In this document: piece after piece, positions 1 through 64,000 of the stretch
Layout of the letters: each line of letters begins with the position of its first letter
Position numbering within the stretch: the stretch's first letter is position 1
Assembly: GCF_011765625.1 (NCBI RefSeq)
Contig: NZ_CP050313.1
Span: forward strand, 616,501 to 680,500
Source of the DNA: Shewanella aestuarii
GTDB taxonomy: Bacteria > Pseudomonadota > Gammaproteobacteria > Enterobacterales > Shewanellaceae
Length of the DNA: 64,000 nt
Direction: 5' to 3'
Notes under the pieces: model-generated
What the model saw: the letters and a program-made list of their open reading frames with translations, nothing else
Told to the model about the DNA's origin: nothing
Database searches by the model: none
Program-made: the position numbers and the translations under genes

Positions 1-482
1 GTGAAGTCTTTGAGCGTGGTAATGCGGTTGTGGTTTTACCTTATGATCCGATTCAAGATCAGGTCGTATTAATTGAGCAAGTTCGCGCGCCAGCATTAGC
101 AAGCACTAATTCAATCTGGCTTCTTGAGCTGGTGGCAGGTATGGTCGAACCTGGCGAAAGTCATGAGCAAGTTGCTAAGCGTGAATTGATGGAAGAAGCA
201 GGCTTAGATTGTCGTGCTATGGACTATATCAATAGTTATTTAGTGAGTCCGGGTGGGACCTCTGAACGCTTCTATTTGTATGTAGGTTTAGTTGATGCCA
301 GTAAAGCGAGTGGCTTGCATGGGCTTGACCATGAAAATGAAGACATTAAGGTACATGTAGTAAGCCGTGAACAAGCTTATCAATGGGTACAGTCTGGTGT
401 GATTGACAATGCTTCAACTGTGTTAGGCATTCAATGGCTGATGCTTAACTATCAGCAGTATTGTTCAGAAACGTGTTCGTAG
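1..482 (+). CDS. nudF: ADP-ribose pyrophosphatase NudF (5' partial)
   Basis: Nudix hydrolase that cleaves ADP-ribose to AMP and ribose 5-phosphate in the cytoplasm. The frame is open from base 3 to the window edge (it begins EVFERGNAVVVLPYDP), so the N-terminal part of the roughly 210-residue protein lies outside the window; the GTG at 30 is an internal valine, not the start. The Nudix box GX5EX7REUXEEXGU is complete at about bases 138-206 (GMVEPGE...RELMEEAGL). The C-terminus (IDNASTVLGIQWLML) matches NudF. It heads the gammaproteobacterial cluster nudF-yqiB-cpdA-yqiA-parE, and yqiB follows after 34 bases, so co-transcription is likely. Confidence 0.9.
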   Translation, partial: EVFERGNAVVVLPYDPIQDQVVLIEQVRAPALASTNSIWLLELVAGMVEPGESHEQVAKRELMEEAGLDCRAMDYINSYLVSPGGTSERFYLYVGLVDASKASGLHGLDHENEDIKVHVVSREQAYQWVQSGVIDNASTVLGIQWLMLNYQQYCSETCS

Positions 483-516
483 CGAATTAACTTAAATCTA
501 AAGAGAAGATATAAGC

Positions 517-951
517 GTGGCAATAGCAGGAGTGGCAAGTAAAAATAGATATCAGCCAAACGTGAGTGCATTTTTAGCACTTTGCGGACGAAACTATGCG
601 CTAATTTTAAAGTGGCTACCTGATGAGTGTGAGCTAAATAGTCATTGGACTGTAACAGGTAAATTCGGCAGTTTGCGAGTCACATTACTTGAAAACACAC
701 GTTATACCCAGTTAATTGAAATCTCTCGCAGTTTACCTGATAGTTTATTTCTTTCTTCTCCTAAAGCGACAGTACGTGTTTATCATGATGCGCAATTAGC
801 AGAAGTGTTAACTAGTCAACAGATTTATCGATTACAACCAGTATATGATTACCCAAATGTGTCTATGCATCAGACTGATGAAAAGTATCAAGTAAATGCA
901 TTTCTTGAGGAATTACTGAAAATAGGCTGCCATAGTCAGGTTTATCAATGA
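517..951 (+). CDS. yqiB: DUF1249 family protein YqiB
   Basis: Cytoplasmic protein of unknown biochemical function, 144 residues, with no signal peptide or membrane segment. It is recognised by the family-typical stretches ENTRYTQLIEI, VRVYHDAQLAEV and YDYPN...HQTDEKYQVN. It starts with GTG at 517 behind a purine-rich AAGAGAAG stretch; E. coli YqiB is about 140 residues, so the length fits. It sits between nudF and cpdA, 9 bases before the latter, as in many Enterobacterales and Vibrionales. The conserved neighbourhood suggests a housekeeping role, but nothing in the sequence shows which reaction, if any, it carries out. Confidence 0.85.
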   Translation: MAIAGVASKNRYQPNVSAFLALCGRNYALILKWLPDECELNSHWTVTGKFGSLRVTLLENTRYTQLIEISRSLPDSLFLSSPKATVRVYHDAQLAEVLTSQQIYRLQPVYDYPNVSMHQTDEKYQVNAFLEELLKIGCHSQVYQ

Positions 952-960
952 ATTTGATAT

Positions 961-1827
961 GTGCTTATTTATTTTGGGAATTATAACTTGCTGAAATCAG
1001 CTGTTAACTATCATTTTGATAATAACCAACCAGTGCGCTTGATCCAGATTACGGATCCGCATTTGTTTGCCGATCCAGATTCAAAATTATTAGGTGTTAA
1101 CACAGCCCAAAGCCTGCAAGCCGTTATTGATAGTTTTCTAACCTCATCCTTATCAGCAGATTTATTAATCACCTCAGGTGATATCAGCCAAGATTATTCG
1201 CCAAAGTCTTACAGTAACTTTGTTGAACAAATCGCATCAATCAACTTACCTTGTCACTACTTACCTGGAAACCATGATGATCCTCGAGTGATGGCTTTGC
1301 ATATGCAAGGTGAGCATATATTTGGTCAACAGCGCATAATTGCGGGTGATTGGCAAATTTTGATGCTTGATTCAACCATCCGTAGTAAGCCTGGAGGCTT
1401 TATGGGTGATCATCAATTTACGTTAATTGATTTAGCGATTAAAGCTGAACCCAATAAGCATGTATTGCTTGTGATGCATCATAATCCGATTTTAATGAAA
1501 TGCACTTGGCTTGATCAGCATTGCATGGCAAATGGCGATGAATTTATTCAACGTATGAGCCAGTACCCTCAAGTGAAAGGTTTGTTGTGGGGGCATGTCC
1601 ATCAGCAAGTAGACACCATTCATCGCGGCCCCCATGGTAATATTGCATTGATGGCAACACCATCAACCTGTATACAATTCAAACCACTTTCGGGCCACTT
1701 TGCATTAGATGGTTTGCAACCCGGTTATCGTTTGCTGGAACTGGCTTGCGATGGTAGCATTCAATCTCAAGTTTACCGTGTTGAGGGCGATCGTTTCTCG
1801 CCAGATAACGATGCCAGCGGCTATTAG
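961..1827 (+). CDS. cpdA: 3',5'-cyclic-AMP phosphodiesterase CpdA
   Basis: Calcineurin-like metallophosphoesterase expected to hydrolyse cAMP to 5'-AMP and so tune CRP activity. The metal-binding motifs are all present in order: D-x-H (ITDPHLFAD, about residues 31-38), GD (GDISQD, ~74), GNHDD (~103), a single H (VMHHNP, ~173) and GHVH (~211). Length 288 is close to the 275 of E. coli CpdA. The GTG at 961 is the upstream-most start; TTG at 988 would remove nine residues and is also possible because neither has a strong ribosome-binding site. The window also carries two CRP-type palindromes that cAMP levels would affect. Confidence 0.9.
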   Translation: MLIYFGNYNLLKSAVNYHFDNNQPVRLIQITDPHLFADPDSKLLGVNTAQSLQAVIDSFLTSSLSADLLITSGDISQDYSPKSYSNFVEQIASINLPCHYLPGNHDDPRVMALHMQGEHIFGQQRIIAGDWQILMLDSTIRSKPGGFMGDHQFTLIDLAIKAEPNKHVLLVMHHNPILMKCTWLDQHCMANGDEFIQRMSQYPQVKGLLWGHVHQQVDTIHRGPHGNIALMATPSTCIQFKPLSGHFALDGLQPGYRLLELACDGSIQSQVYRVEGDRFSPDNDASGY

Positions 1828-1882
1828 TTTTTATCGCCTTTTTAAGCCGAGTTAATTGCAATGAACCACAGCGTGAGGACAT

Positions 1883-2458
1883 ATGCTGCTTTATATACAT
1901 GGATTTAATAGCTCTAATCAGTCAGACAAAGCGTTGCAAACCGCCAATTACATCAAACAGCATTATCCCAACCTTAGTTTCCATCAGCCGCAAGTTCCGA
2001 CATCTATTCATGAAGCTATGGCTTTACTTACGAGGATTACCGAACAGGCAAAAGCAAACGGGGAGCCATTACGCTTTATTGGTTCATCTTTAGGTGGTTA
2101 TTTTGCGAGTTTTTTAGCTGAAAAGTATGGTGGACGAGCTGTTTTAGTAAATCCTGCAGTAAAACCCTATGAATTGTTTGAACAGTTTATTGGGCCTCAA
2201 TATAATCCGTACACGAATGAGCATTATCAAGTGTTGCCAGAAGATCGAGAAGCAGTGGCTCAATATGATAGTAAGGTCATTTGCCATCCAGATCGTTTCT
2301 TGGTTTTGTTGCAAACTGGTGACGAAGTGTTAGATTATCGTCAGGCTTTGCATAAGTATCATTGCTGCGAACTACATTTAGAACCCAATGGCGACCACAG
2401 TTTTGTGGGATACGAGCAACAGCTTGATAAAATTTGTCGATTTCTTCAGCTGCCTTAA
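1883..2458 (+). CDS. yqiA: YqiA/YcfP family esterase
   Basis: Small cytoplasmic alpha/beta-hydrolase of 191 residues. It opens with the oxyanion-hole type sequence LLYIHGFNSS. It has the nucleophile elbow GSSLGG (residues 67-72, serine at 69), a probable catalytic Asp in GDEVLDY (~146) and a catalytic His in GDHSF (~171). E. coli YqiA hydrolyses acyl-CoA and short ester substrates in vitro, but its physiological substrate is unsettled. The gene starts at ATG 1883 behind GTGAGGA and lies 55 bases after cpdA. It precedes parE, as in the conserved cluster. Confidence 0.88.
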   Translation: MLLYIHGFNSSNQSDKALQTANYIKQHYPNLSFHQPQVPTSIHEAMALLTRITEQAKANGEPLRFIGSSLGGYFASFLAEKYGGRAVLVNPAVKPYELFEQFIGPQYNPYTNEHYQVLPEDREAVAQYDSKVICHPDRFLVLLQTGDEVLDYRQALHKYHCCELHLEPNGDHSFVGYEQQLDKICRFLQLP

Positions 2459-2494
2459 CAATTAAAATTTATCTGCTCAGTAGATAATAAATAA

Positions 2495-4396
<1,902 letters not shown>

Positions 4397-4447
4397 TAGG
4401 ATTTCTGACTGCCGATAATAATAAATTCAAGGCATTAGAATAATAAG

Positions 4448-5620
4448 ATGTTGTATATCAAAACAAAGTCACTTGGTTTTTATTGGTTACAAATGATTAA
4501 AACCTGTGCGCTACTAGGATTGAGTCTATTTGTTGTCAGTACAACAAATGCGGCTCAGTCGGTGATGATTACCGTCACAAAAGGATTTGGACTATCGTTA
4601 TATGCCTCTGATTTGGGCGATGTAAAGCAAATGGCTTTGGGCGATAACGGCACTTTATTCGTTGGCTCACAAAAACATGGAACGGTTTACGCTTTAGTCG
4701 ATAATGATCAAGATGGCCAAGTTGATAAACGATATATCATTGCCAGAGGTTTTGAGAACCCTGATGCTTTAGCATTCTATAATGGTGATTTGTATGTCAC
4801 TGAAGAAGATAGAATTGTTAAGTTTGAAAATATTGAACAACGATTGCGTCGTCCCAGTCGGGCCCAAGAAATTTACAGCAATCTACCTGAATTAGAAAAA
4901 CGTTATTCGCGTGCGATGCGTTTTGGGCCTGATGGTCGCCTTTATGTAGCCTTAGGTATGCCTTGCAATGTATGTGAAGCTCCCGCGCCTTTTGGCAGCA
5001 TTATTGCTATCAATGTTGACACCGGAGCAAGCGAGCAAGTTGCATTAGGTGTGCGAAGTGTGACAGGTTTTGATTGGGCTCCTAATGATAACACTCTATG
5101 GTTTGCCGATTTGGCGCGTAATTGGATGGGTGATTATATTCCCGCTGACGAGATTAACCGCCTAGATGAGAAAGGCGCTCACTTTGGATTTCCTTACCTA
5201 CATGCCACAGATGTTGAAGAGCCTGCTTATGTGAAGCCTGCTAATTTAAAAGTGACCACGCCCGTCTATGAATTACCAGCACATGTTGCGCCAACAGGAC
5301 TGCATTTTTATCGTGGCAAACAGTTTCCCGAGCGTTATCAAAATCAGCTTTTTTTAGCAGAAAACGGCTCATGGAATCGTTCGAGTAAGGTGGGTTACCA
5401 AATAGTGATGTTATTGCTTGATAACAGCCAAGATAAAACCACCATCTCACAACGTGAAACCGTGGTGAGTTTTTTAGACGGAGAGTTTCCCGTCGCACGA
5501 CCATTTGATTTGCTTACCGCTTCAGATGGCGCAATTTATATCTCAGATGACTTAAAAGGAAACGTATATCGTTTGTTCTATAAGGCATCTGAACAATCAC
5601 AGGAAACCACAGATGAGTGA
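4448..5620 (+). CDS. Exported PQQ-dependent sugar dehydrogenase-like beta-propeller
   Basis: Protein of 390 residues resembling soluble glucose/sorbosone dehydrogenases that use PQQ in the periplasm. Propeller-type strands recur ([62 protein letters not shown]). A hydrophobic N-terminal segment ending in NAAQS looks like a signal peptide. ATG 4493 ([12 protein letters not shown]) would give a more compact signal than ATG 4448, and I cannot decide between them. A Cys pair, PCNVC, sits near residue 177. The 3' end overlaps parC by 8 bases, which suggests translational coupling, although no link between sugar oxidation and topoisomerase IV is known. Substrate and cofactor are inferred from family resemblance only. 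Confidence 0.75.
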
Positions 5621-7856
5621 TGGGATTGAATTAAGCTTAGACGGCGTTGAACAAATGCCGTTGCGCCGATTCACCGAAGAGGCTTATTTAAATTATTCAA
5701 TGTACGTCATTATGGATCGTGCATTGCCGCACATTGGCGATGGCTTAAAGCCTGTACAGCGTCGTATTATTTATGCCATGAGTGAGCTTGGGTTATCGGC
5801 TCAATCAAAACCAAAGAAATCTGCCCGTACAGTGGGCGATGTGTTAGGTAAATATCACCCTCATGGTGACAGTGCATGTTATGAAGCGATGGTGTTGATG
5901 GCACAGCCGTTTTCATATCGTTATCCATTAGTTGATGGCCAAGGAAACTGGGGAGCTCCCGATGATCCTAAGTCATTTGCAGCAATGCGTTATACCGAAG
6001 CTAAATTGTCTAAGTTTTCGGAGGTGCTTTTATCAGAGTTGGGGCAAGGTACGGTTGAGTGGGGCGTCAACTTTGACGGTACATTAAAAGAACCTAAAAC
6101 GTTGCCGGCAAGATTGCCACATATTTTACTTAACGGGATTACCGGTATTGCTGTTGGTATGGCGACCGATATTCCACCCCACAATGTGCAAGAATTGGTC
6201 TCGGCATGTGTTGAATTGCTTGATAATCCCAAGGCAGATTTGGCGCGTTTAATGGAGTTTGTTCCTGGGCCTGATTATCCAACAGAAGCTGAAATTATTA
6301 CCCCTAGCGCTGATATCCACAAGATTTATGATACAGGCCGTGGTTCTATCAAAATGCGTGCGGTGTACAGCGTAGAAAATCATGAAATTGTCATAACAGC
6401 ATTACCTCATCAAGCGGGTAGCGGCAAGATTTTAGAGCAGATTGCAGCTCAAATGCAGGCAAAAAAATTGCCGATGGTGAGTGATTTACGCGATGAGTCT
6501 GATCATGAAAATCCGGTCAGATTAATTGTTGTACCACGCTCTAATCGGGTTGATTGCGATCAACTAATGGCGCATTTATTTGCGACAACTGATTTAGAAA
6601 AAAGCTTTAGAGTGAACTTAAATGTACTTGGCTTAGATGGTCGCCCAAAAGTTAAGGGCTTAAAAACCATGCTTAGTGAGTGGCTTGAGTATCGGGTAAC
6701 GACTGTGACTCGCCGATTGCAATATCGTTTAGATAAAGTACTGGCAAGATTACACATTCTTGAAGCTTTGATGGTGGCATTTTTAAACATTGATGAAGTG
6801 ATTGAAATCATTCGCTTTCACGATGAGCCCAAAGCAGAGTTAATGGCTCGTTTTAATTTAACCGATAAACAAGCTGAATCGATTTTAGAGTTAAAATTGC
6901 GCCATCTTGCAAAGCTTGAAGAGTTTAAGATTAAAGCTGAGCAAGAAGAATTAGCGGCAGAGCGTGACAAGTTACAGTTGATATTAAGTTCTGATCGCCG
7001 CTTGAAAACCTTAGTAAAAAAAGAGCTGATTAATGACGGTGAAACCTATGGAGATGCCAGACGTTCACCCATTATTGAGCGCCTTGAAGCAAAAGCATTA
7101 ACCGAGCAAGAGTTGATCCCTGCTGAATCGGTTACTGTGGTGTTATCTGAAAAAGGCTGGGTACGTTGTGCTAAAGGCCACGATATTGATGCACAAGGCT
7201 TATCTTATAAAGCTGGCGACAGTTATTTATGTAGCGCTATGGGGAAAAGTAACCAAGCTGCAGTGTTTATTGACTCTTCAGGGCGGGCCTTTGCTACAGA
7301 TAGCCACACCTTACCATCGGCACGAAGCCAAGGTGAGCCGATTACCACTCGCTTTAATATGGCATCGGGCGAGGTCATGAAACATGTGATCATGGGTGAA
7401 GAACAACAATGTTACTTATTAGCCAGTGATGCAGGTTACGGTTTTATCGCTGCTTACTCAGATATGGTCAGCCGCAATAAAGCAGGTAAGGCATTATTAA
7501 GTTTACCGACTAATGCTCAAGTTTTGACTCCACAATTAATTGGTAAAGGACCCGATCAATCTTTATTGGCGATAACCAGCGAAGGGCGAATGTTGATGTT
7601 TGGGGTCGATGCTTTGCCGCAATTATCAAAAGGTAAGGGCAATAAAATTATCGGTATACCTTCTGAGCGAGCTAAAAACCGTGAAGAGCTGTTATTGCAT
7701 CTAAATGTTATTCCAAATGGTGCCGCAGTTACCCTATGGGCAGGTAAGCGAAAATTGACATTAAAAGCGAGTGACTTAGAGCATTATCGTGGCGAGCGTG
7801 GGCGTAGAGGGCCAAGTTACCACGAGGCTTACAGCGAGTTGATAGTGTTGAAGTAG
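5613..7856 (+). CDS. parC: DNA topoisomerase IV subunit A ParC (C-terminal tail frameshifted)
   Basis: DNA-cleaving subunit of topoisomerase IV. The catalytic tyrosine is Tyr127 (MRYTEAK), equivalent to E. coli Tyr120. The quinolone-determining positions are Ser87 and Glu91 (HGDSACYE), the susceptible residues at E. coli 80 and 84. As written the protein is 747 residues and ends in an atypical tail after Gly733. If one G is added to the GGG run at 7809-7811, the frame continues as [18 protein letters not shown] to a TAA at 7925-7927. This gives 771 residues and matches the ParC C-terminal consensus. A sequencing indel is the simplest explanation. The start overlaps the upstream dehydrogenase gene by 8 bases. 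Confidence 0.93.
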
Positions 7857-7942
7857 AAATGTTAGCACTAACCGATGGCGGTACTGATGAGGTAACAGCG
7901 ACAGACGACCCAAGGGATATCGACTAACTGATAGACTCATAG

Positions 7943-7979
7943 ACACAAAAAAAGCAGCGATTAGCTGCTTTTTTTGTGT
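7943..7979. terminator. Bidirectional intrinsic terminator between parC and bfd
   Basis: Perfect 16-bp inverted repeat with the loop GATTA. Each arm contains GCAGC/GCTGC flanked by seven A or seven T residues, so a U-tract is produced on either strand. It lies between the convergent parC (+) and bfd (-) genes and starts 16 bases after the restored parC stop at 7927, which also supports the longer parC frame. Confidence 0.88.
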
Positions 7980-7994
7980 GCATTTATACCAAGA

Positions 7995-8186
7995 TTAAGC
8001 GACTTCGTAGAAGTTAGGTTCAAACTCTAGTTGTGTTTGAATAATTTGATTTGCCATACGGGCACATTTTCCGCATTGATCAGCTACACCTAAGCGCTTT
8101 TTCACATCAGCAAGTGAGCAATCGCCTTGGCTAACCGCTTCTTTAATTTGCTTATCTGTAATGGCATGACAAAGACAAACGTACAT
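7995..8186 (-). CDS. bfd: Bacterioferritin-associated ferredoxin Bfd
   Basis: [2Fe-2S] protein of 63 residues that in studied bacteria donates electrons to bacterioferritin so that stored iron is released. The four cluster cysteines are visible as C4-x-C6 and C38-x2-C41 (YVCLCHAIT; DQCGKCA). The length is almost that of E. coli Bfd (64). It is monocistronic, between the bidirectional terminator and a Fur-like palindrome 75-93 bases upstream, consistent with derepression under iron starvation. No bacterioferritin gene lies within the window. Confidence 0.92.
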   Translation of the reverse strand: MYVCLCHAITDKQIKEAVSQGDCSLADVKKRLGVADQCGKCARMANQIIQTQLEFEPNFYEVA

Positions 8187-8260
8187 AACAGCCTCAAACC
8201 AACATTAGGGGATTAGATGGTTAATAACTCATCGCTCTTTCAATGAATCTAATTCTAAAT

Positions 8261-8279
8261 GAAAACGGTTATCATTGCC
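8261..8279 (-). promoter_or_regulatory. Putative Fur box upstream of bfd
   Basis: On the minus strand the 19 bases match 14 of 19 positions of the Fur consensus GATAATGATAATCATTATC, with the core AATGATAA intact. It lies 75-93 bases upstream of the bfd start. Iron-dependent Fur repression of bfd is known in other gammaproteobacteria. The match is by eye only. Confidence 0.5.
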
Positions 8280-8354
8280 AATGCCTTTTGGTTTAAATTG
8301 CTACTTAAATCACCATTTTTCTTTTTCTAACATTCAGTGTGTAGTTGATTACGA

Positions 8355-9281
8355 CTAATAGCCTTTAGTGAAGTCGACTAAATTGATTAAAGGTTGTTGT
8401 TTTAACCACAAAGCATAATTATGGCAAAACACCTCAACCACCTGTTCCGGAAAACTTGGGGCTGCAATATGCGGGGTGATGATAGCATTGGATCTTGCCC
8501 AAATTGGATGCTCGGCAGGCAAGGGTTCTTGATTAAAAACATCTAGTATGGCTTGCTGTTCAGGGTGTTGGGATAAATGACTATCTAAATCATCCAAATC
8601 GAGCACATTTCCCCTCCCTAGGTTAAACAGCATGGCTTTGGGTTTTAATAAGGTCAGTGTGTGCTGGTTAAGAATATTATGAGTTTCTTCGGTATGAGGG
8701 AGTACACTGGCAATCACATCTGCTTTTGGTAAAAAGTCATTTAGTTGGGCTAATGTGCCAACTTTATCAAAGCTTGCCGTCGCCATGCCTTGGCGATTGA
8801 TACCTGTTACCGTCATCCCAAAGTGCTTTGCGGTACTAGCAATGTGCTGAGCGATCGAACCTGTGCCCAAAAGCAGCAAGTGTTGCCCTTGTAGTGTTTG
8901 GTAGCTACCCGGGAGCCATTGTTTTTGCTGCTGTTGCTGCTGATATTTTTGATGTTGTCTTTGGTGAGCAAGTAAATAACCAAAGAGGTACTCACTCATT
9001 AATGGTCCAAAAATACCGCGAATATTGGTCAGTATGTAGTCACGACGCTGTCTTGTTGAGATTAACTTATCTACACCTGCAAAGGTTGATTGCAGCCAGC
9101 GTAAATTTTTAGCGTGATTTAATAATGGTGCTGCTAAGTTGGGTTCTGCAAACCAAATATCCGACTGCATTATGCTATCGGGTGAGTCACCTAGAATAGT
9201 CAAATGGGGCAAATTGCAGTTACTTAACAGCTCTCGATATTTATCGTTTTCTCTGGTGAGTAACAATAATTTGTGTGTCAT
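8355..9281 (-). CDS. D-2-hydroxyacid dehydrogenase family protein
   Basis: NAD(P)-dependent oxidoreductase of the D-isomer 2-hydroxyacid dehydrogenase family (308 residues), likely reducing a 2-oxo acid or the reverse. The Rossmann glycine motif is LLLGTGSIAQ (about residues 136-145). Catalytic-region signatures follow: VLPHTEETHNIL, FNLGRGNVLD (Arg) and IITPHIAAPS (His). The upstream in-frame ATG at 9314 has no ribosome-binding site, while ATG 9281 is preceded by TTGGGA at good spacing and begins MTHKLLLLTREN, so I prefer it. It is similar to GhrA-type glyoxylate/hydroxypyruvate reductases, but the substrate cannot be read from the sequence. It lies alone between bfd and arcA. Confidence 0.82.
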   Translation of the reverse strand: MTHKLLLLTRENDKYRELLSNCNLPHLTILGDSPDSIMQSDIWFAEPNLAAPLLNHAKNLRWLQSTFAGVDKLISTRQRRDYILTNIRGIFGPLMSEYLFGYLLAHQRQHQKYQQQQQQKQWLPGSYQTLQGQHLLLLGTGSIAQHIASTAKHFGMTVTGINRQGMATASFDKVGTLAQLNDFLPKADVIASVLPHTEETHNILNQHTLTLLKPKAMLFNLGRGNVLDLDDLDSHLSQHPEQQAILDVFNQEPLPAEHPIWARSNAIITPHIAAPSFPEQVVEVFCHNYALWLKQQPLINLVDFTKGY

Positions 9282-9458
9282 GTATTTTGATCCCAATTCA
9301 TTTCTGATAATCATTTTGATTAATCACATTAAGTACTGGGTTAATATAGCATTTTCATACGCGTTATTGATTGTGATTGCTAAAATATAGCCAGTGATAA
9401 ACTGACTAGGTTTAGTATCGCTAGGGGGAAGATTAGCTTTGCTAGCTAGCAGGTATAA

Positions 9459-9487
9459 AAAAACCGAACTCAATTAGTTCGGTTTTT
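9459..9487 (-). terminator. Intrinsic terminator of arcA
   Basis: A 12-bp perfect stem with loop AATTG on the minus strand, core ACCGAACT/AGTTCGGT, followed on that strand by a run of seven T. It sits 30-58 bases past the arcA stop. Confidence 0.85.
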
Positions 9488-9516
9488 ATTATCAAACGGA
9501 CCAAATCAATAGGTGA

Positions 9517-10233
9517 TTAGTCTTCTAGGTTCCCGCAAAAACGGTAGCCTTCGCCGTGAATTGTCGCGATGATTTCAGGCGTATCAGCTAGGCTTTCAAA
9601 GTGCTTACGAATGCGACGAATTGTTACGTCAACAGTACGATCGTGTGGCTTAAGCTCGCGGCCAGTCATTTTCATTAATAAGTCAGCACGAGTTAAAATT
9701 TTACCTGGGTTTTCAACAAAGTGAAGCATTGCACGGAACTCACTGCGTGGTAACTTATAAGATTCACCTTGTGGGTTAACTAAAGAACGGCTGTTGATTT
9801 CTAAGCTCCAACCGTTGAAGCGGTAATGTTCAACGCTACCTTTTTCTTCATTTTCAGTGCCAGCACTGTTAACACGAGTTAATAGATTACGGGCGCGAAT
9901 GGTTAGTTCACGTGGGTTAAATGGCTTGGTGATATAGTCATCTGCACCAATTTCTAAACCTAAAATCTTGTCAACTTCGTTATCACGACCTGTTAGGAAA
10001 ATTAAACCAATGTTGTTGATTTCACGTAATTCACGAGCAAGTAATAAACCATTTTTACCTGGTAGGTTGATGTCCATTACCACTAAATTGATTTTGTTTT
10101 CTTGCATTGCTTTGTGCATTTCTGCGCCATCATTAGCTTCAGTAACGACATAACCTTCAGCTTCAAAAATGCTACGTAATGTATTACGAGTTACTGCTTC
10201 ATCTTCAACAATCAAAATATGTGGGTTTTGCAT
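9517..10233 (-). CDS. arcA: Two-component response regulator ArcA
   Basis: OmpR-family regulator of respiratory and fermentative metabolism, 238 residues. The receiver domain carries acidic E10-D11, phosphoacceptor Asp54 (VVMDINLPG), Thr82-type LTGRD and Lys in ITKPFNP. The C-terminal winged helix has [14 protein letters not shown] and ends [17 protein letters not shown], nearly identical to E. coli ArcA. In Shewanella the cognate sensor ArcB is replaced by ArcS with a separate HptA; neither is in this window. The gene is monocistronic with a terminator behind it and a 615-bp upstream region. Confidence 0.97.
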
Positions 10234-10771
10234 AATATTTACCTAAATGTTTAAAATTCGTTTCTAGCGATTGGTTGCTAGCGTTATACGCAGGTCATCA
10301 GATGACATACGTTAAAATCTCTATTTTTGGGTGTTTATTTATGTCTGCCCTGAACTTAAACACTCTACTCATTTTCCTATAAGCCAACTCTGTTGTGTTG
10401 ACTTACTGCTAAATGAGCTATTTCTAAAAGCTATAAATTGATGCGCTTGTCTTGTTGGTATTTATGAATCAAATAGCTGTTGAAAGTTCCCAGCTTAATT
10501 TTAAATTCATGTTTAATTAATGTGTTATATAAAGATAGAACATTAATCGAACAGCGCTAAACTTTGTGTCAATAAATGTTAAACCATAATGCAACATTCG
10601 CTTGCTGTTGATGGTTTTTTGTGACCATTTATGAGTAACTGGTGAGCATTGTACCCTTTTTTTGTATTTGTTAACAAATAAAATGTTAACAAATTTGCTA
10701 TCACCAAGAGTGATTTTATTGTGTTTTTAGTTTAAGCGTTTGTTTTTGATTGTAAAATTTATTATTAACAT
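10234..10771. other. Long AT-rich region upstream of arcA
   Basis: No convincing open reading frame. The region holds the presumed arcA promoter (minus strand) and a hairpin with a T-run at 10581-10620, listed separately. Direct repeats of AACAAAT/TGTTAAC type occur around 10660-10700. The remainder shows nothing I can identify. Confidence 0.5.
10581..10620 (+). terminator. Hairpin with T-tract, possible terminator of an unannotated transcript
   Basis: The two-part stem is AAACCAT/ATGGTTT outside and CAACA/TGTTG inside, with the loop TTCGCTTGC. It is followed by TTTTTT at 10615-10620 on the plus strand. It points away from arcA and is not downstream of any plus-strand gene. It therefore either ends a short unannotated RNA or is a structured part of the arcA leader when read in the other direction. 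Confidence 0.45.
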
Positions 10772-10787
10772 TGTGATTTTCCTCACA
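10772..10787. promoter_or_regulatory. Perfect CRP-type palindrome upstream of the DUF3293 gene
   Basis: TGTGA-TTTTCC-TCACA, both half-sites identical to the CRP consensus. Its centre is about 70 bases before the start codon at 10849. A plausible extended -10 (TGCTAGACT, ending at 10820) lies 33 bases beyond it, placing the site near -47. Confidence 0.6.
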
Positions 10788-10848
10788 AAACTTTCGTTAT
10801 TTGCACTTGTCTGCTAGACTATTTTAGGCTTCAAAATAGAGAAATATT

Positions 10849-11280
10849 ATGGAAAATGTTATCGACAACTTGTGGAAACACTATCAAAGCACCCATTTTT
10901 TATTTACTCAACCGTTATCTAGTGATTTTTCATTTGCAATTGTTACTGCTCATAATCCTTACGGCAGCCTACTTTCCCCTAGTCAAAACCGCCTATTAGA
11001 TCGAAAGCTACAATCAAAAATCCTTCAATATCAAAGACCTTATCGAGCAGTCATTGGGGTTGCACCAGACTTATCCCATATGGAAAAAAGTTGGGCGATT
11101 TTTATTGATAAAGAACAAGCGCTTGAGCTAGGAAGGGAGTTTAGGCAGCATGCAATCTATTATGTCCATGAAGGCGTATTGTCATTGATTGCTTGTTTTG
11201 ATTTAGCTAAAGCTGAGGTGTGTATTGGGCGTTTCGAACAGCGTCTAAGATTGGTTAGCGATTTTCCTGATAGCCATTAA
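10849..11280 (+). CDS. DUF3293 domain-containing protein
   Basis: Cytoplasmic protein of 143 residues resembling the DUF3293 family: TAHNPYGSLLSPSQN near the N-terminus, FRQHAIYYVHEGVLSLI near the C-terminus, and no signal peptide or membrane segment. The function of the family is unknown. It starts at ATG 10849 after AGAGAAATATT. A perfect CRP-type site stands upstream, so expression may respond to carbon or anaerobic status, because Shewanella CRP controls anaerobic respiration. The gene lies between arcA and the lysC leader, with no obvious operon partner. Confidence 0.7.
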   Translation: MENVIDNLWKHYQSTHFLFTQPLSSDFSFAIVTAHNPYGSLLSPSQNRLLDRKLQSKILQYQRPYRAVIGVAPDLSHMEKSWAIFIDKEQALELGREFRQHAIYYVHEGVLSLIACFDLAKAEVCIGRFEQRLRLVSDFPDSH

Positions 11281-11509
11281 CAAAATGCTTTATACATTTG
11301 TTAATATATCTTTTGAGACAATCTTTTTAACAAACAGGAGTGTCTTTTCATACCTATGATTGACTTTATTAATCTCACTATGAAATTTTTTCTATTTTTG
11401 TTTCAAGCTAGTTTGCTTTCTCATTGTCTTAACTTTTTTCCTTCCGCCTTCTTGTAGTACATTGAGTTACTGTATTTTTTAAAAAAAAGAGCGTTTGAAT
11501 TTTCTAGCA

Positions 11510-11539
11510 TTGACTTAGAGATAGGTTTATTGCTATTTT
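11510..11539 (+). promoter_or_regulatory. Putative lysC promoter
   Basis: TTGACT at 11510-11515, an 18-base spacer, then TATTTT at 11534-11539 with an extended TG at 11531-11532. The expected start near 11546 falls just before the first leader hairpin, CCTCCC-TTA-GGGAGG at 11547-11561. Confidence 0.55.
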
Positions 11540-11546
11540 GCTCATC

Positions 11547-11709
11547 CCTCCCTTAGGGAGGCACAGAAGAGGAGCGTTAACTAGGTAGTAAGTTGTAGGA
11601 AAACCAATTCCGATGATAACTTATGAGGGAGATTAACGCCGAGATATGATCGAGTTTGGTTACTTTTTCTATCGGTCGTTTAGGCTGAATCCTAACGATT
11701 GTCACCTGT
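11547..11709 (+). promoter_or_regulatory. Lysine riboswitch (L-box) upstream of lysC
   Basis: The leader carries the conserved lysine-aptamer blocks in the order seen in E. coli lysC. These are AGAAGAGGAGCG (11565-11576), AGTAAGTTG, CGATGATAACTTATGAGGGAG, TAACGCCGAG, then GGCTGAATCC and GATTGTCACC. The closing P1 pair is ACAG (11563-11566) with CTGT (11706-11709). A 6-bp hairpin (11547-11561) precedes the aptamer, as in E. coli. Lysine binding should lower LysC synthesis and so give feedback on the lysine/DAP branch. Confidence 0.92.
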
Positions 11710-11719
11710 TTTTTGGTGG

Positions 11720-11806
11720 AGAGCTTCTGGTGGTGATTGCTGTTTCCCTTCTTTAAGGGTGCGTTATCTTAGCACCAGGCTCTTCGAACGAAGTTTAGTT
11801 CGGAGC
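11720..11806 (+). promoter_or_regulatory. Riboswitch expression platform with alternative RBS-sequestering hairpins
   Basis: Two exclusive pairings are visible. In the sequestor, GCTC(TT)CGAAC at 11779-11789 pairs with GTTCGGAGC at 11798-11806, burying the Shine-Dalgarno GGAG at 11802-11805. In the anti-sequestor, AGAGC(TT)CTGGTG at 11720-11732 pairs with CACCAGGCTCT at 11773-11783 and takes away the sequestor's left arm. A small CCCTT/AAGGG hairpin at 11746-11759 lies in its loop. Translational rather than terminator control is inferred, since no T-run follows. Confidence 0.7.
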
Positions 11807-11815
11807 GTATATTTC

Positions 11816-13174
11816 ATGTCGTTAAATCAATTAGTTGTCGCTAAGTTTGGCGGAACCTCTGTTGCTGATTATCAAGCTATGAGCCGCTGTGCTGATATCG
11901 TATTAGCCAATCCAAATACTCGTCTTGTTGTTGTGAGTGCTTCAAGTGGTGTCACCAACTTACTCGTTGAGCTAACCCAAGCTAATGTAAATGATGAGCG
12001 TCGTTTAAGTTTATTAAAGCAAATTGCCCAAATTCAATATCGTATTATTGACGAATTAGGCAGTCCTCAAGATATTAATGCCCAAATAGATAAGCTACTT
12101 AGCCGAATGGCTGTTTTAAGTGAATCCTTAGAGCTTGATCGCAGTAAAGCGATTATGGATGAATTGCTATCTATGGGCGAGCAATGTTCTTCGGTATTAT
12201 TTTCAGCCGTTATCCGCGAAAAAGGTACCCCATCTAACGCTTTTGATGTTCGTCAAGTGCTACGTACAGACAGCCATTTTGGTCGTGCTGAACCCCAGAT
12301 TGAGCAAATAGCCATGTTAGCGCGCGATCATTTACAACCTTTACTAGTTAATCAGGTTATTGTCACTCAAGGCTTTATTGGTGCTGATGAACAGGGCCGA
12401 ACGACCACACTAGGTCGCGGTGGCAGTGACTATTCTGCAGCATTATTAGCTGAAGCGTTAACGGCATTTGCTGTTGAGATTTGGACCGATGTTGCCGGTA
12501 TTTACACCACAGATCCACGTTTAGCCCCCAACGCAAGACCCATTGCTGAAATTAGCTTTAATGAGGCCGCTGAAATGGCAACATTTGGTGCTAAGGTACT
12601 TCATCCTGCGACTATTTTACCTGCTGTTCGTCAGCAAATTCAGGTGTTTGTTGGATCTAGTAAAGCCCCTGAAGCCGGTGGTACTTGGATCCGTCATCAA
12701 GTTGAAGATGCCCCCGTTTATCGCGCGGTGGCCTTGCGTCGCGATCAAACCTTACTTAACTTACACAGTTTACAAATGCTGCACGCGCAGGGCTTTTTAG
12801 CTGAAACATTTGCGACATTAGCCAGACACAAAATTTCAGTCGATTTGATCACGACTTCAGAAGTGAACGTGTCGCTAACCCTAGATAAAACGGGTTCGGA
12901 CTCAAGTGGTCAAGGGCTGTTAAGTGAATCATTATTACAAGAACTGTCACAGCATTGTCGTGTTCGAGTTGAAGATAACTTAGCCTTAGTCGCCATTATT
13001 GGTAATAAGATTGCATCCACAGCGGGTATTTGTAGTCGTGTTTTCCAAGTGCTTGAAAAGCATAATGTACGTATGATTTGCCAAGGGGCCAGCCCGCATA
13101 ACTTGTGTGTATTGGTTGATGAAGCTGAAGCCGCTACTGTGGTTCATGCCTTGCATAAAAATTTGTTTGAATAA
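11816..13174 (+). CDS. lysC: Lysine-sensitive aspartokinase III
   Basis: Phosphorylates aspartate in the first step of lysine, methionine and threonine synthesis. The kinase motif KFGGTS lies at residues 10-15, substrate-binding TTLGRGGSD is near residue 200, and WTDVAGIYTTDPR is near 223. C-terminal ACT regulatory domains fill about residues 300-452 and end in ALHKNLFE, as in E. coli LysC. ATG 11816 is preceded by GGAG at a 10-base spacing and gives 452 residues, against 449 in E. coli. The frame runs open upstream to 11699, but that part is riboswitch RNA, not protein. It is regulated by the lysine riboswitch immediately upstream. A desuccinylase-like gene follows 10 bases later. Confidence 0.95.
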   Translation: MSLNQLVVAKFGGTSVADYQAMSRCADIVLANPNTRLVVVSASSGVTNLLVELTQANVNDERRLSLLKQIAQIQYRIIDELGSPQDINAQIDKLLSRMAVLSESLELDRSKAIMDELLSMGEQCSSVLFSAVIREKGTPSNAFDVRQVLRTDSHFGRAEPQIEQIAMLARDHLQPLLVNQVIVTQGFIGADEQGRTTTLGRGGSDYSAALLAEALTAFAVEIWTDVAGIYTTDPRLAPNARPIAEISFNEAAEMATFGAKVLHPATILPAVRQQIQVFVGSSKAPEAGGTWIRHQVEDAPVYRAVALRRDQTLLNLHSLQMLHAQGFLAETFATLARHKISVDLITTSEVNVSLTLDKTGSDSSGQGLLSESLLQELSQHCRVRVEDNLALVAIIGNKIASTAGICSRVFQVLEKHNVRMICQGASPHNLCVLVDEAEAATVVHALHKNLFE

Positions 13175-13184
13175 GAGTGAGTGA

Positions 13185-14293
13185 ATGACCAAAGCGATTC
13201 GAAGTGTATTGAATGTCGGTGAGCTTGCAGCTGGGCAAGCGCTTGATGTGCCTTTGTATCAATTTAAAGGCCAAAGTGATAGTGCGCCAAGCGTTTATGT
13301 ACAAGCCAATGTTCATGGTGCAGAAGTACAGGGCAATGCTGTCATCTATCAATTGATGAGCCTACTTGAAAACTATCAAGTGCTGGGGATATCACTTTCG
13401 CTCCACTGGCGAATCCTTTGGGCATTAATCAAAAAAGTGGTGAGTTTACATTAGGTCGATTTGATCCCATAACAGGGGTGAATTGGAACCGAGAGTATTT
13501 AGATCACAAGCTAGATATTGCCGCTTGGTTTGCAGCGCATCAGCATTTAGATAATCAACAAATTATCCAAGCGTTTAAGCTTACTCTCGTTGAACAATGT
13601 CAACTAAAGTTGCAACATAGTTGGGGGATTACCACAGGTCATCGACTCGCGGTGTCTTTGCAATCCTTAGCGCATCAGGCTGATATTGTTTTAGATTTAC
13701 ATACCGGGCCTAAGTCTTGTAAGCACCTTTATTGTCCAGAGTTTGATCGTGATAACGCGCGATACTTCTCTATTCCTTATACCTTAATTATTCCTAATAG
13801 TTTTGGTGGCGCAATGGATGAAGCAGCGTTCTGCCCATGGTGGCAATTAGCTGATTACATACAAAGCCAAGGGCGGGATTTTGCTGTGCCGATAGCGGCA
13901 TTTACCCTTGAACTTGCCAGCCAAGAGCGAATTGATATGGCCGACGCCCTTGATGATGCCCAAGGGATTTTGGCCTATTTAAGCCAGCGAGGGGTAATTG
14001 CTGAAAAGATCGCACCGAAAGTTATGCCGCGTTTTGCTTGCTATTTAAATGATTATAAAAAGTTTCATGCTCCGCACGCTGGCTTAGTGGAATATCGTGC
14101 TCAAGTGGGTAAGCCGTTGCCAGCAGGTCAGCCGTTAGTGGATTTATTACGGTTAGATTTATATGGTACTGATAAGGCATTAACAGCTATTAGTTTAGAT
14201 AAAGATTGTGTACCTATATTGCATTTTGCTTCTGCGTCAGTACATCAAGGAACCGAGCTTTATAAAGTCATGACTAACGTGTTTGAGCTTTGA
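13185..14293 (+). pseudogene. Succinylglutamate desuccinylase/aspartoacylase-family peptidase (frameshifted)
   Basis: Zinc-dependent carboxypeptidase-like (M14-type) amidohydrolase, broken in two frames. The first part (13185 to ~13388) contains the zinc motif NVHGAEVQGN. The second part, in another frame, continues as GDITFAPLANPLGINQKSGE and includes LDLHTGP and a C-terminal barrel-like domain to the stop at 14291-14293. The shift is at the GGGG run 13385-13388; one extra G would restore a 369-residue protein. The downstream frame has normal codon use and no other disruption, so a sequencing error or a very recent mutation is likely. It is 10 bases after lysC and probably co-transcribed. 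The substrate is unknown; family members deacylate N-acylated amino acids. Confidence 0.82.
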
Positions 14294-14330
14294 TGGCTTG
14301 TTTGTTTTGATTGCTAATGTAGCCTATTTT

Positions 14331-14348
14331 GCCGAGAAAACTTTCGGC
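14331..14348 (+). terminator. Possible weak terminator after the lysC transcript
   Basis: GCCGA(G)/(T)TCGGC stem with an AAAAC-type loop followed by GTTTTGT, 38 bases after the desuccinylase stop. A second hairpin, GGGCAA/TTGCCC at 14372-14390, follows. The rest of the 231-base gap up to the convergent gene at 14525 shows nothing else. Confidence 0.4.
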
Positions 14349-14524
14349 GTTTTGTCTGGCCTTGATTAAAGGGGCAAAGCGCTCTTGCCCTTTGGAAGCC
14401 CCGTATTCAGATAAAAAGCTGAAAAGAGCATATTTCAATTGGGAGGCAATCCCGTTTTAACCGTATTCTCTATCCACGTTAGTAAACCGCTTTAGTCATT
14501 GCCGCCTCACTTATTCCATCTCAA

Positions 14525-15664
14525 CTAGCTTTTTAATATCTCAAGCGGCATACGCAGCATATCATCGCCTGTGCCGGCTACTGCCCAAATAATGGCAACT
14601 AAGCCTCCAATGGTAAGCAAATACCATATCGCAGAGAAAATTTGGCCATAACGGTCCAGCGGTAATAAATGACTTTGGTGGCGCGATCGCCATTCGAAAA
14701 CAATTTCTAAGCTGCCGATAAGCAACAAGAAACCTAATAAAGCTAACCCAAGACTGTAACTGATAAACACGCCAATGGCCGCTCCAACAATGCAGGCGAT
14801 TAATCCCACTAAGCTGTTCATCGAAAAGCTGATACTTTTTAAAATGTGACCGCCATCAAGTGGCAATATGGGTAATAGATTAAACAGATTCAGCAGTGCG
14901 TTAAATGCGGCAAGCCCAGCAAAAAAGACATTGCCAGTAATCCAAAAGGCTACTAAACAAGCGATTGATAAAAATAAGCCAAAGGTTGGCCCCATGATAG
15001 ATATCACGACATCTTGCCAGCGAGTATTAATGCGCTCGTCGCTTAATGCAAGGCCGCCCATAAAAGGAATTAAGTAGATGCCTTTGGTTTTCATGCCAAA
15101 GTATTTCATTGCTTTGATATGGCCATATTCATGAAACACTAAACATGCAATCAGTGCGAGGGCAAATTCGATTGAAAATAACCATGAGTATGCGGCAACA
15201 CTGGCTCCGGCGAGTAAAGTTTTTACAACTTTGGCGCTTTTAAGCAGCTTGAAGCCTAATGAGGCTAGACCAATCATGCTGACTTTATTGGCTTTAGGCG
15301 CAGGTATTTCAGGCACTTGTTTTTCAATGTCTTGGGTATTGCGATGACCTTGGCTGATCTGCTCTTCATCAACTAATAAGCCGTAATCGAGTTGGAATGG
15401 TTGCCATTGCAAGTCAACCTCAAGCCGAATCGCGATGGCTTGAGTTTGTGCTATTGGGTTAGGGTCAATTGCCTCATGATCAACATGGACTGATGCTGGG
15501 GCTCTGCTAGTTAATTCAAATTGATGGATTTGAAATGCTTGATTTTGTGGAGAGGCTGATTTTTGTGATACCAATTGGTTGTCCCAATATAGCTGCTGCC
15601 AGCCAGCCATTGAGCCTTCAAGACGCAAGCGTTTACCAAGGCACTCAATATTCAATAACTCCAT
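14525..15664 (-). CDS. Site-2-protease-like M50 family metallopeptidase
   Basis: Integral membrane zinc protease candidate of 379 residues. The zinc motif HEYGH lies within a membrane helix (about residues 177-181). The second motif, NLLPILPLDGG, supplies the Asp ligand about 90 residues later. At least five hydrophobic segments are seen between residues 145 and 370. The first ~130 residues are soluble and unlike M50 proteins I recognise, so they may be a substrate-recognition or regulatory domain. There is no PDZ domain, so it is not RseP. A terminator separates it from the upstream DUF342 operon, and it is probably monocistronic. The substrate is unknown. Confidence 0.78.
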   Translation of the reverse strand: MELLNIECLGKRLRLEGSMAGWQQLYWDNQLVSQKSASPQNQAFQIHQFELTSRAPASVHVDHEAIDPNPIAQTQAIAIRLEVDLQWQPFQLDYGLLVDEEQISQGHRNTQDIEKQVPEIPAPKANKVSMIGLASLGFKLLKSAKVVKTLLAGASVAAYSWLFSIEFALALIACLVFHEYGHIKAMKYFGMKTKGIYLIPFMGGLALSDERINTRWQDVVISIMGPTFGLFLSIACLVAFWITGNVFFAGLAAFNALLNLFNLLPILPLDGGHILKSISFSMNSLVGLIACIVGAAIGVFISYSLGLALLGFLLLIGSLEIVFEWRSRHQSHLLPLDRYGQIFSAIWYLLTIGGLVAIIWAVAGTGDDMLRMPLEILKS

Positions 15665-15830
15665 GTGTGTTCTCTAATAGCATGTAAATTGGCGCCATTT
15701 TGCCAGAGCCATGGATTTGGCTCAATCGTAGCAAGCCAATAAATTGAATTAACAGTAAAAATGCGGGTAATAAATGACAGAGGCTAGGTTTGAGAACCCA
15801 AATATATGGTTTATTGGCTTGTTAGTATTC

Positions 15831-15869
15831 AAAAAGATGGCCTGCAGTATTAGTGCAGGCCATCTTTTT
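15831..15869 (-). terminator. Intrinsic terminator of the DUF342 gene
   Basis: Perfect 16-bp stem with a 7-base loop; the arms carry GATGGCCTGCA/TGCAGGCCATC with A5/T5 ends. It sits 45 bases past the end of the DUF342 frame. The A/T ends mean it could also work on the plus strand. Confidence 0.85.
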
Positions 15870-15913
15870 ACGGCTTTAATGCTAGTGTTAACCTAAAGTC
15901 AATATCAGTGCTA

Positions 15914-17577
15914 TTAGGCGCTATAATCGAAGTTGATTTCAGCATTAATATTTTTTACGGTGCATGGCCCATGTTCACGTTGGCTGCGGTTTTTGGCATT
16001 ACCTATATGCAGTTCGACATTGGCAAAAATGTGTTTTTCAGCTCTGATAAAGTAACGGTCATAATAACCCTCTACATCATTTTGTAGTTGATTAAATTCA
16101 AGTTCTTCTTTAGTGCGTTCTTCAGCAATTTGCTTTTTTTGATCCAGCATCATTTTAACCTGCTCAATCATACCAGCATCATTTTGCCATTCTGATTTTG
16201 GGGGAGTTTTCGCAATCTGGCTTCGATATCTAAACCAGCCACTACCAGCTGTTTAACACTTTCATCAAGGGCTTTCATGTCTTGCTTTAGCTCTTGTTGG
16301 CCCATTGCGCAAAAGAGTTCAGTTTTAGTACCAGCAGTCGCTCCAAAGGCTACCGCGCGGATCCCTTTTGCTGCAGATGCTCTTCCACCCACTAAATCAC
16401 CGCGCCTAGCTTGTGCGTCGCTAACGGTAATGGTTTCGTCAGACTGGGAATGACTATGTAAGAGTTGTTTGGTGACCAGAATTGCACCTTTTGCAGTTAA
16501 TTCAGAATACTGCACAAATTGGGCGCAGATTTGGCCTTGAGCTTTAATTTTGGTGCTTAATTCATGATCTTTAATCAGTCTACCGATAACTCCTTTACTG
16601 ACAATCACATCACCTTCTGCTTCTAAGGTGGCTGAGTCGACAAAACCCATCACAGTGATATCGCCACTGGCTTTTACATGCATGCCTTCGCCAACGTCTC
16701 CCGTAATCAGTACGCTGCCTTTAAAATTAACGTGACCATATTTTACATCAACATTTTTTATTTGAAGGACATCATCTACTTGCATACCTTTACGGTTTTC
16801 AACAGGTTGTCCTGATACCGTTGCGATCAATTGGTTAGGATTATTTGGGCTTAATGCCGTACCACTTCCAGGTTCCATCAGCACGTCTTTCCCTGGTACT
16901 TGATTTAACACATCACCATGAACGTTATAACCGGGAGTTCCTTGGGTGGCGGGCTTTTTAACCATTAATACATCATTAGGCTTTACAGTGACTAACGAAC
17001 CCAAGTTGCGCATATCCACAGTTCCGTCTTCACGTTCTTGCGGCTGTAATAAGCGTTCACGAGCTAAGGCTACTTTGCGGGTTAATGTGGCATTTTCACC
17101 ATTAATAGCTGGTTTTCCGGTGGCAATTTCACTTTCGCAGCTCTCACCCGGTGGTAAAATATCAAGACGTTTTAATAACGCCATGATTTTAGGCTTACTC
17201 AAGCCCATTTTAATTTGATGACTTTTAAGGCTATTTAATATGTCTGCTAGCACAATCTCTTTACCACCCCATGCGGAGGTGATTTTCATTGAGGCTTGCA
17301 TTTTGTCATCACTGACAATCACTTTGATTTCGCCATCTTTACGTTCAGCAATGTTGAAGAATAATTCATGATCGCCAGGCGCTTGGCCACATAACGCATT
17401 GACTTCATTAACAGCTTTATCTATGGCGGGAACGATAGGGAATAGCATGGCAAAATCAGGCTGCTTTAGCAGCGCCGTAATATCGTCCTTTGAGATCGGC
17501 CCGTGTTTGTTTGGGACCAATCTCAATTCAACTTTTGATTGGTCTGCATTAAATATCGCGGTGGTAGGTTCCAACAT
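15914..17577 (-). pseudogene. DUF342 (FapA-family) protein, frameshifted near its C-terminus
   Basis: The N-terminal 16168-17577 part encodes most of a DUF342 protein, with the repeating beta-helix region VLITGDVGEGMHVKASGDIT, GDVIVSKGVIGR and KAQGQICAQFVQYSEL. It ends abruptly in NQNGKMMLV. The next frame supplies the missing coiled coil and end: PPKSEWQNDAGMIEQVKMML, then HIFANVELHIGN to the stop at 15914. The break is the GGGGG run (plus strand) at 16200-16204; one more base restores a 554-residue protein. The family is widespread and sometimes linked to polar or signalling functions, but its role is not established here. The short downstream frame should not be read as a separate 85-residue gene. 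Confidence 0.82.
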
Positions 17578-17709
17578 AACATCCCTTGTTTATTGTTTTT
17601 TTTATAAGTGAACTACAGCAATGTAAGTTAACACTTTAATCTAACTGATATAAGGAGGTTTATCCAGTATGGAAGTCACAGGCTATATTAGAATTTGACA
17701 TTTTTTAAA

Positions 17710-18798
17710 CTATGCTAACTGTTGAAAATACAGTTTGTATTTATTGTTTTCAGCTGGCACGTTAACCTTGCCAAATGCATTGGCGATATTATCTGCGTAG
17801 GGAAGATGACGATTCGCAACAATTTGCCAAACGCCATTTTTGTTTAAGCGTTGACTACTTTGGCTAACAAAGTCATTGGCGATAGCAAATGTACTATCTA
17901 AGCCATCATGAAAAGGTGGATTAGAGATGATGCCATCAAATTTGCCGCTGATTTGTTTAAACCCATCGGATGGATATACCTTAGCTTGCTGATGATTTGC
18001 CGCTAACGTTAACTCACATGATGCTAACGCCATGGCATTAATATCGATACATTCCATTTTTAAGCTGGGATATTGTTTTAATAAGGCAGCGGTAATAACC
18101 CCTGCGCCACAGCCAAAATCAAGTACTCGGCCCTGAAGTGTAGGTAAATGAGACAAGAGTAACTCTGTGCCAAGGTCGAGTTTTTTCTCGCTAAATACCC
18201 CGACTAGATTGCAAATGGTGATTTCACCCTGCGGGGTATTAATTTGGTATTGGCTGTACCAATCTTCAAGCACTAATTTTTTTGGGGGCTGCAATAAAAA
18301 TGCACGATATAGTAGACAATGACGCGCATTATCAATTTTTACCGCTGGGCTGAAAAACTCAGGTAATAATTTGGGCAGTGATTTTACGCCGCCTTTATTT
18401 TCACCTACAACCAGCAGCAATCCCTCATCGACTAAATGATTGGCCGCAAGGGTAAGCAGATACTGAGCTAATGGTTTGGCTTTGGGGAAAAATACAATAA
18501 CGCAATCAAATTGCTGTTGCTCAAGTTCATTCGGTAGTTTGTGACCAAAGTAACAATCCAGTTTTGTTGCCGCCAGCGGGGATAAAGTGAGGTGATGGTT
18601 ATAGTCTAGCGCCAGTGCGGTCACTGATTTAGCGGTGTCTAAACATTGCAGTGCCAAGTGATCAGCTTCATAGTTGAGAACGAGTACATCAAGATTGGCG
18701 AATTGGTCGCTATTTCTTAAAACAACTTGGGAAGGATTCGTTAGCACGGCGGTCTCACTTAACTGAATTAAATCTGATTTAGGCAATGATTTTAACAC
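17710..18798 (-). CDS. rsmC: 16S rRNA (guanine1207-N2)-methyltransferase RsmC
   Basis: S-adenosylmethionine-dependent methylase of G1207 in 16S rRNA, 362 residues (E. coli 343). It has the duplicated RsmC architecture. A degenerate N-terminal methyltransferase-like half (to ~190) is followed by the catalytic half, with motif I DFGCGAG (~228) and motif IV NPPFHDG (~292). [19 protein letters not shown] precedes motif I, as in RsmC/RsmD-type enzymes. It is followed on the same strand, after a 132-base gap, by the DUF342 gene. A stem-loop at 18825-18857 separates it from the phosphatase gene upstream. Confidence 0.9.
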
Positions 18799-18824
18799 TT
18801 ATTTTATCAAAGCTGACGTTTAAA

Positions 18825-18857
18825 ATAGATAAAGCGACATTAAGTCGCTTTATCTAT
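18825..18857 (-). terminator. Stem-loop between the phosphatase gene and rsmC
   Basis: Perfect 14-bp stem with a 5-base loop; the arms contain AAAGCGAC/GTCGCTTT and run into a T-rich stretch on the minus strand. It is likely the terminator of the phosphatase transcript, lying beyond the MITE-like repeat. Confidence 0.65.
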
Positions 18858-18895
18858 GGTGTTTTGAACACATCGGGTTAGCGTTATGTTTAGCT

Positions 18896-19058
18896 ATACC
18901 CATCGTAATAAATAACTGCTTATTCTAGCTTGTCAGTACATCTAATCACGACGCTGTATTTTTCTGTTGTAATAATAAATTTTTTACCAAAAGTTGCCAT
19001 ATTTTCACGTATTTTCGATGCTATGTTTGTTCACTTAATTTACTGTGATGGATTGGTA
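18896..19058. repeat. MITE-like interspersed repeat, copy A
   Basis: About 163 bp that align end to end with 25001-25161. The shared left end is ATACC(C/A)ATCGTAATAAATAACTG, followed by TTATTCTAGCTTGT (shown in parts). Shared internal words are ACGC and GACGCT/GATGCT, and the shared right end is CACTTA...ACTGTGAT...GATTGGTA. The two ends are imperfect inverted repeats of each other. It has no coding capacity, as expected for a non-autonomous element. Its right end overlaps the last codons and stop of the alkaline phosphatase gene (19040-19058). Confidence 0.75.
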
Positions 19059-20437
19059 AAAGCCCGTGTTGGCAATAAGCTAAAAATCTTATGTGCAATT
19101 TCAGTGTTGTCTTGATGACCTGAAAAAAGCTTAGCACCTGGGCCTGCAGCAAATACCTGTACATCCAACCCTGTGTGGCCAACCGATGTCCAGCCAGTAT
19201 TTGAATAAAGGTCGATGAGTTTTCTAAGGGCTATTGCCAGTGCTTTATTGCCTTGCATTCTAGCATTGGTTAGGTTGCTAAATTCTTGGGCGCTTGGGGT
19301 AAAGCCAAGCTGGTCACTCACAATGCTGTGCCAATCGTCAGCGGCAATCGCACTCGCTGCGATATTGTCAGGGCTAGCTTTCACCTTATGTAAAACTTCT
19401 GGTTTCCATTCATATTTACCGTTAGCGCCGACAGATAAACCTCCGGTATTGTGGTCTGCGGTAACAAGCATTAGCGTATCTTTTTGCTGGCGAACAAATT
19501 GCTCAACAATCTCGATGGTATAGGCAAATTCGTCTACTTCTGCCATTGCCGTGGCGATATCATTGGAGTGTCCCGCCCAGTCGATTAAACTGCCTTCAAC
19601 CAATAGTACAAATCCATTTGGGTTTTGTGACAGTAGTTCTAAAGACTTTTGGGTTAATTTGCTTAATGATTTTGCTTCTTTATCATCGATAACCCAAGGT
19701 AATTGCACGTCAGCAAATAGCCCCAACACTTTTGGCGATGTCACTGAATCTAACTGGCTAAATTCGTTAATGTGTTGATAACCTTTAGCGGTAAATTTTT
19801 CAATGAGTTCGGTCGAAAAATACCGTTGCCCACCACCTAAGATGACATCCGCATCAGTGTTGATATAGGACTCAGCAATTTCGTTGTAGTTTTGACGACT
19901 CTCGTTGTGAGTTAAAAACGCGGCAGGTGTTGCATGGTTGACTTGCGAACTCACAGCGATGCCAGTGGACAAGCCTAAGCTTTTGGCTTTTTGTAATAAG
20001 GTTTGTAATGGACGTTTTTCAACATCCACACTAACAGCCCCATTGTACGTTTTAAAGCCGGTTGATAAGGCGGTCGCTGATGCGGCTGAGTCGGTAATCA
20101 AACCGCTGACTTTAGCTGGATAGGTGCTAGCCATGCCCACAAGCAAGCGGTCAAATACCGTTTGTTCCATTTCTTCCGTGTTAGGGTTTTCTTTGTAGTA
20201 GCGATAAGCCGTTGTATAAGCTGGCCCCATACCATCACCAATCATAATGATGATATTTTTGGGATGTGATTGAGAGATGCTCTGGCTATTGCCAGCCATT
20301 GCCATCGCAATTGCTGCGGGCGTGCTAGCTTGGGCTTTTTGGTCGCTGACAATATCAGGTGTATTTGCAAAAGCTGTGGTTGTTACCAATAAAAGCGCAG
20401 TAACAACCAAACGAAATGTAGTTAGAAACAAGGTCAA
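19040..20437 (-). CDS. phoA: Exported alkaline phosphatase
   Basis: Periplasmic metal-dependent phosphomonoesterase of 465 residues. A signal peptide ends near TTTAFA-NTP. The first metal-binding motif is IIMIGDGMG, the nucleophile serine is in ITDSAASATAL (~116), and the late metal ligands are DWAGHSNDI, VTADHNTGG and GHTGLDVQVFA. It belongs to the PhoA superfamily, with the usual 450-470 residue length. Its last six codons and TAA stop lie inside the MITE-like repeat copy A, so the extreme C-terminus (TNPSQ) is repeat-derived. gshB lies 8 bases upstream on the same strand, suggesting one transcript. No Pho box was identified. Confidence 0.88.
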   Translation of the reverse strand: MTLFLTTFRLVVTALLLVTTTAFANTPDIVSDQKAQASTPAAIAMAMAGNSQSISQSHPKNIIIMIGDGMGPAYTTAYRYYKENPNTEEMEQTVFDRLLVGMASTYPAKVSGLITDSAASATALSTGFKTYNGAVSVDVEKRPLQTLLQKAKSLGLSTGIAVSSQVNHATPAAFLTHNESRQNYNEIAESYINTDADVILGGGQRYFSTELIEKFTAKGYQHINEFSQLDSVTSPKVLGLFADVQLPWVIDDKEAKSLSKLTQKSLELLSQNPNGFVLLVEGSLIDWAGHSNDIATAMAEVDEFAYTIEIVEQFVRQQKDTLMLVTADHNTGGLSVGANGKYEWKPEVLHKVKASPDNIAASAIAADDWHSIVSDQLGFTPSAQEFSNLTNARMQGNKALAIALRKLIDLYSNTGWTSVGHTGLDVQVFAAGPGAKLFSGHQDNTEIAHKIFSLLPTRAFTNPSQ

Positions 20438-20445
20438 ACTCCTGA

Positions 20446-21399
20446 TTATTGAGTTGCTTTTATGCGAGCTTCAATAGCATCCATCAGCATTCCGGTAATA
20501 TCTACGTCAAAGGCCGCTTCAATTTCACGAATACAGGTCGGGCTGGTGACGTTGATTTCAGTGAGTTTATCACCTATCACATCTAAGCCGACAAAAATGA
20601 GGCCGCGCTTTTTAAGCTCAGGGCCAATCGCTCGGGCGATTTTCCAATCACTTTCAGATAAAGCTTGTGCCACACCGCTGCCACCGGCAGCAAGGTTGCC
20701 TCGAGTTTCACCTTTCATCGGAATACGCGCTAGTGAATAAGGAACCGGCTCGCCATCAACCACTAAAATACGTTTATCTCCTTGAGTGATTTCAGGAATA
20801 AAAGCCTGCGCCATAGCATATTGTTTACCATGGTTGGTTAAGGTTTCGATAATAACGCCAATGTTGGGATCATCTTGCTTAATTCTAAATATAGAACTGC
20901 CGCCCATGCCATCTAAAGGCTTAATAATGACATCACCTTTTAACTGATGAAAAGCGCGGATGCGTTTGGCATCTCGGGTAACAACGGTTTCAGGAGTGAA
21001 CTCTGAAAACCATGCAGTAAACAGTTTTTCATTGGCATCACGCAAGCTTTGTGGTTTGTTGACAATCAATACGCCTTCTTCTTCAGCGCGTTCTAGCATA
21101 TAAGTTGCGTAGATAAACTCGGTATCAAAGGGTGGGTCTTTGCGCATTAAAATGGTATCAAGTTCTGCCAGAGGTGTATCAACCGCTTCACCGAGTTCAA
21201 ACCATTTAGCCGCATCGTTGATAACCTTTAGCGGACGCATGTTGCCCATGGCTTTACCGTTTACCATGGCTAAGTCTTGCATTTCCATATAATAAAGTTG
21301 GTAACCGCGAGATTGCGCCGCCATTAACATGGCAAAACTAGAGTCTTTTTTGATATTGATGTCACTTATTGGGTCCATCACAATGCCAAGCTTGATCAT
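20446..21399 (-). CDS. gshB: Glutathione synthetase
   Basis: ATP-grasp ligase that joins gamma-glutamylcysteine and glycine to make glutathione, 317 residues. Its N-terminus is MIKLGIVMDPISDINIKKD. It carries MRKDPPFDTEFIY, the ATP-binding IIKPLDGMGGSSIFR loop and the C-terminal FVGLDVIGDKLTEINVTSP. The frame stays open to 21456, but ATG 21399 is preceded by TAAGGACAAT and matches the family start. It sits between rsmE (59 bases upstream) and the phosphatase gene. The pair rsmE-gshB is conserved widely in gammaproteobacteria. Confidence 0.95.
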   Translation of the reverse strand: MIKLGIVMDPISDINIKKDSSFAMLMAAQSRGYQLYYMEMQDLAMVNGKAMGNMRPLKVINDAAKWFELGEAVDTPLAELDTILMRKDPPFDTEFIYATYMLERAEEEGVLIVNKPQSLRDANEKLFTAWFSEFTPETVVTRDAKRIRAFHQLKGDVIIKPLDGMGGSSIFRIKQDDPNIGVIIETLTNHGKQYAMAQAFIPEITQGDKRILVVDGEPVPYSLARIPMKGETRGNLAAGGSGVAQALSESDWKIARAIGPELKKRGLIFVGLDVIGDKLTEINVTSPTCIREIEAAFDVDITGMLMDAIEARIKATQ

Positions 21400-21458
21400 T
21401 TTATTGTCCTTAAACTGTGATTGCGCGCCTGCAATAGGCGCATGTGATATTGGCAAGA

Positions 21459-22199
21459 TTAGCCAATATCACCGAATTTGAGTTGTAACGCAGTTATGGC
21501 GGTTAATGCTGCTGTTTCAGTGCGAAGTACCCTTGGTCCCAGTAAGACATCTGTAAATGCAAACTGCTCGGTCATAGTGATTTCTTGCTCTGATAAGCCG
21601 CCTTCTGGGCCAATTAGTAAGCGTACTTTATTACCGTCGCCTAACGCGGTTAAACCGTTAATGCCATGAGCCGCACGCGGATGCAAGTTTAGCTTTAGGG
21701 CGCTGCTGGGTTCTTGGCACCATTGGCTGACATCCATGGCGGCGCGTACTATAGGTACGACACTACGCCCAGATTGCTCACAGGCACTAATGACGATTTT
21801 TTGCCATTGTTGAATTTTTTTCTCTAAGCGATCACCTGATAGTTTTACGCCGCATCGTTCAGAAAATAACGGTGTAATCGTGGTGACACCTAACTCAACA
21901 GACTTTTGAATGGTAAAATCCATTCTATCACCACGGGAAATGACTTGGCCTAAATGTAAGTCTAATGGTGACTCTGACTGGTTCACTGTTGACGATAGGA
22001 TCTTAACTGAGACATTTTTTTTGCTCGATTGGCTGATTTCGGCTAAATAATCGTGGCCATCACCGCAAAATAAACTTATTTGTTCACCCGCGCTCATACG
22101 GAGAACTCGACCAATGTGGGCCGCACCATCTTCATCTAGTTCGACAATTTGGCCAACAGTAAGTTGATTGGCTGCTTGATAAATTCTTGGGATCCGCAT
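21459..22199 (-). CDS. rsmE: 16S rRNA (uracil1498-N3)-methyltransferase RsmE
   Basis: SPOUT-class methylase of U1498 in 16S rRNA, 246 residues. It begins MRIPRIYQ with a PUA-like N-terminal domain ([12 protein letters not shown]). The trefoil-knot SAM site is seen in [14 protein letters not shown] and [24 protein letters not shown] is also family-typical. It is followed on the same strand by gshB and preceded by endA 61 bases away, reproducing the conserved endA-rsmE-gshB order. Confidence 0.95.
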
Positions 22200-22260
22200 G
22201 ATTCCCCTTTAATTGGCTGGTTAATGCTTGAGATTAGATTATGTTAGCTGCTTTTGCCTG

Positions 22261-23001
22261 CTAATAAACTAAGCCTAGATTTTGACATTGTTTTTGCACA
22301 AAATCATTATGATTACCTTGCACGTTAGCAATTAACTTATCACGTTTACATTCATTAATATCTACAGGGTATTGTTTGTTCCATGCTTGGAATAACTTTT
22401 GCTGACTTGAAGATATTTGCAGTTGATAAGTTTGCTGCATGTAAAAATAGGTTCTGGCAATTGCGCCACGACTATTTTCAGGCGGCTGTACCTTACGACC
22501 TTTAAAATCTACAATCATATCGCACTGACCATATTGATCAGATTTGCCATTCCATTGACTAAAACTGTAATTACTGCGATCACCATTTACCTCACCAATC
22601 GCAGGGGTAAGGTTATGCAAATCCGCTTCCATTTTTTTAAACTGTTGACTGGTTCTGCCACAGTTTTTGCGCCCACCGTCTTGCCAGCATTGTAATTGAT
22701 GGCCAAATGCCCAAGCTGGAACCACATGTTCCCATTCAATCCGGTTGGCTCTGGTTGCTTGTTTACGTACTTGGTAACCGCAACTCGCCAAATCGGGCTG
22801 CCATAATTTACCGTTAATATTGATATCACAACCGCAATAAAAGCTGCTTAAGGCTAAGTTATCCTGATAAATTTTTTTGGCAATCCCTTTGGCTTGATTA
22901 AAGCTTGTGGGATGTTGAGCAGAAAAAACATTAAAAGACGCACACCAAACAACGCAAAGTGCGATTAATCGCACTTTGACACGGTAACCTAACATAAGCA
23001 C
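22261..23001 (-). CDS. endA: Deoxyribonuclease I (endonuclease I)
   Basis: Periplasmic or secreted nonspecific endonuclease, 246 residues. A hydrophobic signal segment ends near NVFSA-QHP. The catalytic beta-beta-alpha-Me region shows [14 protein letters not shown] and the Asn-containing [19 protein letters not shown]. Several cysteines (FYCGCDI, QLQCW, KNCGR, GQCDMI, INECKR) would be oxidised in the periplasm. It matches E. coli EndA (235 residues) and the Vibrio/Aeromonas Dns enzymes. It is the first gene of the endA-rsmE-gshB series. A 98-base gap separates it from sprT. Confidence 0.93.
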
Positions 23002-23099
23002 AAACCCTAAAAGTAAATCGTTAACTGCAGTGGACTTAGGTCCATCATTTTGCCGAGATGGTAAGGGATAGTGTTAACTGATGCAAACTTGATTGAAGG

Positions 23100-23702
23100 T
23101 TAATTGGTTAGCGGTCTAACTTGTAATGTGTGTTGACAAATTTTACAGCGATATTGGGTTTTACCTCGCTGGACATTGTTATGGCGACGCACACTTAACT
23201 TGACGTTGCCACAGCCACAATAATAGTCAAATTGCTTACCTTGCACTGATTGGGTATTAAGCTGGTGGGTTGTTTTTGGCGAACGACCAAACACATGCAA
23301 CATAATTGATTGCCATTGTTTTCCGTGTGGTCGCACGCGGCCATAAAGTTGAAAGCAAATTAAGTGGCTTACTTCATGGGGCACAACATCATCAATAAAT
23401 GACTGCGCGTTTTCTTGGAGTAAAACCGGATTAAAGCGCAGCTTGTTTAGTTGTAGATGAGCTGTGCCCGCGCTTTTCCCGCGTAAACTAAATTGCACCA
23501 AAGGGCGTGGAAACGTCTTGTTAAAATAATGCTCGGCTTGTTGATAGTCGACTTCAATTTTATCCAAAATAGCTTGCTGCAATGCCGATGCTGCATGGTT
23601 TTTCGGATGGTTATCTAGCATGGTAATGGATGTTTGGCGGTTATTTTCAAATCCCAATACTTTGCCAAGTTGACGTAAATGCTTATTTAAATACTGCGTC
23701 AT
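23100..23702 (-). CDS. sprT: SprT-like zinc metalloprotease family protein
   Basis: Cytoplasmic protein of 200 residues. The zinc-protease motif HEVSH is at about residues 113-117, and a C-terminal zinc ribbon is formed by YYCGCG and YRCKICQ. E. coli SprT is about 165 residues; the extra ~35 residues here are N-terminal. The domain is related to eukaryotic Spartan, which removes DNA-protein crosslinks, but the role of bacterial SprT is unproven. It lies upstream of endA on the same strand, as in other gammaproteobacteria. Confidence 0.88.
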   Translation of the reverse strand: MTQYLNKHLRQLGKVLGFENNRQTSITMLDNHPKNHAASALQQAILDKIEVDYQQAEHYFNKTFPRPLVQFSLRGKSAGTAHLQLNKLRFNPVLLQENAQSFIDDVVPHEVSHLICFQLYGRVRPHGKQWQSIMLHVFGRSPKTTHQLNTQSVQGKQFDYYCGCGNVKLSVRRHNNVQRGKTQYRCKICQHTLQVRPLTN

Positions 23703-23761
23703 TATTTTTGATTAACTGCCTTCTGCTAGAGCGGTAAGCTTAAGCCTACCGCTGATATTGC

Positions 23762-24943
23762 TTATAACGTTGATGCCGCCGCACCAATCATAGCCTTAAT
23801 TTGCTCAACAATATCTGATTCAAGTTGCGAGTCATGACCTTTTATTCTTGGTGTATGAATATGGCCTACAGGCAAGTTGCGATTAAATTGCTGCATTAAC
23901 AAAATGCTACGGTAAGAAATTTCATTAGATAAATAGCCACCGCCTGAACCTTCAACTGAGGTTGCACTATGAAGCTCTGCAAGTGATGTTGCATCAAATT
24001 GACCTCTAGACGTGGTAGTCACTTGATGATTGTCATTAATTTGCCAATGGCCTTTCACTTTTTGGATGGCTTTTACCGGTAAAGTGAATTCGACAAATTC
24101 TGGCCCATTTAAGGTTTTACCATTAAGAAAAGGTGCTAGGGGGCTGGCTTTTGATGCGCCTGTTAGCACATTTAAATTATCGGGTGCTGCAGCACTGCGG
24201 TTGCGTCCGGGGAAGCGTTCTAAGTCAAAGTGCTCGCGACCCATACTGATGGTAAAAATCATATCGACTGAATTTTCACGGTATATTGGTGTCAGTAATG
24301 ATTCAATAATACCATTATCAAAATCAGCAAATCGAACCGGGATCATCACGGTTTCTATTTGTGCTTGCTTACCATTGATATTAAAAGTGTAGCCATCTAG
24401 CGCAAGGGCGGTTACCCCTGATGGATTGCTTTGGCCAATATCTTTGTCTAAAAAGAAGGGATCAAAGCCTGTGACAAGGATTTTGATTTGGCTTTCTGGT
24501 TTAAATTGAATATCGCTAAATCCTCGTGATGATTTTTCGATTACATTGACCAAAACTTTGCGTTGCCAATCGGCGATTGGGTAGCCCACATCATGAGTTT
24601 TAGCGCTTTCGCGCATCAATAAACGGCTCCAATAAAGTGGCCTGTCATCTATATTACCAGCCTGAACATCTTTAACGGCTTGCTGCCATAAACGCTGGCC
24701 TTGACTCGCAATGGTTTCGGTCATGCTGAGCTCATCGGTTGCATTGGACAACTGCTGATTGAGACCATCATTAACGTTTTGGTAGCGATTGACAACTTGA
24801 GGCATCGTTTTGCTTGCTAAGGGTAAGCGAAGTTCTTCAACATCTTTAGTTAAGCTATTAGCGGATATCGGCATGGTTATCGTCATAAAGAGTAAGACTG
24901 AGCTGGTAAGCTTTAGTGTGTTTAACATAAGAGTATTGACCAT
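23762..24943 (-). CDS. Exported pyroglutamyl-peptidase-like protein with catalytic Cys replaced by Ser
   Basis: Protein of 393 residues with a signal-type N-terminus (TMPISANS) and a ~140-residue helical extension. A pyrrolidone-carboxyl peptidase (C15) fold follows from about residue 165. C15 landmarks are ILVTGFDPF, SNPSGVTAL, MGREHFDLERFPGRN (the Glu position) and VGHIHTPRI (the His position). The usual nucleophile context G-x-Y-x-C-N reads GGYLSN, with Ser encoded by TCT where Cys would be TGT. The protein is therefore either inactive as a cysteine peptidase, altered in mechanism, or belongs to a subfamily that has always carried Ser. The MITE-like copy B lies upstream. Confidence 0.72.
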   Translation of the reverse strand: MVNTLMLNTLKLTSSVLLFMTITMPISANSLTKDVEELRLPLASKTMPQVVNRYQNVNDGLNQQLSNATDELSMTETIASQGQRLWQQAVKDVQAGNIDDRPLYWSRLLMRESAKTHDVGYPIADWQRKVLVNVIEKSSRGFSDIQFKPESQIKILVTGFDPFFLDKDIGQSNPSGVTALALDGYTFNINGKQAQIETVMIPVRFADFDNGIIESLLTPIYRENSVDMIFTISMGREHFDLERFPGRNRSAAAPDNLNVLTGASKASPLAPFLNGKTLNGPEFVEFTLPVKAIQKVKGHWQINDNHQVTTTSRGQFDATSLAELHSATSVEGSGGGYLSNEISYRSILLMQQFNRNLPVGHIHTPRIKGHDSQLESDIVEQIKAMIGAAASTL

Positions 24944-25000
24944 TTTGCGTTCCTTGACGGTGTTAAAACTCTACAGGGCTTTCCTTTAATTAGCGATGTT

Positions 25001-25161
25001 ATACCAATCGTAATAAATAACTGATTATTCTAGCTTGTGAAAATACCTGATAACTGCGTTATATTTTTTGATTGTAGAATAACTACTTATCAAAAAATCT
25101 GCCTTGTTATCACGCATTTTTCCGACGCTATTTCTGGCCACTTATTTACAGTGATTGGTAT
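25001..25161. repeat. MITE-like interspersed repeat, copy B
   Basis: A 161-bp element bounded by ATACCAATC and GATTGGTAT in inverted orientation; the inverted similarity extends inward (TAA-TAAATAA against TTATTTA-CA). It is the best-preserved of the two copies in this window. It lies in the 300-base gap between the pyroglutamyl-peptidase-like gene and the LysR gene. The remainder of that gap, 24944-25000 and 25162-25243, shows nothing else. No transposase is nearby, so mobility would depend on an enzyme supplied elsewhere. Confidence 0.78.
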
Positions 25162-25243
25162 TAAAAGCCGTTTTAAAAATAAGGTTAATCCAATCTCATA
25201 GCTGTTTTATAACATAAAACACTGAGTAATTGCAGGGCCGACA

Positions 25244-26155
25244 TTAAGTCATAATAGAGTTTAAAGATTCTTGATTGCTATAGCGTTTAGCAACAAAGTC
25301 GAGGAATGCGCTGATATTGGAGGCTAATTGACGACGGCTAGAATACACCCCATATACTTTTATTGGGTCCATCGGCCATTCTTGCAAAATGGGGACTAAA
25401 TTACCTGAGGCAATTTCTTGTTTGCAACTGGTATTTGAAAGTAAAGCAATGCCGTAATCGTCAATGGCAAACCGTTTAACCATGTTTGCGCTGTTGACCC
25501 TAACTTTACGTTTAAACGTGGCCATGATTTTGCGATTCCCCTTACCCAATGACCAAATCGGTGCCGACAATGTGGTGCCTAATAGTATACCTTGATGTTG
25601 AGATAGCTCTTGCGGGGTTGCTGGTACGCCATATTTTTTCAAGTAATTAGGGCCTGCAACTAGAATAGGTTGGCGTTCAAACAATAATCTTGCGACTAAA
25701 TCTGAAGATTGAAGTGGGCCATATTTAAGCGCGATATCGTAACCTTCTCCGACTAAGCCAACATCGCTATCAGTAAATTGAATATCAAGTTCAATATTAG
25801 GATAAAGACGCATAAAGCTAGAGCATAAATGACCTATGACTTCTTGAGAAAACGACACAGGGATCGCAATGCGTAATGAACCTGAAACATCGGTATGAGT
25901 GTTTTCAATGATCGCTTTTGCCGCTTCAACTTCTTGACTGATGGAATCGCAATGCTGAAAAAATAGCGCGCCGACCTGAGTTAAGCTGATATTTCGAGTG
26001 TCACGTTGCAATAAACGTACACCTAATTCTTCTTCAAGTTGTGCAACTTTTCGGCTAATTGTTGACTTAGGTTGTCCGATGTCTCTGGCTGCTTGCGAGA
26101 ATCCGTTAGCCCTTACTACCGCTGCAAACAGCATCATACCGTTCAAATCCGGCAT
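25244..26155 (-). CDS. LysR-family transcriptional regulator
   Basis: DNA-binding regulator of 303 residues. The N-terminal winged helix-turn-helix is FAAVVRANGFSQAARDIGQ and STISRKVAQLEEELGVRLL. A periplasmic-binding-protein-like effector domain follows from about residue 90. It is transcribed away from the fused carboxylase gene with only 125 bases between the two starts, the usual arrangement in which a LysR protein controls its divergent neighbour and itself. The subgroup resembles CrgA/DsdC-type regulators with a short linker. The effector is unknown; an acyl-CoA or fatty-acid signal is only a guess from the neighbour. Confidence 0.88.
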   Translation of the reverse strand: MPDLNGMMLFAAVVRANGFSQAARDIGQPKSTISRKVAQLEEELGVRLLQRDTRNISLTQVGALFFQHCDSISQEVEAAKAIIENTHTDVSGSLRIAIPVSFSQEVIGHLCSSFMRLYPNIELDIQFTDSDVGLVGEGYDIALKYGPLQSSDLVARLLFERQPILVAGPNYLKKYGVPATPQELSQHQGILLGTTLSAPIWSLGKGNRKIMATFKRKVRVNSANMVKRFAIDDYGIALLSNTSCKQEIASGNLVPILQEWPMDPIKVYGVYSSRRQLASNISAFLDFVAKRYSNQESLNSIMT

Positions 26156-26280
26156 CTCATCCTCACTGTCTCATTTATGGAACAAAGCGTCCAAGTTAGT
26201 TTATATGGTAATTGGACTATTAACAAAGTTATATTTACGGGCTAAAAATTTCAGAGGCTAACTAGGCAGAGGATCGAAGG

Positions 26281-29200
26281 ATGACCAGCAAAAAGCAGCC
26301 CGCTAAAACTAAACAAGTTAAATCGGCTGATCCATTATTTTTACAAGCTGAACACTTGGCAAAAGATTTTTCGTTATTTCCTGCTCATAGCAAGCAGAGC
26401 TTATCAGAAGAAATTAAAGGTTTATTAACTGAAGATGCTATTCAAGCAAACCTTAAAGGGTTGGCATCTTTAGACGTTGATGGTTACGTTAATAAGGTTA
26501 TTCAACCTACTCAAGACAAGAACCGCCCTGGCGCTAAACGCATTATTGCCGACTTAAAAGGCAAAATTATTGCGGAAACCCATATGGGGCCTTTTTATCG
26601 TGCTGAAGTTGAATTAAATTTTGGCAAGCATAACCGCCGTATTGGTTTTGTTGCCCAAGAGCGAAGCACCGCCAACGGTGCATGGATGCCAGAACATCAC
26701 TTAGCTTGTTGCGAGGCTGTGCGTCATTTTGCTCAGCTATCAATGCCGATTGTTTATCTTATTGATACACCGGGCGCCGATGCCGGTGAAGTTGCTAATA
26801 GCAACAATCAAGCACACAGTATTTCAAAAGCCATCGCTGAAAGTGCAAATGTTGACGTACCAACCGTGGGTATTGTGATTGGTGCTGGTTATTCTGGTGG
26901 TGCAATCCCTCTAGCAGCCGCTAACATCTTATTGTCATTACGTGATGGTATTTTCAATACTATTCAGCCACAAGGTTTGCAAAGTATCGCGCGTAAGTAC
27001 AACTTATCTTGGCAAGAATGTGCTAAATCTGTTGGTGTGTCACCAGAAGAGTTATACACAGCAGGTTGTATCGACGGTATTATCGATTTTTCACCAGGTG
27101 ACAGAGACGACCGTCAGCATAACTTACGTCGCGCTATTATTAGTGCGATTGAGGCCGTTGAGCGCGCTGCCGTTAACTTTGTACGCGAATCAAAAGATTT
27201 AAAAGAGCATTATGATCGCAGCTTACAGAGATATTTAGCACCATCGCCAAACTTAGTGACGTTGGAAAATAACACGGGTTTAGCGGTTGCGAGTAACCCC
27301 ACTATGCACCACAACATTTTTGGTAGTGCATACCGTTATTTGCGTTATTTGACACTTCGTAGTCGTATTCATTCTATCTCGCAAGAGCAGTATGGCCGTT
27401 TATCGAAAGTGAGTGTGCCAGAAGGTGACTTACTTGAGCGTATTAAGCAAGAGCAAGAACGTGTATTCCAAGCTTGGTTAACTAACCCAGATAAATTGGT
27501 TTACGACGAAGAATTAAACAAGCTTTGGGGAACCTTCAGTGCTAAGCGCAGCGAAGTATCTACTGAGCGAAATGTGATTACCCGTCTGATTTTAGGTGAG
27601 CCAAAAGAAAATTATAAGAAAGCGCGTAAAGCGTTAATCTTTAATATTGGCTGGTCGCTATATCACCGCTGGAAAAGTAATGCTGCTAACAACTTCAAAG
27701 GGCTCATTAGCTACTTAGAGTCATTACCAAAATCGACAACACAAGCTCCATGGCCTGAGCTAAATGAGTTAACGGTATTAGATGTTGTGGTTAATGATGA
27801 ATTGCGCGAAGATTTTATTTGGCAATGCCATAATATTCTTATCTTTAATGCGTTGTACGACAATGTGGTTGGTAGCTTAGCGTCAATCTCCAAAGAAGCG
27901 ATGATGGCAAAAAGCTTGTCGCGAGCCTCAGTTGACAAATTATTGCACAAGTCTATCGACAATGCTTTATCGACTAATGATGAAGCGAATGATAAAGCTA
28001 AGTTCTACAAATGGTTAAAGTATTTCATGGCGCAATCAAACCGTGCAGAATTACTTACCCGTGTTGAACAATGGAAGAGCGTTGGTTTCCCGCAACTTAA
28101 CGATTCATTATTCGTGATCTTAACGTATTTCTTTGAACGCTTATTACCTGAGTTCTTTGATAGCGAAGAAGACCACGACAAGTACACAGGTACAATTAAC
28201 CCTGTGCGCATTGGTCGTCGTAAAGACTTCTGGAACCGCTTAACCATGGGTTATCAAGATTTGTTAATCCAGAAAGTGCTTCGCGAAGAAAAGCAAAAAG
28301 GCAAAATGAGTTGGGAGAATATTATTGCAAAATTCTTCACTCAGTTTGACGAAATTGATGCTGATAAAATGTCAGCTAACTTGCTTAACTTCCCTGGTTT
28401 CCGTTTATCCATTGAAGATGCTATTGATAGAAAAATTCGCCCATGTGGTTTAATTACTGGCTTGGCTGATTTTGACCAAAACGGCAAAAAGCTACGTGTG
28501 GGTGTGGCAGTGTCAAATACTGCTTTCCAAGCGGGTGCGTTTGATATGGCCAGTGCTGAGAAATTCAGCTCGCTGTTAATTGAGTGTGCTAAGCGGAAAC
28601 TTCCGGTGATTTGTTTTATCAGTTCCGGTGGGATGCAAACCAAAGAAGGTGCGGCGGCATTATTCTCAATGGCGGTCGTTAATGATCGTATTACTCGCTT
28701 TATTCGTGATAACGAATTGCCGGTATTGATGTTTGGTTTTGGTGATTGTACCGGTGGTGCGCAAGCCAGTTTTGTAACCCATCCTTTGGTGCAAACTTAC
28801 TACTTATCTGGTACTAACATGCCATTTGCAGGGCAAATGGTTGTGCCTGCATACTTACCATCAACGGCAACGCTGTCGAACTACTTGTCGAAAGTGCCAG
28901 GTGCGATGACAGGACTGGTTTATAACCCATTTAGCGATACATTAGATTCTCAGTTGTCGGGTATTGACCCATTAATGCCATTACCGTCAGCCAAAATTGA
29001 AGATGTGATTAATAAAGCATTATCAACTTTAGTCCCTGAAGTGGTCGTGGTTGAAGAGGATATTGTTCAAGACGATCCGCGCGCGTTAATGAAGCCAATC
29101 GACAAAGTGTTAATCCATGCTCGTGGTTGTACTGCCGTTAAGCTTATTCGTAAAGCTCACGATAACAATATCAATGTAGTATTGGTGGCCTCAGATCCAG

Positions 29201-30834
29201 ACATGACATCCGTACCAGCCGACATGCTTAAAGAAAACGATAAGCTGGTTTGTATTGGTGGTAATACTTCAGATGAAAGTTACTTAAATGCATACTCAGT
29301 ATTGAAAGTGGCAGATTATGAAAATGTAGATGCGCTTCATCCGGGTATTGGTTTCTTATCTGAAAGCCCACAGTTTGCCGCCTTATGTGTTAATAATGGC
29401 GTTAACTTTGTTGGCCCAAGTGTGCATTCAATGACAACTATGGGTAACAAATCAAATGCTATCCATACTTCTCAGGCACAAAACGTTCCGGTTGTTCCTG
29501 GTAGTCACGGCATTTTGACCAATGCAGAGCAAGCGGTGAATGTTGCCCTTGAAATTGGTTATCCTGTGCTGCTTAAAGCTGTTCAAGGCGGTGGTGGTAA
29601 AGGTATTCAGGTAGTAAAACGTCCTGAAGATATGATTGGTCTATTCCAAAAAACCTCCACAGAAGCGGCTGCTGCATTTGGTAATGGTGATTTATACCTT
29701 GAAAAATATGTCACCTCACTACGTCACATCGAAGTACAGCTATTACGTGATAAGTTTGGTAACACCAAAGTATTAGGTATTCGAGACTGTTCTGTGCAGC
29801 GTAATAACCAGAAAGTAATTGAAGAATCTGGCTCAACAATGCTGCCTGAAGAGCTAAAACAAAAAGTAATGGACTACACTCGCGCCTTAGGTGTTGCAAC
29901 CGATTATATGGGGGCTGGTACAGTTGAGTTTATCTATAACTTAGACGCCAACGAAGTGTACTTCATGGAAATGAATACCCGTTTGCAGGTTGAGCATCCT
30001 GTTACTGAGGCCACATCAGGTATTGATATTGTGAGTGCCCAGTTTGATATTGCTGCAGGTCGTTCAATTGAGAAACTAGAACCAGTTGAGCAAGGTTATG
30101 CCATGGAAGTGCGCGTAACGGCAGAGAAAGCGGCATTAGACAGCCATGGAGTATTACAGTTAATTCCTAATCCAGGGAAGATTACTGAGTGCATCATGCC
30201 CCAGCGTGACGATGTCGAAATCATCTCGATTGCAGAGACGGGTAAAGAAGTTTCGCCTTATTATGATAGTTTAATCGCGCAGATTATTATTCGTGGAAGT
30301 GATCGTGCTGATGTGATTAAGAAGATGTCAGACTATCTCGATACGGTTGTTATTAAAGGTATTGCTACTAACATTCCTTTACTGAAGCGTATTTTGAATG
30401 ACGGCACATTTAATGAGGGCGTATACGATACCAACTACTTACCACGTTTAATGGCAGAGTTAGATATTCCACAGTTAATTGCTGAAATGGAAGCCGCAGC
30501 AGAAACCGCTGCTGTTGATACTGAGTCATTGCGTGTGGGTGAAAGTAACGAGTTGAAGGTGCTTGCTCAAGGTTCAGGTATTTTCTATTCATCACCTGCT
30601 CCAGGTGAGCCAGACTTTGTTAAAGAAGGTGATATTGTTACTGTAGATCAAACTCTTGCTTTGACAGAAGCAATGAAGATGTTCTCACAAGTCACACTAG
30701 CTGGCTTTAACCGTCAAGACGCAGTACTGTACCCTGAAGATCAAACGTATCGCATTGAGCGAGTATTGAATAGTAATGGTCAGCAAGTATCACAAGGTGA
30801 TTTGTTATTTGTGATATCACCTGTTGAAGCTTAA
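26281..30834 (+). CDS. Four-domain biotin-dependent acyl-CoA carboxylase fusion (CT-CT-BC-BCCP)
   Basis: A single 1517-residue polypeptide with every part of a biotin carboxylase system. An AccA-like carboxyltransferase domain (about 60-290) has LIDTPGADAGE and the oxyanion loop GAGYSGGA (~201). A long helical linker spans 300-690. An AccD-like carboxyltransferase lies at about 720-930 (FISSGGMQTKEG ~779, GDCTGGAQASF ~821), with no zinc finger visible. A biotin carboxylase ATP-grasp spans about 940-1400 (QGGGGKGIQ ~1103, EMNTRLQVEHP). A biotinyl domain carries EAMKM with Lys1466. This order is permuted relative to eukaryotic acetyl-CoA carboxylase (BC-BCCP-CT). The substrate may be acetyl-, propionyl- or another acyl-CoA; sequence alone does not decide. 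Confidence 0.88.
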   Translation: MTSKKQPAKTKQVKSADPLFLQAEHLAKDFSLFPAHSKQSLSEEIKGLLTEDAIQANLKGLASLDVDGYVNKVIQPTQDKNRPGAKRIIADLKGKIIAETHMGPFYRAEVELNFGKHNRRIGFVAQERSTANGAWMPEHHLACCEAVRHFAQLSMPIVYLIDTPGADAGEVANSNNQAHSISKAIAESANVDVPTVGIVIGAGYSGGAIPLAAANILLSLRDGIFNTIQPQGLQSIARKYNLSWQECAKSVGVSPEELYTAGCIDGIIDFSPGDRDDRQHNLRRAIISAIEAVERAAVNFVRESKDLKEHYDRSLQRYLAPSPNLVTLENNTGLAVASNPTMHHNIFGSAYRYLRYLTLRSRIHSISQEQYGRLSKVSVPEGDLLERIKQEQERVFQAWLTNPDKLVYDEELNKLWGTFSAKRSEVSTERNVITRLILGEPKENYKKARKALIFNIGWSLYHRWKSNAANNFKGLISYLESLPKSTTQAPWPELNELTVLDVVVNDELREDFIWQCHNILIFNALYDNVVGSLASISKEAMMAKSLSRASVDKLLHKSIDNALSTNDEANDKAKFYKWLKYFMAQSNRAELLTRVEQWKSVGFPQLNDSLFVILTYFFERLLPEFFDSEEDHDKYTGTINPVRIGRRKDFWNRLTMGYQDLLIQKVLREEKQKGKMSWENIIAKFFTQFDEIDADKMSANLLNFPGFRLSIEDAIDRKIRPCGLITGLADFDQNGKKLRVGVAVSNTAFQAGAFDMASAEKFSSLLIECAKRKLPVICFISSGGMQTKEGAAALFSMAVVNDRITRFIRDNELPVLMFGFGDCTGGAQASFVTHPLVQTYYLSGTNMPFAGQMVVPAYLPSTATLSNYLSKVPGAMTGLVYNPFSDTLDSQLSGIDPLMPLPSAKIEDVINKALSTLVPEVVVVEEDIVQDDPRALMKPIDKVLIHARGCTAVKLIRKAHDNNINVVLVASDPDMTSVPADMLKENDKLVCIGGNTSDESYLNAYSVLKVADYENVDALHPGIGFLSESPQFAALCVNNGVNFVGPSVHSMTTMGNKSNAIHTSQAQNVPVVPGSHGILTNAEQAVNVALEIGYPVLLKAVQGGGGKGIQVVKRPEDMIGLFQKTSTEAAAAFGNGDLYLEKYVTSLRHIEVQLLRDKFGNTKVLGIRDCSVQRNNQKVIEESGSTMLPEELKQKVMDYTRALGVATDYMGAGTVEFIYNLDANEVYFMEMNTRLQVEHPVTEATSGIDIVSAQFDIAAGRSIEKLEPVEQGYAMEVRVTAEKAALDSHGVLQLIPNPGKITECIMPQRDDVEIISIAETGKEVSPYYDSLIAQIIIRGSDRADVIKKMSDYLDTVVIKGIATNIPLLKRILNDGTFNEGVYDTNYLPRLMAELDIPQLIAEMEAAAETAAVDTESLRVGESNELKVLAQGSGIFYSSPAPGEPDFVKEGDIVTVDQTLALTEAMKMFSQVTLAGFNRQDAVLYPEDQTYRIERVLNSNGQQVSQGDLLFVISPVEA

Positions 30835-30860
30835 TTAAGACTGATTTTAGTCTATTAAAG

Positions 30861-30887
30861 TACCCGCCAATGGCGGGTATTTTTTTA
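30861..30887 (+). terminator. Intrinsic terminator of the carboxylase gene
   Basis: TACCCGCC-AAT-GGCGGGTA stem (30861-30879) followed directly by eight T. It begins 26 bases after the stop codon. Confidence 0.9.
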
Positions 30888-31088
30888 ATTATTTATTGGT
30901 CATTTTTAACTAAATTTCGGCTGAATGAATGAACTTGGGTCAATAATCGATTTTTTCAGTCTGAAAAGACCAATAAAGTGATTTGATTAAAAAATAATCT
31001 TTTATTTTTATTTATCTGTTTTATATCAGGTAATGTCTAAAAAAGCTGATTTTTTTACGATAATTTCAATAAATATTGCAACAGCCAT

Positions 31089-31117
31089 TTGCGCCCAGCA
31101 TAGTTCCAATTTACAAT
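31089..31117 (+). promoter_or_regulatory. Putative promoter of the second EF-G gene
   Basis: TTGCGC (31089-31094), a 17-base spacer, TACAAT (31112-31117) and a GC-containing discriminator ATGCGCC. The predicted leader is about 80 bases. The rest of the 371-base gap (30888-31088) is AT-rich with no other recognisable feature. Confidence 0.45.
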
Positions 31118-31205
31118 ATGCGCCTTAAATAACCTGATGTGCGGTGTGTCGGTTCTTTTTTCGCATACTCCGTCTACTTCTTAAACTAATCATTAAAGTT
31201 GAATC

Positions 31206-33299
31206 ATGACCGAATTATCCAAATACAGAAACATTGGTATCTTCGCTCACGTTGACGCGGGTAAAACCACGACCACCGAGCGTATCCTTAAGTTAACCGG
31301 TAAGATCCATAAGATCGGTGAAGTTCATGATGGTGAATCAACCACAGACTTCATGGAACAGGAAGCTGAGCGTGGTATTACCATTCAGTCAGCAGCAGTA
31401 AGCTGTTTCTGGAATAACCACCGTTTCAACGTTATCGACACCCCAGGCCACGTTGACTTCACAGTTGAAGTATATCGTTCACTAAAAGTTCTTGATGGCG
31501 GTATCGGTGTATTCTGTGGTAGCGGTGGTGTTGAGCCTCAGTCTGAAACTAACTGGCGCTATGCTAACGATTCAGAAGTTGCACGTATCATCTTCGTAAA
31601 CAAGTTAGACCGTATGGGTGCAGACTTTTTACGCGTTGTTAAGCAAACTAAAGACGTATTAGCTGCTAATCCATTGGTTATGGTTCTACCTATCGGTATC
31701 GAAGACCAGTTCACTGGTGTAGTTGACCTATTAACTCGTAAAGCACACGTATGGGATGACTCTGGTTTACCAGAAAACTTTGAAATCCAAGACGTGCCAG
31801 CTGACATGGTTGACTTAGTTGAAGAATACCGTGAAATGTTAATCGAATCTGCCGTAGAAATGGATGACGATTTAATGGAAGCTTACATGGAAGGTACTGA
31901 GCCTTCTATCGAAGACATTAAGCGTTGTATCCGTGCCGGTACTCGTACTATGCATTTCTTCCCAACATACTGTGGTAGTGCATTCAAAAACAAAGGTATG
32001 CAGTTATTATTAGATGCAGTTGTTGATTACCTACCAGATCCAGTTGAAGTTGATCCACAACCATTAACTGACGAAGAAGGTAACGAAACTGGTGAATACG
32101 CAATCGTTGATGCAGACGCGCCATTAAAAGCGTTAGCGTTCAAGATTATGGATGACCGTTTTGGTGCATTAACATTCGTACGTATCTACTCAGGCCGTAT
32201 CAAGAAGGGTGACACCATCCTTAACTCTGCTACTGGTAAAACTGAGCGTGTTGGCCGTATGGTTGAGATGCAAGCTAACGAACGTAACGAACTTGAATCA
32301 GCTCAAGCTGGTGATATTATCGCTATCGTTGGTATGAAAAACGTACAAACTGGTCACACTTTATGTGATGTTAAGCATCCATGTACGCTTGAAGCAATGG
32401 TATTCCCAGAGCCAGTTATCTCTATCGCTGTAGCGCCAAAAGATAAAGGCGGCAGTGAGAAAATGGGTATCGCTATCGGTAAAATGATTGCTGAAGATCC
32501 ATCATTCCGCGTAGAAACTGACGAAGATTCAGGCGAAACCATCCTTAAAGGTATGGGTGAGCTTCACTTAGACATTAAAGTAGACATCCTTAAGCGTACT
32601 TATGGTGTTGAACTAATCGTTGGTGAGCCACAAGTTGCTTACCGTGAAACAATTACTAAGCCTGTTGAAGATAGCTACACGCATAAGAAACAGTCTGGTG
32701 GTTCTGGTCAGTTTGGTAAAATTGACTATGTTATCCGTCCAGGCGAGCCAAACACTGGTTTCGTGTTTAAATCATCAGTTGTGGGTGGTAACGTTCCTAA
32801 AGAATTCTGGCCTGCTGTTGAGAAAGGTTTCAAGAGCATGATGAACACAGGTACTATTGCTGGCTTCCCAGTGTTAGACGTTGAGTTCGAATTAACAGAC
32901 GGTGCTTTCCACGCAGTTGACTCGTCAGCTATCGCGTTCGAAATCGCTGCTAAAGGCGCGTTCCGTCAATCTATGCCTAAAGCCGGTGCACAACTTCTTG
33001 AGCCTATCATGAAAGTTGACGTATTCAGCCCAGATGACAACGTTGGTGACGTAATTGGTGACTTAAACCGTCGTCGCGGTATGATCAAAGATCAAAACGC
33101 AGGTGTTACTGGCGTTCGCATTAAGGCTGACGTACCGTTATCAGAAATGTTCGGTTATATCGGTTCGCTACGTACTATGACATCAGGTCGTGGTCAATTC
33201 TCTATGGAATTCGCTCACTACTCACCATGTCCTAACAGCGTTTCTGAGAAAGTTGTTGCTCAAGTTAAAGAGCGTAAAGCTGCAGAAGCTAAGAAGTAA
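31206..33299 (+). CDS. fusA2: Elongation factor G paralogue
   Basis: Translational GTPase of 697 residues with all EF-G features. These are G1 [10 protein letters not shown] (~15), switch [11 protein letters not shown]3 DTPGHVDF, G4 NKLDRMGAD, and domain IV with [10 protein letters not shown] and the [15 protein letters not shown]-terminus. It is not in a str operon (no rpsL, rpsG or tufA alongside), so it is a second EF-G copy, as known in Shewanella, Vibrio and Pseudomonas. Such copies may specialise in translocation or in ribosome recycling; which applies here cannot be told. Codon use is strongly biased to GGT, CGT, GTT and GAA, unlike its neighbours, suggesting high expression. A promoter-like sequence and its own terminator make it monocistronic. 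Confidence 0.92.
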
Positions 33300-33320
33300 T
33301 TCTTAATTTACTGTTAAATA

Positions 33321-33347
33321 AAAACCGCTGCTTGCAGCGGTTTTTTT
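33321..33347 (+). terminator. Intrinsic terminator of the EF-G gene
   Basis: CCGCTG/CAGCGG stem flanked by AAAA and followed by seven T, 22 bases after the stop. Confidence 0.9.
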
Positions 33348-33449
33348 ATGCGTATCAGATACAGGTTTCAGTTTTAAGATTTGAGCACCATTACCTTAAA
33401 CTGCCATCAACGTTGAATTGAGTTAGCTATTACGCGTTATCTCAAAAAA

Positions 33450-33475
33450 AATGCCACTTCAAATGAAGTGGCATT
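33450..33475 (-). terminator. Intrinsic terminator of napAB
   Basis: 11-bp perfect stem (AATGCCACTTC/GAAGTGGCATT) with a 4-base loop; on the minus strand it runs into TTTTTTTT. It lies 18 bases after the napB stop. Confidence 0.88.
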
Positions 33476-33492
33476 GTTGTTATTACAAAAGT

Positions 33493-33915
33493 TTATTTGG
33501 TGTGGGTGTTCCCCACTAACGCCTGTTTATTATCGGCTTGTGCAACATGGCACTGTACACAGAAGTAGTATTGACCATTAAACTCACCGTTAGCTTTAAC
33601 GTGGGACTTGTCAATGGCAGTGGCTTTCATGCGGGCTGCTTTTTCAACACTGTGACAAGTTAAACACCCATTTTTATCTGCAGAGATACTATAGCTATCT
33701 TTGTGCGGAATAAGTGGTGGCTGGTGCACAAAGGTACGTTCAATTGCAGTACCTTTTACAGGATAAGACGCTACGGCATCTGCCGGTCTAATATCTGTGA
33801 TGGCAGATTGCCCTAATGATTGCACATTGACAGCAGCCGCTTCGGGTTCTGCTTGTTGTCCTGAACAGGCAGCTAGACCTAACACCATAGCTGCAGCACT
33901 GAATAATTTTTTCAT
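33493..33915 (-). CDS. napB: Periplasmic nitrate reductase small subunit NapB (predicted lipoprotein)
   Basis: Dihaem c-type cytochrome that passes electrons to NapA, 140 residues. The two haem motifs are CLTCH (84-88) and CVQCH (119-123), and the family stretch DIRPADAVASYPVKGT is present. The N-terminus ends in LGLAAC-SGQ, a good lipobox with Cys17, so the mature protein would be lipid-anchored rather than soluble. This contrasts with the soluble periplasmic NapB of E. coli. It lies 112 bases after napA on the same strand. No napC, napG/H, napD or napF is adjacent, so the electron donor and the NapA chaperone must be encoded elsewhere. Confidence 0.92.
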   Translation of the reverse strand: MKKLFSAAAMVLGLAACSGQQAEPEAAAVNVQSLGQSAITDIRPADAVASYPVKGTAIERTFVHQPPLIPHKDSYSISADKNGCLTCHSVEKAARMKATAIDKSHVKANGEFNGQYYFCVQCHVAQADNKQALVGNTHTK

Positions 33916-34027
33916 GTTTTACTCCGTAACATCCTAGATGAATGTTTATAATTCCTATGATGGCGAGTGGTTAAATGATTTAATTCCATTACTCTTACCC
34001 GCCATATCCGTAAGCATGTTTGGTGAT

Positions 34028-36511
34028 TTAAGCTTTCATGACTTTAACTGGACATTTTTTAAAGTCAGTTTCTTTGGATAGCGGATCAGTCGCATCTAAC
34101 AATAATTTGTTAACTAACTGTCTTGCATCGAAGAAAGGCATAAATACCACACCTCTAGGCGGCTTGTTACGGCCTTTGGTTTCTACTCGAGTTTTGACCT
34201 CACCACGTGGAGAAGCAACGACCACCTCATCACCACGATTTAAGCCACGCGCTTTAGCGTCTTCAGGGTGCATAAAGATTTGCGCATCTGGATAAGCTTT
34301 ATGAAGTTCTGGTACGCGGGCTGTCATCGAACCTGTATGCCAATGTTCAAGCACGCGGCCCGTAGACATCCATAAGTCATATTCGTTATTTGGCTCTTCT
34401 GCTGCTGGCTCATAGGGTAGGGCGAAAATAACCGCTTTACCGTCTGGTTTGCCATAGAAGTTGAAACCTTCACCCGCCTTCACATAAGGATCGCTACCTT
34501 CAACAAAACGGCGCAATGTTTCTTTGCCGTTTACAACTGGCCAGCGTTTACCACGGTTTTCATGGTAGCTGTCAAAAGTATCCAAATCGTGCGCATGGCC
34601 ACGACCAAACTGTGCATATTCTTCAAACAGACCTTTTTGTAGGTAAAACCCAAAGTGCTCGCTTTCGTGGTTATAAGCGCCTTTACAATCAGTTGTCGGG
34701 AACTTATTCACGACACCATTGGCAAACAGAACATCGTATAAGGTTTTATCAGCATATTCCGGTTTTTTAGCAATAAGCTCAGCAGGCCACACTTCAGACA
34801 CTTTAAAGCGTTTTGAGAACTCGACTAATTGCCATAAGTCAGATTTAGCGCTTTGTGGAGCTGGCACTTGTTGATGCCACATATGAGTGCGACGCTCAGC
34901 ATTACCGTAAGCGCCTTCTTTTTCGACCCACATTGCGGTGGGTAGAATTAAGTCTGCTGCAGTTGCCGTGACGGTTGGGTATGGGTCTGATACTACGATG
35001 AAGTTTTCAGGGTTACGGAAACCTGGGTAAATTTCATCATTGATATTGGGTCCAGCCTGCATATTGTTAGTACACATAGTCCAGTAACAATTTAGCTTGC
35101 CATCTTTAAGCATACGGCTTTGAAGTACAGCATGGAAGCCTGGTTTTGGCGGAATGGTGCCTGCCGGTAATTGCCATAATTTTTCGGTAATTTCACGGTG
35201 TTTATCGTTATTCACTACCATGTCAGCAGGTAGACGATGGGCAAAAGTACCTACTTCACGTGCTGTACCACAAGCTGATGGCTGACCCGTTAGTGAGAAC
35301 GGGCTATTGCCTGGGGTGGCGATTTTACCGGTAAGTAAGTGAATGTTATAAAGCATGTTATTAGCCCAAACTCCACGAACATGCTGGTTAATACCCATGG
35401 TCCATAAGCTCATGACTTTAATGTTTGGATCAGCGTATGCTTTGGCCATCTCGATAAGATTTTCAACAGGTACGCCACTCATTTCTGACGCATATTCTGC
35501 CGTATAAGTGCTCACGAATTTTGCGTATTCATCGAAGCTAATCGGGGTTGAATTGCCGTTGTCTGGGTTTTTAGCTTTTTTCTGAAGTGGATGATCAGGA
35601 CGAAGGCCGTAACCAATGTCGGTTACACCAAGAGCAAATTTGGTGTGCTTGTTAACGAAGTCTCTATTTACGGCTTTATTTTCAATGATGTAGTTAGCTA
35701 TAAAGTTTAAAATGACCAAATCTGTTTGTGGTTTAAATACCATTGCATTATCGGCTAGATCAAAGCTGCGGTTTTGAAAGGTTGATAATACGTGTACTTT
35801 TGATTTTTCATTACTTAAGCGGCGATCAGTCAAGCGAGCCCATAAAATAGGATGCATCTCTGCCATGTTAGCGCCCCAAAGGACAAAATGATCCGCTGCT
35901 TCTAAATCATCATAGCATCCCATTGGCTCATCAATGCCAAAAGTACGCATAAATCCAGCCACGGCAGATGCCATACAGTGGCGGGCATTTGGGTCTATGT
36001 TGTTAGTTAAAAAACCGGCTTTATGCAGTTTCGCTGCAGCGTAGCCTTCCCAAACGGTCCATTGACCAGAACCAAACATACCGACAGAAGTTGGACCTTT
36101 TTTAGCGATACTGGCTTTCCATTTTTCAGCCATGGTATCAAGTGCGACATCCCAGCTTACTGGCGTAAACTCACCTTCTTTGTCGTACTTACCATTTTTC
36201 ATTCTTAATAATGGTGATGTCAGGCGGTCTTTACCATACATAATTTTAGACAGAAAATAGCCTTTAACGCAGTTAAGCCCTTTATTGACAGGGCTTTCTG
36301 GATCACCTTGGGTAGCAACAACTTTGCCACCTTTTGTACCAACTAATACACTACAGCCTACACCGCAGAAACGACATGGTGCTTTGTCCCATTTGATATC
36401 TGAACTGCCTTGCGCGGCATTCACAACATTAATGGGGATGGCTAGGCCTACAGCAGATGCAGCTGCGGCAGCGGCATTGGCTTTTAGAAACTCGCGACGG
36501 CTTATGCTCAT
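34028..36511 (-). CDS. napA: Periplasmic nitrate reductase catalytic subunit NapA
   Basis: Molybdopterin enzyme reducing nitrate to nitrite, 827 residues. The Tat signal SRREFLK is followed by an Ala-rich hydrophobic stretch. The [4Fe-4S] ligands are C46, C49, C53 and C81 (PCRFCGVGC...NCVKG). The molybdenum-ligand cysteine is in [10 protein letters not shown] (~178). The frame extends upstream to 36523, but ATG 36511 has GAGGA at good spacing and gives the standard Tat N-terminus. It forms a two-gene unit with napB. NarP-like heptamer palindromes and a CRP-like site lie in the 247-base upstream region, consistent with NarQP and CRP control known for Shewanella nap. Confidence 0.96.
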
Positions 36512-36605
36512 GGTGTTCCTCACTCTTTATTAAGTTAACTGATTAATGCAGATGTTAAATCTTTTATTATGTTATTGAGTCTAAACCTGATAATTTGTAA
36601 GGATA

Positions 36606-36621
36606 TACCCCTGAATAGGTA
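36606..36621. promoter_or_regulatory. NarP-type 7-2-7 site upstream of napA
   Basis: TACCCCT-GA-ATAGGTA agrees at every position with the NarP/NarL inverted heptamer consensus TACYYMT-2-AKRRGTA. It is 95-110 bases upstream of the napA start. Confidence 0.65.
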
Positions 36622-36657
36622 TAGTGATTAATTGGTGCTCGAAATCACATTTTTAAG

Positions 36658-36673
36658 CGTGAGATGGATCTCA
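36658..36673. promoter_or_regulatory. CRP-like site upstream of napA
   Basis: CGTGA-GATGGA-TCTCA matches 8 of 10 conserved positions of TGTGA-N6-TCACA, 147-162 bases before napA. CRP control of nitrate reduction is established in Shewanella. Confidence 0.5.
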
Positions 36674-36727
36674 TTTAGATTAGATTGAAAGTGCTGTTTT
36701 AGATTGGGCTAATTTATTTTATTTTTA

Positions 36728-36743
36728 TACTCCTTAAAGAGTA
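36728..36743. promoter_or_regulatory. Second NarP-like palindrome near the upstream gene's end
   Basis: TACTCCT-TA-AAGAGTA has 7-2-7 geometry with one departure from the NarP/NarL consensus. It lies 217-232 bases upstream of napA and 15 bases after the lipocalin-like gene. A terminator function is less likely because no T-run follows on the minus strand. Confidence 0.35.
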
Positions 36744-36758
36744 TTGAGATAATTGAGC

Positions 36759-37913
36759 TCAGTAGCCGGTTAGCTCCATATAACCCATCCCCTCATGGCT
36801 CCCTTTAAAGTCAATGGGGCCTTCCCAATAAGGTGTCGATAATGGCATCTCACTATTAGGGTTGAGCGCATCAGTTGTGATGTGAATTTGTTCGCTGGGA
36901 ATGTCAATTTGCCAGCTCACAGGGTATGACTTATCTTTAATCTTATGCCAACTTACTGGTTTCATGCTGATTTCGTTGGGATGACTACCACTGGTGAAAT
37001 TACGTCCAGTTCCATCAGAGAGCATGACTCGTGCGCTGTAAAAATTATCTGTCTCAGTTTGGCCACGTAAGCGAAATATCATTAAGGTAGTGTTTGTATC
37101 AAGCCTAATTGAAAACCAGTCCCAACCTTGCTGACTTTTTGTCAGTAATTGCGAACTCCACTCTCTGTCTAACCATGCCTTACCGGTCACATTTTCTGTT
37201 TTACCTTCACGGGTAATGGTGCCATTAACATCAATATATGGCTGGCTGTAATAATGCGAGGCAACTTGTCCGTCACGGCTTTTAATGCTGAAGCCTTGTT
37301 CACCTTGCAGTTGCCATGGATGTTGACTATCTAGTGATAATTGATAGCCAAACAAGGCATCGGTTACTGTTAATGTGGCAGGAAAAGGCGATGCTTGCGA
37401 GGTTTGCCATTGCCAGTTATCTAAGTACACCGCAAAAGGATTAGCTGATACGCCAGCAAACTCTGGGTGAGCTCGGGCAAATTTTTCAGCTTTATAGTGC
37501 TTATTTTTAGAGGTTAACGCCACATGTGCCATATATAACTGGTTTGTCGCCCACTTAGAATCTGAGGTTGATGATGGTTGATTATCAGGAGCGCTTAATG
37601 CGCTGCGAAATTGTGTCCATTGAATACCAACTTGTTCACCGGCATCAGTAGTCAGGTTCGCTGTGATATACCACCATTCTATTCGAAAGCCGTTATGTGC
37701 TTGATGGTCATCTGGAAAAGTTAACACCGTTGTTGGTAAGACTTGATGATAAAGCTGATTATTATCATCGCTGCCGAGTAATTTCCCCATAGAGACTGAT
37801 GAGTTTGATGATGTTTGAGGCTGTTGTTTAGCATTGTCGCAAGCCATCACCAAGCTAGTTAACAGCAATAAAAGACTGCAATGGAACACGCGTTGTTTGA
37901 TGAAGTAAGTCAT
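36759..37913 (-). CDS. AttH/CrtC lipocalin-like lipoprotein of an ABC exporter locus
   Basis: Lipoprotein of 384 residues. Its signal ends LVMAC-D, so Cys25 would be lipidated, and Asp at +2 favours inner-membrane retention under the E. coli Lol rule. The body shows the lipocalin-like carotenoid-hydratase/AttH pattern: HNGFRIEWWYITANL, IQWTQFR, AWLDREWSSQLL, WDWFSIRL and GYMELTGY. The frame is open to 38060, but ATG 37913 gives the lipoprotein start, and its A is the last base of the permease stop (TAATG). With the preceding permease and ATPase it forms a unit like attEFGH of Agrobacterium. Its ligand is unknown; no carotenoid genes are near. Confidence 0.82.
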   Translation of the reverse strand: MTYFIKQRVFHCSLLLLLTSLVMACDNAKQQPQTSSNSSVSMGKLLGSDDNNQLYHQVLPTTVLTFPDDHQAHNGFRIEWWYITANLTTDAGEQVGIQWTQFRSALSAPDNQPSSTSDSKWATNQLYMAHVALTSKNKHYKAEKFARAHPEFAGVSANPFAVYLDNWQWQTSQASPFPATLTVTDALFGYQLSLDSQHPWQLQGEQGFSIKSRDGQVASHYYSQPYIDVNGTITREGKTENVTGKAWLDREWSSQLLTKSQQGWDWFSIRLDTNTTLMIFRLRGQTETDNFYSARVMLSDGTGRNFTSGSHPNEISMKPVSWHKIKDKSYPVSWQIDIPSEQIHITTDALNPNSEMPLSTPYWEGPIDFKGSHEGMGYMELTGY

Positions 37914-40537
37914 TACAATGCTTCCTGCTGTAAACTGCTGATGAGTGGTTTTCGGGTTTGCCAGTAAAGGGGGAGCGCGACGGCAATTAAACAACTGATT
38001 AAGGCGATGGCGACAACCCGAATATATGCTGACCAATCCCATAGCATGGCAATTGTCCAACCAAAGGCTTGTAAGGTCACTTTATTGATGAGCAAATAAC
38101 CGAGTAACGCCCCCATAGGTAAGGCCAACAAGCAAGTAATCAACACTATCAGCATCATTTGGCTAGTGACCATTAAGCGTAGTTGGTTGCGGCTAACGCC
38201 TAAGGCATAGAGGCGTGCTAGTGGTGCAAGCCTTGCTTGGGTTAGCATTAAACAAGCGCTAAATAAGCCAATGGCTGCCACCAATAACGTTAGGCTATTC
38301 AGCACCACTGTGATTGAAAAGGTTTTGGTAAACATGGTAATGGCTTCATCTTTAATGCGCTGCTGGCTATACATAAAAGCGGATGAGACTCCAAGTTCGC
38401 TCATTAATAATTGCTGTAGTTCATTCGTTTCACCTTGATAGCGCACGGCTAGACTAATGGGGTTGGGGGGTAAATTATGTTGATGCCAAAGTGTTGGCGA
38501 GATAATCACTTCACCTTTTGGGTTACCATAATCAAAATAGATGGCTGAAATAGTTAAAGGGTTATCATTGGGATGGGGGAGCTTATCAATACTAATGCTA
38601 TCGCCAATTGATAGTTGATGCTTAATGGCTAAAGGTTCACTGATAAGCACAGTATGGCCTTGCTTAAATTGCTGCCAAAAATCATCGCTTGTGCTAGCGG
38701 CGGTTTCGACCGTGGTACTTTTCATTATGGTGGTTTCTTTAATTGAAGGTAGGTCACGGCTAACTAGGTTGATTGGGACATTTGGTGTATTTAATTTGGC
38801 ATCTATGGTCCATTGCTCGAACACATCATCAACTTGCTTGTTGCTGTTAAGTAGCTTGATTAATGCCGGCATGGTATTCGGGTTGGGCTTAACATAAAGG
38901 TCAGCATGTAAGCGACCATCTAACCATTGTTTCAGTGTGACTTCAAAACTGTCTACCAAGGTGTTCATTGAAATATTGGCGCATAATGCTAATAAAATAG
39001 CCATCATGGCCAAGGATAACGGCGCAATAATTTCTTTACTTTCAGCAACAACATATTGCCACAGTCCCTTGGGCATCAAGGGCTGCAACCATTTGATCGC
39101 TAAGTTGATAGTTTGCGGCAGTAATAAAGGGATTGATATCGACACAATACCCAGCAAAATGAGGCTATGTTTGTACTGGTTGGTGACGTTGAATAGCAAG
39201 CCGCATATTGTAAGTAGCAGGCAGGCAATGAAAGCCTGCTTTTTGAATATTGATTCAAAAGGAGCGATATGAGCTTGTCGCTGTGCTCCTTGAGCCAAAG
39301 GAATACGAGTGAGTTGAATTAACAGAGGTAAACAAGCTGCTAATGAGGCAAACAAAGTGAGGCCTAAACCTTGAGCAAACCACTGCCATTGCCAAATGCC
39401 GGGTAACAAGGTGGCACCGTATATTTGCTCTAACGTCATGGCTACCATAGGCTGTAACCACTGTGATAGCTGTAACCCTAAAATAAAGCCAGCAATGCTG
39501 CCGATAATCACCAAACAAGTTATTTCTATGATCAGCGCCACTAACATGTTTTGCCGCCCCAGTCCCATTTGTAGTAGTTGAACAAATAGCTTTTGTCGTT
39601 TCATCAAGCTATATCGCACGCCGTTATAAGCAATAAAGAGTCCAACCACAAAAGCAAGCATGCTCATGGCATCTAAGTTTAAATGAAAGCTGGCAGTTAA
39701 AGCTGAAAGCGATTCTCCATCATCTTGCATATCGATAGTGAGTTTACTGGTATCAAATCCGCCCTTCGCTAAAGCAGTGATTATCACACTGCGCTGTTGG
39801 TCTATCTGCTGAGATTTTGTCAGGGCTGTATCGGGGCTATCTTCTGCAAAAACAGCAATATAACTAAGCTGTTGCGGCATATTTAGCAAGCGCTGGGCAA
39901 AGGAAATATCAGCCAAAAGGCTTGTGCCTAAATTAAAGCTGTCATCAATGGCAATCACGTCAATATTGATGTCATTCAGTATTAACTGTTGACCCGTTAA
40001 TTTATTCACTTTGTCGATAAGATTGGCAGACATCATGACACTAGCTTGACCATTTATCAGTGAAAAAGAGGGGCCGTTTGAGGCTGAATCGTCGGGCGTA
40101 CTACTTGATAAAGTACTTGAAGATGATGTGCTAGCCTGATTGTTATGGCGAGCCGAATGGGTATTGTTATCTTGAGTTTGTAGGGTTAATGCGGCAACTA
40201 AATCACTACCTGTTACAAGCCAGCTGCGACCTTGTGGATCGTTTGCTAAGCCTTCTATTACTGCTAAAGATTTAATGCCACTTCTTCTCAGAGCAAAATA
40301 TACTGCTTCATTTAAAGGGGACTGATCTTTATTGGTAATAAAAAAGTTGGCCCGCTGACTAAGTAGCTCATTTGTTTGGCCGTAGCTTTGTTTGGCATTT
40401 TCATTGGTTGCTTTAACGCCAATCAATAAGGTAACCGCTAAAATGATGCCTAACAAAATAGCGCTGGCTTGAATTGGTGCATGGCGATAATGTTGCCAAA
40501 ATATCTTTAAACCGCGTTGAATTAATGCAAATGACAT
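37913..40537 (-). CDS. FtsX/MacB-type ABC transporter permease
   Basis: Large integral membrane protein of 874 residues. It has an N-terminal helix (ILLGIILAVTLLIGV), a periplasmic domain rich in Ser/Asn near residues 130-155, and helix groups near 290-410, 430-530 and 740-860. This is the duplicated FtsX-like layout used by lipoprotein-extraction and mechanotransmission ABC systems rather than by channel-type exporters. It is 14 bases after the ATPase gene and overlaps the lipoprotein start by one base, so the three products are translationally coupled. A role in moving a lipid-like or lipoprotein substrate is an inference from architecture. Confidence 0.85.
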   Translation of the reverse strand: MSFALIQRGLKIFWQHYRHAPIQASAILLGIILAVTLLIGVKATNENAKQSYGQTNELLSQRANFFITNKDQSPLNEAVYFALRRSGIKSLAVIEGLANDPQGRSWLVTGSDLVAALTLQTQDNNTHSARHNNQASTSSSSTLSSSTPDDSASNGPSFSLINGQASVMMSANLIDKVNKLTGQQLILNDINIDVIAIDDSFNLGTSLLADISFAQRLLNMPQQLSYIAVFAEDSPDTALTKSQQIDQQRSVIITALAKGGFDTSKLTIDMQDDGESLSALTASFHLNLDAMSMLAFVVGLFIAYNGVRYSLMKRQKLFVQLLQMGLGRQNMLVALIIEITCLVIIGSIAGFILGLQLSQWLQPMVAMTLEQIYGATLLPGIWQWQWFAQGLGLTLFASLAACLPLLIQLTRIPLAQGAQRQAHIAPFESIFKKQAFIACLLLTICGLLFNVTNQYKHSLILLGIVSISIPLLLPQTINLAIKWLQPLMPKGLWQYVVAESKEIIAPLSLAMMAILLALCANISMNTLVDSFEVTLKQWLDGRLHADLYVKPNPNTMPALIKLLNSNKQVDDVFEQWTIDAKLNTPNVPINLVSRDLPSIKETTIMKSTTVETAASTSDDFWQQFKQGHTVLISEPLAIKHQLSIGDSISIDKLPHPNDNPLTISAIYFDYGNPKGEVIISPTLWHQHNLPPNPISLAVRYQGETNELQQLLMSELGVSSAFMYSQQRIKDEAITMFTKTFSITVVLNSLTLLVAAIGLFSACLMLTQARLAPLARLYALGVSRNQLRLMVTSQMMLIVLITCLLALPMGALLGYLLINKVTLQAFGWTIAMLWDWSAYIRVVAIALISCLIAVALPLYWQTRKPLISSLQQEAL

Positions 40538-40551
40538 AAGCTCAACCTCGG

Positions 40552-41313
40552 TTATTTGTTTGCTAATAAATTGGTTTTGTTTTTATCTAAAGCGCTGGAG
40601 GCTTCAGAAGGAGCAAGATCTTGAGCAAGGTGGGTTTCGATAATCTGCCCTTGTTGAAGATGCCAGCGAGTTTGCATAAATTCAGCACACTGATCGCTAT
40701 GAGTTACCATCAAAATACAGGTATTAGTTTGTTTAGCTAATTGAGTCAGTAGCGCCATCACTTGCATGCCCGCCTGTTCATCAAGATTTCCTGTCGGTTC
40801 GTCTGCTAGTAGTAATTGCGGTTTGTGGGCGAGGGCGCGCGCAATCGCGACGCGTTGTTGCTGACCTCCCGATAAGTTTTCGACAGAACGCGAGAGTAAT
40901 TCATTCAATCCAAGTTGCTGACAAAGTTCATCGCACCAAGGGTTCCACTGTTGTTGGTTTAAAGATAGTGCAAAACTAATATTGTCTCGAACATTTAAAG
41001 GGGTTAACAGGTTGAACTGCTGAAATACCACCCCGAGATGCTGACGGCGAAATTGGCTCCATTGTTTGTCTAGCCAATTAGAGGTTGAGGCGAGTGAATT
41101 AGTTGATAAAAGTGATAAGTCGCCAGAATCAATGGATTCGAATCCAGCAATAATATTAAGTAAGGTGCTTTTACCACTGCCGCTTGGCCCCGTTAAGGCA
41201 ACCGTTTGGCCTTGATGGAGTTTCAAATTGACCTTATCAAGCACTTGATGAAATGAGCCACCATCAATAAACCCTTTACAGATATTTTCCAGTGATACGA
41301 TGGTCTTCATCAA
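40552..41313 (-). CDS. ABC transporter ATP-binding protein (LolD/MacB class)
   Basis: ATPase of 253 residues. Walker A is GPSGSGKST (~43), the Q-loop FQQFNLL, the signature LSGGQQQR (~148), Walker B LLLADEP (~170) and the H-loop VTHS. The sequence GVVFQQFNLL and the short ~225-residue core are typical of the LolD/FtsE/MacB class that partners FtsX-type permeases. A ~25-residue polar tail (APSEASSALDKNK) follows the core. It is the first gene of the three-gene unit, 14 bases before the permease. Confidence 0.92.
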   Translation of the reverse strand: MMKTIVSLENICKGFIDGGSFHQVLDKVNLKLHQGQTVALTGPSGSGKSTLLNIIAGFESIDSGDLSLLSTNSLASTSNWLDKQWSQFRRQHLGVVFQQFNLLTPLNVRDNISFALSLNQQQWNPWCDELCQQLGLNELLSRSVENLSGGQQQRVAIARALAHKPQLLLADEPTGNLDEQAGMQVMALLTQLAKQTNTCILMVTHSDQCAEFMQTRWHLQQGQIIETHLAQDLAPSEASSALDKNKTNLLANK

Positions 41314-41371
41314 TACTCCTTTAATTAGCGTCGTTCCATGGTACGTTTTAGAAAGGGCTAAAGTTCATTTG

Positions 41372-42090
41372 CTACTCAAACCAATTTGGATAATGCCCCG
41401 TATTTTGCTTTAATGCCGCTTTGGCTTTGTCTGGATAATTACTAAAAATGCCATCGACTCCCATCGCTTGCAGGGCGCAGATATCATCAGCGCAATCCAC
41501 TGTATAAACATATACTTTCGCCCCGCGCTGGTGGGCGTCATCAATAATAGCTTGATTAATAAAGCTTAAATCAAGGTGAATTGAGTAGGCTTGTAAATCT
41601 GTTACTGATTGAGCTAAATCAAGCGGAATCCCCCCAGAAGTGGCGCCACATAGGCTTGAGGTAAAGCTTGTTTTACTTGCGCTAAATAAGGGTGATTAAA
41701 AGAGCTGATGATGAGCTGCGCAGGGGCAAAATTTAGCGTTGTTAGGATGTTGGAGTACATAGCTAATAAGGGCGCAACCGTGTTATCGCCTTTTAATTCA
41801 ATATTTACTGTGCACTGGCCATTCACTAAGTTGAGTACCTGCCAAAGCGTTGGGATAGGTTGTTCTTTTACCTTACAATGGCCTAATTCCGCGAGCGTTT
41901 TGTGTTTAATTAAGCCTGTTCCTGTTGATTTTCCCTCAAGGCGACGATCATGGAAGACAACCAATTCACCTTCAACGTTATGCACATCGAGCTCAATGGC
42001 TTGTACACCTAAATCTAAGGCAACTTGCATGGCTGCTAAGGTATTTTCTGCTTGATAACCACTGGCACCGCGATGAGCAAATATCAACAT
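41372..42090 (-). pseudogene. ugpQ: Glycerophosphodiester phosphodiesterase (frameshifted)
   Basis: Enzyme splitting deacylated phospholipids into glycerol 3-phosphate and an alcohol. The N-terminal frame (41614-42090) has the catalytic motifs FAHRGASGYQAENT, AIELDVH and VVFHDRRL. It then ends aberrantly in GGFRLI. The other frame continues with GGIPLDLAQSVTDL, KVYVYTVD and GVDGIFSNYPDKA to TAG at 41372-41374. The break is at the six-base C run 41630-41635 (G on the coding strand); one added base gives a 239-residue protein, close to E. coli UgpQ (247). Both parts look under normal constraint, so a sequencing error is the likely cause. It follows the MscS-family gene by 23 bases. Confidence 0.85.
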
Positions 42091-42113
42091 AGAACCGCTT
42101 TCCTACTTGTTAA

Positions 42114-45100
42114 TTAGGCCTTAATTAAGCCAGAGCCGTCTTTGTTCTGATTTGGATTAATATGTAAATCCATTTGTGGATACGCTAACACGATATTGTT
42201 GTCTTTGAGCTTTTGCACCACTTGCTTGTGCAATGAATGACGAAGTGGCCAGCGAGCATCCATATCTTTGGCATAAGTACGCACTTCAAAGTTTAACGTG
42301 TGGCTGCCAAAGCCAGCAAACCATACATCTGGCTCAGGCACTTTTAAAGCAAATTCACACTCACTGACAACTTGGCGTAATAGCATTTCTACTTTATTTG
42401 GGTCAGAGTCTCTAGCAACGTTAACCGTTACTATGACACGAGTAATCGGGTCTGATAATGACCAGTTAATTAATTGCTCTGTAATGAATGCCTTATTAGG
42501 CACAATGATTTCTTTTCTATCCCAATCCACGATTGTGGTCGCTCTAATTTTAATTTTGCTTACCGTGCCACTTAAATCTCGAATCGTGACGGTATCGCCA
42601 ATTCGGATTGGCTTTTCAAATAGTATGATCAAACCAGAAATAAAATTGGCGAAAATTTCTTGCAACCCAAAACCTAACCCCACTGAGAGCGCAGCCACTA
42701 ACCATTGTAATTTAGACCATTCCATTCCCAATGATGCGAAGCTAGCTAACGTGCCAATAAAGAGGACTAAATAGCTGCTCACCGTGGTTATTGCAAATCC
42801 GGTGCCGGTGGATAAATCTAAGCGCTGAAGAATGGTGAGTTCTAATAAGCCGGGAAGGTTTTTAGATATCATTATCGATAAGCCAATAATAATACTGCTA
42901 ATAAACAAGGATTTTAATGTAATTGGTAGCAGTTGCTCTATGCCATTTAAGTTGGTTGTTGTGGTCCATAAGGTGACGCCATCTAAAAATGGTAATAGCG
43001 AGGTATGGTTTTGCGATAACCAGGCTAAAATTGTGGCGAAAAAGGATAACAACAGCACTGACCTAACTAGTCCAAGTGATTGACTCGAAATTGTTTCTAA
43101 GTCAACTACCGGTTCTTCATAGCCATCTGAACTGTCAACTGAACCTGAGTCTTCCCTTTCTCTTAGTGCGATTCTTTCAGCTCTTTTCGCTTTTGCGCGA
43201 TCAAACGCAATTAAACGGCGCTCAATTAACATCCATCTTTTTATCAATTGATAAGCGAGTAAAAAACCTAAGCCAAAAAGCAGTGAAATTTGCATTTGAA
43301 TCAACATTTGAAATGCAGTGTAGTAATAGCCAATAGCAGATAATATGGCACTACTGATCGGTGCTAAAAACAGTATGCTCCACATGATCTTTTGCAGCAT
43401 TTTCATATTGAGATTATCTTTTCTATCAATGCGATATTGTTGGATCACTGCAAGAAGATGCCTATACATCAAGAATAGTAAGTAACAAAAAAAGATGAAT
43501 GCTGCACGACCAATGCTATTACGAAATGTGGTGTTATCAATTGACTCTGCAAATCCCAATATTCCGATAATCGGGAATGAAAATATCATCAAGGTTTTGA
43601 GTTTATGATGAGAATCTTGAATAAGCGCTTTTGGGCGTCCGAAGTGGCTTATTAAAATGCCATTGTCTTGTGACAATATGAAAGCAAATCGATAAATCAG
43701 GTAAACCAAGCCTATAGATAACACTCCCGTACCAATTGCGTGGGTAAAATTATTTGTGGAGTCGAACAATATGACGCCAGCAATTAAGATGGGGACAGGT
43801 TTGAAACATGCGTAAATAATCGTAAAAATCAGGGCTTTGACAGTATATTTAAACTTATCTTGCGTCACATTGCCCACATATTCGCTGTATCTGTTTAAGA
43901 GATTATTGAAATGTGGGCTTAATAAATCTTGAGCCATAAAGCACAAAATGGTTAGGATAATCCACCATCCCCATGAGGCGGTGTTGAGTTGCAAAGACTC
44001 GATTAACTGTTGCCATTGTGCGTGATTAAATATCCATAAGCCACTGATAGTTATGTCTTTTAGCCAGAGTGCGTTGATTGGTGTTGCATTAGGTACCCAA
44101 AATAACTGCTCATTAAGTGTGTTTTTTAGTGTTTGATGCAAAATAATAAGCTGACTATAGCTAATACTGAGTTTGGCTAATTCAGCTAAATAATGATCAT
44201 AAGTATCAATGAGTTGACCTATTAATACTTGTTGAGCTTGTAGGGTATTTATTTGTGTTTCACTCAACCCACTTGCTGAAAATAATTGTTGTGCATTTGA
44301 TGTTTGTTGTTGTTCCAATTTGTAACGCTCAAATCGGCTGTCACTGATATTTTTTTGTAATAGTTCTTGGTTTGGAGGTTGAGGTAATGAATGCAATATG
44401 TCTAGAAATCGCTCACCAAATGCGGAATTACTTTTCATCCAAGTGAGCTGTTCTTGCACATTGGTCAGTTGCAACGTAAGTCTTTGATAGTGCTTTTCTG
44501 TTTGTTCTTGTAAAACAATTACGTCATTAATGTCATTATTTATTTTTAATAATTGGTTACTTAGCTCTTGATTATATAGCTTTATTTGTTGAGTGAATGT
44601 GTCTTCATTAGGGCTAGAGGGTATTAAGCTGTTTGCAATAGTTTCTGCAGTTTTTTGCTCGCGATTTTCAATGCTCTGCTTATTGATCAGCTCGATTAAG
44701 GCTTCTTGTTGATTTAGGGATTGCCTATTCAATTGTAATTGTAAACGAACCACTTCTAATTGCTTTGGGTTTGCGTTTAGTTCTGCTTGTAAGGTGGATT
44801 GCTTTTGTTGCAATAGCCGTGTTTGTAGGTTGTAACGTTGGCCTGCAGGTGTGTCTTGTGGTGGCGCTAAAGTTTTACTTTGCTGGCTAATTGCGTTTGA
44901 GGCTTGGCTAAGTAAATCTGGTAACAGCTTTTGGCGAGCAGTTAATTTATTAAGTTGATCTGTTAAGCTGGCATCTGTTTCTTTTAACTCTGACAAATGA
45001 AAGTAAGCCATAGATGTTTGTTGGCTTATGTTTAAATCAGGGTCTAGTTTAGGTGGTGAAATAACTGCATTGAGTTGTTTTTCTAGATTTTTTTTTATCT

Positions 45101-45317
45101 TTTGATTGTTGGCATTTGCGTTTAAAAAGCTTTGCTCTTCTAATGCTAGCTTTTCGATACTTGCACTTAACGCGTCTATCTGTTCATTAATATCAAGAGA
45201 GGTAGGTTGTGGCTCGACTGGCTTAACACCCATTTGCAGTGGATTATTTGCCCAGCTAGATGAGGCAAAGCTGAAAGATAAACTGATAATAAGTAATATT
45301 TTTGCAATGCGTAACAT
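42114..45317 (-). CDS. Large MscS-family mechanosensitive channel (MscK/MscM type)
   Basis: Inner-membrane channel protein of 1067 residues. The signal peptide ends SSSWA-NNP. A ~430-residue periplasmic coiled-coil region rich in Gln and Leu follows, then about ten membrane helices (490-900). The MscS pore and cytoplasmic domain lies near 850-1040 (GLGFGLQEIFANFISG, PIRIGDTVTI, IIVPNKAFIT). This is the layout of E. coli MscK and MscM (1107-1120 residues). The frame extends to 45437, but ATG 45317 (MLRIAKILLIISL) gives a proper signal peptide and avoids overlap with the upstream EamA gene. Such channels release solutes on hypo-osmotic shock. Confidence 0.9.
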   Translation of the reverse strand: MLRIAKILLIISLSFSFASSSWANNPLQMGVKPVEPQPTSLDINEQIDALSASIEKLALEEQSFLNANANNQKIKKNLEKQLNAVISPPKLDPDLNISQQTSMAYFHLSELKETDASLTDQLNKLTARQKLLPDLLSQASNAISQQSKTLAPPQDTPAGQRYNLQTRLLQQKQSTLQAELNANPKQLEVVRLQLQLNRQSLNQQEALIELINKQSIENREQKTAETIANSLIPSSPNEDTFTQQIKLYNQELSNQLLKINNDINDVIVLQEQTEKHYQRLTLQLTNVQEQLTWMKSNSAFGERFLDILHSLPQPPNQELLQKNISDSRFERYKLEQQQTSNAQQLFSASGLSETQINTLQAQQVLIGQLIDTYDHYLAELAKLSISYSQLIILHQTLKNTLNEQLFWVPNATPINALWLKDITISGLWIFNHAQWQQLIESLQLNTASWGWWIILTILCFMAQDLLSPHFNNLLNRYSEYVGNVTQDKFKYTVKALIFTIIYACFKPVPILIAGVILFDSTNNFTHAIGTGVLSIGLVYLIYRFAFILSQDNGILISHFGRPKALIQDSHHKLKTLMIFSFPIIGILGFAESIDNTTFRNSIGRAAFIFFCYLLFLMYRHLLAVIQQYRIDRKDNLNMKMLQKIMWSILFLAPISSAILSAIGYYYTAFQMLIQMQISLLFGLGFLLAYQLIKRWMLIERRLIAFDRAKAKRAERIALREREDSGSVDSSDGYEEPVVDLETISSQSLGLVRSVLLLSFFATILAWLSQNHTSLLPFLDGVTLWTTTTNLNGIEQLLPITLKSLFISSIIIGLSIMISKNLPGLLELTILQRLDLSTGTGFAITTVSSYLVLFIGTLASFASLGMEWSKLQWLVAALSVGLGFGLQEIFANFISGLIILFEKPIRIGDTVTIRDLSGTVSKIKIRATTIVDWDRKEIIVPNKAFITEQLINWSLSDPITRVIVTVNVARDSDPNKVEMLLRQVVSECEFALKVPEPDVWFAGFGSHTLNFEVRTYAKDMDARWPLRHSLHKQVVQKLKDNNIVLAYPQMDLHINPNQNKDGSGLIKA

Positions 45318-45372
45318 AAGAATAAGCTCTAAGAAAGACACCAAGATAGTAGCAAACAACTTAAGTAGACGC

Positions 45373-46230
45373 TTATTTTTTTTGATGACTTTGTTGCGTT
45401 TCAAATAAGGCTGTTGCAACAATAATGCTTCCACCAATCAAGGTGTTAGTCCCTGGCTGTTCGTTTAGTATGAGCATTGCTAACACGGCACCATAAAAAG
45501 GCTGTAAACACGAAACCAAGCCCGCTGTTTTAGCGCTTAAATAACGCAGTGCTGAAGTAAATAAAGCATGTGGCATTGCTGTAAATACCACCCCAAGTAC
45601 TAAGATGAGTAATACAGTATGCTGATCCAAATCATGAGCCTTAACATCTTGCCAAGGACTCAGTAGTATTACGGTGATCAAGGTTTGGTAAAGCATCCCA
45701 TGGGCGCCACCATATTCACTAAAATAGCGCTTGTGTAGTATATTTCGTATGGCAAAAAGCATCGCCGACACCACACCAACCAAAATCCCTAAGGTGATAT
45801 CATTGTGAAGGTTTGGTTCAGGGATTAGTAGTATGACTCCTGTTAGCACGGCTAACCCTGAAAAAATATCCACTAGTTTGAGGCGTGTGCGATTCACTAT
45901 TGGCTCGATAAGCACGGTTATCACTGGGTAGGTGAAAAAGGCAATCATACCGACAGCGATTGAGGATAATTGCATTGCTGCAAAATATGTCACCCAATGG
46001 GCGCTGACAAGCACACCTAAACCCAAAGCAATCAAATAATCTTTTTTGTGATGTAGCGCGAGTGATTTTTGAGTGACTTTAACTAGCAAAGCTAACGTGA
46101 ACGCGGCAACAATACAGCGTAAAAAGGTAATATTGAGGGCGCTTAAAGGAATAAGCTTAGAAAACAGTGCCGTACCACCAAATAGCAGTACGGCAAGGTG
46201 TAGTTCAATGAGACCGGAGCGCGGCTTCAA
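45373..46230 (-). CDS. EamA (DMT) family transporter
   Basis: Integral membrane protein of 285 residues with ten predicted helices in two EamA repeats, for example LAVLLFGGTALFSKL at the N-terminus and AGLVSCLQPFYGAVLAMLIL in the second repeat. DMT proteins move small metabolites such as amino acids or nucleosides, often outward. The substrate cannot be read from the sequence. It sits between psd (18 bases upstream on the same strand) and the MscS-family gene (55 bases downstream). Confidence 0.85.
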   Translation of the reverse strand: MKPRSGLIELHLAVLLFGGTALFSKLIPLSALNITFLRCIVAAFTLALLVKVTQKSLALHHKKDYLIALGLGVLVSAHWVTYFAAMQLSSIAVGMIAFFTYPVITVLIEPIVNRTRLKLVDIFSGLAVLTGVILLIPEPNLHNDITLGILVGVVSAMLFAIRNILHKRYFSEYGGAHGMLYQTLITVILLSPWQDVKAHDLDQHTVLLILVLGVVFTAMPHALFTSALRYLSAKTAGLVSCLQPFYGAVLAMLILNEQPGTNTLIGGSIIVATALFETQQSHQKK

Positions 46231-46248
46231 GATGAACGTTCAGCTGAG

Positions 46249-47115
46249 TTATTCTAGGTTCAATTTTGCAAAAGGTTGACCCATGCGTGTGGTTTCACCT
46301 GGTTCAACGCCGTCAACAAAACTATCGATTGCGTGTTCGGCAAATAGCATCACCACTGTACTGCCTAACTTAAAGCGACCCATTTCTGCGCCTTTGTCTA
46401 GCGTTAATGCGTCTGGCCCTGTGGTTGGATAATCCCAGCTAAACACTTGCTTTCCTGCTGGTGGTGTTACTGTACCGGCCCATACAGTTTCAATACTTGC
46501 GACAATGGTTGCACCTACTAATACCATAGCTAATGGGCCTACTTCGGTTTCAAATATGGCAACAACGCGCTCGTTACGGGCAAATAGTCCAGGAACATTT
46601 TGTGCCGTTAATGGATTTACTGAAAATAAATCGCCTGGCACATAAGTCATTTTTGAGAGGGTGCCTTTAATTGGCATGTGAATACGATGATAGTCTTTTG
46701 GTGCTAAATAAATGGTTGCAAAATCACCACCATCAAATCGTTGTGCATCAGTAGTATTGCCGCCTAACAAAGCTTGAGAAGTATAACTATGACCTTTGGC
46801 TTGGAAAATATTGCCCGCTTCGATTGGGCCGCATTGACTCACCGCGCCATCAACAGGGTGAGCCATAATATCTGCATCTTGGCAAATTGGACGCAAACCG
46901 TCTTTTAATTCACGCGTAAAAAAGGCGTTGAAGGTTTTGTATGCTTCAGGCTCACTTTTGGCCGCTTCAGACATATCGATTTTATATTGCTTAATAAACC
47001 ACTTGATAAACGCCGTAGTAAACGCACCAGCTTCAGCAGCGGCAAACTTGCCCACTAATCGTGATAAAAAGTGTTTTGGCATAATGTATTGCAAAGCAAT
47101 TTTTAGTGAGTCCAA
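46249..47115 (-). CDS. psd: Phosphatidylserine decarboxylase
   Basis: Makes phosphatidylethanolamine from phosphatidylserine at the inner membrane, 288 residues. The proenzyme self-cleaves at the LGST motif (FKLGSTVVM, Ser ~252) to form the pyruvoyl group. Other family features are [29 protein letters not shown] and LFSVNPLTA. The length matches type I bacterial enzymes. The gene follows rsgA with a 50-base gap, the conserved rsgA-psd pair; in E. coli rsgA, psd and an MscS-type gene (mscM) form the same cluster. Confidence 0.95.
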
Positions 47116-47165
47116 TTTGATTCCCTTATCTTTGTTCTTTTTACAAAAATTTGTATTAATTAATT

Positions 47166-48227
47166 TTATTCTTCAGCCGCTCTAAAGTGTCGAGCATGTC
47201 GCTGTTCATCAAGGCTGGCGATAATGCGTTGGTAATTGCTGAATCTGTCTTGGGTTATCTTGCCATCCTTTAGTGCCTGTTGTATTGCACAGCCAGGATC
47301 ATCGCCATGTTTACAATCTCTAAACTTACAGGTTCCAAGGAACTCTCTAAACTCAATAAAGCACCAGCCTACGCGTTGAGCTGGTAGATGCCATAAGGCA
47401 AATTCTCGTACACCAGGAGAATCTATAAGATCTCCACCGCTGGCAAAATGTAAAAGCTTGGCAGTGGTCGTGGTGTGTTGCCCTAAACCTGAGTTATCGG
47501 AAACATCTCCCACAATTAATTCTGCTTCAGGCATTAATGCATTAATTAATGATGATTTACCCACACCGGATTGTCCGGCGAAAATACTTACTTTATTGTT
47601 TAAAAGCGAGATTAATTCGTTAATCCCTTCACCCGTGTGACTACTGACTTGATAAACTTGATAACCAATAGCTTGATAACGTGCTAAAGCTTGTTCTATT
47701 TCTGGGCGATTTTCATCATTAAGTAAATCAACTTTGTTCAGTACAATGACCGGAGCAATATCGGTATCTTCACATGCCACTAAATAGCGGTCGATAATTT
47801 GTGTGGTAAAGCTTGGCAACACCGATGATACAATCAAAATTTGATCGATGTTGGCAGCAATAATCTTTACACCGTCATAGAGATCGGGGCGGGTTAAAGA
47901 TGATTTGCGCGGGTGAACCGCTTCAACGATACCGCCAATATTTGAGCTTGCTTGTACTTCAGTTGCTAAACGTACAATAACCTTATCGCCAGTAACGAGA
48001 CTAGTGATATTACGGCGAATATTACAGCGTGTGATGCTGCCGTCTTGGGTTTCGATATCAGCATGTTGACCAAAACGAGAAATCACCACACCAGCTTGTT
48101 CAGGCGTTAGTAAGTGATCTTGAATATCTGGGCTATCTTTATCTGTGTCGGCGCGCTTTAATCGTTTAGTTTGATTGGCTCGCATGCGACGCAATTGCCC
48201 TTGGCTTAGGGGTTTCTTTTTACTCAC
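47166..48227 (-). CDS. rsgA: Ribosome small-subunit-dependent GTPase A RsgA
   Basis: Circularly permuted GTPase that helps mature the 30S subunit, 353 residues. An OB fold is N-terminal ([33 protein letters not shown]). G motifs appear in permuted order: G4 VLNKVDLL, then G1 [10 protein letters not shown] and G3 DSPGVRE. The zinc-binding C-terminus has [14 protein letters not shown]. The frame is open to 48326, but GTG 48227 begins [18 protein letters not shown], as in E. coli (MSKNKLSKGQQRR). Orn is encoded divergently 114 bases away, the conserved rsgA/orn arrangement. Confidence 0.94.
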
Positions 48228-48340
48228 AGGATAATCTTCATAAATAAAGGTGTTTTTGTGTGTCTCAAAAACACAGTATGATACACCCTCTTGGATAAAA
48301 AAGCCTGAATTTAGGGCAATAGACAAAATAAGGCAAAAAA

Positions 48341-48886
48341 ATGGCTGCTGATGCGAATAACCTAATTTGGGTTGATTTAGAAATGACAGGTCTTGAGCCT
48401 GAAGTTGATCGTATTATTGAGATTGCAACTTTAGTAACGGATCAAGAATTAAATATCATTGCACAAGGGCCTGTATTGGCTATTCATCAAAGCGATGAAG
48501 TATTGGCTGGCATGGATGATTGGAATCAAAAACATCATGGCGAGTCAGGTTTAATTGATCGCGTCAAAGCAAGCCAATACAGCGAACAAGATGCAATTGA
48601 GCTGACAATAAAGTTTTTAGCTGATTATGTGCCAAAAGGTAAATCACCTATGTGTGGCAACAGTATTGGTCAGGATCGTCGTTTTTTGAATAAATATATG
48701 CTTGAGTTGGAAGATTATTTCCATTATCGAAATATTGATGTTAGTACAATTAAAGAGCTAGTGCGACGCTGGAGTCCTGAAACGATGAATGGTTTTTCAA
48801 AGAAGAATACTCATCAAGCATTAGAAGACATCAAAGAATCAATAGCAGAATTACAGTATTATCGTAGCCAAGTATTTAAAATTTAA
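48341..48886 (+). CDS. orn: Oligoribonuclease
   Basis: 3'-5' exonuclease that degrades RNA dinucleotides and pGpG, 181 residues like E. coli Orn. The DEDDh motifs are [10 protein letters not shown] (D, E), [11 protein letters not shown] (D) and [12 protein letters not shown] (H, D). ATG 48341 follows AAGGCAAAAAA. It is divergent from rsgA and followed by a tRNA-Gly array, which matches the position of glyVXY after orn in E. coli. Confidence 0.96.
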
Positions 48887-48915
48887 TCAATCGAATCAAA
48901 TTTTGAAAAAAGAGG

Positions 48916-48943
48916 TTGCAGCCCTGCCAATTTTACCTATAAT
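48916..48943 (+). promoter_or_regulatory. Strong promoter of the tRNA-Gly array with GC-rich discriminator
   Basis: TTGCAG (48916-48921), a 16-base spacer, TATAAT (48938-48943), then GCGGCCTC. A GC-rich discriminator directly after a consensus -10 is typical of stringently controlled stable-RNA promoters. Confidence 0.75.
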
Positions 48944-48952
48944 GCGGCCTCA

Positions 48953-48990
48953 ACTTTCTACAGAGCACCAAACTCTGATTGCTAGAAAGT
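48953..48990 (+). other. Leader stem-loop of the tRNA-Gly transcript
   Basis: Outer stem ACTTTCTA/TAGAAAGT (8 bp) and inner stem CAGAG/CTCTG with loop CACCAAA. It lies between the promoter and the first tRNA-like sequence and may be a processing signal in the primary transcript. Confidence 0.55.
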
Positions 48991-49004
48991 GAAATATTTT
49001 AGAT

Positions 49005-49072
49005 GTGACATTAGCTCAGTTGGAAGGTAGAAAGACGATACCTTGCTAAATGTGAAAATGAAGCACAAAAAA
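49005..49072 (+). pseudogene. 5'-half tRNA-Gly remnant 1
   Basis: Starts GTGACATTAGCTCAGTTGG and keeps the D-arm and the anticodon-stem start GATACCTTGC. It then diverges to TAAATGTGAAAATGAAGC, with no T-arm and no 3' end. It has an insertion (AAGGTAGAAAGAC) in place of GTAGAGC. It directly abuts the intact tRNA at 49073. Confidence 0.7.
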
Positions 49073-49148
49073 GCGACATTAGCTCAGTTGGTAGAGCGAT
49101 ACCTTGCCAAGGTATAGGTCATCGGTTCGAACCCGATATGTCGCTCCA
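49073..49148 (+). tRNA. tRNA-Gly (anticodon GCC), copy 1
   Basis: Complete 76-base cloverleaf with an encoded CCA. The acceptor is GCGACAT/ATGTCGC, the D-arm AGCTC/GAGC, the anticodon stem ATACC/GGTAT with loop TTGCCAA (anticodon GCC), and the T-arm ATCGG/CCGAT with loop TTCGAAC. Confidence 0.97.
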
Positions 49149-49164
49149 AAATTTTGATATGTAT

Positions 49165-49232
49165 GCGACATTAGCTCAGTTGGAAGGTAGAAAGACGATG
49201 CCTTGCTAAATGTGAAAATGAAGCACAAAAAA
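49165..49232 (+). pseudogene. 5'-half tRNA-Gly remnant 2
   Basis: Same 68-base layout as remnant 1, beginning GCGACATTAGCTCAGTTGG with the D-arm and GATGCCTTGC, then the same divergent tail. It ends where tRNA copy 2 starts. Differences from remnant 1 are single bases. Confidence 0.7.
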
Positions 49233-49308
49233 GCGACATTAGCTCAGTTGGTAGAGCGATACCTTGCCAAGGTATAGGTCATCGGTTCGAACCCGATATG
49301 TCGCTCCA
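49233..49308 (+). tRNA. tRNA-Gly (anticodon GCC), copy 2
   Basis: Identical over all 76 bases to copy 1, including the encoded CCA. Confidence 0.97.
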
Positions 49309-49332
49309 AAATTTCATAATTTGATCTATTAT

Positions 49333-49400
49333 GCGACATTAGCTCAGTTGAAAGGTAGAAATACGATACCTTGTTAAATGTGAAAATGAAGCACAAAAAA
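49333..49400 (+). pseudogene. 5'-half tRNA-Gly remnant 3
   Basis: Third 68-base remnant, beginning GCGACATTAGCTCAGTTG, with GATACCTTGT and the TAAATGTGAAAATGAAGC tail. It abuts tRNA copy 3. It carries more substitutions than remnants 1 and 2. Confidence 0.68.
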
Positions 49401-49476
49401 GCGACATTAGCTCAGTTGGTAGAGCGATACCTTGCCAAGGTATAGGTCATCGGTTCGAACCCGATATGTCGCTCCA
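49401..49476 (+). tRNA. tRNA-Gly (anticodon GCC), copy 3
   Basis: Identical over all 76 bases to copies 1 and 2, including the CCA. The spacer that follows differs from the first two and begins the 142-base repeat. Confidence 0.97.
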
Positions 49477-49747
49477 ATCAATAAATATTCCCAATTCTAA
49501 ATAAGACATTAGCTCATTGAGTTTATTGCAGAGCGCGTTACCTATCTTTTTTCAAGCGAGTTTGTTTAGCAAAAGTGGTCATCGGTTCGACCACTCTTAA
49601 CAAGAGATTGTCGCTCCAATCAATAAATATTCCCAATTCTAAATAAGAGATTAGCTCATTGAGTTTATTGCAGAGCGCGTTACCTATCTTTTTTCAAGCG
49701 AGTTTGTTTAGCACAAGAGGGTATCGGTTCGAACCCGATATGTTGCT
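49471..49747 (+). repeat. 142-bp degenerate tRNA-derived tandem repeat (two copies)
   Basis: The unit starts GCTCCAATCAATAAATATTC, then CCAATTCTAAATAAG, then a tRNA-like GA(C/G)ATTAGCTCATTGAG with a D-arm-like AGCTC/GAGC pair. It continues GCGTTACCTATCTTTTTTC and AAGCGAGTTTGTTTAGCA. Copy 1 begins at 49471 and copy 2 at 49613. Each ends in T-arm-like sequence: TCATCGGTTCGACCAC in copy 1, and an intact TATCGGTTCGAACCCGATA in copy 2. Acceptor ends are TGTCGCTCCA (copy 1) and TGTTGCT with no CCA (copy 2). Neither folds into a normal cloverleaf. Confidence 0.65.
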
Positions 49748-50019
49748 GAAAATCACCTTAGTGACCATGAGCTATATTCTCAATATGCTCTCTATTACCT
49801 ATCGTTAATCTATGATTTTGGGCGTTTTTTGAACGCCTGTTCTATCTCAAGCCTTTGAATAGGTGATCTGTGACTCATTTCTTCACCTTTTCCTAAAGTA
49901 CATCTTTGAAATAAACTCAAAACATGACGCTGTTCAAATATTTGTGGCGCTGAATTTCTGATAATGGATTTAACAAAATTCTCCTGAGGTCATCAGGATG
50001 TGTAATGGGGTAATGAAAT
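49748..50019. other. Gap between the tRNA-like array and the next gene
   Basis: Holds a weak hairpin, GGCGTT/AACGCC at 49821-49837, followed by TGTTCT; this could end the tRNA transcript. No open reading frame or other motif is recognisable. A promoter for the 50020 gene is not evident. Confidence 0.4.
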
Positions 50020-50475
50020 ATGCGAATTCAACAATTAAGCGAACTTCTTGAATATGTAGCAAAATGCCGTTTAGATATGGCAAGTTTGTATAAGCGTTTA
50101 CATCGAAATGCAGACTCTTCTCGAGTTAAGTTAATGTTGAAGTATTTGCAGCAGCATGAAAAGCATGTTCACGATACCATCGAAAGCTACATAGAGGATG
50201 CACCGGCTAAAATACTGGACACTTGGTTCCAAGATGTGGTTTTTGAAGATTTTACTAAACGCTGTACTGATACGACTTTACCCGCAAATATGGACGAAGA
50301 TTTAGTACTCGAATTACATTTAGATTTAGAAAACCGTTTGATTGGTTTACTCGAGAATACAGCTGATAGTAGTCCTAATGGCGATATCAAAAGCGCATTG
50401 CTAGATTTAGTGCGTGTAGCTCAAACTCAACAAAAGCGTTTGGTACACAGTGTATTAAGAATGGATGATATTTAA
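50020..50475 (+). CDS. Hypothetical all-helical cytoplasmic protein
   Basis: I do not recognise this 151-residue protein. It looks wholly alpha-helical with no signal peptide, membrane segment or cysteine cluster (one Cys near residue 16, one near 87). It carries paired E/H residues in HEKHVHDTIESYIEDAP and later HLDLENRLIGLLE, with a basic tail QKRLVHSVLRMDD. The pattern of four long helices with Glu/His pairs is reminiscent of ferritin-like or DUF2383-type bundles, but I cannot confirm metal ligands. It occupies the place between the tRNA-Gly genes and tsaE where E. coli has queG and nnr. It has its own terminator and so is probably monocistronic. Confidence 0.7.
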   Translation: MRIQQLSELLEYVAKCRLDMASLYKRLHRNADSSRVKLMLKYLQQHEKHVHDTIESYIEDAPAKILDTWFQDVVFEDFTKRCTDTTLPANMDEDLVLELHLDLENRLIGLLENTADSSPNGDIKSALLDLVRVAQTQQKRLVHSVLRMDDI

Positions 50476-50498
50476 TTTATCAAATTAAACTCATTATC

Positions 50499-50525
50499 AA
50501 GCCAGCTAATTAGCTGGCTTTTTTT
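50499..50525 (+). terminator. Intrinsic terminator after the hypothetical gene
   Basis: Perfect 22-base palindrome with core AAGCCAGCTAA/TTAGCTGGCTT, followed by five more T, 23 bases after the stop. Confidence 0.9.
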
Positions 50526-50620
50526 GTAAAAAAAGACTATTTCTGCTGTAGGAGTTAATTACTAAAATCTGCTATATTGCTCGTTTAATCAGTATTTAAC
50601 CAAAATGTTTGGCTGTATTT

Positions 50621-51079
50621 ATGACAATTGTAGTTAAAAATCTTGAAAATGAACAAGCTACCGTAGCAATGGGACAATTAATTGCTCAGCATATTAGCCC
50701 ACCATTAACCGTCTTTTTAACAGGGGATTTGGGCGCGGGGAAAACTACTTTAAGTCGTGGTATTATTCAATCACTAGGCCACAAAGGTGCAGTTAAAAGC
50801 CCAACTTATACATTAGTTGAACCTTATGAGCTAAATGGTTTTGATGTTTATCATTTTGATTTATATCGACTAGCTGATCCTGAAGAACTAGAGTTTATGG
50901 GGATTAGAGACTATTTTAATCCAACAAGTATTTGTTTGGTGGAGTGGCCTGAACATGGCCAAGGTTTGTTACCTCAAGCTGATCTACATTTGCATTTACA
51001 CTACAAAGACGACCAACGCGAAATTGAAGTTAACGCTTTGTCTGCTGCTGGGCAGACTATTTTAACAAAACTAAAATAA
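50621..51079 (+). CDS. tsaE: tRNA threonylcarbamoyladenosine biosynthesis ATPase TsaE
   Basis: ATPase that works with TsaB and TsaD to make the t6A modification at position 37 of ANN-decoding tRNAs, 152 residues. Walker A is GDLGAGKTT (~40). The family motifs SPTYTLVEPY, YHFDLYRL and CLVEWPEHG are present. ATG 50621 begins MTIVVKNLENEQ and is preferred to the upstream TTG at 50609. It opens the tsaE-amiB-mutL-miaA-hfq-hflX-hflKC cluster, and amiB starts 2 bases after its stop. Confidence 0.94.
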   Translation: MTIVVKNLENEQATVAMGQLIAQHISPPLTVFLTGDLGAGKTTLSRGIIQSLGHKGAVKSPTYTLVEPYELNGFDVYHFDLYRLADPEELEFMGIRDYFNPTSICLVEWPEHGQGLLPQADLHLHLHYKDDQREIEVNALSAAGQTILTKLK

Positions 51080-51081
51080 TA

Positions 51082-52404
51082 ATGACTCGACATAACATAG
51101 CCCTTTGCTTATCAAGTTTTATACTAATGGTGTTTTCGTTTGCCGTTCACAGTGCGAATAAGGTGGACAGCGTACGTATTTGGGCTGCTCCAGAATCTAC
51201 CAGAGTAGTATTTGATCTTTCCCAAGCGCCGCAATATGAATCATTTACTTTAACTGAGCCAGATCGCTTAGTTGTCGACATCAAAGATACTAAAAAGAAC
51301 TTTAACTTAGATAGCATTACCAACAACAGCCGGTTAATAAAGCGAATTCGAGTAAGTAATCCTCCTGCTAAAGGAACATTACGACTGGTGATAGATTTAA
51401 CTAAAGCCACAAAGTTTAATTTATTTACCTTACCTCCAACTGCGCCATACGGTAATCGGTTAGTGGTTGATTTAGATGACTCCTTCAGCGCAGAGGCCAA
51501 AGCTAAAGTTGCTGTGCAGTCATCAGATTCTAATCGCGATATTATCATAGCGATTGATGCCGGGCACGGTGGCGAAGACCCTGGCTCAATTGGCCCCAGC
51601 GGTATGTACGAAAAGCGAGTCGTGTTGAGCATTGCAAAACGTTTAGCAGATAAAATTAATGCAACACCTGGTTTACAGGCAGTGATGACGCGTACTGGTG
51701 ATTATTTCGTAGACTTAAACCGTCGTTCAGAATTGGCACGTCGAAGTAAAGCCGATTTATTACTCTCGATTCACGCAGATGCTTTTACCTCACCTCAACC
51801 AAGGGGCGCTTCTGTTTGGGTTTTATCTATGCGCCGAGCTGATAGTGAGTTAGGTCGATTACTTGAGCAAACTGAAAAACATTCGGAATTACTTGGCGGT
51901 GTGGGTGACATTATTCAAAATTCAGATGTGGAAAAATATCTGGTTCAAACACTCATCGATATGCAAAAAAACAATTCAATGGTAATGAGTAATGATATCG
52001 CTAAAGATATTTTACGCGATTTAGGTTCTATTACTCATTTGCACAAAAAAAGCCCTGAGGCGGCAAGTCTCGCCGTATTGAAAGCGGCAGATATTCCTTC
52101 AATTTTGATTGAAACAGGCTTCATATCTAATCCTCAAGAAGAGCGATTGCTGAAAAATGGTAATCATCAACAAAAATTAGCTGATGCCATCCATAGAGGG
52201 GTGCTACGCTATTTTGAGTCTAATCCACCTTCAGGCACCTTGCTAGCCAAACGCACTAATACTAAACATAAGGTGAAATCGGGTGAGTCATTATCTGTCA
52301 TCGCAAGACGATATGGCGTCAGTATTGAAGGCATTAAAAAAGCAAACAATATGAAGTCTGACATGGTCCGTATTGGCCAAAATTTGGTTATCCCAAGGGC
52401 ATAA
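51082..52404 (+). CDS. amiB: N-acetylmuramoyl-L-alanine amidase AmiB
   Basis: Periplasmic zinc amidase that splits septal peptidoglycan during cell separation, 440 residues. The signal peptide ends near AVHSA. An AMIN domain follows (about 28-130), then amidase_3 (about 150-375) with [11 protein letters not shown] (His), LSIHADAF (His) and IETGFISNP (Glu). One C-terminal LysM is present (about 393-438, [17 protein letters not shown]). The single LysM gives the shorter 440-residue form. The start is 2 bases after tsaE, and mutL follows 1 base after its stop. Confidence 0.95.
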
Positions 52405-52405
52405 T

Positions 52406-54310
52406 ATGGCTATTCAATTACTTCCACCCCAACTCGCTAACCAAATAGCTGCAGGCGAGGTGGTAGAGCGTCCTGCGTCTGTGGTAAAAGAACTGGTTGA
52501 AAACAGCTTAGATGCTGGTGCAACCAGAATTGACATTGAAATCGAAAAAGGTGGCAGCAAACTTATTCGTATTCGCGATAATGGCTGTGGTATCCCGAAG
52601 GATGAGCTGGCTTTAGCCCTGTCTCGCCATGCTACATCAAAAGTACACACTTTAGATGATCTAGAGGCTATTTTAAGTTTTGGTTTTCGAGGTGAAGCAT
52701 TAGCGAGTATTAGTTCTGTTGCAAGACTGACATTAACATCAAAAACAGCCGAACAAAGTGAAGCTTGGCAAGCATTTGCTGAAGGCTCACAAATGGAAGT
52801 AAAAGTGACGCCTGCGGCACATCCTCAAGGTTCAACTATTGATGTTGTTGATTTATTTTTCAATACACCCGCTCGTCGTCGATTTCTTAAAAGTGATAAA
52901 ACCGAATTTACTCATATTGATGAATGGTTAAAGCGTATTGCTATTGCTCGTTTCGATATCCATTTTACATTAAGTCACAATGGTAAACTTATTCGTCAAT
53001 ATCGCCCTGCCAAAACAGATATTCAGCATCAGCAACGCTTAGGGCAAATTTGTGGACGTCAATTTGCGGAAAACGCCTTAACGGTATCCTGCGAACATGA
53101 TGGGCTATCATTACAAGGTTACCTGCAATCACCTTATGATAATGTCATAAGTGATAGCAGCTACTTTTACGTTAATGGTCGACTTGTTCGTGATAGATTG
53201 GTGAATCATGCAGTGAAGCAAGCTTTTGCTGAACAAGGAGTTGAACATCAACCCGGTTATGTGTTGATGCTTAATCTAGACCCACATCAAGTGGATGTTA
53301 ACGTACATCCTGCCAAGCATGAGGTTCGTTTTCATCAGTCTCGCTATGTACATGATTTTATCTTACAAGCATTACAGTCAGCGCTGGAACAGTTGCAGTC
53401 ATTATTCGTTGATACAGATAGCTGCATGGAACATAGTCACAATCAAGACGTTCATCCAAATACTTACCAAATAAAGCAGCAAAGCGGTGTTCAAAACTTG
53501 GCTGAACAGGGGGAAGTTTCGAGCTCAAAAGCGCATTTTGCAGATGCAGCTTCACCTAATAGCATCAGCCCATTTGGTAGCATGCGTGTTCCAGGACAAG
53601 CAAGTCAATCATTTGGTGGGTATTCAATAACCTCAAAGCCTAATAGCGGTTACACTAGTTCAGTTAATGTAAAACAAAACACTTCTGAGCCAATTCAGCA
53701 AGTTACTGCAGCAGCCATAAAAAGTTATGGTCAATTATTGCAAACAAAAAGTAACCTAGAAGCTAGTTCTGCTGAGTTGAATGTCAATATTGCAGCAATG
53801 CCAAGTATATTACAGGGTGAGTATTGGGTACTTGTTATTGAAAATGAACTAAAATTATTATCAATACCTGAAGTACAGCAAGCTGTGATTAAGCAGGAAG
53901 TGTTAGATAAATTGGCTACAGGGCTAATTGGGCAACCTTTATTGATGCCTATCTCTGTCAAGGCTGATGAAGATTGGCCATTACTTATCGAAGAAAATGA
54001 ACCATTCTTGCGTCAGTTGGGTATTGAATTAACAATTCGTTATGCGCAGTTGATTATTAAAAAAGTGCCCCCATATTTGAGAGATAGCCAATTAGCTTCT
54101 GTGATCCCTGAATTATTGCAATGGATCAAACCAGCCAAGCCTAATAATGAGGCTGTTGCTCACTGGATGGCTCAACAAGCCAGCAAACAGTTCAACGCTG
54201 GGCAAACTATTTGGCAAAATTTTTGTCTACTTGAAGATGAAAAACAACAGCAAATTTTAGCCAAGGCAATTGTATTACCTTGGCAAACATGGTTAAAAGA
54301 AAACGCGTGA
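52406..54310 (+). CDS. mutL: DNA mismatch repair protein MutL
   Basis: GHKL ATPase that links MutS to MutH and UvrD in mismatch repair, 634 residues. N-terminal motifs are [16 protein letters not shown] and GFRGEAL, followed by [14 protein letters not shown] low-complexity linker of about 330-440 (Ser/Gln/Asn-rich) precedes the C-terminal dimerisation domain. No DQHA-x2-E-x4-E endonuclease motif is seen, consistent with a MutH-dependent system. The frame is open to 52373, but ATG 52406 ([20 protein letters not shown]) is the family start and lies 1 base after the amiB stop. Confidence 0.95.
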
Positions 54311-55233
54311 ATAATAACGAATTGCCAAAAATTATATGTTTAATGGGGCCAACAGCTTCAGGTAAGACAGCCTTGGCTATCCAAATGGCAGAGCAGCATA
54401 ATTGTGAGCTTATATCGGTCGATTCAGCATTAATTTATCGTGATATGGATATTGGTACGGCAAAACCTACCGCAGAAGAACAAGCAAAGGCGCCGCATCG
54501 ATTAATTGATATTCTTGATCCAAGTGAGAGTTACTCTGCTGCAGACTTTAGGCGTGATGCAATCATAGAAATTGAAAATATTATTTCACGAGGTAAAACC
54601 CCACTACTCGTTGGTGGTACCATGATGTACTTCAAAGCATTGCTTGAAGGTTTGTCTCCCTTACCAAGTGCAGATGATAAAGTCAGGCAGCAAATTCAAG
54701 CTGATGCTGATAACCAAGGTTGGGAAGCGTTACACAAAGAGTTATGTGAAATAGACCCAGTTGCAGGTGAGCGAATTCATCCAAATGATCCGCAAAGATT
54801 ATCGCGCGCATTAGAAGTTTATCGCATAACTGGAAAATCATTGACAGAATTAACTCAAGTTAAATCTGACAATTTACCGTATAGCGTGTCGCAGTTTGCC
54901 ATCGCACCTACGGACAGAAAAGTATTGCATGACTTAATTGCAAAACGGTTTTTACTTATGTTAGATCAAGGCTTTACTGAAGAAGTTGCACTTTTGAAAG
55001 CGCGTGGAGATTTACATTTAGATATGCCATCGATGCGTTGTGTAGGTTACAGGCAATGTTGGCAGTACCTAGATAATGAGTTTGACCATACTACTATGGT
55101 CGAAAAAGCTACCGCAGCTACTAGGCAATTAGCCAAACGTCAATTAACATGGTTACGAAATTGGCGTGATTTAACTTGGTTAGAAAGTGGCAATAAAGAA
55201 AATTTAGTTACACTTATGCGAGAAAGCCGCTAG
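54289..55233 (+). CDS. miaA: tRNA dimethylallyltransferase MiaA
   Basis: Transfers the dimethylallyl group to A37 of tRNAs reading UNN codons, 314 residues. The P-loop is MGPTASGKT. Family motifs are [54 protein letters not shown] and [12 protein letters not shown]. It overlaps the mutL end. ATG 54289 and GTG 54307 (which overlaps the mutL TGA as GTGA) are both plausible starts; the P-loop is unaffected. hfq follows after 83 bases, as in E. coli. Confidence 0.94.
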
Positions 55234-55313
55234 CTAATTGGCAGTTGCTGTATAATACTAAAACTAAACAATAAAACTTAAATCGATTATTTTTTAAAAG
55301 AAAAAGGAAATAA

Positions 55314-55571
<258 letters not shown>

Positions 55572-55594
55572 TCGACTAAAAAGGAAAATGCTTC

Positions 55595-56857
55595 TTGTTT
55601 GATCGTTATGAAGCCGGAGAAACAGCTGTACTTGTTCATATCGAGTTTTCTGACGAAGAACGTCGTGAAGATTTATTGGAATTACAACTATTAGTTGAGT
55701 CTGCAGGTGCACGCTCAGTAGGAGTGATTACAGGAAGTCGTCGTTCTCCTGATCGCAAGTTTTTTGTAGGTACAGGTAAAGCAGAAGAGCTAGCGGCCAT
55801 GGTTGCAGCGACAGAAGCTAATGTGGTGATTTTTAATCATGCTTTGAGCCCAGCTCAAGAGCGTAACCTCGAAATGGTTTGCCAGTGTCGAGTGTTAGAC
55901 AGAACCACATTAATCCTTGATATATTTGCTCAAAGAGCTCGAACTCACGAAGGTAAGTTACAGGTGGAGCTAGCGCAATTGCGCCACATGTCGACTCGCC
56001 TTATAAGAGGTTGGACGCATCTTGAGCGACAAAAAGGTGGTATCGGTTTAAGAGGGCCGGGTGAAACTCAGCTTGAAACCGATAGGCGTTTACTGAGAGG
56101 GCGGATTAAAAATATTAACCGTCGTCTTGAAAAAGTAGATAAGCAACGTGAGCAAAGCCGCCGGGCTCGTAAACGCAGTGATTTGGCAACAGTATCGTTG
56201 GTAGGCTATACCAATGCAGGTAAATCAACATTGTTTAATGCACTAACCTCCTCAGAGGTTTATGCAGCAGATCAGTTGTTTGCCACACTGGACCCTACAC
56301 TGCGTAAGTTAGATTTACCTGATGGTGCAGTCATATTAGCTGATACCGTTGGTTTTATTCGTCATTTACCCCATGACTTGGTAGCCGCTTTTAAAGCGAC
56401 GCTACAAGAAACACGTCAAGCAGATCTCTTATTGCATGTGGTTGATTGTGCTGATGAAAACATGACTGATAATTTCGAACAAGTACAAAGTGTACTAGAA
56501 GAGATTGATGCCGGTGACATCACCCAGTTGGTTGTTTGTAACAAAATTGATTTGTTAGAAGACTTTGCTCCCCGAATTGATTATGACGACGAGGGCAAAC
56601 CTGAACGTGTTTGGGTATCTGCGCAAAAAGGAATTGGATTTGATCTGCTTTTAAAAGCTATCACCGAGTTAATTGGTGAAGTGATTTACGAGCTGACATT
56701 GAAAATACCAGCCTCTGCTGGACATTATCTTGGCCAGTTTTATCGACTGGATGCAATACAGCAGAAAGAGTATGACGATCTGGGGAACTGTATTTTATCT
56801 GTTCGTTTATCGGAAGCCGATTGGCGCCGATTAGTGAAGCAGAGTCAGGGGCATTAG
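55595..56857 (+). CDS. hflX: Ribosome-associated GTPase HflX
   Basis: GTPase that splits stalled or heat-damaged ribosomes, 420 residues. An N-terminal HflX domain has FNHALSPAQERNLE, and GPGETQLETDRR lies near 155. A coiled region follows, then the G domain with GYTNAGKST (~205), DTVGFIRHLP and NKIDLL. The start is TTG 55595 (FDRYEAGETAVLVH), as in E. coli, behind AAAAAGGAAA. An out-of-frame ATG at 55588, closer to that site, would give only four codons. It follows hfq by 23 bases. Confidence 0.94.
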   Translation: MFDRYEAGETAVLVHIEFSDEERREDLLELQLLVESAGARSVGVITGSRRSPDRKFFVGTGKAEELAAMVAATEANVVIFNHALSPAQERNLEMVCQCRVLDRTTLILDIFAQRARTHEGKLQVELAQLRHMSTRLIRGWTHLERQKGGIGLRGPGETQLETDRRLLRGRIKNINRRLEKVDKQREQSRRARKRSDLATVSLVGYTNAGKSTLFNALTSSEVYAADQLFATLDPTLRKLDLPDGAVILADTVGFIRHLPHDLVAAFKATLQETRQADLLLHVVDCADENMTDNFEQVQSVLEEIDAGDITQLVVCNKIDLLEDFAPRIDYDDEGKPERVWVSAQKGIGFDLLLKAITELIGEVIYELTLKIPASAGHYLGQFYRLDAIQQKEYDDLGNCILSVRLSEADWRRLVKQSQGH

Positions 56858-56934
56858 AGACTTTAGTTTTTGATTCATCAGAAACCGAAGTTATTTGTTA
56901 ATCTCATTTATTTCATCCGATTATGGAGTGCTAA

Positions 56935-58092
56935 ATGGCTTGGAATGAGCCCGGTAACAAGGGTAATAAAGATCCTTGGGGAAATAAAGGTGGTAACGAT
57001 AAGGGACCACCAGATCTCGACGAAGTTTTTCGTAATCTTTCAAAACGCTTTGGCGGCAAGGGCGGGGGGAGTGCTTCTGGGCAACCTTTCAACTCTGCAG
57101 CTTTAATTATTATACTTGCGATAGCTCTAGTTATATGGGGACTTTCGGGTCTTTATACTATTAAAGAAGCTGAGCGTGGTGTGATGTTGCGTTTTGGTCA
57201 ACATATCGGGGAAGTGGGTCCAGGTTTACACTGGAAAGCGACTTTTATCGATGAAGTTTTTCCTATTGACGTAAAAACTTATCGCACAATTCCTGCATCA
57301 GGCAGCATGTTGACGTCTGACGAAAACGTTGTGAAAGTTGAGCTTGTAGTGCAGTACAGTATTCAAGACGCTTATTCATATGTTTTCAGTGCCGTTGATG
57401 CAAATGCGAGTTTACGTGAAGCAACAGATAGTGCATTACGTTATGTTATTGGTCATAACAAAATGGACGACATTTTAACGACTGGTCGTGATGCTATTCG
57501 TCGTGATACTTGGCGTGAACTGGAGCGAATTATTGAACCCTACAAATTAGGTTTAAAAATTGAAGACGTTAACTTCTTACCAGCGCGTCCGCCTGAAGAA
57601 GTGAAAGATGCTTTTGATGATGCAATTTCAGCACAAGAAGATGAGCAACGCTTTATTCGTGAAGCTGAAGCTTATTCTCGTGAAATCGAGCCTAAAGCTC
57701 GTGGTCAAGTTGAACGTATGGCGCAGCAAGCAAATGCTTACAAGCAACGTGTAGTATTAGAAGCAGAAGGTAAAGTGGCCCGTTTTGAGAAACTATTACC
57801 TGAATATAAAGCTGCTCCTGATGTCACTCGTACACGTTTGTATCTCGATGCCATGCAAGAAGTTATGTCTGATACTAATAAAGTACTTATCGATGCTAAA
57901 AACAACGGTAACTTAATGTACTTACCATTAGATAAACTGATGGACAGCAGCAAAGCTAACCGTAAAGAGGTTGAGCCGGAAGTGGAACGTCATATTAATT
58001 CTGGAACAGGTAGTATGAACACACCAATAACCAGCGCTCCTACTGATGGACGTATGTCTCGTGAAGACCGTGTGCGTCAGGGAAGGGGGTAA
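56935..58092 (+). CDS. hflK: FtsH protease modulator HflK
   Basis: Inner-membrane SPFH protein that forms a cage around FtsH with HflC, 385 residues. The N-terminus is Gly/Asn/Lys-rich (GNKGGNDKGPPDLDEV). One transmembrane segment lies near 56-75 (ALIIILAIALVIWGLSG). The SPFH domain and coiled coil follow, with VQVERMAQQANAY-type sequence and ARPPEEVKDAFDDAI. A polar tail ends the protein. ATG 56935 follows TGGAGTGCTAA. hflC starts 2 bases after its stop, so the two are co-translated. Confidence 0.95.
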   Translation: MAWNEPGNKGNKDPWGNKGGNDKGPPDLDEVFRNLSKRFGGKGGGSASGQPFNSAALIIILAIALVIWGLSGLYTIKEAERGVMLRFGQHIGEVGPGLHWKATFIDEVFPIDVKTYRTIPASGSMLTSDENVVKVELVVQYSIQDAYSYVFSAVDANASLREATDSALRYVIGHNKMDDILTTGRDAIRRDTWRELERIIEPYKLGLKIEDVNFLPARPPEEVKDAFDDAISAQEDEQRFIREAEAYSREIEPKARGQVERMAQQANAYKQRVVLEAEGKVARFEKLLPEYKAAPDVTRTRLYLDAMQEVMSDTNKVLIDAKNNGNLMYLPLDKLMDSSKANRKEVEPEVERHINSGTGSMNTPITSAPTDGRMSREDRVRQGRG

Positions 58093-58094
58093 TT

Positions 58095-58985
58095 ATGGGT
58101 AGAATGGGTTTAATTGTTCTTGTCGTTATTCTAGGGCTTGGTTTTTCTTCAGTAATGGTGGTGAACGAAGGTGAGCGAGCAATCGTATCGCGTTTCGGCA
58201 AAGTTGCTAAAGATATCATTGATGGCGAAGAAGTTACTCGTGTGTTTACACCGGGTTTGCACTTTAAACTGCCGGTTTTTGATAAGCCTCGTTATATGGA
58301 TGCACGTATTCAAACCTTAGATGGTGCTGCTGACCGTTTTGTCACTTCAGAGAAGAAAGACTTGATGGTAGATTCTTATGTGAAGTGGCGAATTAGTGAT
58401 TTTGAAAAGTATTACCTTTCTACAAATGGCGGTATTAAAGCCAATGCAGAAAGACTTTTACAAGCTAAAATCAGTAACGATCTTCGTACCGAGTTTGGTC
58501 GCCGTACCATTAAAGAAATTGTTTCTGGTAAGCGTGATGAGTTACAAATTGACGCATTAACCAATGCTTCTGAAAGTGCCGAAAATTTAGGTATTGAAGT
58601 GGTTGATGTGCGTGTTAAGCAAATTAACTTACCCGCAAATGTCAGTAGTAGTATTTATCAGCGTATGCGTGCAGAGCGTCAAGCGGTTGCCAAAGAGCAT
58701 CGTGCTCAAGGTAAAGAGCAGGCCGAGATCATTCGTGCGACCACAGATGCTGGCGTGACGGTAAAGGTTGCAGGAGCAGAGCGTAACGCATTAACCATCC
58801 GAGGTGAAGGTGATGCGCTGGCAGCAAAAATTTATGCTGATGCTTATAATAAAGATCCCGAGTTTTACGGCTTTTTACGTAGTTTAGAAGCTTACAAAGA
58901 AAGTTTTGCGGGTAATTCTGATATTATGGTGTTAGAGCCTGAAAGCGACTTCTTTAAGTATATGAAGTCTAAAGACGGTAAATAA
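58095..58985 (+). CDS. hflC: FtsH protease modulator HflC
   Basis: Partner of HflK, 296 residues. The N-terminal transmembrane segment is GLIVLVVILGLGFSSVMVV, followed by an SPFH domain (NEGERAIVSRFGKV, FTPGLHFKLPVFD). The long helical part has MRAERQAVAKEHRAQGKEQA and EFYGFLRSLEAYKESF, which is diagnostic. GTAATTATG spacing from hflK suggests coupling. A terminator 28 bases after the stop ends the tsaE-hflC cluster. Confidence 0.95.
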   Translation: MGRMGLIVLVVILGLGFSSVMVVNEGERAIVSRFGKVAKDIIDGEEVTRVFTPGLHFKLPVFDKPRYMDARIQTLDGAADRFVTSEKKDLMVDSYVKWRISDFEKYYLSTNGGIKANAERLLQAKISNDLRTEFGRRTIKEIVSGKRDELQIDALTNASESAENLGIEVVDVRVKQINLPANVSSSIYQRMRAERQAVAKEHRAQGKEQAEIIRATTDAGVTVKVAGAERNALTIRGEGDALAAKIYADAYNKDPEFYGFLRSLEAYKESFAGNSDIMVLEPESDFFKYMKSKDGK

Positions 58986-59012
58986 ATAAGTTAACTTGTT
59001 AGTTTATGAGAT

Positions 59013-59040
59013 AAAGCCCGATTTGTTTCGGGCTTTTTAT
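59013..59040 (+). terminator. Intrinsic terminator after hflC
   Basis: AAAGCCCGA/TCGGGCTTT stem with a 6-base loop followed by TT, immediately downstream of hflC. Confidence 0.87.
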
Positions 59041-59398
59041 TTGCAGCAGCTTAGCGCATTCATTGAGCTTTATGCGAAAAAATAATTTTTTTGCTGTTTA
59101 ATGTCAGAATCTAAATTAGCTATTCTTGTTGACACTCTTTCCCCTTAAAAATCATTACATTAAACAATAATTAATATTCATATTTTTATCTCTGTTGTTA
59201 ACTGCAACAGTAAAAATTAATCATTTTTTAAAAAAAGAATACAAAACCGCAATTTAGTTGTGTCTTTTGACTATGATCTGCTTCTAATTTTTCGCTATAA
59301 TGAGCCCCGCCTCAAACTATGGTTGTTTAGTGTGCTCTCTTAAAGACCGCTAAATAATTGAAATATAAAAATTCCAACACCCTCTGGGAGATAAGTGG
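59041..59398 (+). promoter_or_regulatory. Region upstream of petABC
   Basis: AT-rich 358-base gap. The best promoter-like element is TATAAT at 59296-59301 followed by the GC-rich GAGCCCCGCCTC. A TTGACT at 59267-59272 is too far (23 bases) to be its -35. The predicted leader is about 90 bases. Nothing else is identified. Confidence 0.45.
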
Positions 59399-59989
59399 AT
59401 GAGCAATGCGCCAGTCGATACCGGACGTCGCAGATTTCTGACAGCCGCAACCGCCGTAGTAGGTGGTGCAGGTGCCGTCGCTGTAGCGGTTCCTTTCATC
59501 AAGTCATGGAATCCGAGTGCCAAAGCGAAAGCTGCAGGTGCGCCGGTCGAAGTAAATATTAGTAAAGTAGAGCCAGGTCAGTTAATTCGTGTCGAATGGC
59601 GCGGTAAACCGGTTTGGGTTGTACGTCGTACAGAAGCTGTATTAAACGGACTAGCCTCGTTAGATGGCCAATTACGTGATCCTGCTTCAAAAGAAATGCA
59701 GCAACCTGAGTATGCTCAGAATGCCGCGCGTTCAATTAAACCAGAATTCTTTATTGCAGTAGGTATTTGTACTCACTTAGGTTGTTCACCTACTTATTTA
59801 CCAGATTCATTTGGTGAGCAAGTTGAAGGTGTTCCATCTGGTTTCTTCTGTCCTTGTCATGGTTCAAAATTTGATATGGCTGGCCGAGTGTTCCAAGGTG
59901 TTCCTGCACCATTGAACCTTGTTGTGCCACCACATCATTATGTCGATGACAACACCGTGCTTATCGGTGTCGATACGGGAGCGGCGTAA
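59399..59989 (+). CDS. petA: Ubiquinol-cytochrome c reductase Rieske iron-sulfur subunit
   Basis: High-potential [2Fe-2S] subunit of the bc1 complex, 196 residues. A twin-arginine region (TGRRRFLTAAT) precedes the single membrane anchor. The cluster ligands are C124 and H126 in CTHLGC, and C151 and H154 in CPCHGS; C129 and C153 would form the stabilising disulfide. The stop shares a base with petB (TAATG), so translation is coupled. bc1 passes electrons from quinol to cytochrome c for aerobic respiration. Confidence 0.96.
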   Translation: MSNAPVDTGRRRFLTAATAVVGGAGAVAVAVPFIKSWNPSAKAKAAGAPVEVNISKVEPGQLIRVEWRGKPVWVVRRTEAVLNGLASLDGQLRDPASKEMQQPEYAQNAARSIKPEFFIAVGICTHLGCSPTYLPDSFGEQVEGVPSGFFCPCHGSKFDMAGRVFQGVPAPLNLVVPPHHYVDDNTVLIGVDTGAA

Positions 59990-61203
59990 TGGTTAAAAAT
60001 ATAATCGATTGGATTGATGCGCGCATCCCAATGACGGCGACTTATAATCGCCATGTTGGTCAGTACGCTACACCAAAAAACTTTAACTTTTGGTACTTTT
60101 TTGGTTCTTTAGCATTACTTGTTTTGGTTAATCAGTTGCTTACCGGTATTTGGTTGACCATGAACTATGTTCCAACGGCTGAAGGTGCTTTTGCATCGAT
60201 CGAATACATCATGCGTGATGTTGAATATGGCTGGTTGTTACGTTATATGCACTCCACAGGTGCTTCGGCATTCTTTGTAGTGGTTTATTTACATATGTTC
60301 CGTGGGCTTATCTACGGTTCTTACCAAAAACCAAGAGAGCTTCTCTGGTTATTTGGTATGTTGATTTTCCTTGTGTTAATGGCTGAAGCCTTCATGGGTT
60401 ACCTACTTCCTTGGGGACAAATGTCTTACTGGGGAGCGCAGGTAATTATTTCATTGTTTGGTGCAATCCCATTTATTGGTGATGACCTAACGTTATGGAT
60501 CCGTGGTGACTATGTTGTTTCTGGTGCGACACTAAATCGCTTCTTTGCATTGCATGTAATTGCTCTGCCATTAGTGTTAGTTGTATTAGTATTCTTGCAC
60601 TTAATCGCATTACACGAAGTGGGTTCAAACAACCCAGATGGTGTTGAGATTAAAAAGAATAAAGATGAAAACGGCTGGCCAGTAGATGCGATACCATTCC
60701 ACCCTTATTACACAGTTAAAGATATTATGGGCGTGGCAGGTTTCTTAATCGTGTTCTGTTATGTGTTGTTCTTCATGCCTGAAGGCGGTGGATACTTCCT
60801 TGAAAAGCCAAACTTTGAAGCGGCTAACCCAATGAAGACTCCAGAGCATATTGCACCGGTTTGGTACTTTACGCCGTTCTATGCAATTTTACGTGCAATT
60901 CCAGACAAGCTTTTAGGTGTTGTCGGTATGGGCTTGTCGATTGCAGTATTGTTTGTCTTGCCATGGTTAGACCGTTGTAAAGTGAAGTCAATTCGCTACC
61001 GTGGTTTAATTCACAAGATCAACATCACGCAATTTACTGTCTCATTTATCGTGTTAGGTTATTTAGGTGCGGTTCCTGCGACCCCAGCTTTAACTATTGC
61101 AGCACGTATCTTCACTCTTACTTATTTTGGTTTCTTCGTAGCCCTTTGGGTTTATAGTAAAAATGAAAAAACCAAACCTGTACCAACGAGGGTGACACAC
61201 TAA
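59989..61203 (+). CDS. petB: Ubiquinol-cytochrome c reductase cytochrome b
   Basis: Membrane subunit carrying haems bL and bH and the two quinone sites, 404 residues with eight or nine helices. Haem-ligand histidines are seen in LRYMHSTGASAFF and YLHMFRG, and in FFALHVIALPL and LHLIALHEVG. The Qo motif PEW-type appears as PVWYF (HIAPVWYFTPFYAIL). The full-length form, with the subunit-IV part fused, is usual for proteobacteria. It overlaps petA and petC by one base each (TAATG). Confidence 0.96.
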   Translation: MVKNIIDWIDARIPMTATYNRHVGQYATPKNFNFWYFFGSLALLVLVNQLLTGIWLTMNYVPTAEGAFASIEYIMRDVEYGWLLRYMHSTGASAFFVVVYLHMFRGLIYGSYQKPRELLWLFGMLIFLVLMAEAFMGYLLPWGQMSYWGAQVIISLFGAIPFIGDDLTLWIRGDYVVSGATLNRFFALHVIALPLVLVVLVFLHLIALHEVGSNNPDGVEIKKNKDENGWPVDAIPFHPYYTVKDIMGVAGFLIVFCYVLFFMPEGGGYFLEKPNFEAANPMKTPEHIAPVWYFTPFYAILRAIPDKLLGVVGMGLSIAVLFVLPWLDRCKVKSIRYRGLIHKINITQFTVSFIVLGYLGAVPATPALTIAARIFTLTYFGFFVALWVYSKNEKTKPVPTRVTH

Positions 61204-61937
61204 TGAAAAAGTTATTGATTGCATTAGTAACATTAGTGCCTGCTCTTGCAATGGCTGCGGGTGGGAACAATGTTCAATTAGAAAAAGCCAATGTTGACTT
61301 AACTGACAATGCTTCACTTGAGCGTGGTTTGGATATTTTCCAACACTATTGTTCGGGTTGTCATAGTACTCAGTATCAACGTTATGAACGTGTTGCGACA
61401 GATCTAGGCATTTCGATAGATGACATGCGTAGTAAATATATGTTCACCGACGCAAAAGTGGGTGATCTAATGCACAGTGCTATTCCTAGCGCTGATGCAG
61501 CTAAATGGTTTGGTGCTGTGCCGCCAGATTTAACTTTGGTTGCACGTGTTCGTGGACAAGATTGGTTGTATTCGTACCTTAAGGGATTTTATGCTGACGA
61601 ATCTCGTCCATTTGGTGTGAATAATACCGTGTTTCCTTTAGTGGGTATGCCTCATGCTTTACAAGATCTTCAAGGTCTTGCTTCTGTGGTAACAGATGCA
61701 GATGGAAAGGTTACTATTGTTAAGGATGAAAATGGGCAAATTATAACCACTGGTGGTTCTATGACTGCTGAAGAATATGACCAAGCTGTTCTTGATTTGA
61801 CCAATTTCCTTGTGTATTCAGGCGACCCAGTTAAGTTAGAACGCGAAGCGTTAGGTTGGTGGGTACTTGGATTCTTGTTCTTTTTCTTCATCATTGCTTA
61901 CTTGTTGAAGAAAGAATACTGGAAAGATGTGCACTAG
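61203..61937 (+). CDS. petC: Ubiquinol-cytochrome c reductase cytochrome c1
   Basis: Haem c subunit of bc1, 244 residues. A signal peptide (LVTLVPALAMA-AGG) precedes the haem motif CSGCH (residues 50-54). The axial methionine is probably in LVGMPHAL (~149). One C-terminal membrane anchor is present (WWVLGFLFFFFIIAYLL). It is co-translated with petB. A strong terminator follows and separates the respiratory operon from sspAB. Confidence 0.95.
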   Translation: MKKLLIALVTLVPALAMAAGGNNVQLEKANVDLTDNASLERGLDIFQHYCSGCHSTQYQRYERVATDLGISIDDMRSKYMFTDAKVGDLMHSAIPSADAAKWFGAVPPDLTLVARVRGQDWLYSYLKGFYADESRPFGVNNTVFPLVGMPHALQDLQGLASVVTDADGKVTIVKDENGQIITTGGSMTAEEYDQAVLDLTNFLVYSGDPVKLEREALGWWVLGFLFFFFIIAYLLKKEYWKDVH

Positions 61938-61975
61938 CAGCAAATAACGGGTAAAATATATTATCCGCGTAATGT

Positions 61976-62012
61976 AAACGAGGGGCTTAGCCCCTCGTTT
62001 GTTTTGTTTTTT
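61976..62012 (+). terminator. Intrinsic terminator after petABC
   Basis: 12-bp stem AAACGAGGGGCT/AGCCCCTCGTTT with a minimal loop, followed by GTTTTGTTTTTTT. Confidence 0.9.
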
Positions 62013-62032
62013 TAGATTTCTGGAGGGTATAA

Positions 62033-62662
62033 ATGGCTGTTGCTGCCAACAAACGCTCTATCATGACACTGTTTTCTGGTGCCGATGATTTATATAGCCA
62101 TCAAGTGCGTATCGTATTGGCTGAGAAAGGGGTTACCGTTGATGTTTTACAGGTAGACCCAAGTGAAATGCCAGAAGAACTACTTGAAGTGAATCCGTAC
62201 AATTCAGTGCCAACCTTAGTTGACCGTGAATTGGTGTTGTATGAGTCTCGTATCATCATGGAATATTTAGATGAACGTTTCCCTCATCCACCTTTGATGC
62301 CTGTTTATCCTGTGTCTCGTGGTCAAAGCCGCTTGATGATGCATCGCATTGATACTGATTGGTACGCTTTAGTTGATCGTATCCGTAAGGGCGATAAAGC
62401 TGATGCAGCTCGTAAAGAGTTAACTGAAAGTTTAGTTGCACTCGCCCCCGTGTTTGCCGAAATGCCATTCTTCATGAGTGAAGAATTTGGTTTAGTTGAT
62501 TGCTACTTAGGGCCATTATTGTGGCGTTTACCTGTATTGGGAATTAATTTAGATCCTCGTACAGGAAAAGAAATCAATGCTTATATGACTCGCATTTTTG
62601 AGCGTGACTCATTTAAAGCATCATTGACAGAGGCTGAGCGCGAAATGCGCATGGGCATGTAA
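62033..62662 (+). CDS. sspA: Stringent starvation protein A
   Basis: RNA-polymerase-associated protein with a glutathione-S-transferase fold, 209 residues. It has FSGADDLYSHQVRIVLAEKGV, NPYNSVPTLVDREL, ESRIIMEYLDERFPHPPLMP and the late-helix pattern LGPLLWRLPVLGI. In E. coli it supports stationary-phase and acid-stress transcription. ATG 62033 follows TTCTGGAGGGTATAA, a strong ribosome-binding site. It overlaps sspB by one base. Confidence 0.95.
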   Translation: MAVAANKRSIMTLFSGADDLYSHQVRIVLAEKGVTVDVLQVDPSEMPEELLEVNPYNSVPTLVDRELVLYESRIIMEYLDERFPHPPLMPVYPVSRGQSRLMMHRIDTDWYALVDRIRKGDKADAARKELTESLVALAPVFAEMPFFMSEEFGLVDCYLGPLLWRLPVLGINLDPRTGKEINAYMTRIFERDSFKASLTEAEREMRMGM

Positions 62663-63120
62663 TGAAAACTATTACTCCCAATCGTCCTTATTTATTGCGT
62701 GCTTACTATGAGTGGTTAATGGATAACCACTTTACGCCGCACGTGGTCGTCGATGCATTTGTTAAAGGTACTCAGGTTCCGCAGCAATTTGTAAAAGATG
62801 GACAAATTGTATTGAACATTGCCACTGGCGCTGTTGTTAATTTACAGATGAATAATGATGCGGTTGAGTTTAGCGCTCGTTTTGGTGGTGTTCCACAACA
62901 AGTTTATTTGCCTATGGCGTCTATTATCGCGATTTATGCGCGTGAAAATGGTGCTGGAACGGTATTTGATATGGAAGATGCATATGCGATTGATGATGAA
63001 GATACCGATGTATTTTCACCTAGCCTAGCTTCTGTTGATTCACAGTCAAATGAGACCAAACAACCTGAACCAAATGTTCTTAAGTCAAAACGCAGAAGCC
63101 ATTTGACCGTGATTAAGTAA
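62662..63120 (+). CDS. sspB: ClpXP protease specificity-enhancing factor SspB
   Basis: Adaptor that delivers ssrA-tagged proteins to ClpXP, 152 residues. The substrate-binding domain is N-terminal (RPYLLRAYYEWLMDNHFTPH; VNLQMNNDAVEFSARFGG). An acidic, flexible linker follows. The C-terminal ClpX-binding tail RRSHLTVIK corresponds to the E. coli LRVVK-type tail. The start overlaps the sspA stop (TAATG). Confidence 0.94.
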   Translation: MKTITPNRPYLLRAYYEWLMDNHFTPHVVVDAFVKGTQVPQQFVKDGQIVLNIATGAVVNLQMNNDAVEFSARFGGVPQQVYLPMASIIAIYARENGAGTVFDMEDAYAIDDEDTDVFSPSLASVDSQSNETKQPEPNVLKSKRRSHLTVIK

Positions 63121-63140
63121 ACTGGTTTAGTTTTACAAAG

Positions 63141-63165
63141 AACCAGCCATCAGGCTGGTTTTTTT
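63141..63165 (+). terminator. Intrinsic terminator after sspAB
   Basis: AACCAGCC/GGCTGGTT stem with loop ATCA, followed by TTTTT, 20 bases past the sspB stop. Confidence 0.9.
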
Positions 63166-63205
63166 AATGATATATCTATGGTGCGCAATACAGGCAGACT
63201 ACAGC

Positions 63206-63775
63206 ATGCTGTTAATGATCGATAATTACGATTCCTTTACCTTTAATCTAGTGCAGTATTTTCAAACGCTAGGGCAAGAGATTGTGGTTAAGCGTAATGA
63301 TGATATTACTGTTGCTGATATTGAATTGTTAGCTCCTAGCCATCTTATTATTTCACCTGGTCCTTGCTCACCCAATGAAGCAGGTATTTCATTGGAAGCT
63401 ATTAAGCACTTTGCAGGAAAAATCCCAATATTAGGCGTGTGTTTAGGGCATCAAGCCATTGCGCAGGTTTTTGGTGCAAAGGTCATCAGGGCCAAACGAG
63501 TTATGCATGGCAAAATCAGTAAGATTGAGCATAATGGCAAAGGTTTATTTGAGAACTTAAATAACCCGCTAACGGTTGCGCGTTACCATTCTCTGTTGAT
63601 TGATCAGGTCCCTAAGTATTTTCAATTAGATGCATGGTTTGACGATCCTGTTCATGGCCGCGAAATTATGGCGATGAGTCATGAATCCTTACCTATTTAT
63701 AGCGTTCAATTTCATCCTGAAGCGATATTAACCGAGCAAGGGCATGATTTATTAGCAAATTTTTTAAAGAAATAA
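63206..63775 (+). CDS. pabA: Glutamine amidotransferase subunit of aminodeoxychorismate/anthranilate synthase
   Basis: Class I amidotransferase that supplies ammonia from glutamine to a PabB or TrpE partner for folate or tryptophan synthesis, 189 residues. The N-terminus MLLMIDNYDSFTFNLVQYF is typical. The catalytic triad is Cys79 (GVCLGHQAI) with His and Glu in VQFHPEAI. The upstream ATG at 63167 has the sspB terminator just before it and is not used; ATG 63206 aligns with E. coli PabA (187 residues). The absence of trp genes nearby favours pabA, but a shared role with TrpE is possible. Confidence 0.88.
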   Translation: MLLMIDNYDSFTFNLVQYFQTLGQEIVVKRNDDITVADIELLAPSHLIISPGPCSPNEAGISLEAIKHFAGKIPILGVCLGHQAIAQVFGAKVIRAKRVMHGKISKIEHNGKGLFENLNNPLTVARYHSLLIDQVPKYFQLDAWFDDPVHGREIMAMSHESLPIYSVQFHPEAILTEQGHDLLANFLKK

Positions 63776-63922
63776 ACTGCTTCATGCGTAAAATTGATGT
63801 TTTATTTGTCATCATGATAGTCATCTTGTTACAACTTTCAGCATAATTGTGCAGGAATAATTGTATGTAATTGTGATATAAAGTCTCCCTAGAATAATAA
63901 TATCGTTTATACAGGGATAAAC

Positions 63923-64000
63923 ATGACTGTTTTTGTGAACAAAAATCCACTTCTACGTCGCTTTGCTTTAAGCGCCCTCACTATCGCCTTCATGAGTGGC
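63923..64000 (+). CDS. N-terminus of an exported protein (3' partial)
   Basis: ATG 63923 is preceded by ACAGGGATAAAC, a good ribosome-binding site, and is open to the window end (26 codons). The visible residues are a classical signal-peptide start: a basic NKNPLLRRF segment, then hydrophobic ALSALTIAFMSG. The protein cannot be identified from this fragment. The 147-base gap from pabA probably contains its promoter. Confidence 0.55.
   Translation, partial: MTVFVNKNPLLRRFALSALTIAFMSG

Follow-up and report, generated by a model that had tools for sequence, protein, structure and literature searches.

Repeats that derive from tRNAs and lie within tRNA operons are already known. In E. coli, the tyrT operon carries the rtT repeats (RF00391), which derive from a tRNA, are transcribed with the tRNAs, retain the tRNA's 3' end and are located downstream. 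In Photobacterium phosphoreum, a cluster of tRNA-Pro and tRNA-His genes, the subject of 1988 work by Giroux, Beaudet and Cedergren, reportedly carries partial tRNA copies between intact genes. The leuZ gene sits in the gly-cys-leu operon, and the spacer RNA 3'ETS-leuZ, unlike the elements analyzed here, is not known to derive from a tRNA. According to PMC5222698, 3'ETS-leuZ of E. coli and Salmonella is a piece of a polycistronic tRNA transcript that RNase E excises and that serves as an sRNA sponge (Lalaouna 2015, cited in PMC5222698). A tRNA-like gene that stands outside translation is tRNA-Other of Bacillus cereus, a pseudo-tRNA described as flanking an island (PMC3399842).

The arrays of tRNA-Gly(GCC) genes in Shewanella compare with these systems in different ways. 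Like the rtT repeats, their elements are tRNA-derived repeats transcribed with tRNAs, but the Gly elements retain the 5' end and are located upstream. The resemblance to the Photobacterium phosphoreum cluster is closer in layout, as partial tRNA copies are repeated in a tRNA operon in both, and tandem partial copies within a tRNA operon are what characterizes that type. Like 3'ETS-leuZ, the Gly elements belong to the spacers of a polycistronic tRNA transcript, gly-cys-leu being one of the two operons in which they occur. The island-flanking location described for tRNA-Other differs from a repeated hairpin placed before tRNAs. We found no description of the Gly element family in the literature, as covered by the titles and abstract beginnings of open-licence papers.

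The orn–tsaE array of Shewanella aestuarii

The window is a stretch of 64,000 nucleotides of the Shewanella aestuarii genome, and the array lies among genes that we take, from their translations and by eye, to be orn (48341-48886), tsaE, amiB and mutL. The features of the array are as follows.

48916..48943, plus strand: probable promoter, TTGCAG-N16-TATAAT followed by GCGGCCTC; called from sequence, a block that recurs before most of the orn-type arrays listed
48950..48992, plus strand: transcript leader hairpin; fold of 48950-49004, -12.2 kcal/mol, z -2.82
49005..49072, plus strand: mimic hairpin element 1, a copy of tRNA 1-18 with one change (C2T), a remodelled D-loop stem and a complementary tail; fold -14.6, z -2.76, covariance model 63.7 bits
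49073..49148, plus strand: tRNA-Gly(GCC) 1; ARAGORN, Rfam
49165..49232, plus strand: mimic hairpin element 2; fold -16.2, z -2.62, covariance model 62.8 bits
49233..49308, plus strand: tRNA-Gly(GCC) 2; ARAGORN, Rfam
49333..49400, plus strand: mimic hairpin element 3; fold -13.9, z -2.92, covariance model 62.7 bits
49401..49476, plus strand: tRNA-Gly(GCC) 3; ARAGORN, Rfam
49505..49618, plus strand: 3' pseudo-tRNA-Gly copy 1 (class B), retaining the acceptor strands in an enlarged body; found as a repeat, fold z -0.73, no better than shuffles
49647..49749, plus strand: 3' pseudo-tRNA-Gly copy 2 (class B); found as a repeat, fold z 0.09
49819..49839, plus strand: terminator-like stem-loop past the array; terminator scan

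The interval between orn and tsaE thus consists of three tRNA-Gly(GCC) genes, identical in sequence and each scoring 71.5 bits as Rfam tRNA, with a 68-nt element directly 5' of each. The alternation of three identical genes with three such elements, as the earlier note had it, is confirmed by coordinates, Rfam and repeat search. So is tandem amplification with a period of 160-168, since a 152-nt unit of element plus tRNA-Gly repeats at spacings of 160 and 168. A 27-nt pattern (the tail and the first 2 tRNA bases, with up to 3 mismatches allowed) has three matches in the window, all of them exact, and none in 100 shuffles.

The block TTGCAG-N16-TATAATGCGGCCTC upstream of the array recurs before most orn-type arrays among those listed, which supports the view that the elements lie inside the tRNA transcription unit. 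The promoter call rests on this cross-species recurrence because a sigma-70 consensus scan here returned 0 promoter sites (shuffles mean 4.0); from its GC-rich discriminator, the promoter is presumably of the stringent type. A terminator scan of 48850-50020 gave sites only at 49819-49839 (plus) and 49998-49982 (minus), and no intrinsic terminator (GC-rich stem and T run) at the elements.

Up to several class B pseudo-tRNA-Gly copies follow the last tRNA-Gly; they keep both acceptor strands, with swollen D, anticodon and T regions. Such copies are also found 3' of the array in L013, L015, L018, L019, L026 and L028. In locus L013, one tRNA-Gly of an otherwise GCC array, at 1786-1861, has the anticodon ACC (G34A).

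Distribution, anatomy and descent of the Gly elements

The Gly elements are a structured, recombining family that extends across Shewanella. A search with a 71-nt element as query matched 46 of 129 genus genomes at E up to 1e-6. The comparison with other Shewanella genomes proposed in the earlier note found elements in 90 of the 129, using a covariance model built from 32 elements with a supplied structure, at E up to 0.01 and with filters that lose weak matches; in this search the filters were stricter, positions come from the matches listed, and matches away from tRNA-Gly are uncounted. When 394 genomes sampled from the order were searched, the model matched 24, of which 22 belong to the same genus. 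The other two (G164 and G483) are weak matches (E 0.005 and 0.008); the stretches fetched for them hold no tRNA, and we judge both to be chance. An exact-pattern scan of named genomes, which come from several culture collections, gave 25 loci, every one in Shewanella. The elements examined sit directly 5' of a tRNA-Gly(GCC) or of another element, often two to four in tandem, and their copy number varies. Two kinds of operon hold them: one is the orn array, the other the gly-cys-leu (or gly-leu) operon. In the window's own genome, the gly-cys-leu and gly-leu operons (L008 and L007) are without elements.

Most elements fold into one long imperfect hairpin. Its 5' strand is a copy of tRNA-Gly positions 1-18, which we call the mimic. 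A stem around AGGT/ACCT takes the place of the D-loop and of the D-stem 3' strand, and the 3' strand of this new stem is the 5' strand of the anticodon stem. The earlier note had described the D-arm as kept; this does not hold, because its 3' strand is lost and, in the window elements, the D-loop has turned into a new stem, AAGGTA/TACCTT. Nor is the tail an arbitrary divergence, as it pairs with the tRNA-like 5' strand (GC..CATT with AATG..GC and, in many copies, CAGTTG with the TGATTG part). The tail end directly abuts the real tRNA. Within a 65-row alignment, AAGC in the tail is nearly invariant and faces GC at the element 5' end; beyond mimic and core, much of the element sequence is variable.

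Descent from tRNA-Gly is well founded: the mimic is identical to tRNA 1-18 in 88 of 124 element rows, and element and tRNA share tRNA-specific changes. These rows were drawn from a chosen list of loci in 48 genomes, with one locus counted twice (L030 and L054) and a few aberrant 5' ends included (e.g. G064, G031, G106). By construction they are elements no longer than 95 nt with a tRNA or a further element after them. The tail of some elements (L014, L032 and L034) starts as TTGCCAA of the tRNA anticodon loop and pairs with the D-loop TTGG, so that the element resembles an internally shortened tRNA; we infer that the family arose from such a copy of tRNA-Gly. Tests with a tRNA finder and covariance models, of the kind that the earlier note proposed, separate elements from genes: in the window and also in L009, ARAGORN and Rfam RF00005 call the intact genes alone and none of the elements. 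The rtT covariance model RF00391 has no match in window positions 48000-50500 at E up to 1, and no match at gathering score in L087, L098, L009 or L132.

Homogenization, head–tail pairing and proposed masking

Homogenization within the array, as suggested in the earlier note, is evident from the tails. Within one array, mean tail identity is 0.890 (98 pairs). It falls to 0.617 when the same operon is compared between genomes, to 0.586 between the two operons of one genome (23 pairs) and to 0.548 between different operons of different genomes, in a tabulation that omits 8 rows with no operon label and pairs of different loci sharing operon and genome. Two genomes have a tRNA that is altered in the 5' strand of its anticodon stem. 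In genome G017 the tRNA carries A27G/T43C, and all 4 elements carry GGTACC; in G057 the tRNA carries T28A/A42T, and all 5 elements carry GAAACC. The elements therefore follow the changes of their own tRNA, which points to recombination between the two and fits gene conversion or crossing-over through their common 5' sequence.

Heads and tails of the elements co-evolve. When the tail is shuffled and the head held fixed, z is below 0 in 63 of 65 distinct elements (mean -1.8), and the mean is negative in 29 of 30 loci. Among 34 representatives that are less than 85% identical, native head and tail average -16.45 kcal/mol, against -14.40 with permuted tails. None of 20,000 tail permutations does as well, by a statistic that ignores the relatedness of the representatives, and in 24 of the 34 the native tail outperforms the average swapped one. 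Distant copies show joint variation of linker and tail, such as TTGATAAAGG with CCTTTATCAA in L084. Between genomes, tail identity is 0.608 versus 0.513 for the adjoining spacer (shuffled baselines 0.485 and 0.454), and the tail is the more conserved in 491 of 630 pairs among 36 genomes. RNAalifold on a MAFFT alignment gave 4 pairs and did not find the long hairpin, so the supplied structure was used instead; on this structure, two-sided base-pair changes occur in only 1 of 20 pairs of the model alignment. The suggestion in the earlier note that the tRNAs alone are under selection is not supported, since head–tail co-evolution and retention across the genus argue that the hairpin itself is kept. 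We also considered the elements as open, decaying tRNA 5' halves, a reading rejected on hairpin folding and head–tail co-evolution.

The reading that we favor, with about an even chance of being right, is that recombination re-imposes the tRNA sequence on the element while the tail is selected to mask the mimic from the flanking tRNAs. The element would be a tRNA-Gly copy, shortened internally, that folds into a single hairpin. Recombination via common 5' sequences would alter the number of elements and keep restoring the mimic, which, when free, is predicted to pair with the 3' strand of the adjoining tRNA. Selection on the tail would hold the mimic paired inside the element, and the hairpin would so shield the tRNAs on either side from a trap rebuilt again and again by gene conversion. 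The conversion argument is needed because loss of the mimic would be simpler if masking were the sole pressure.

Equilibrium folding of one tRNA together with an element bears on this reading. Two tandem tRNA-Gly with the element between them give a domain-swapped equilibrium fold, which suggests that kinetics matter; each tRNA was therefore folded with the element alone. For the tRNA downstream of 29 representatives, the probability of the acceptor stem is 0.500 with the native element, 0.162 with shuffled tails, 0.328 with the tails of other elements, 0.487 with the head shuffled and 0.535 with the whole element shuffled. The native value exceeds the tail-shuffled one in 25 of 29 (Wilcoxon p 3.3e-7) and, in the set of 65 elements, in 55 (0.564 versus 0.132). 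The upstream tRNA, with 28 cases, gives 0.646 for the native element against 0.267 with shuffled tails (native higher in 24) and 0.233 without the tail (22). Against swapped tails the native element is ahead in no more than 16 of 29 cases (p 0.03), and it does not differ from the whole-element shuffle (native higher in 13 of 29). The probability is still below 0.2 in 11 of the 29 native Gly elements, one of them a G033 row in which the tRNA is wrong or cut (0.017 for the tRNA alone) and which is kept in the counts. On average, then, the native element is about as harmless as shuffled sequence despite its strong trap, which suggests, within this folding model, that the tail has been selected to mask the tRNA-like strand restored by recombination.

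That this genus-wide element, maintained by recombination and with a fast-changing, co-evolving tail, is a dedicated cis-acting insulator or processing hairpin before tRNA-Gly is a tentative proposal, to which we give less than an even chance. If this is true, tRNA operons would hold a new class of RNA element, one that directly affects tRNA yield. The usual view of tRNA arrays is of tRNAs and inert spacers; here the spacers are tRNA-derived, structured and co-evolving, and they escape the tRNA finders applied (ARAGORN and Rfam). The family is also a natural experiment that shows how tandem tRNAs of identical sequence might keep from misfolding against their own copies.

The co-evolution of heads and tails would also be expected of a hairpin with a positive role in the precursor, which might set an RNase P or RNase E cut site, guard the spacer, or yield a stable sRNA (a sponge or tRNA-fragment-like RNA). 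That much of the genus retains the elements, directly 5' of tRNA-Gly and in two operons, is in line with such a role, for which 3'ETS-leuZ of E. coli and Salmonella is a precedent (PMC5222698). We nevertheless consider it rather unlikely, given the 39 of 129 genus genomes without a model match (under filters that lose weak matches), the variable copy number, the gly-cys-leu (L008) and gly-leu (L007) operons of this genome that do without elements, and the variable sequence over much of the element outside mimic and core. Less probable again is a neutral by-product, in which a deleted tRNA copy was spread by unequal crossing-over via the common 5' sequence and its complementarity is a relic (D-loop against anticodon loop, and acceptor strands). 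Strong homogenization within arrays and the TTGCCAA tail start that still pairs with D-loop TTGG in L014, L032 and L034 would follow from such an origin, and GU-tolerant changes could preserve pairing for some time, but heads are on average matched better by their native tails than by permuted tails, linker and tail vary jointly in distant copies (L084), and the tail is conserved above the spacer. An assembly artefact, raised in the earlier note, has next to no probability, with model matches in 90 of 129 genomes, all 25 exact-pattern loci in named Shewanella assemblies from several culture collections, and a window contig of 4.03 Mb.

Elements derived from other tRNAs

We scanned for further 5' remnants in fetched regions, L001, L007 and L008 among them, that contain 80 tRNA genes, the genome having 93 Rfam tRNA matches. 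Besides Gly, remnants before tRNA-Lys (7) and tRNA-Pro (3) were found, together with one distant remnant of tRNA-Glu (4 mismatches). A Thr-like 5' match with 3 mismatches is present in L101. The Lys elements lie in L087 147-1305 (G000 C1 1605046-1606204), where six tRNA-Lys genes accompany seven elements of 80-82 nt that retain the tRNA-Lys 5' half, some with the acceptor strand GGGGCG instead of GGGTCG. The Pro elements lie on the minus strand of L098 (389-833), are 99 nt long and carry the tRNA-Pro 5' part with a GAGGGT..ACCCTC hairpin.

All 7 Lys and all 3 Pro elements have negative z against shuffled tails. In the masking test on the downstream tRNA, shuffled tails do at least as well as the native element in 4 of 5 Lys cases and in both Pro cases; on the upstream tRNA this holds in 2 of 4 Lys cases and in the single Pro case. 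Where Lys elements do protect their neighbors, they have a changed acceptor strand. As Lys and Pro mostly fail this test, the case for masking is largely confined to Gly.

The Lys element occurs in 8 of 247 genomes of the order, all Shewanella. The Pro element occurs in 6 of 247, including two from other families, and in 4 of 4 genomes of one such family. Pro-related elements are seen in genomes of other families, with six copies in L132. Those of this genome (L098), together with the Pro elements in four genomes of another family, look like the Photobacterium kind, and they differ from the Gly elements in the tRNA concerned, in a multi-hairpin fold rather than one hairpin, and in giving no masking in the fold test. 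Because the Pro case resembles the 1988 Photobacterium cluster, 5' tRNA repeats as such are, by this analogy, probably not new.

At L008 1830-2240, 3' of the gly-cys-leu operon, three tRNA-Leu(TAA) 3'-end repeats, like rtT repeats, are separated by terminator-like stems (AAGCCTC..GGGGCTTTTTT). The 3' end of tRNA-Met forms three tandem repeats at L095 700-1060, 3' of a three-gene tRNA-Met array, and a tRNA-Glu pseudogene with insertions lies at L096 644-735, within a tRNA-Glu array whose spacers are highly repeated.
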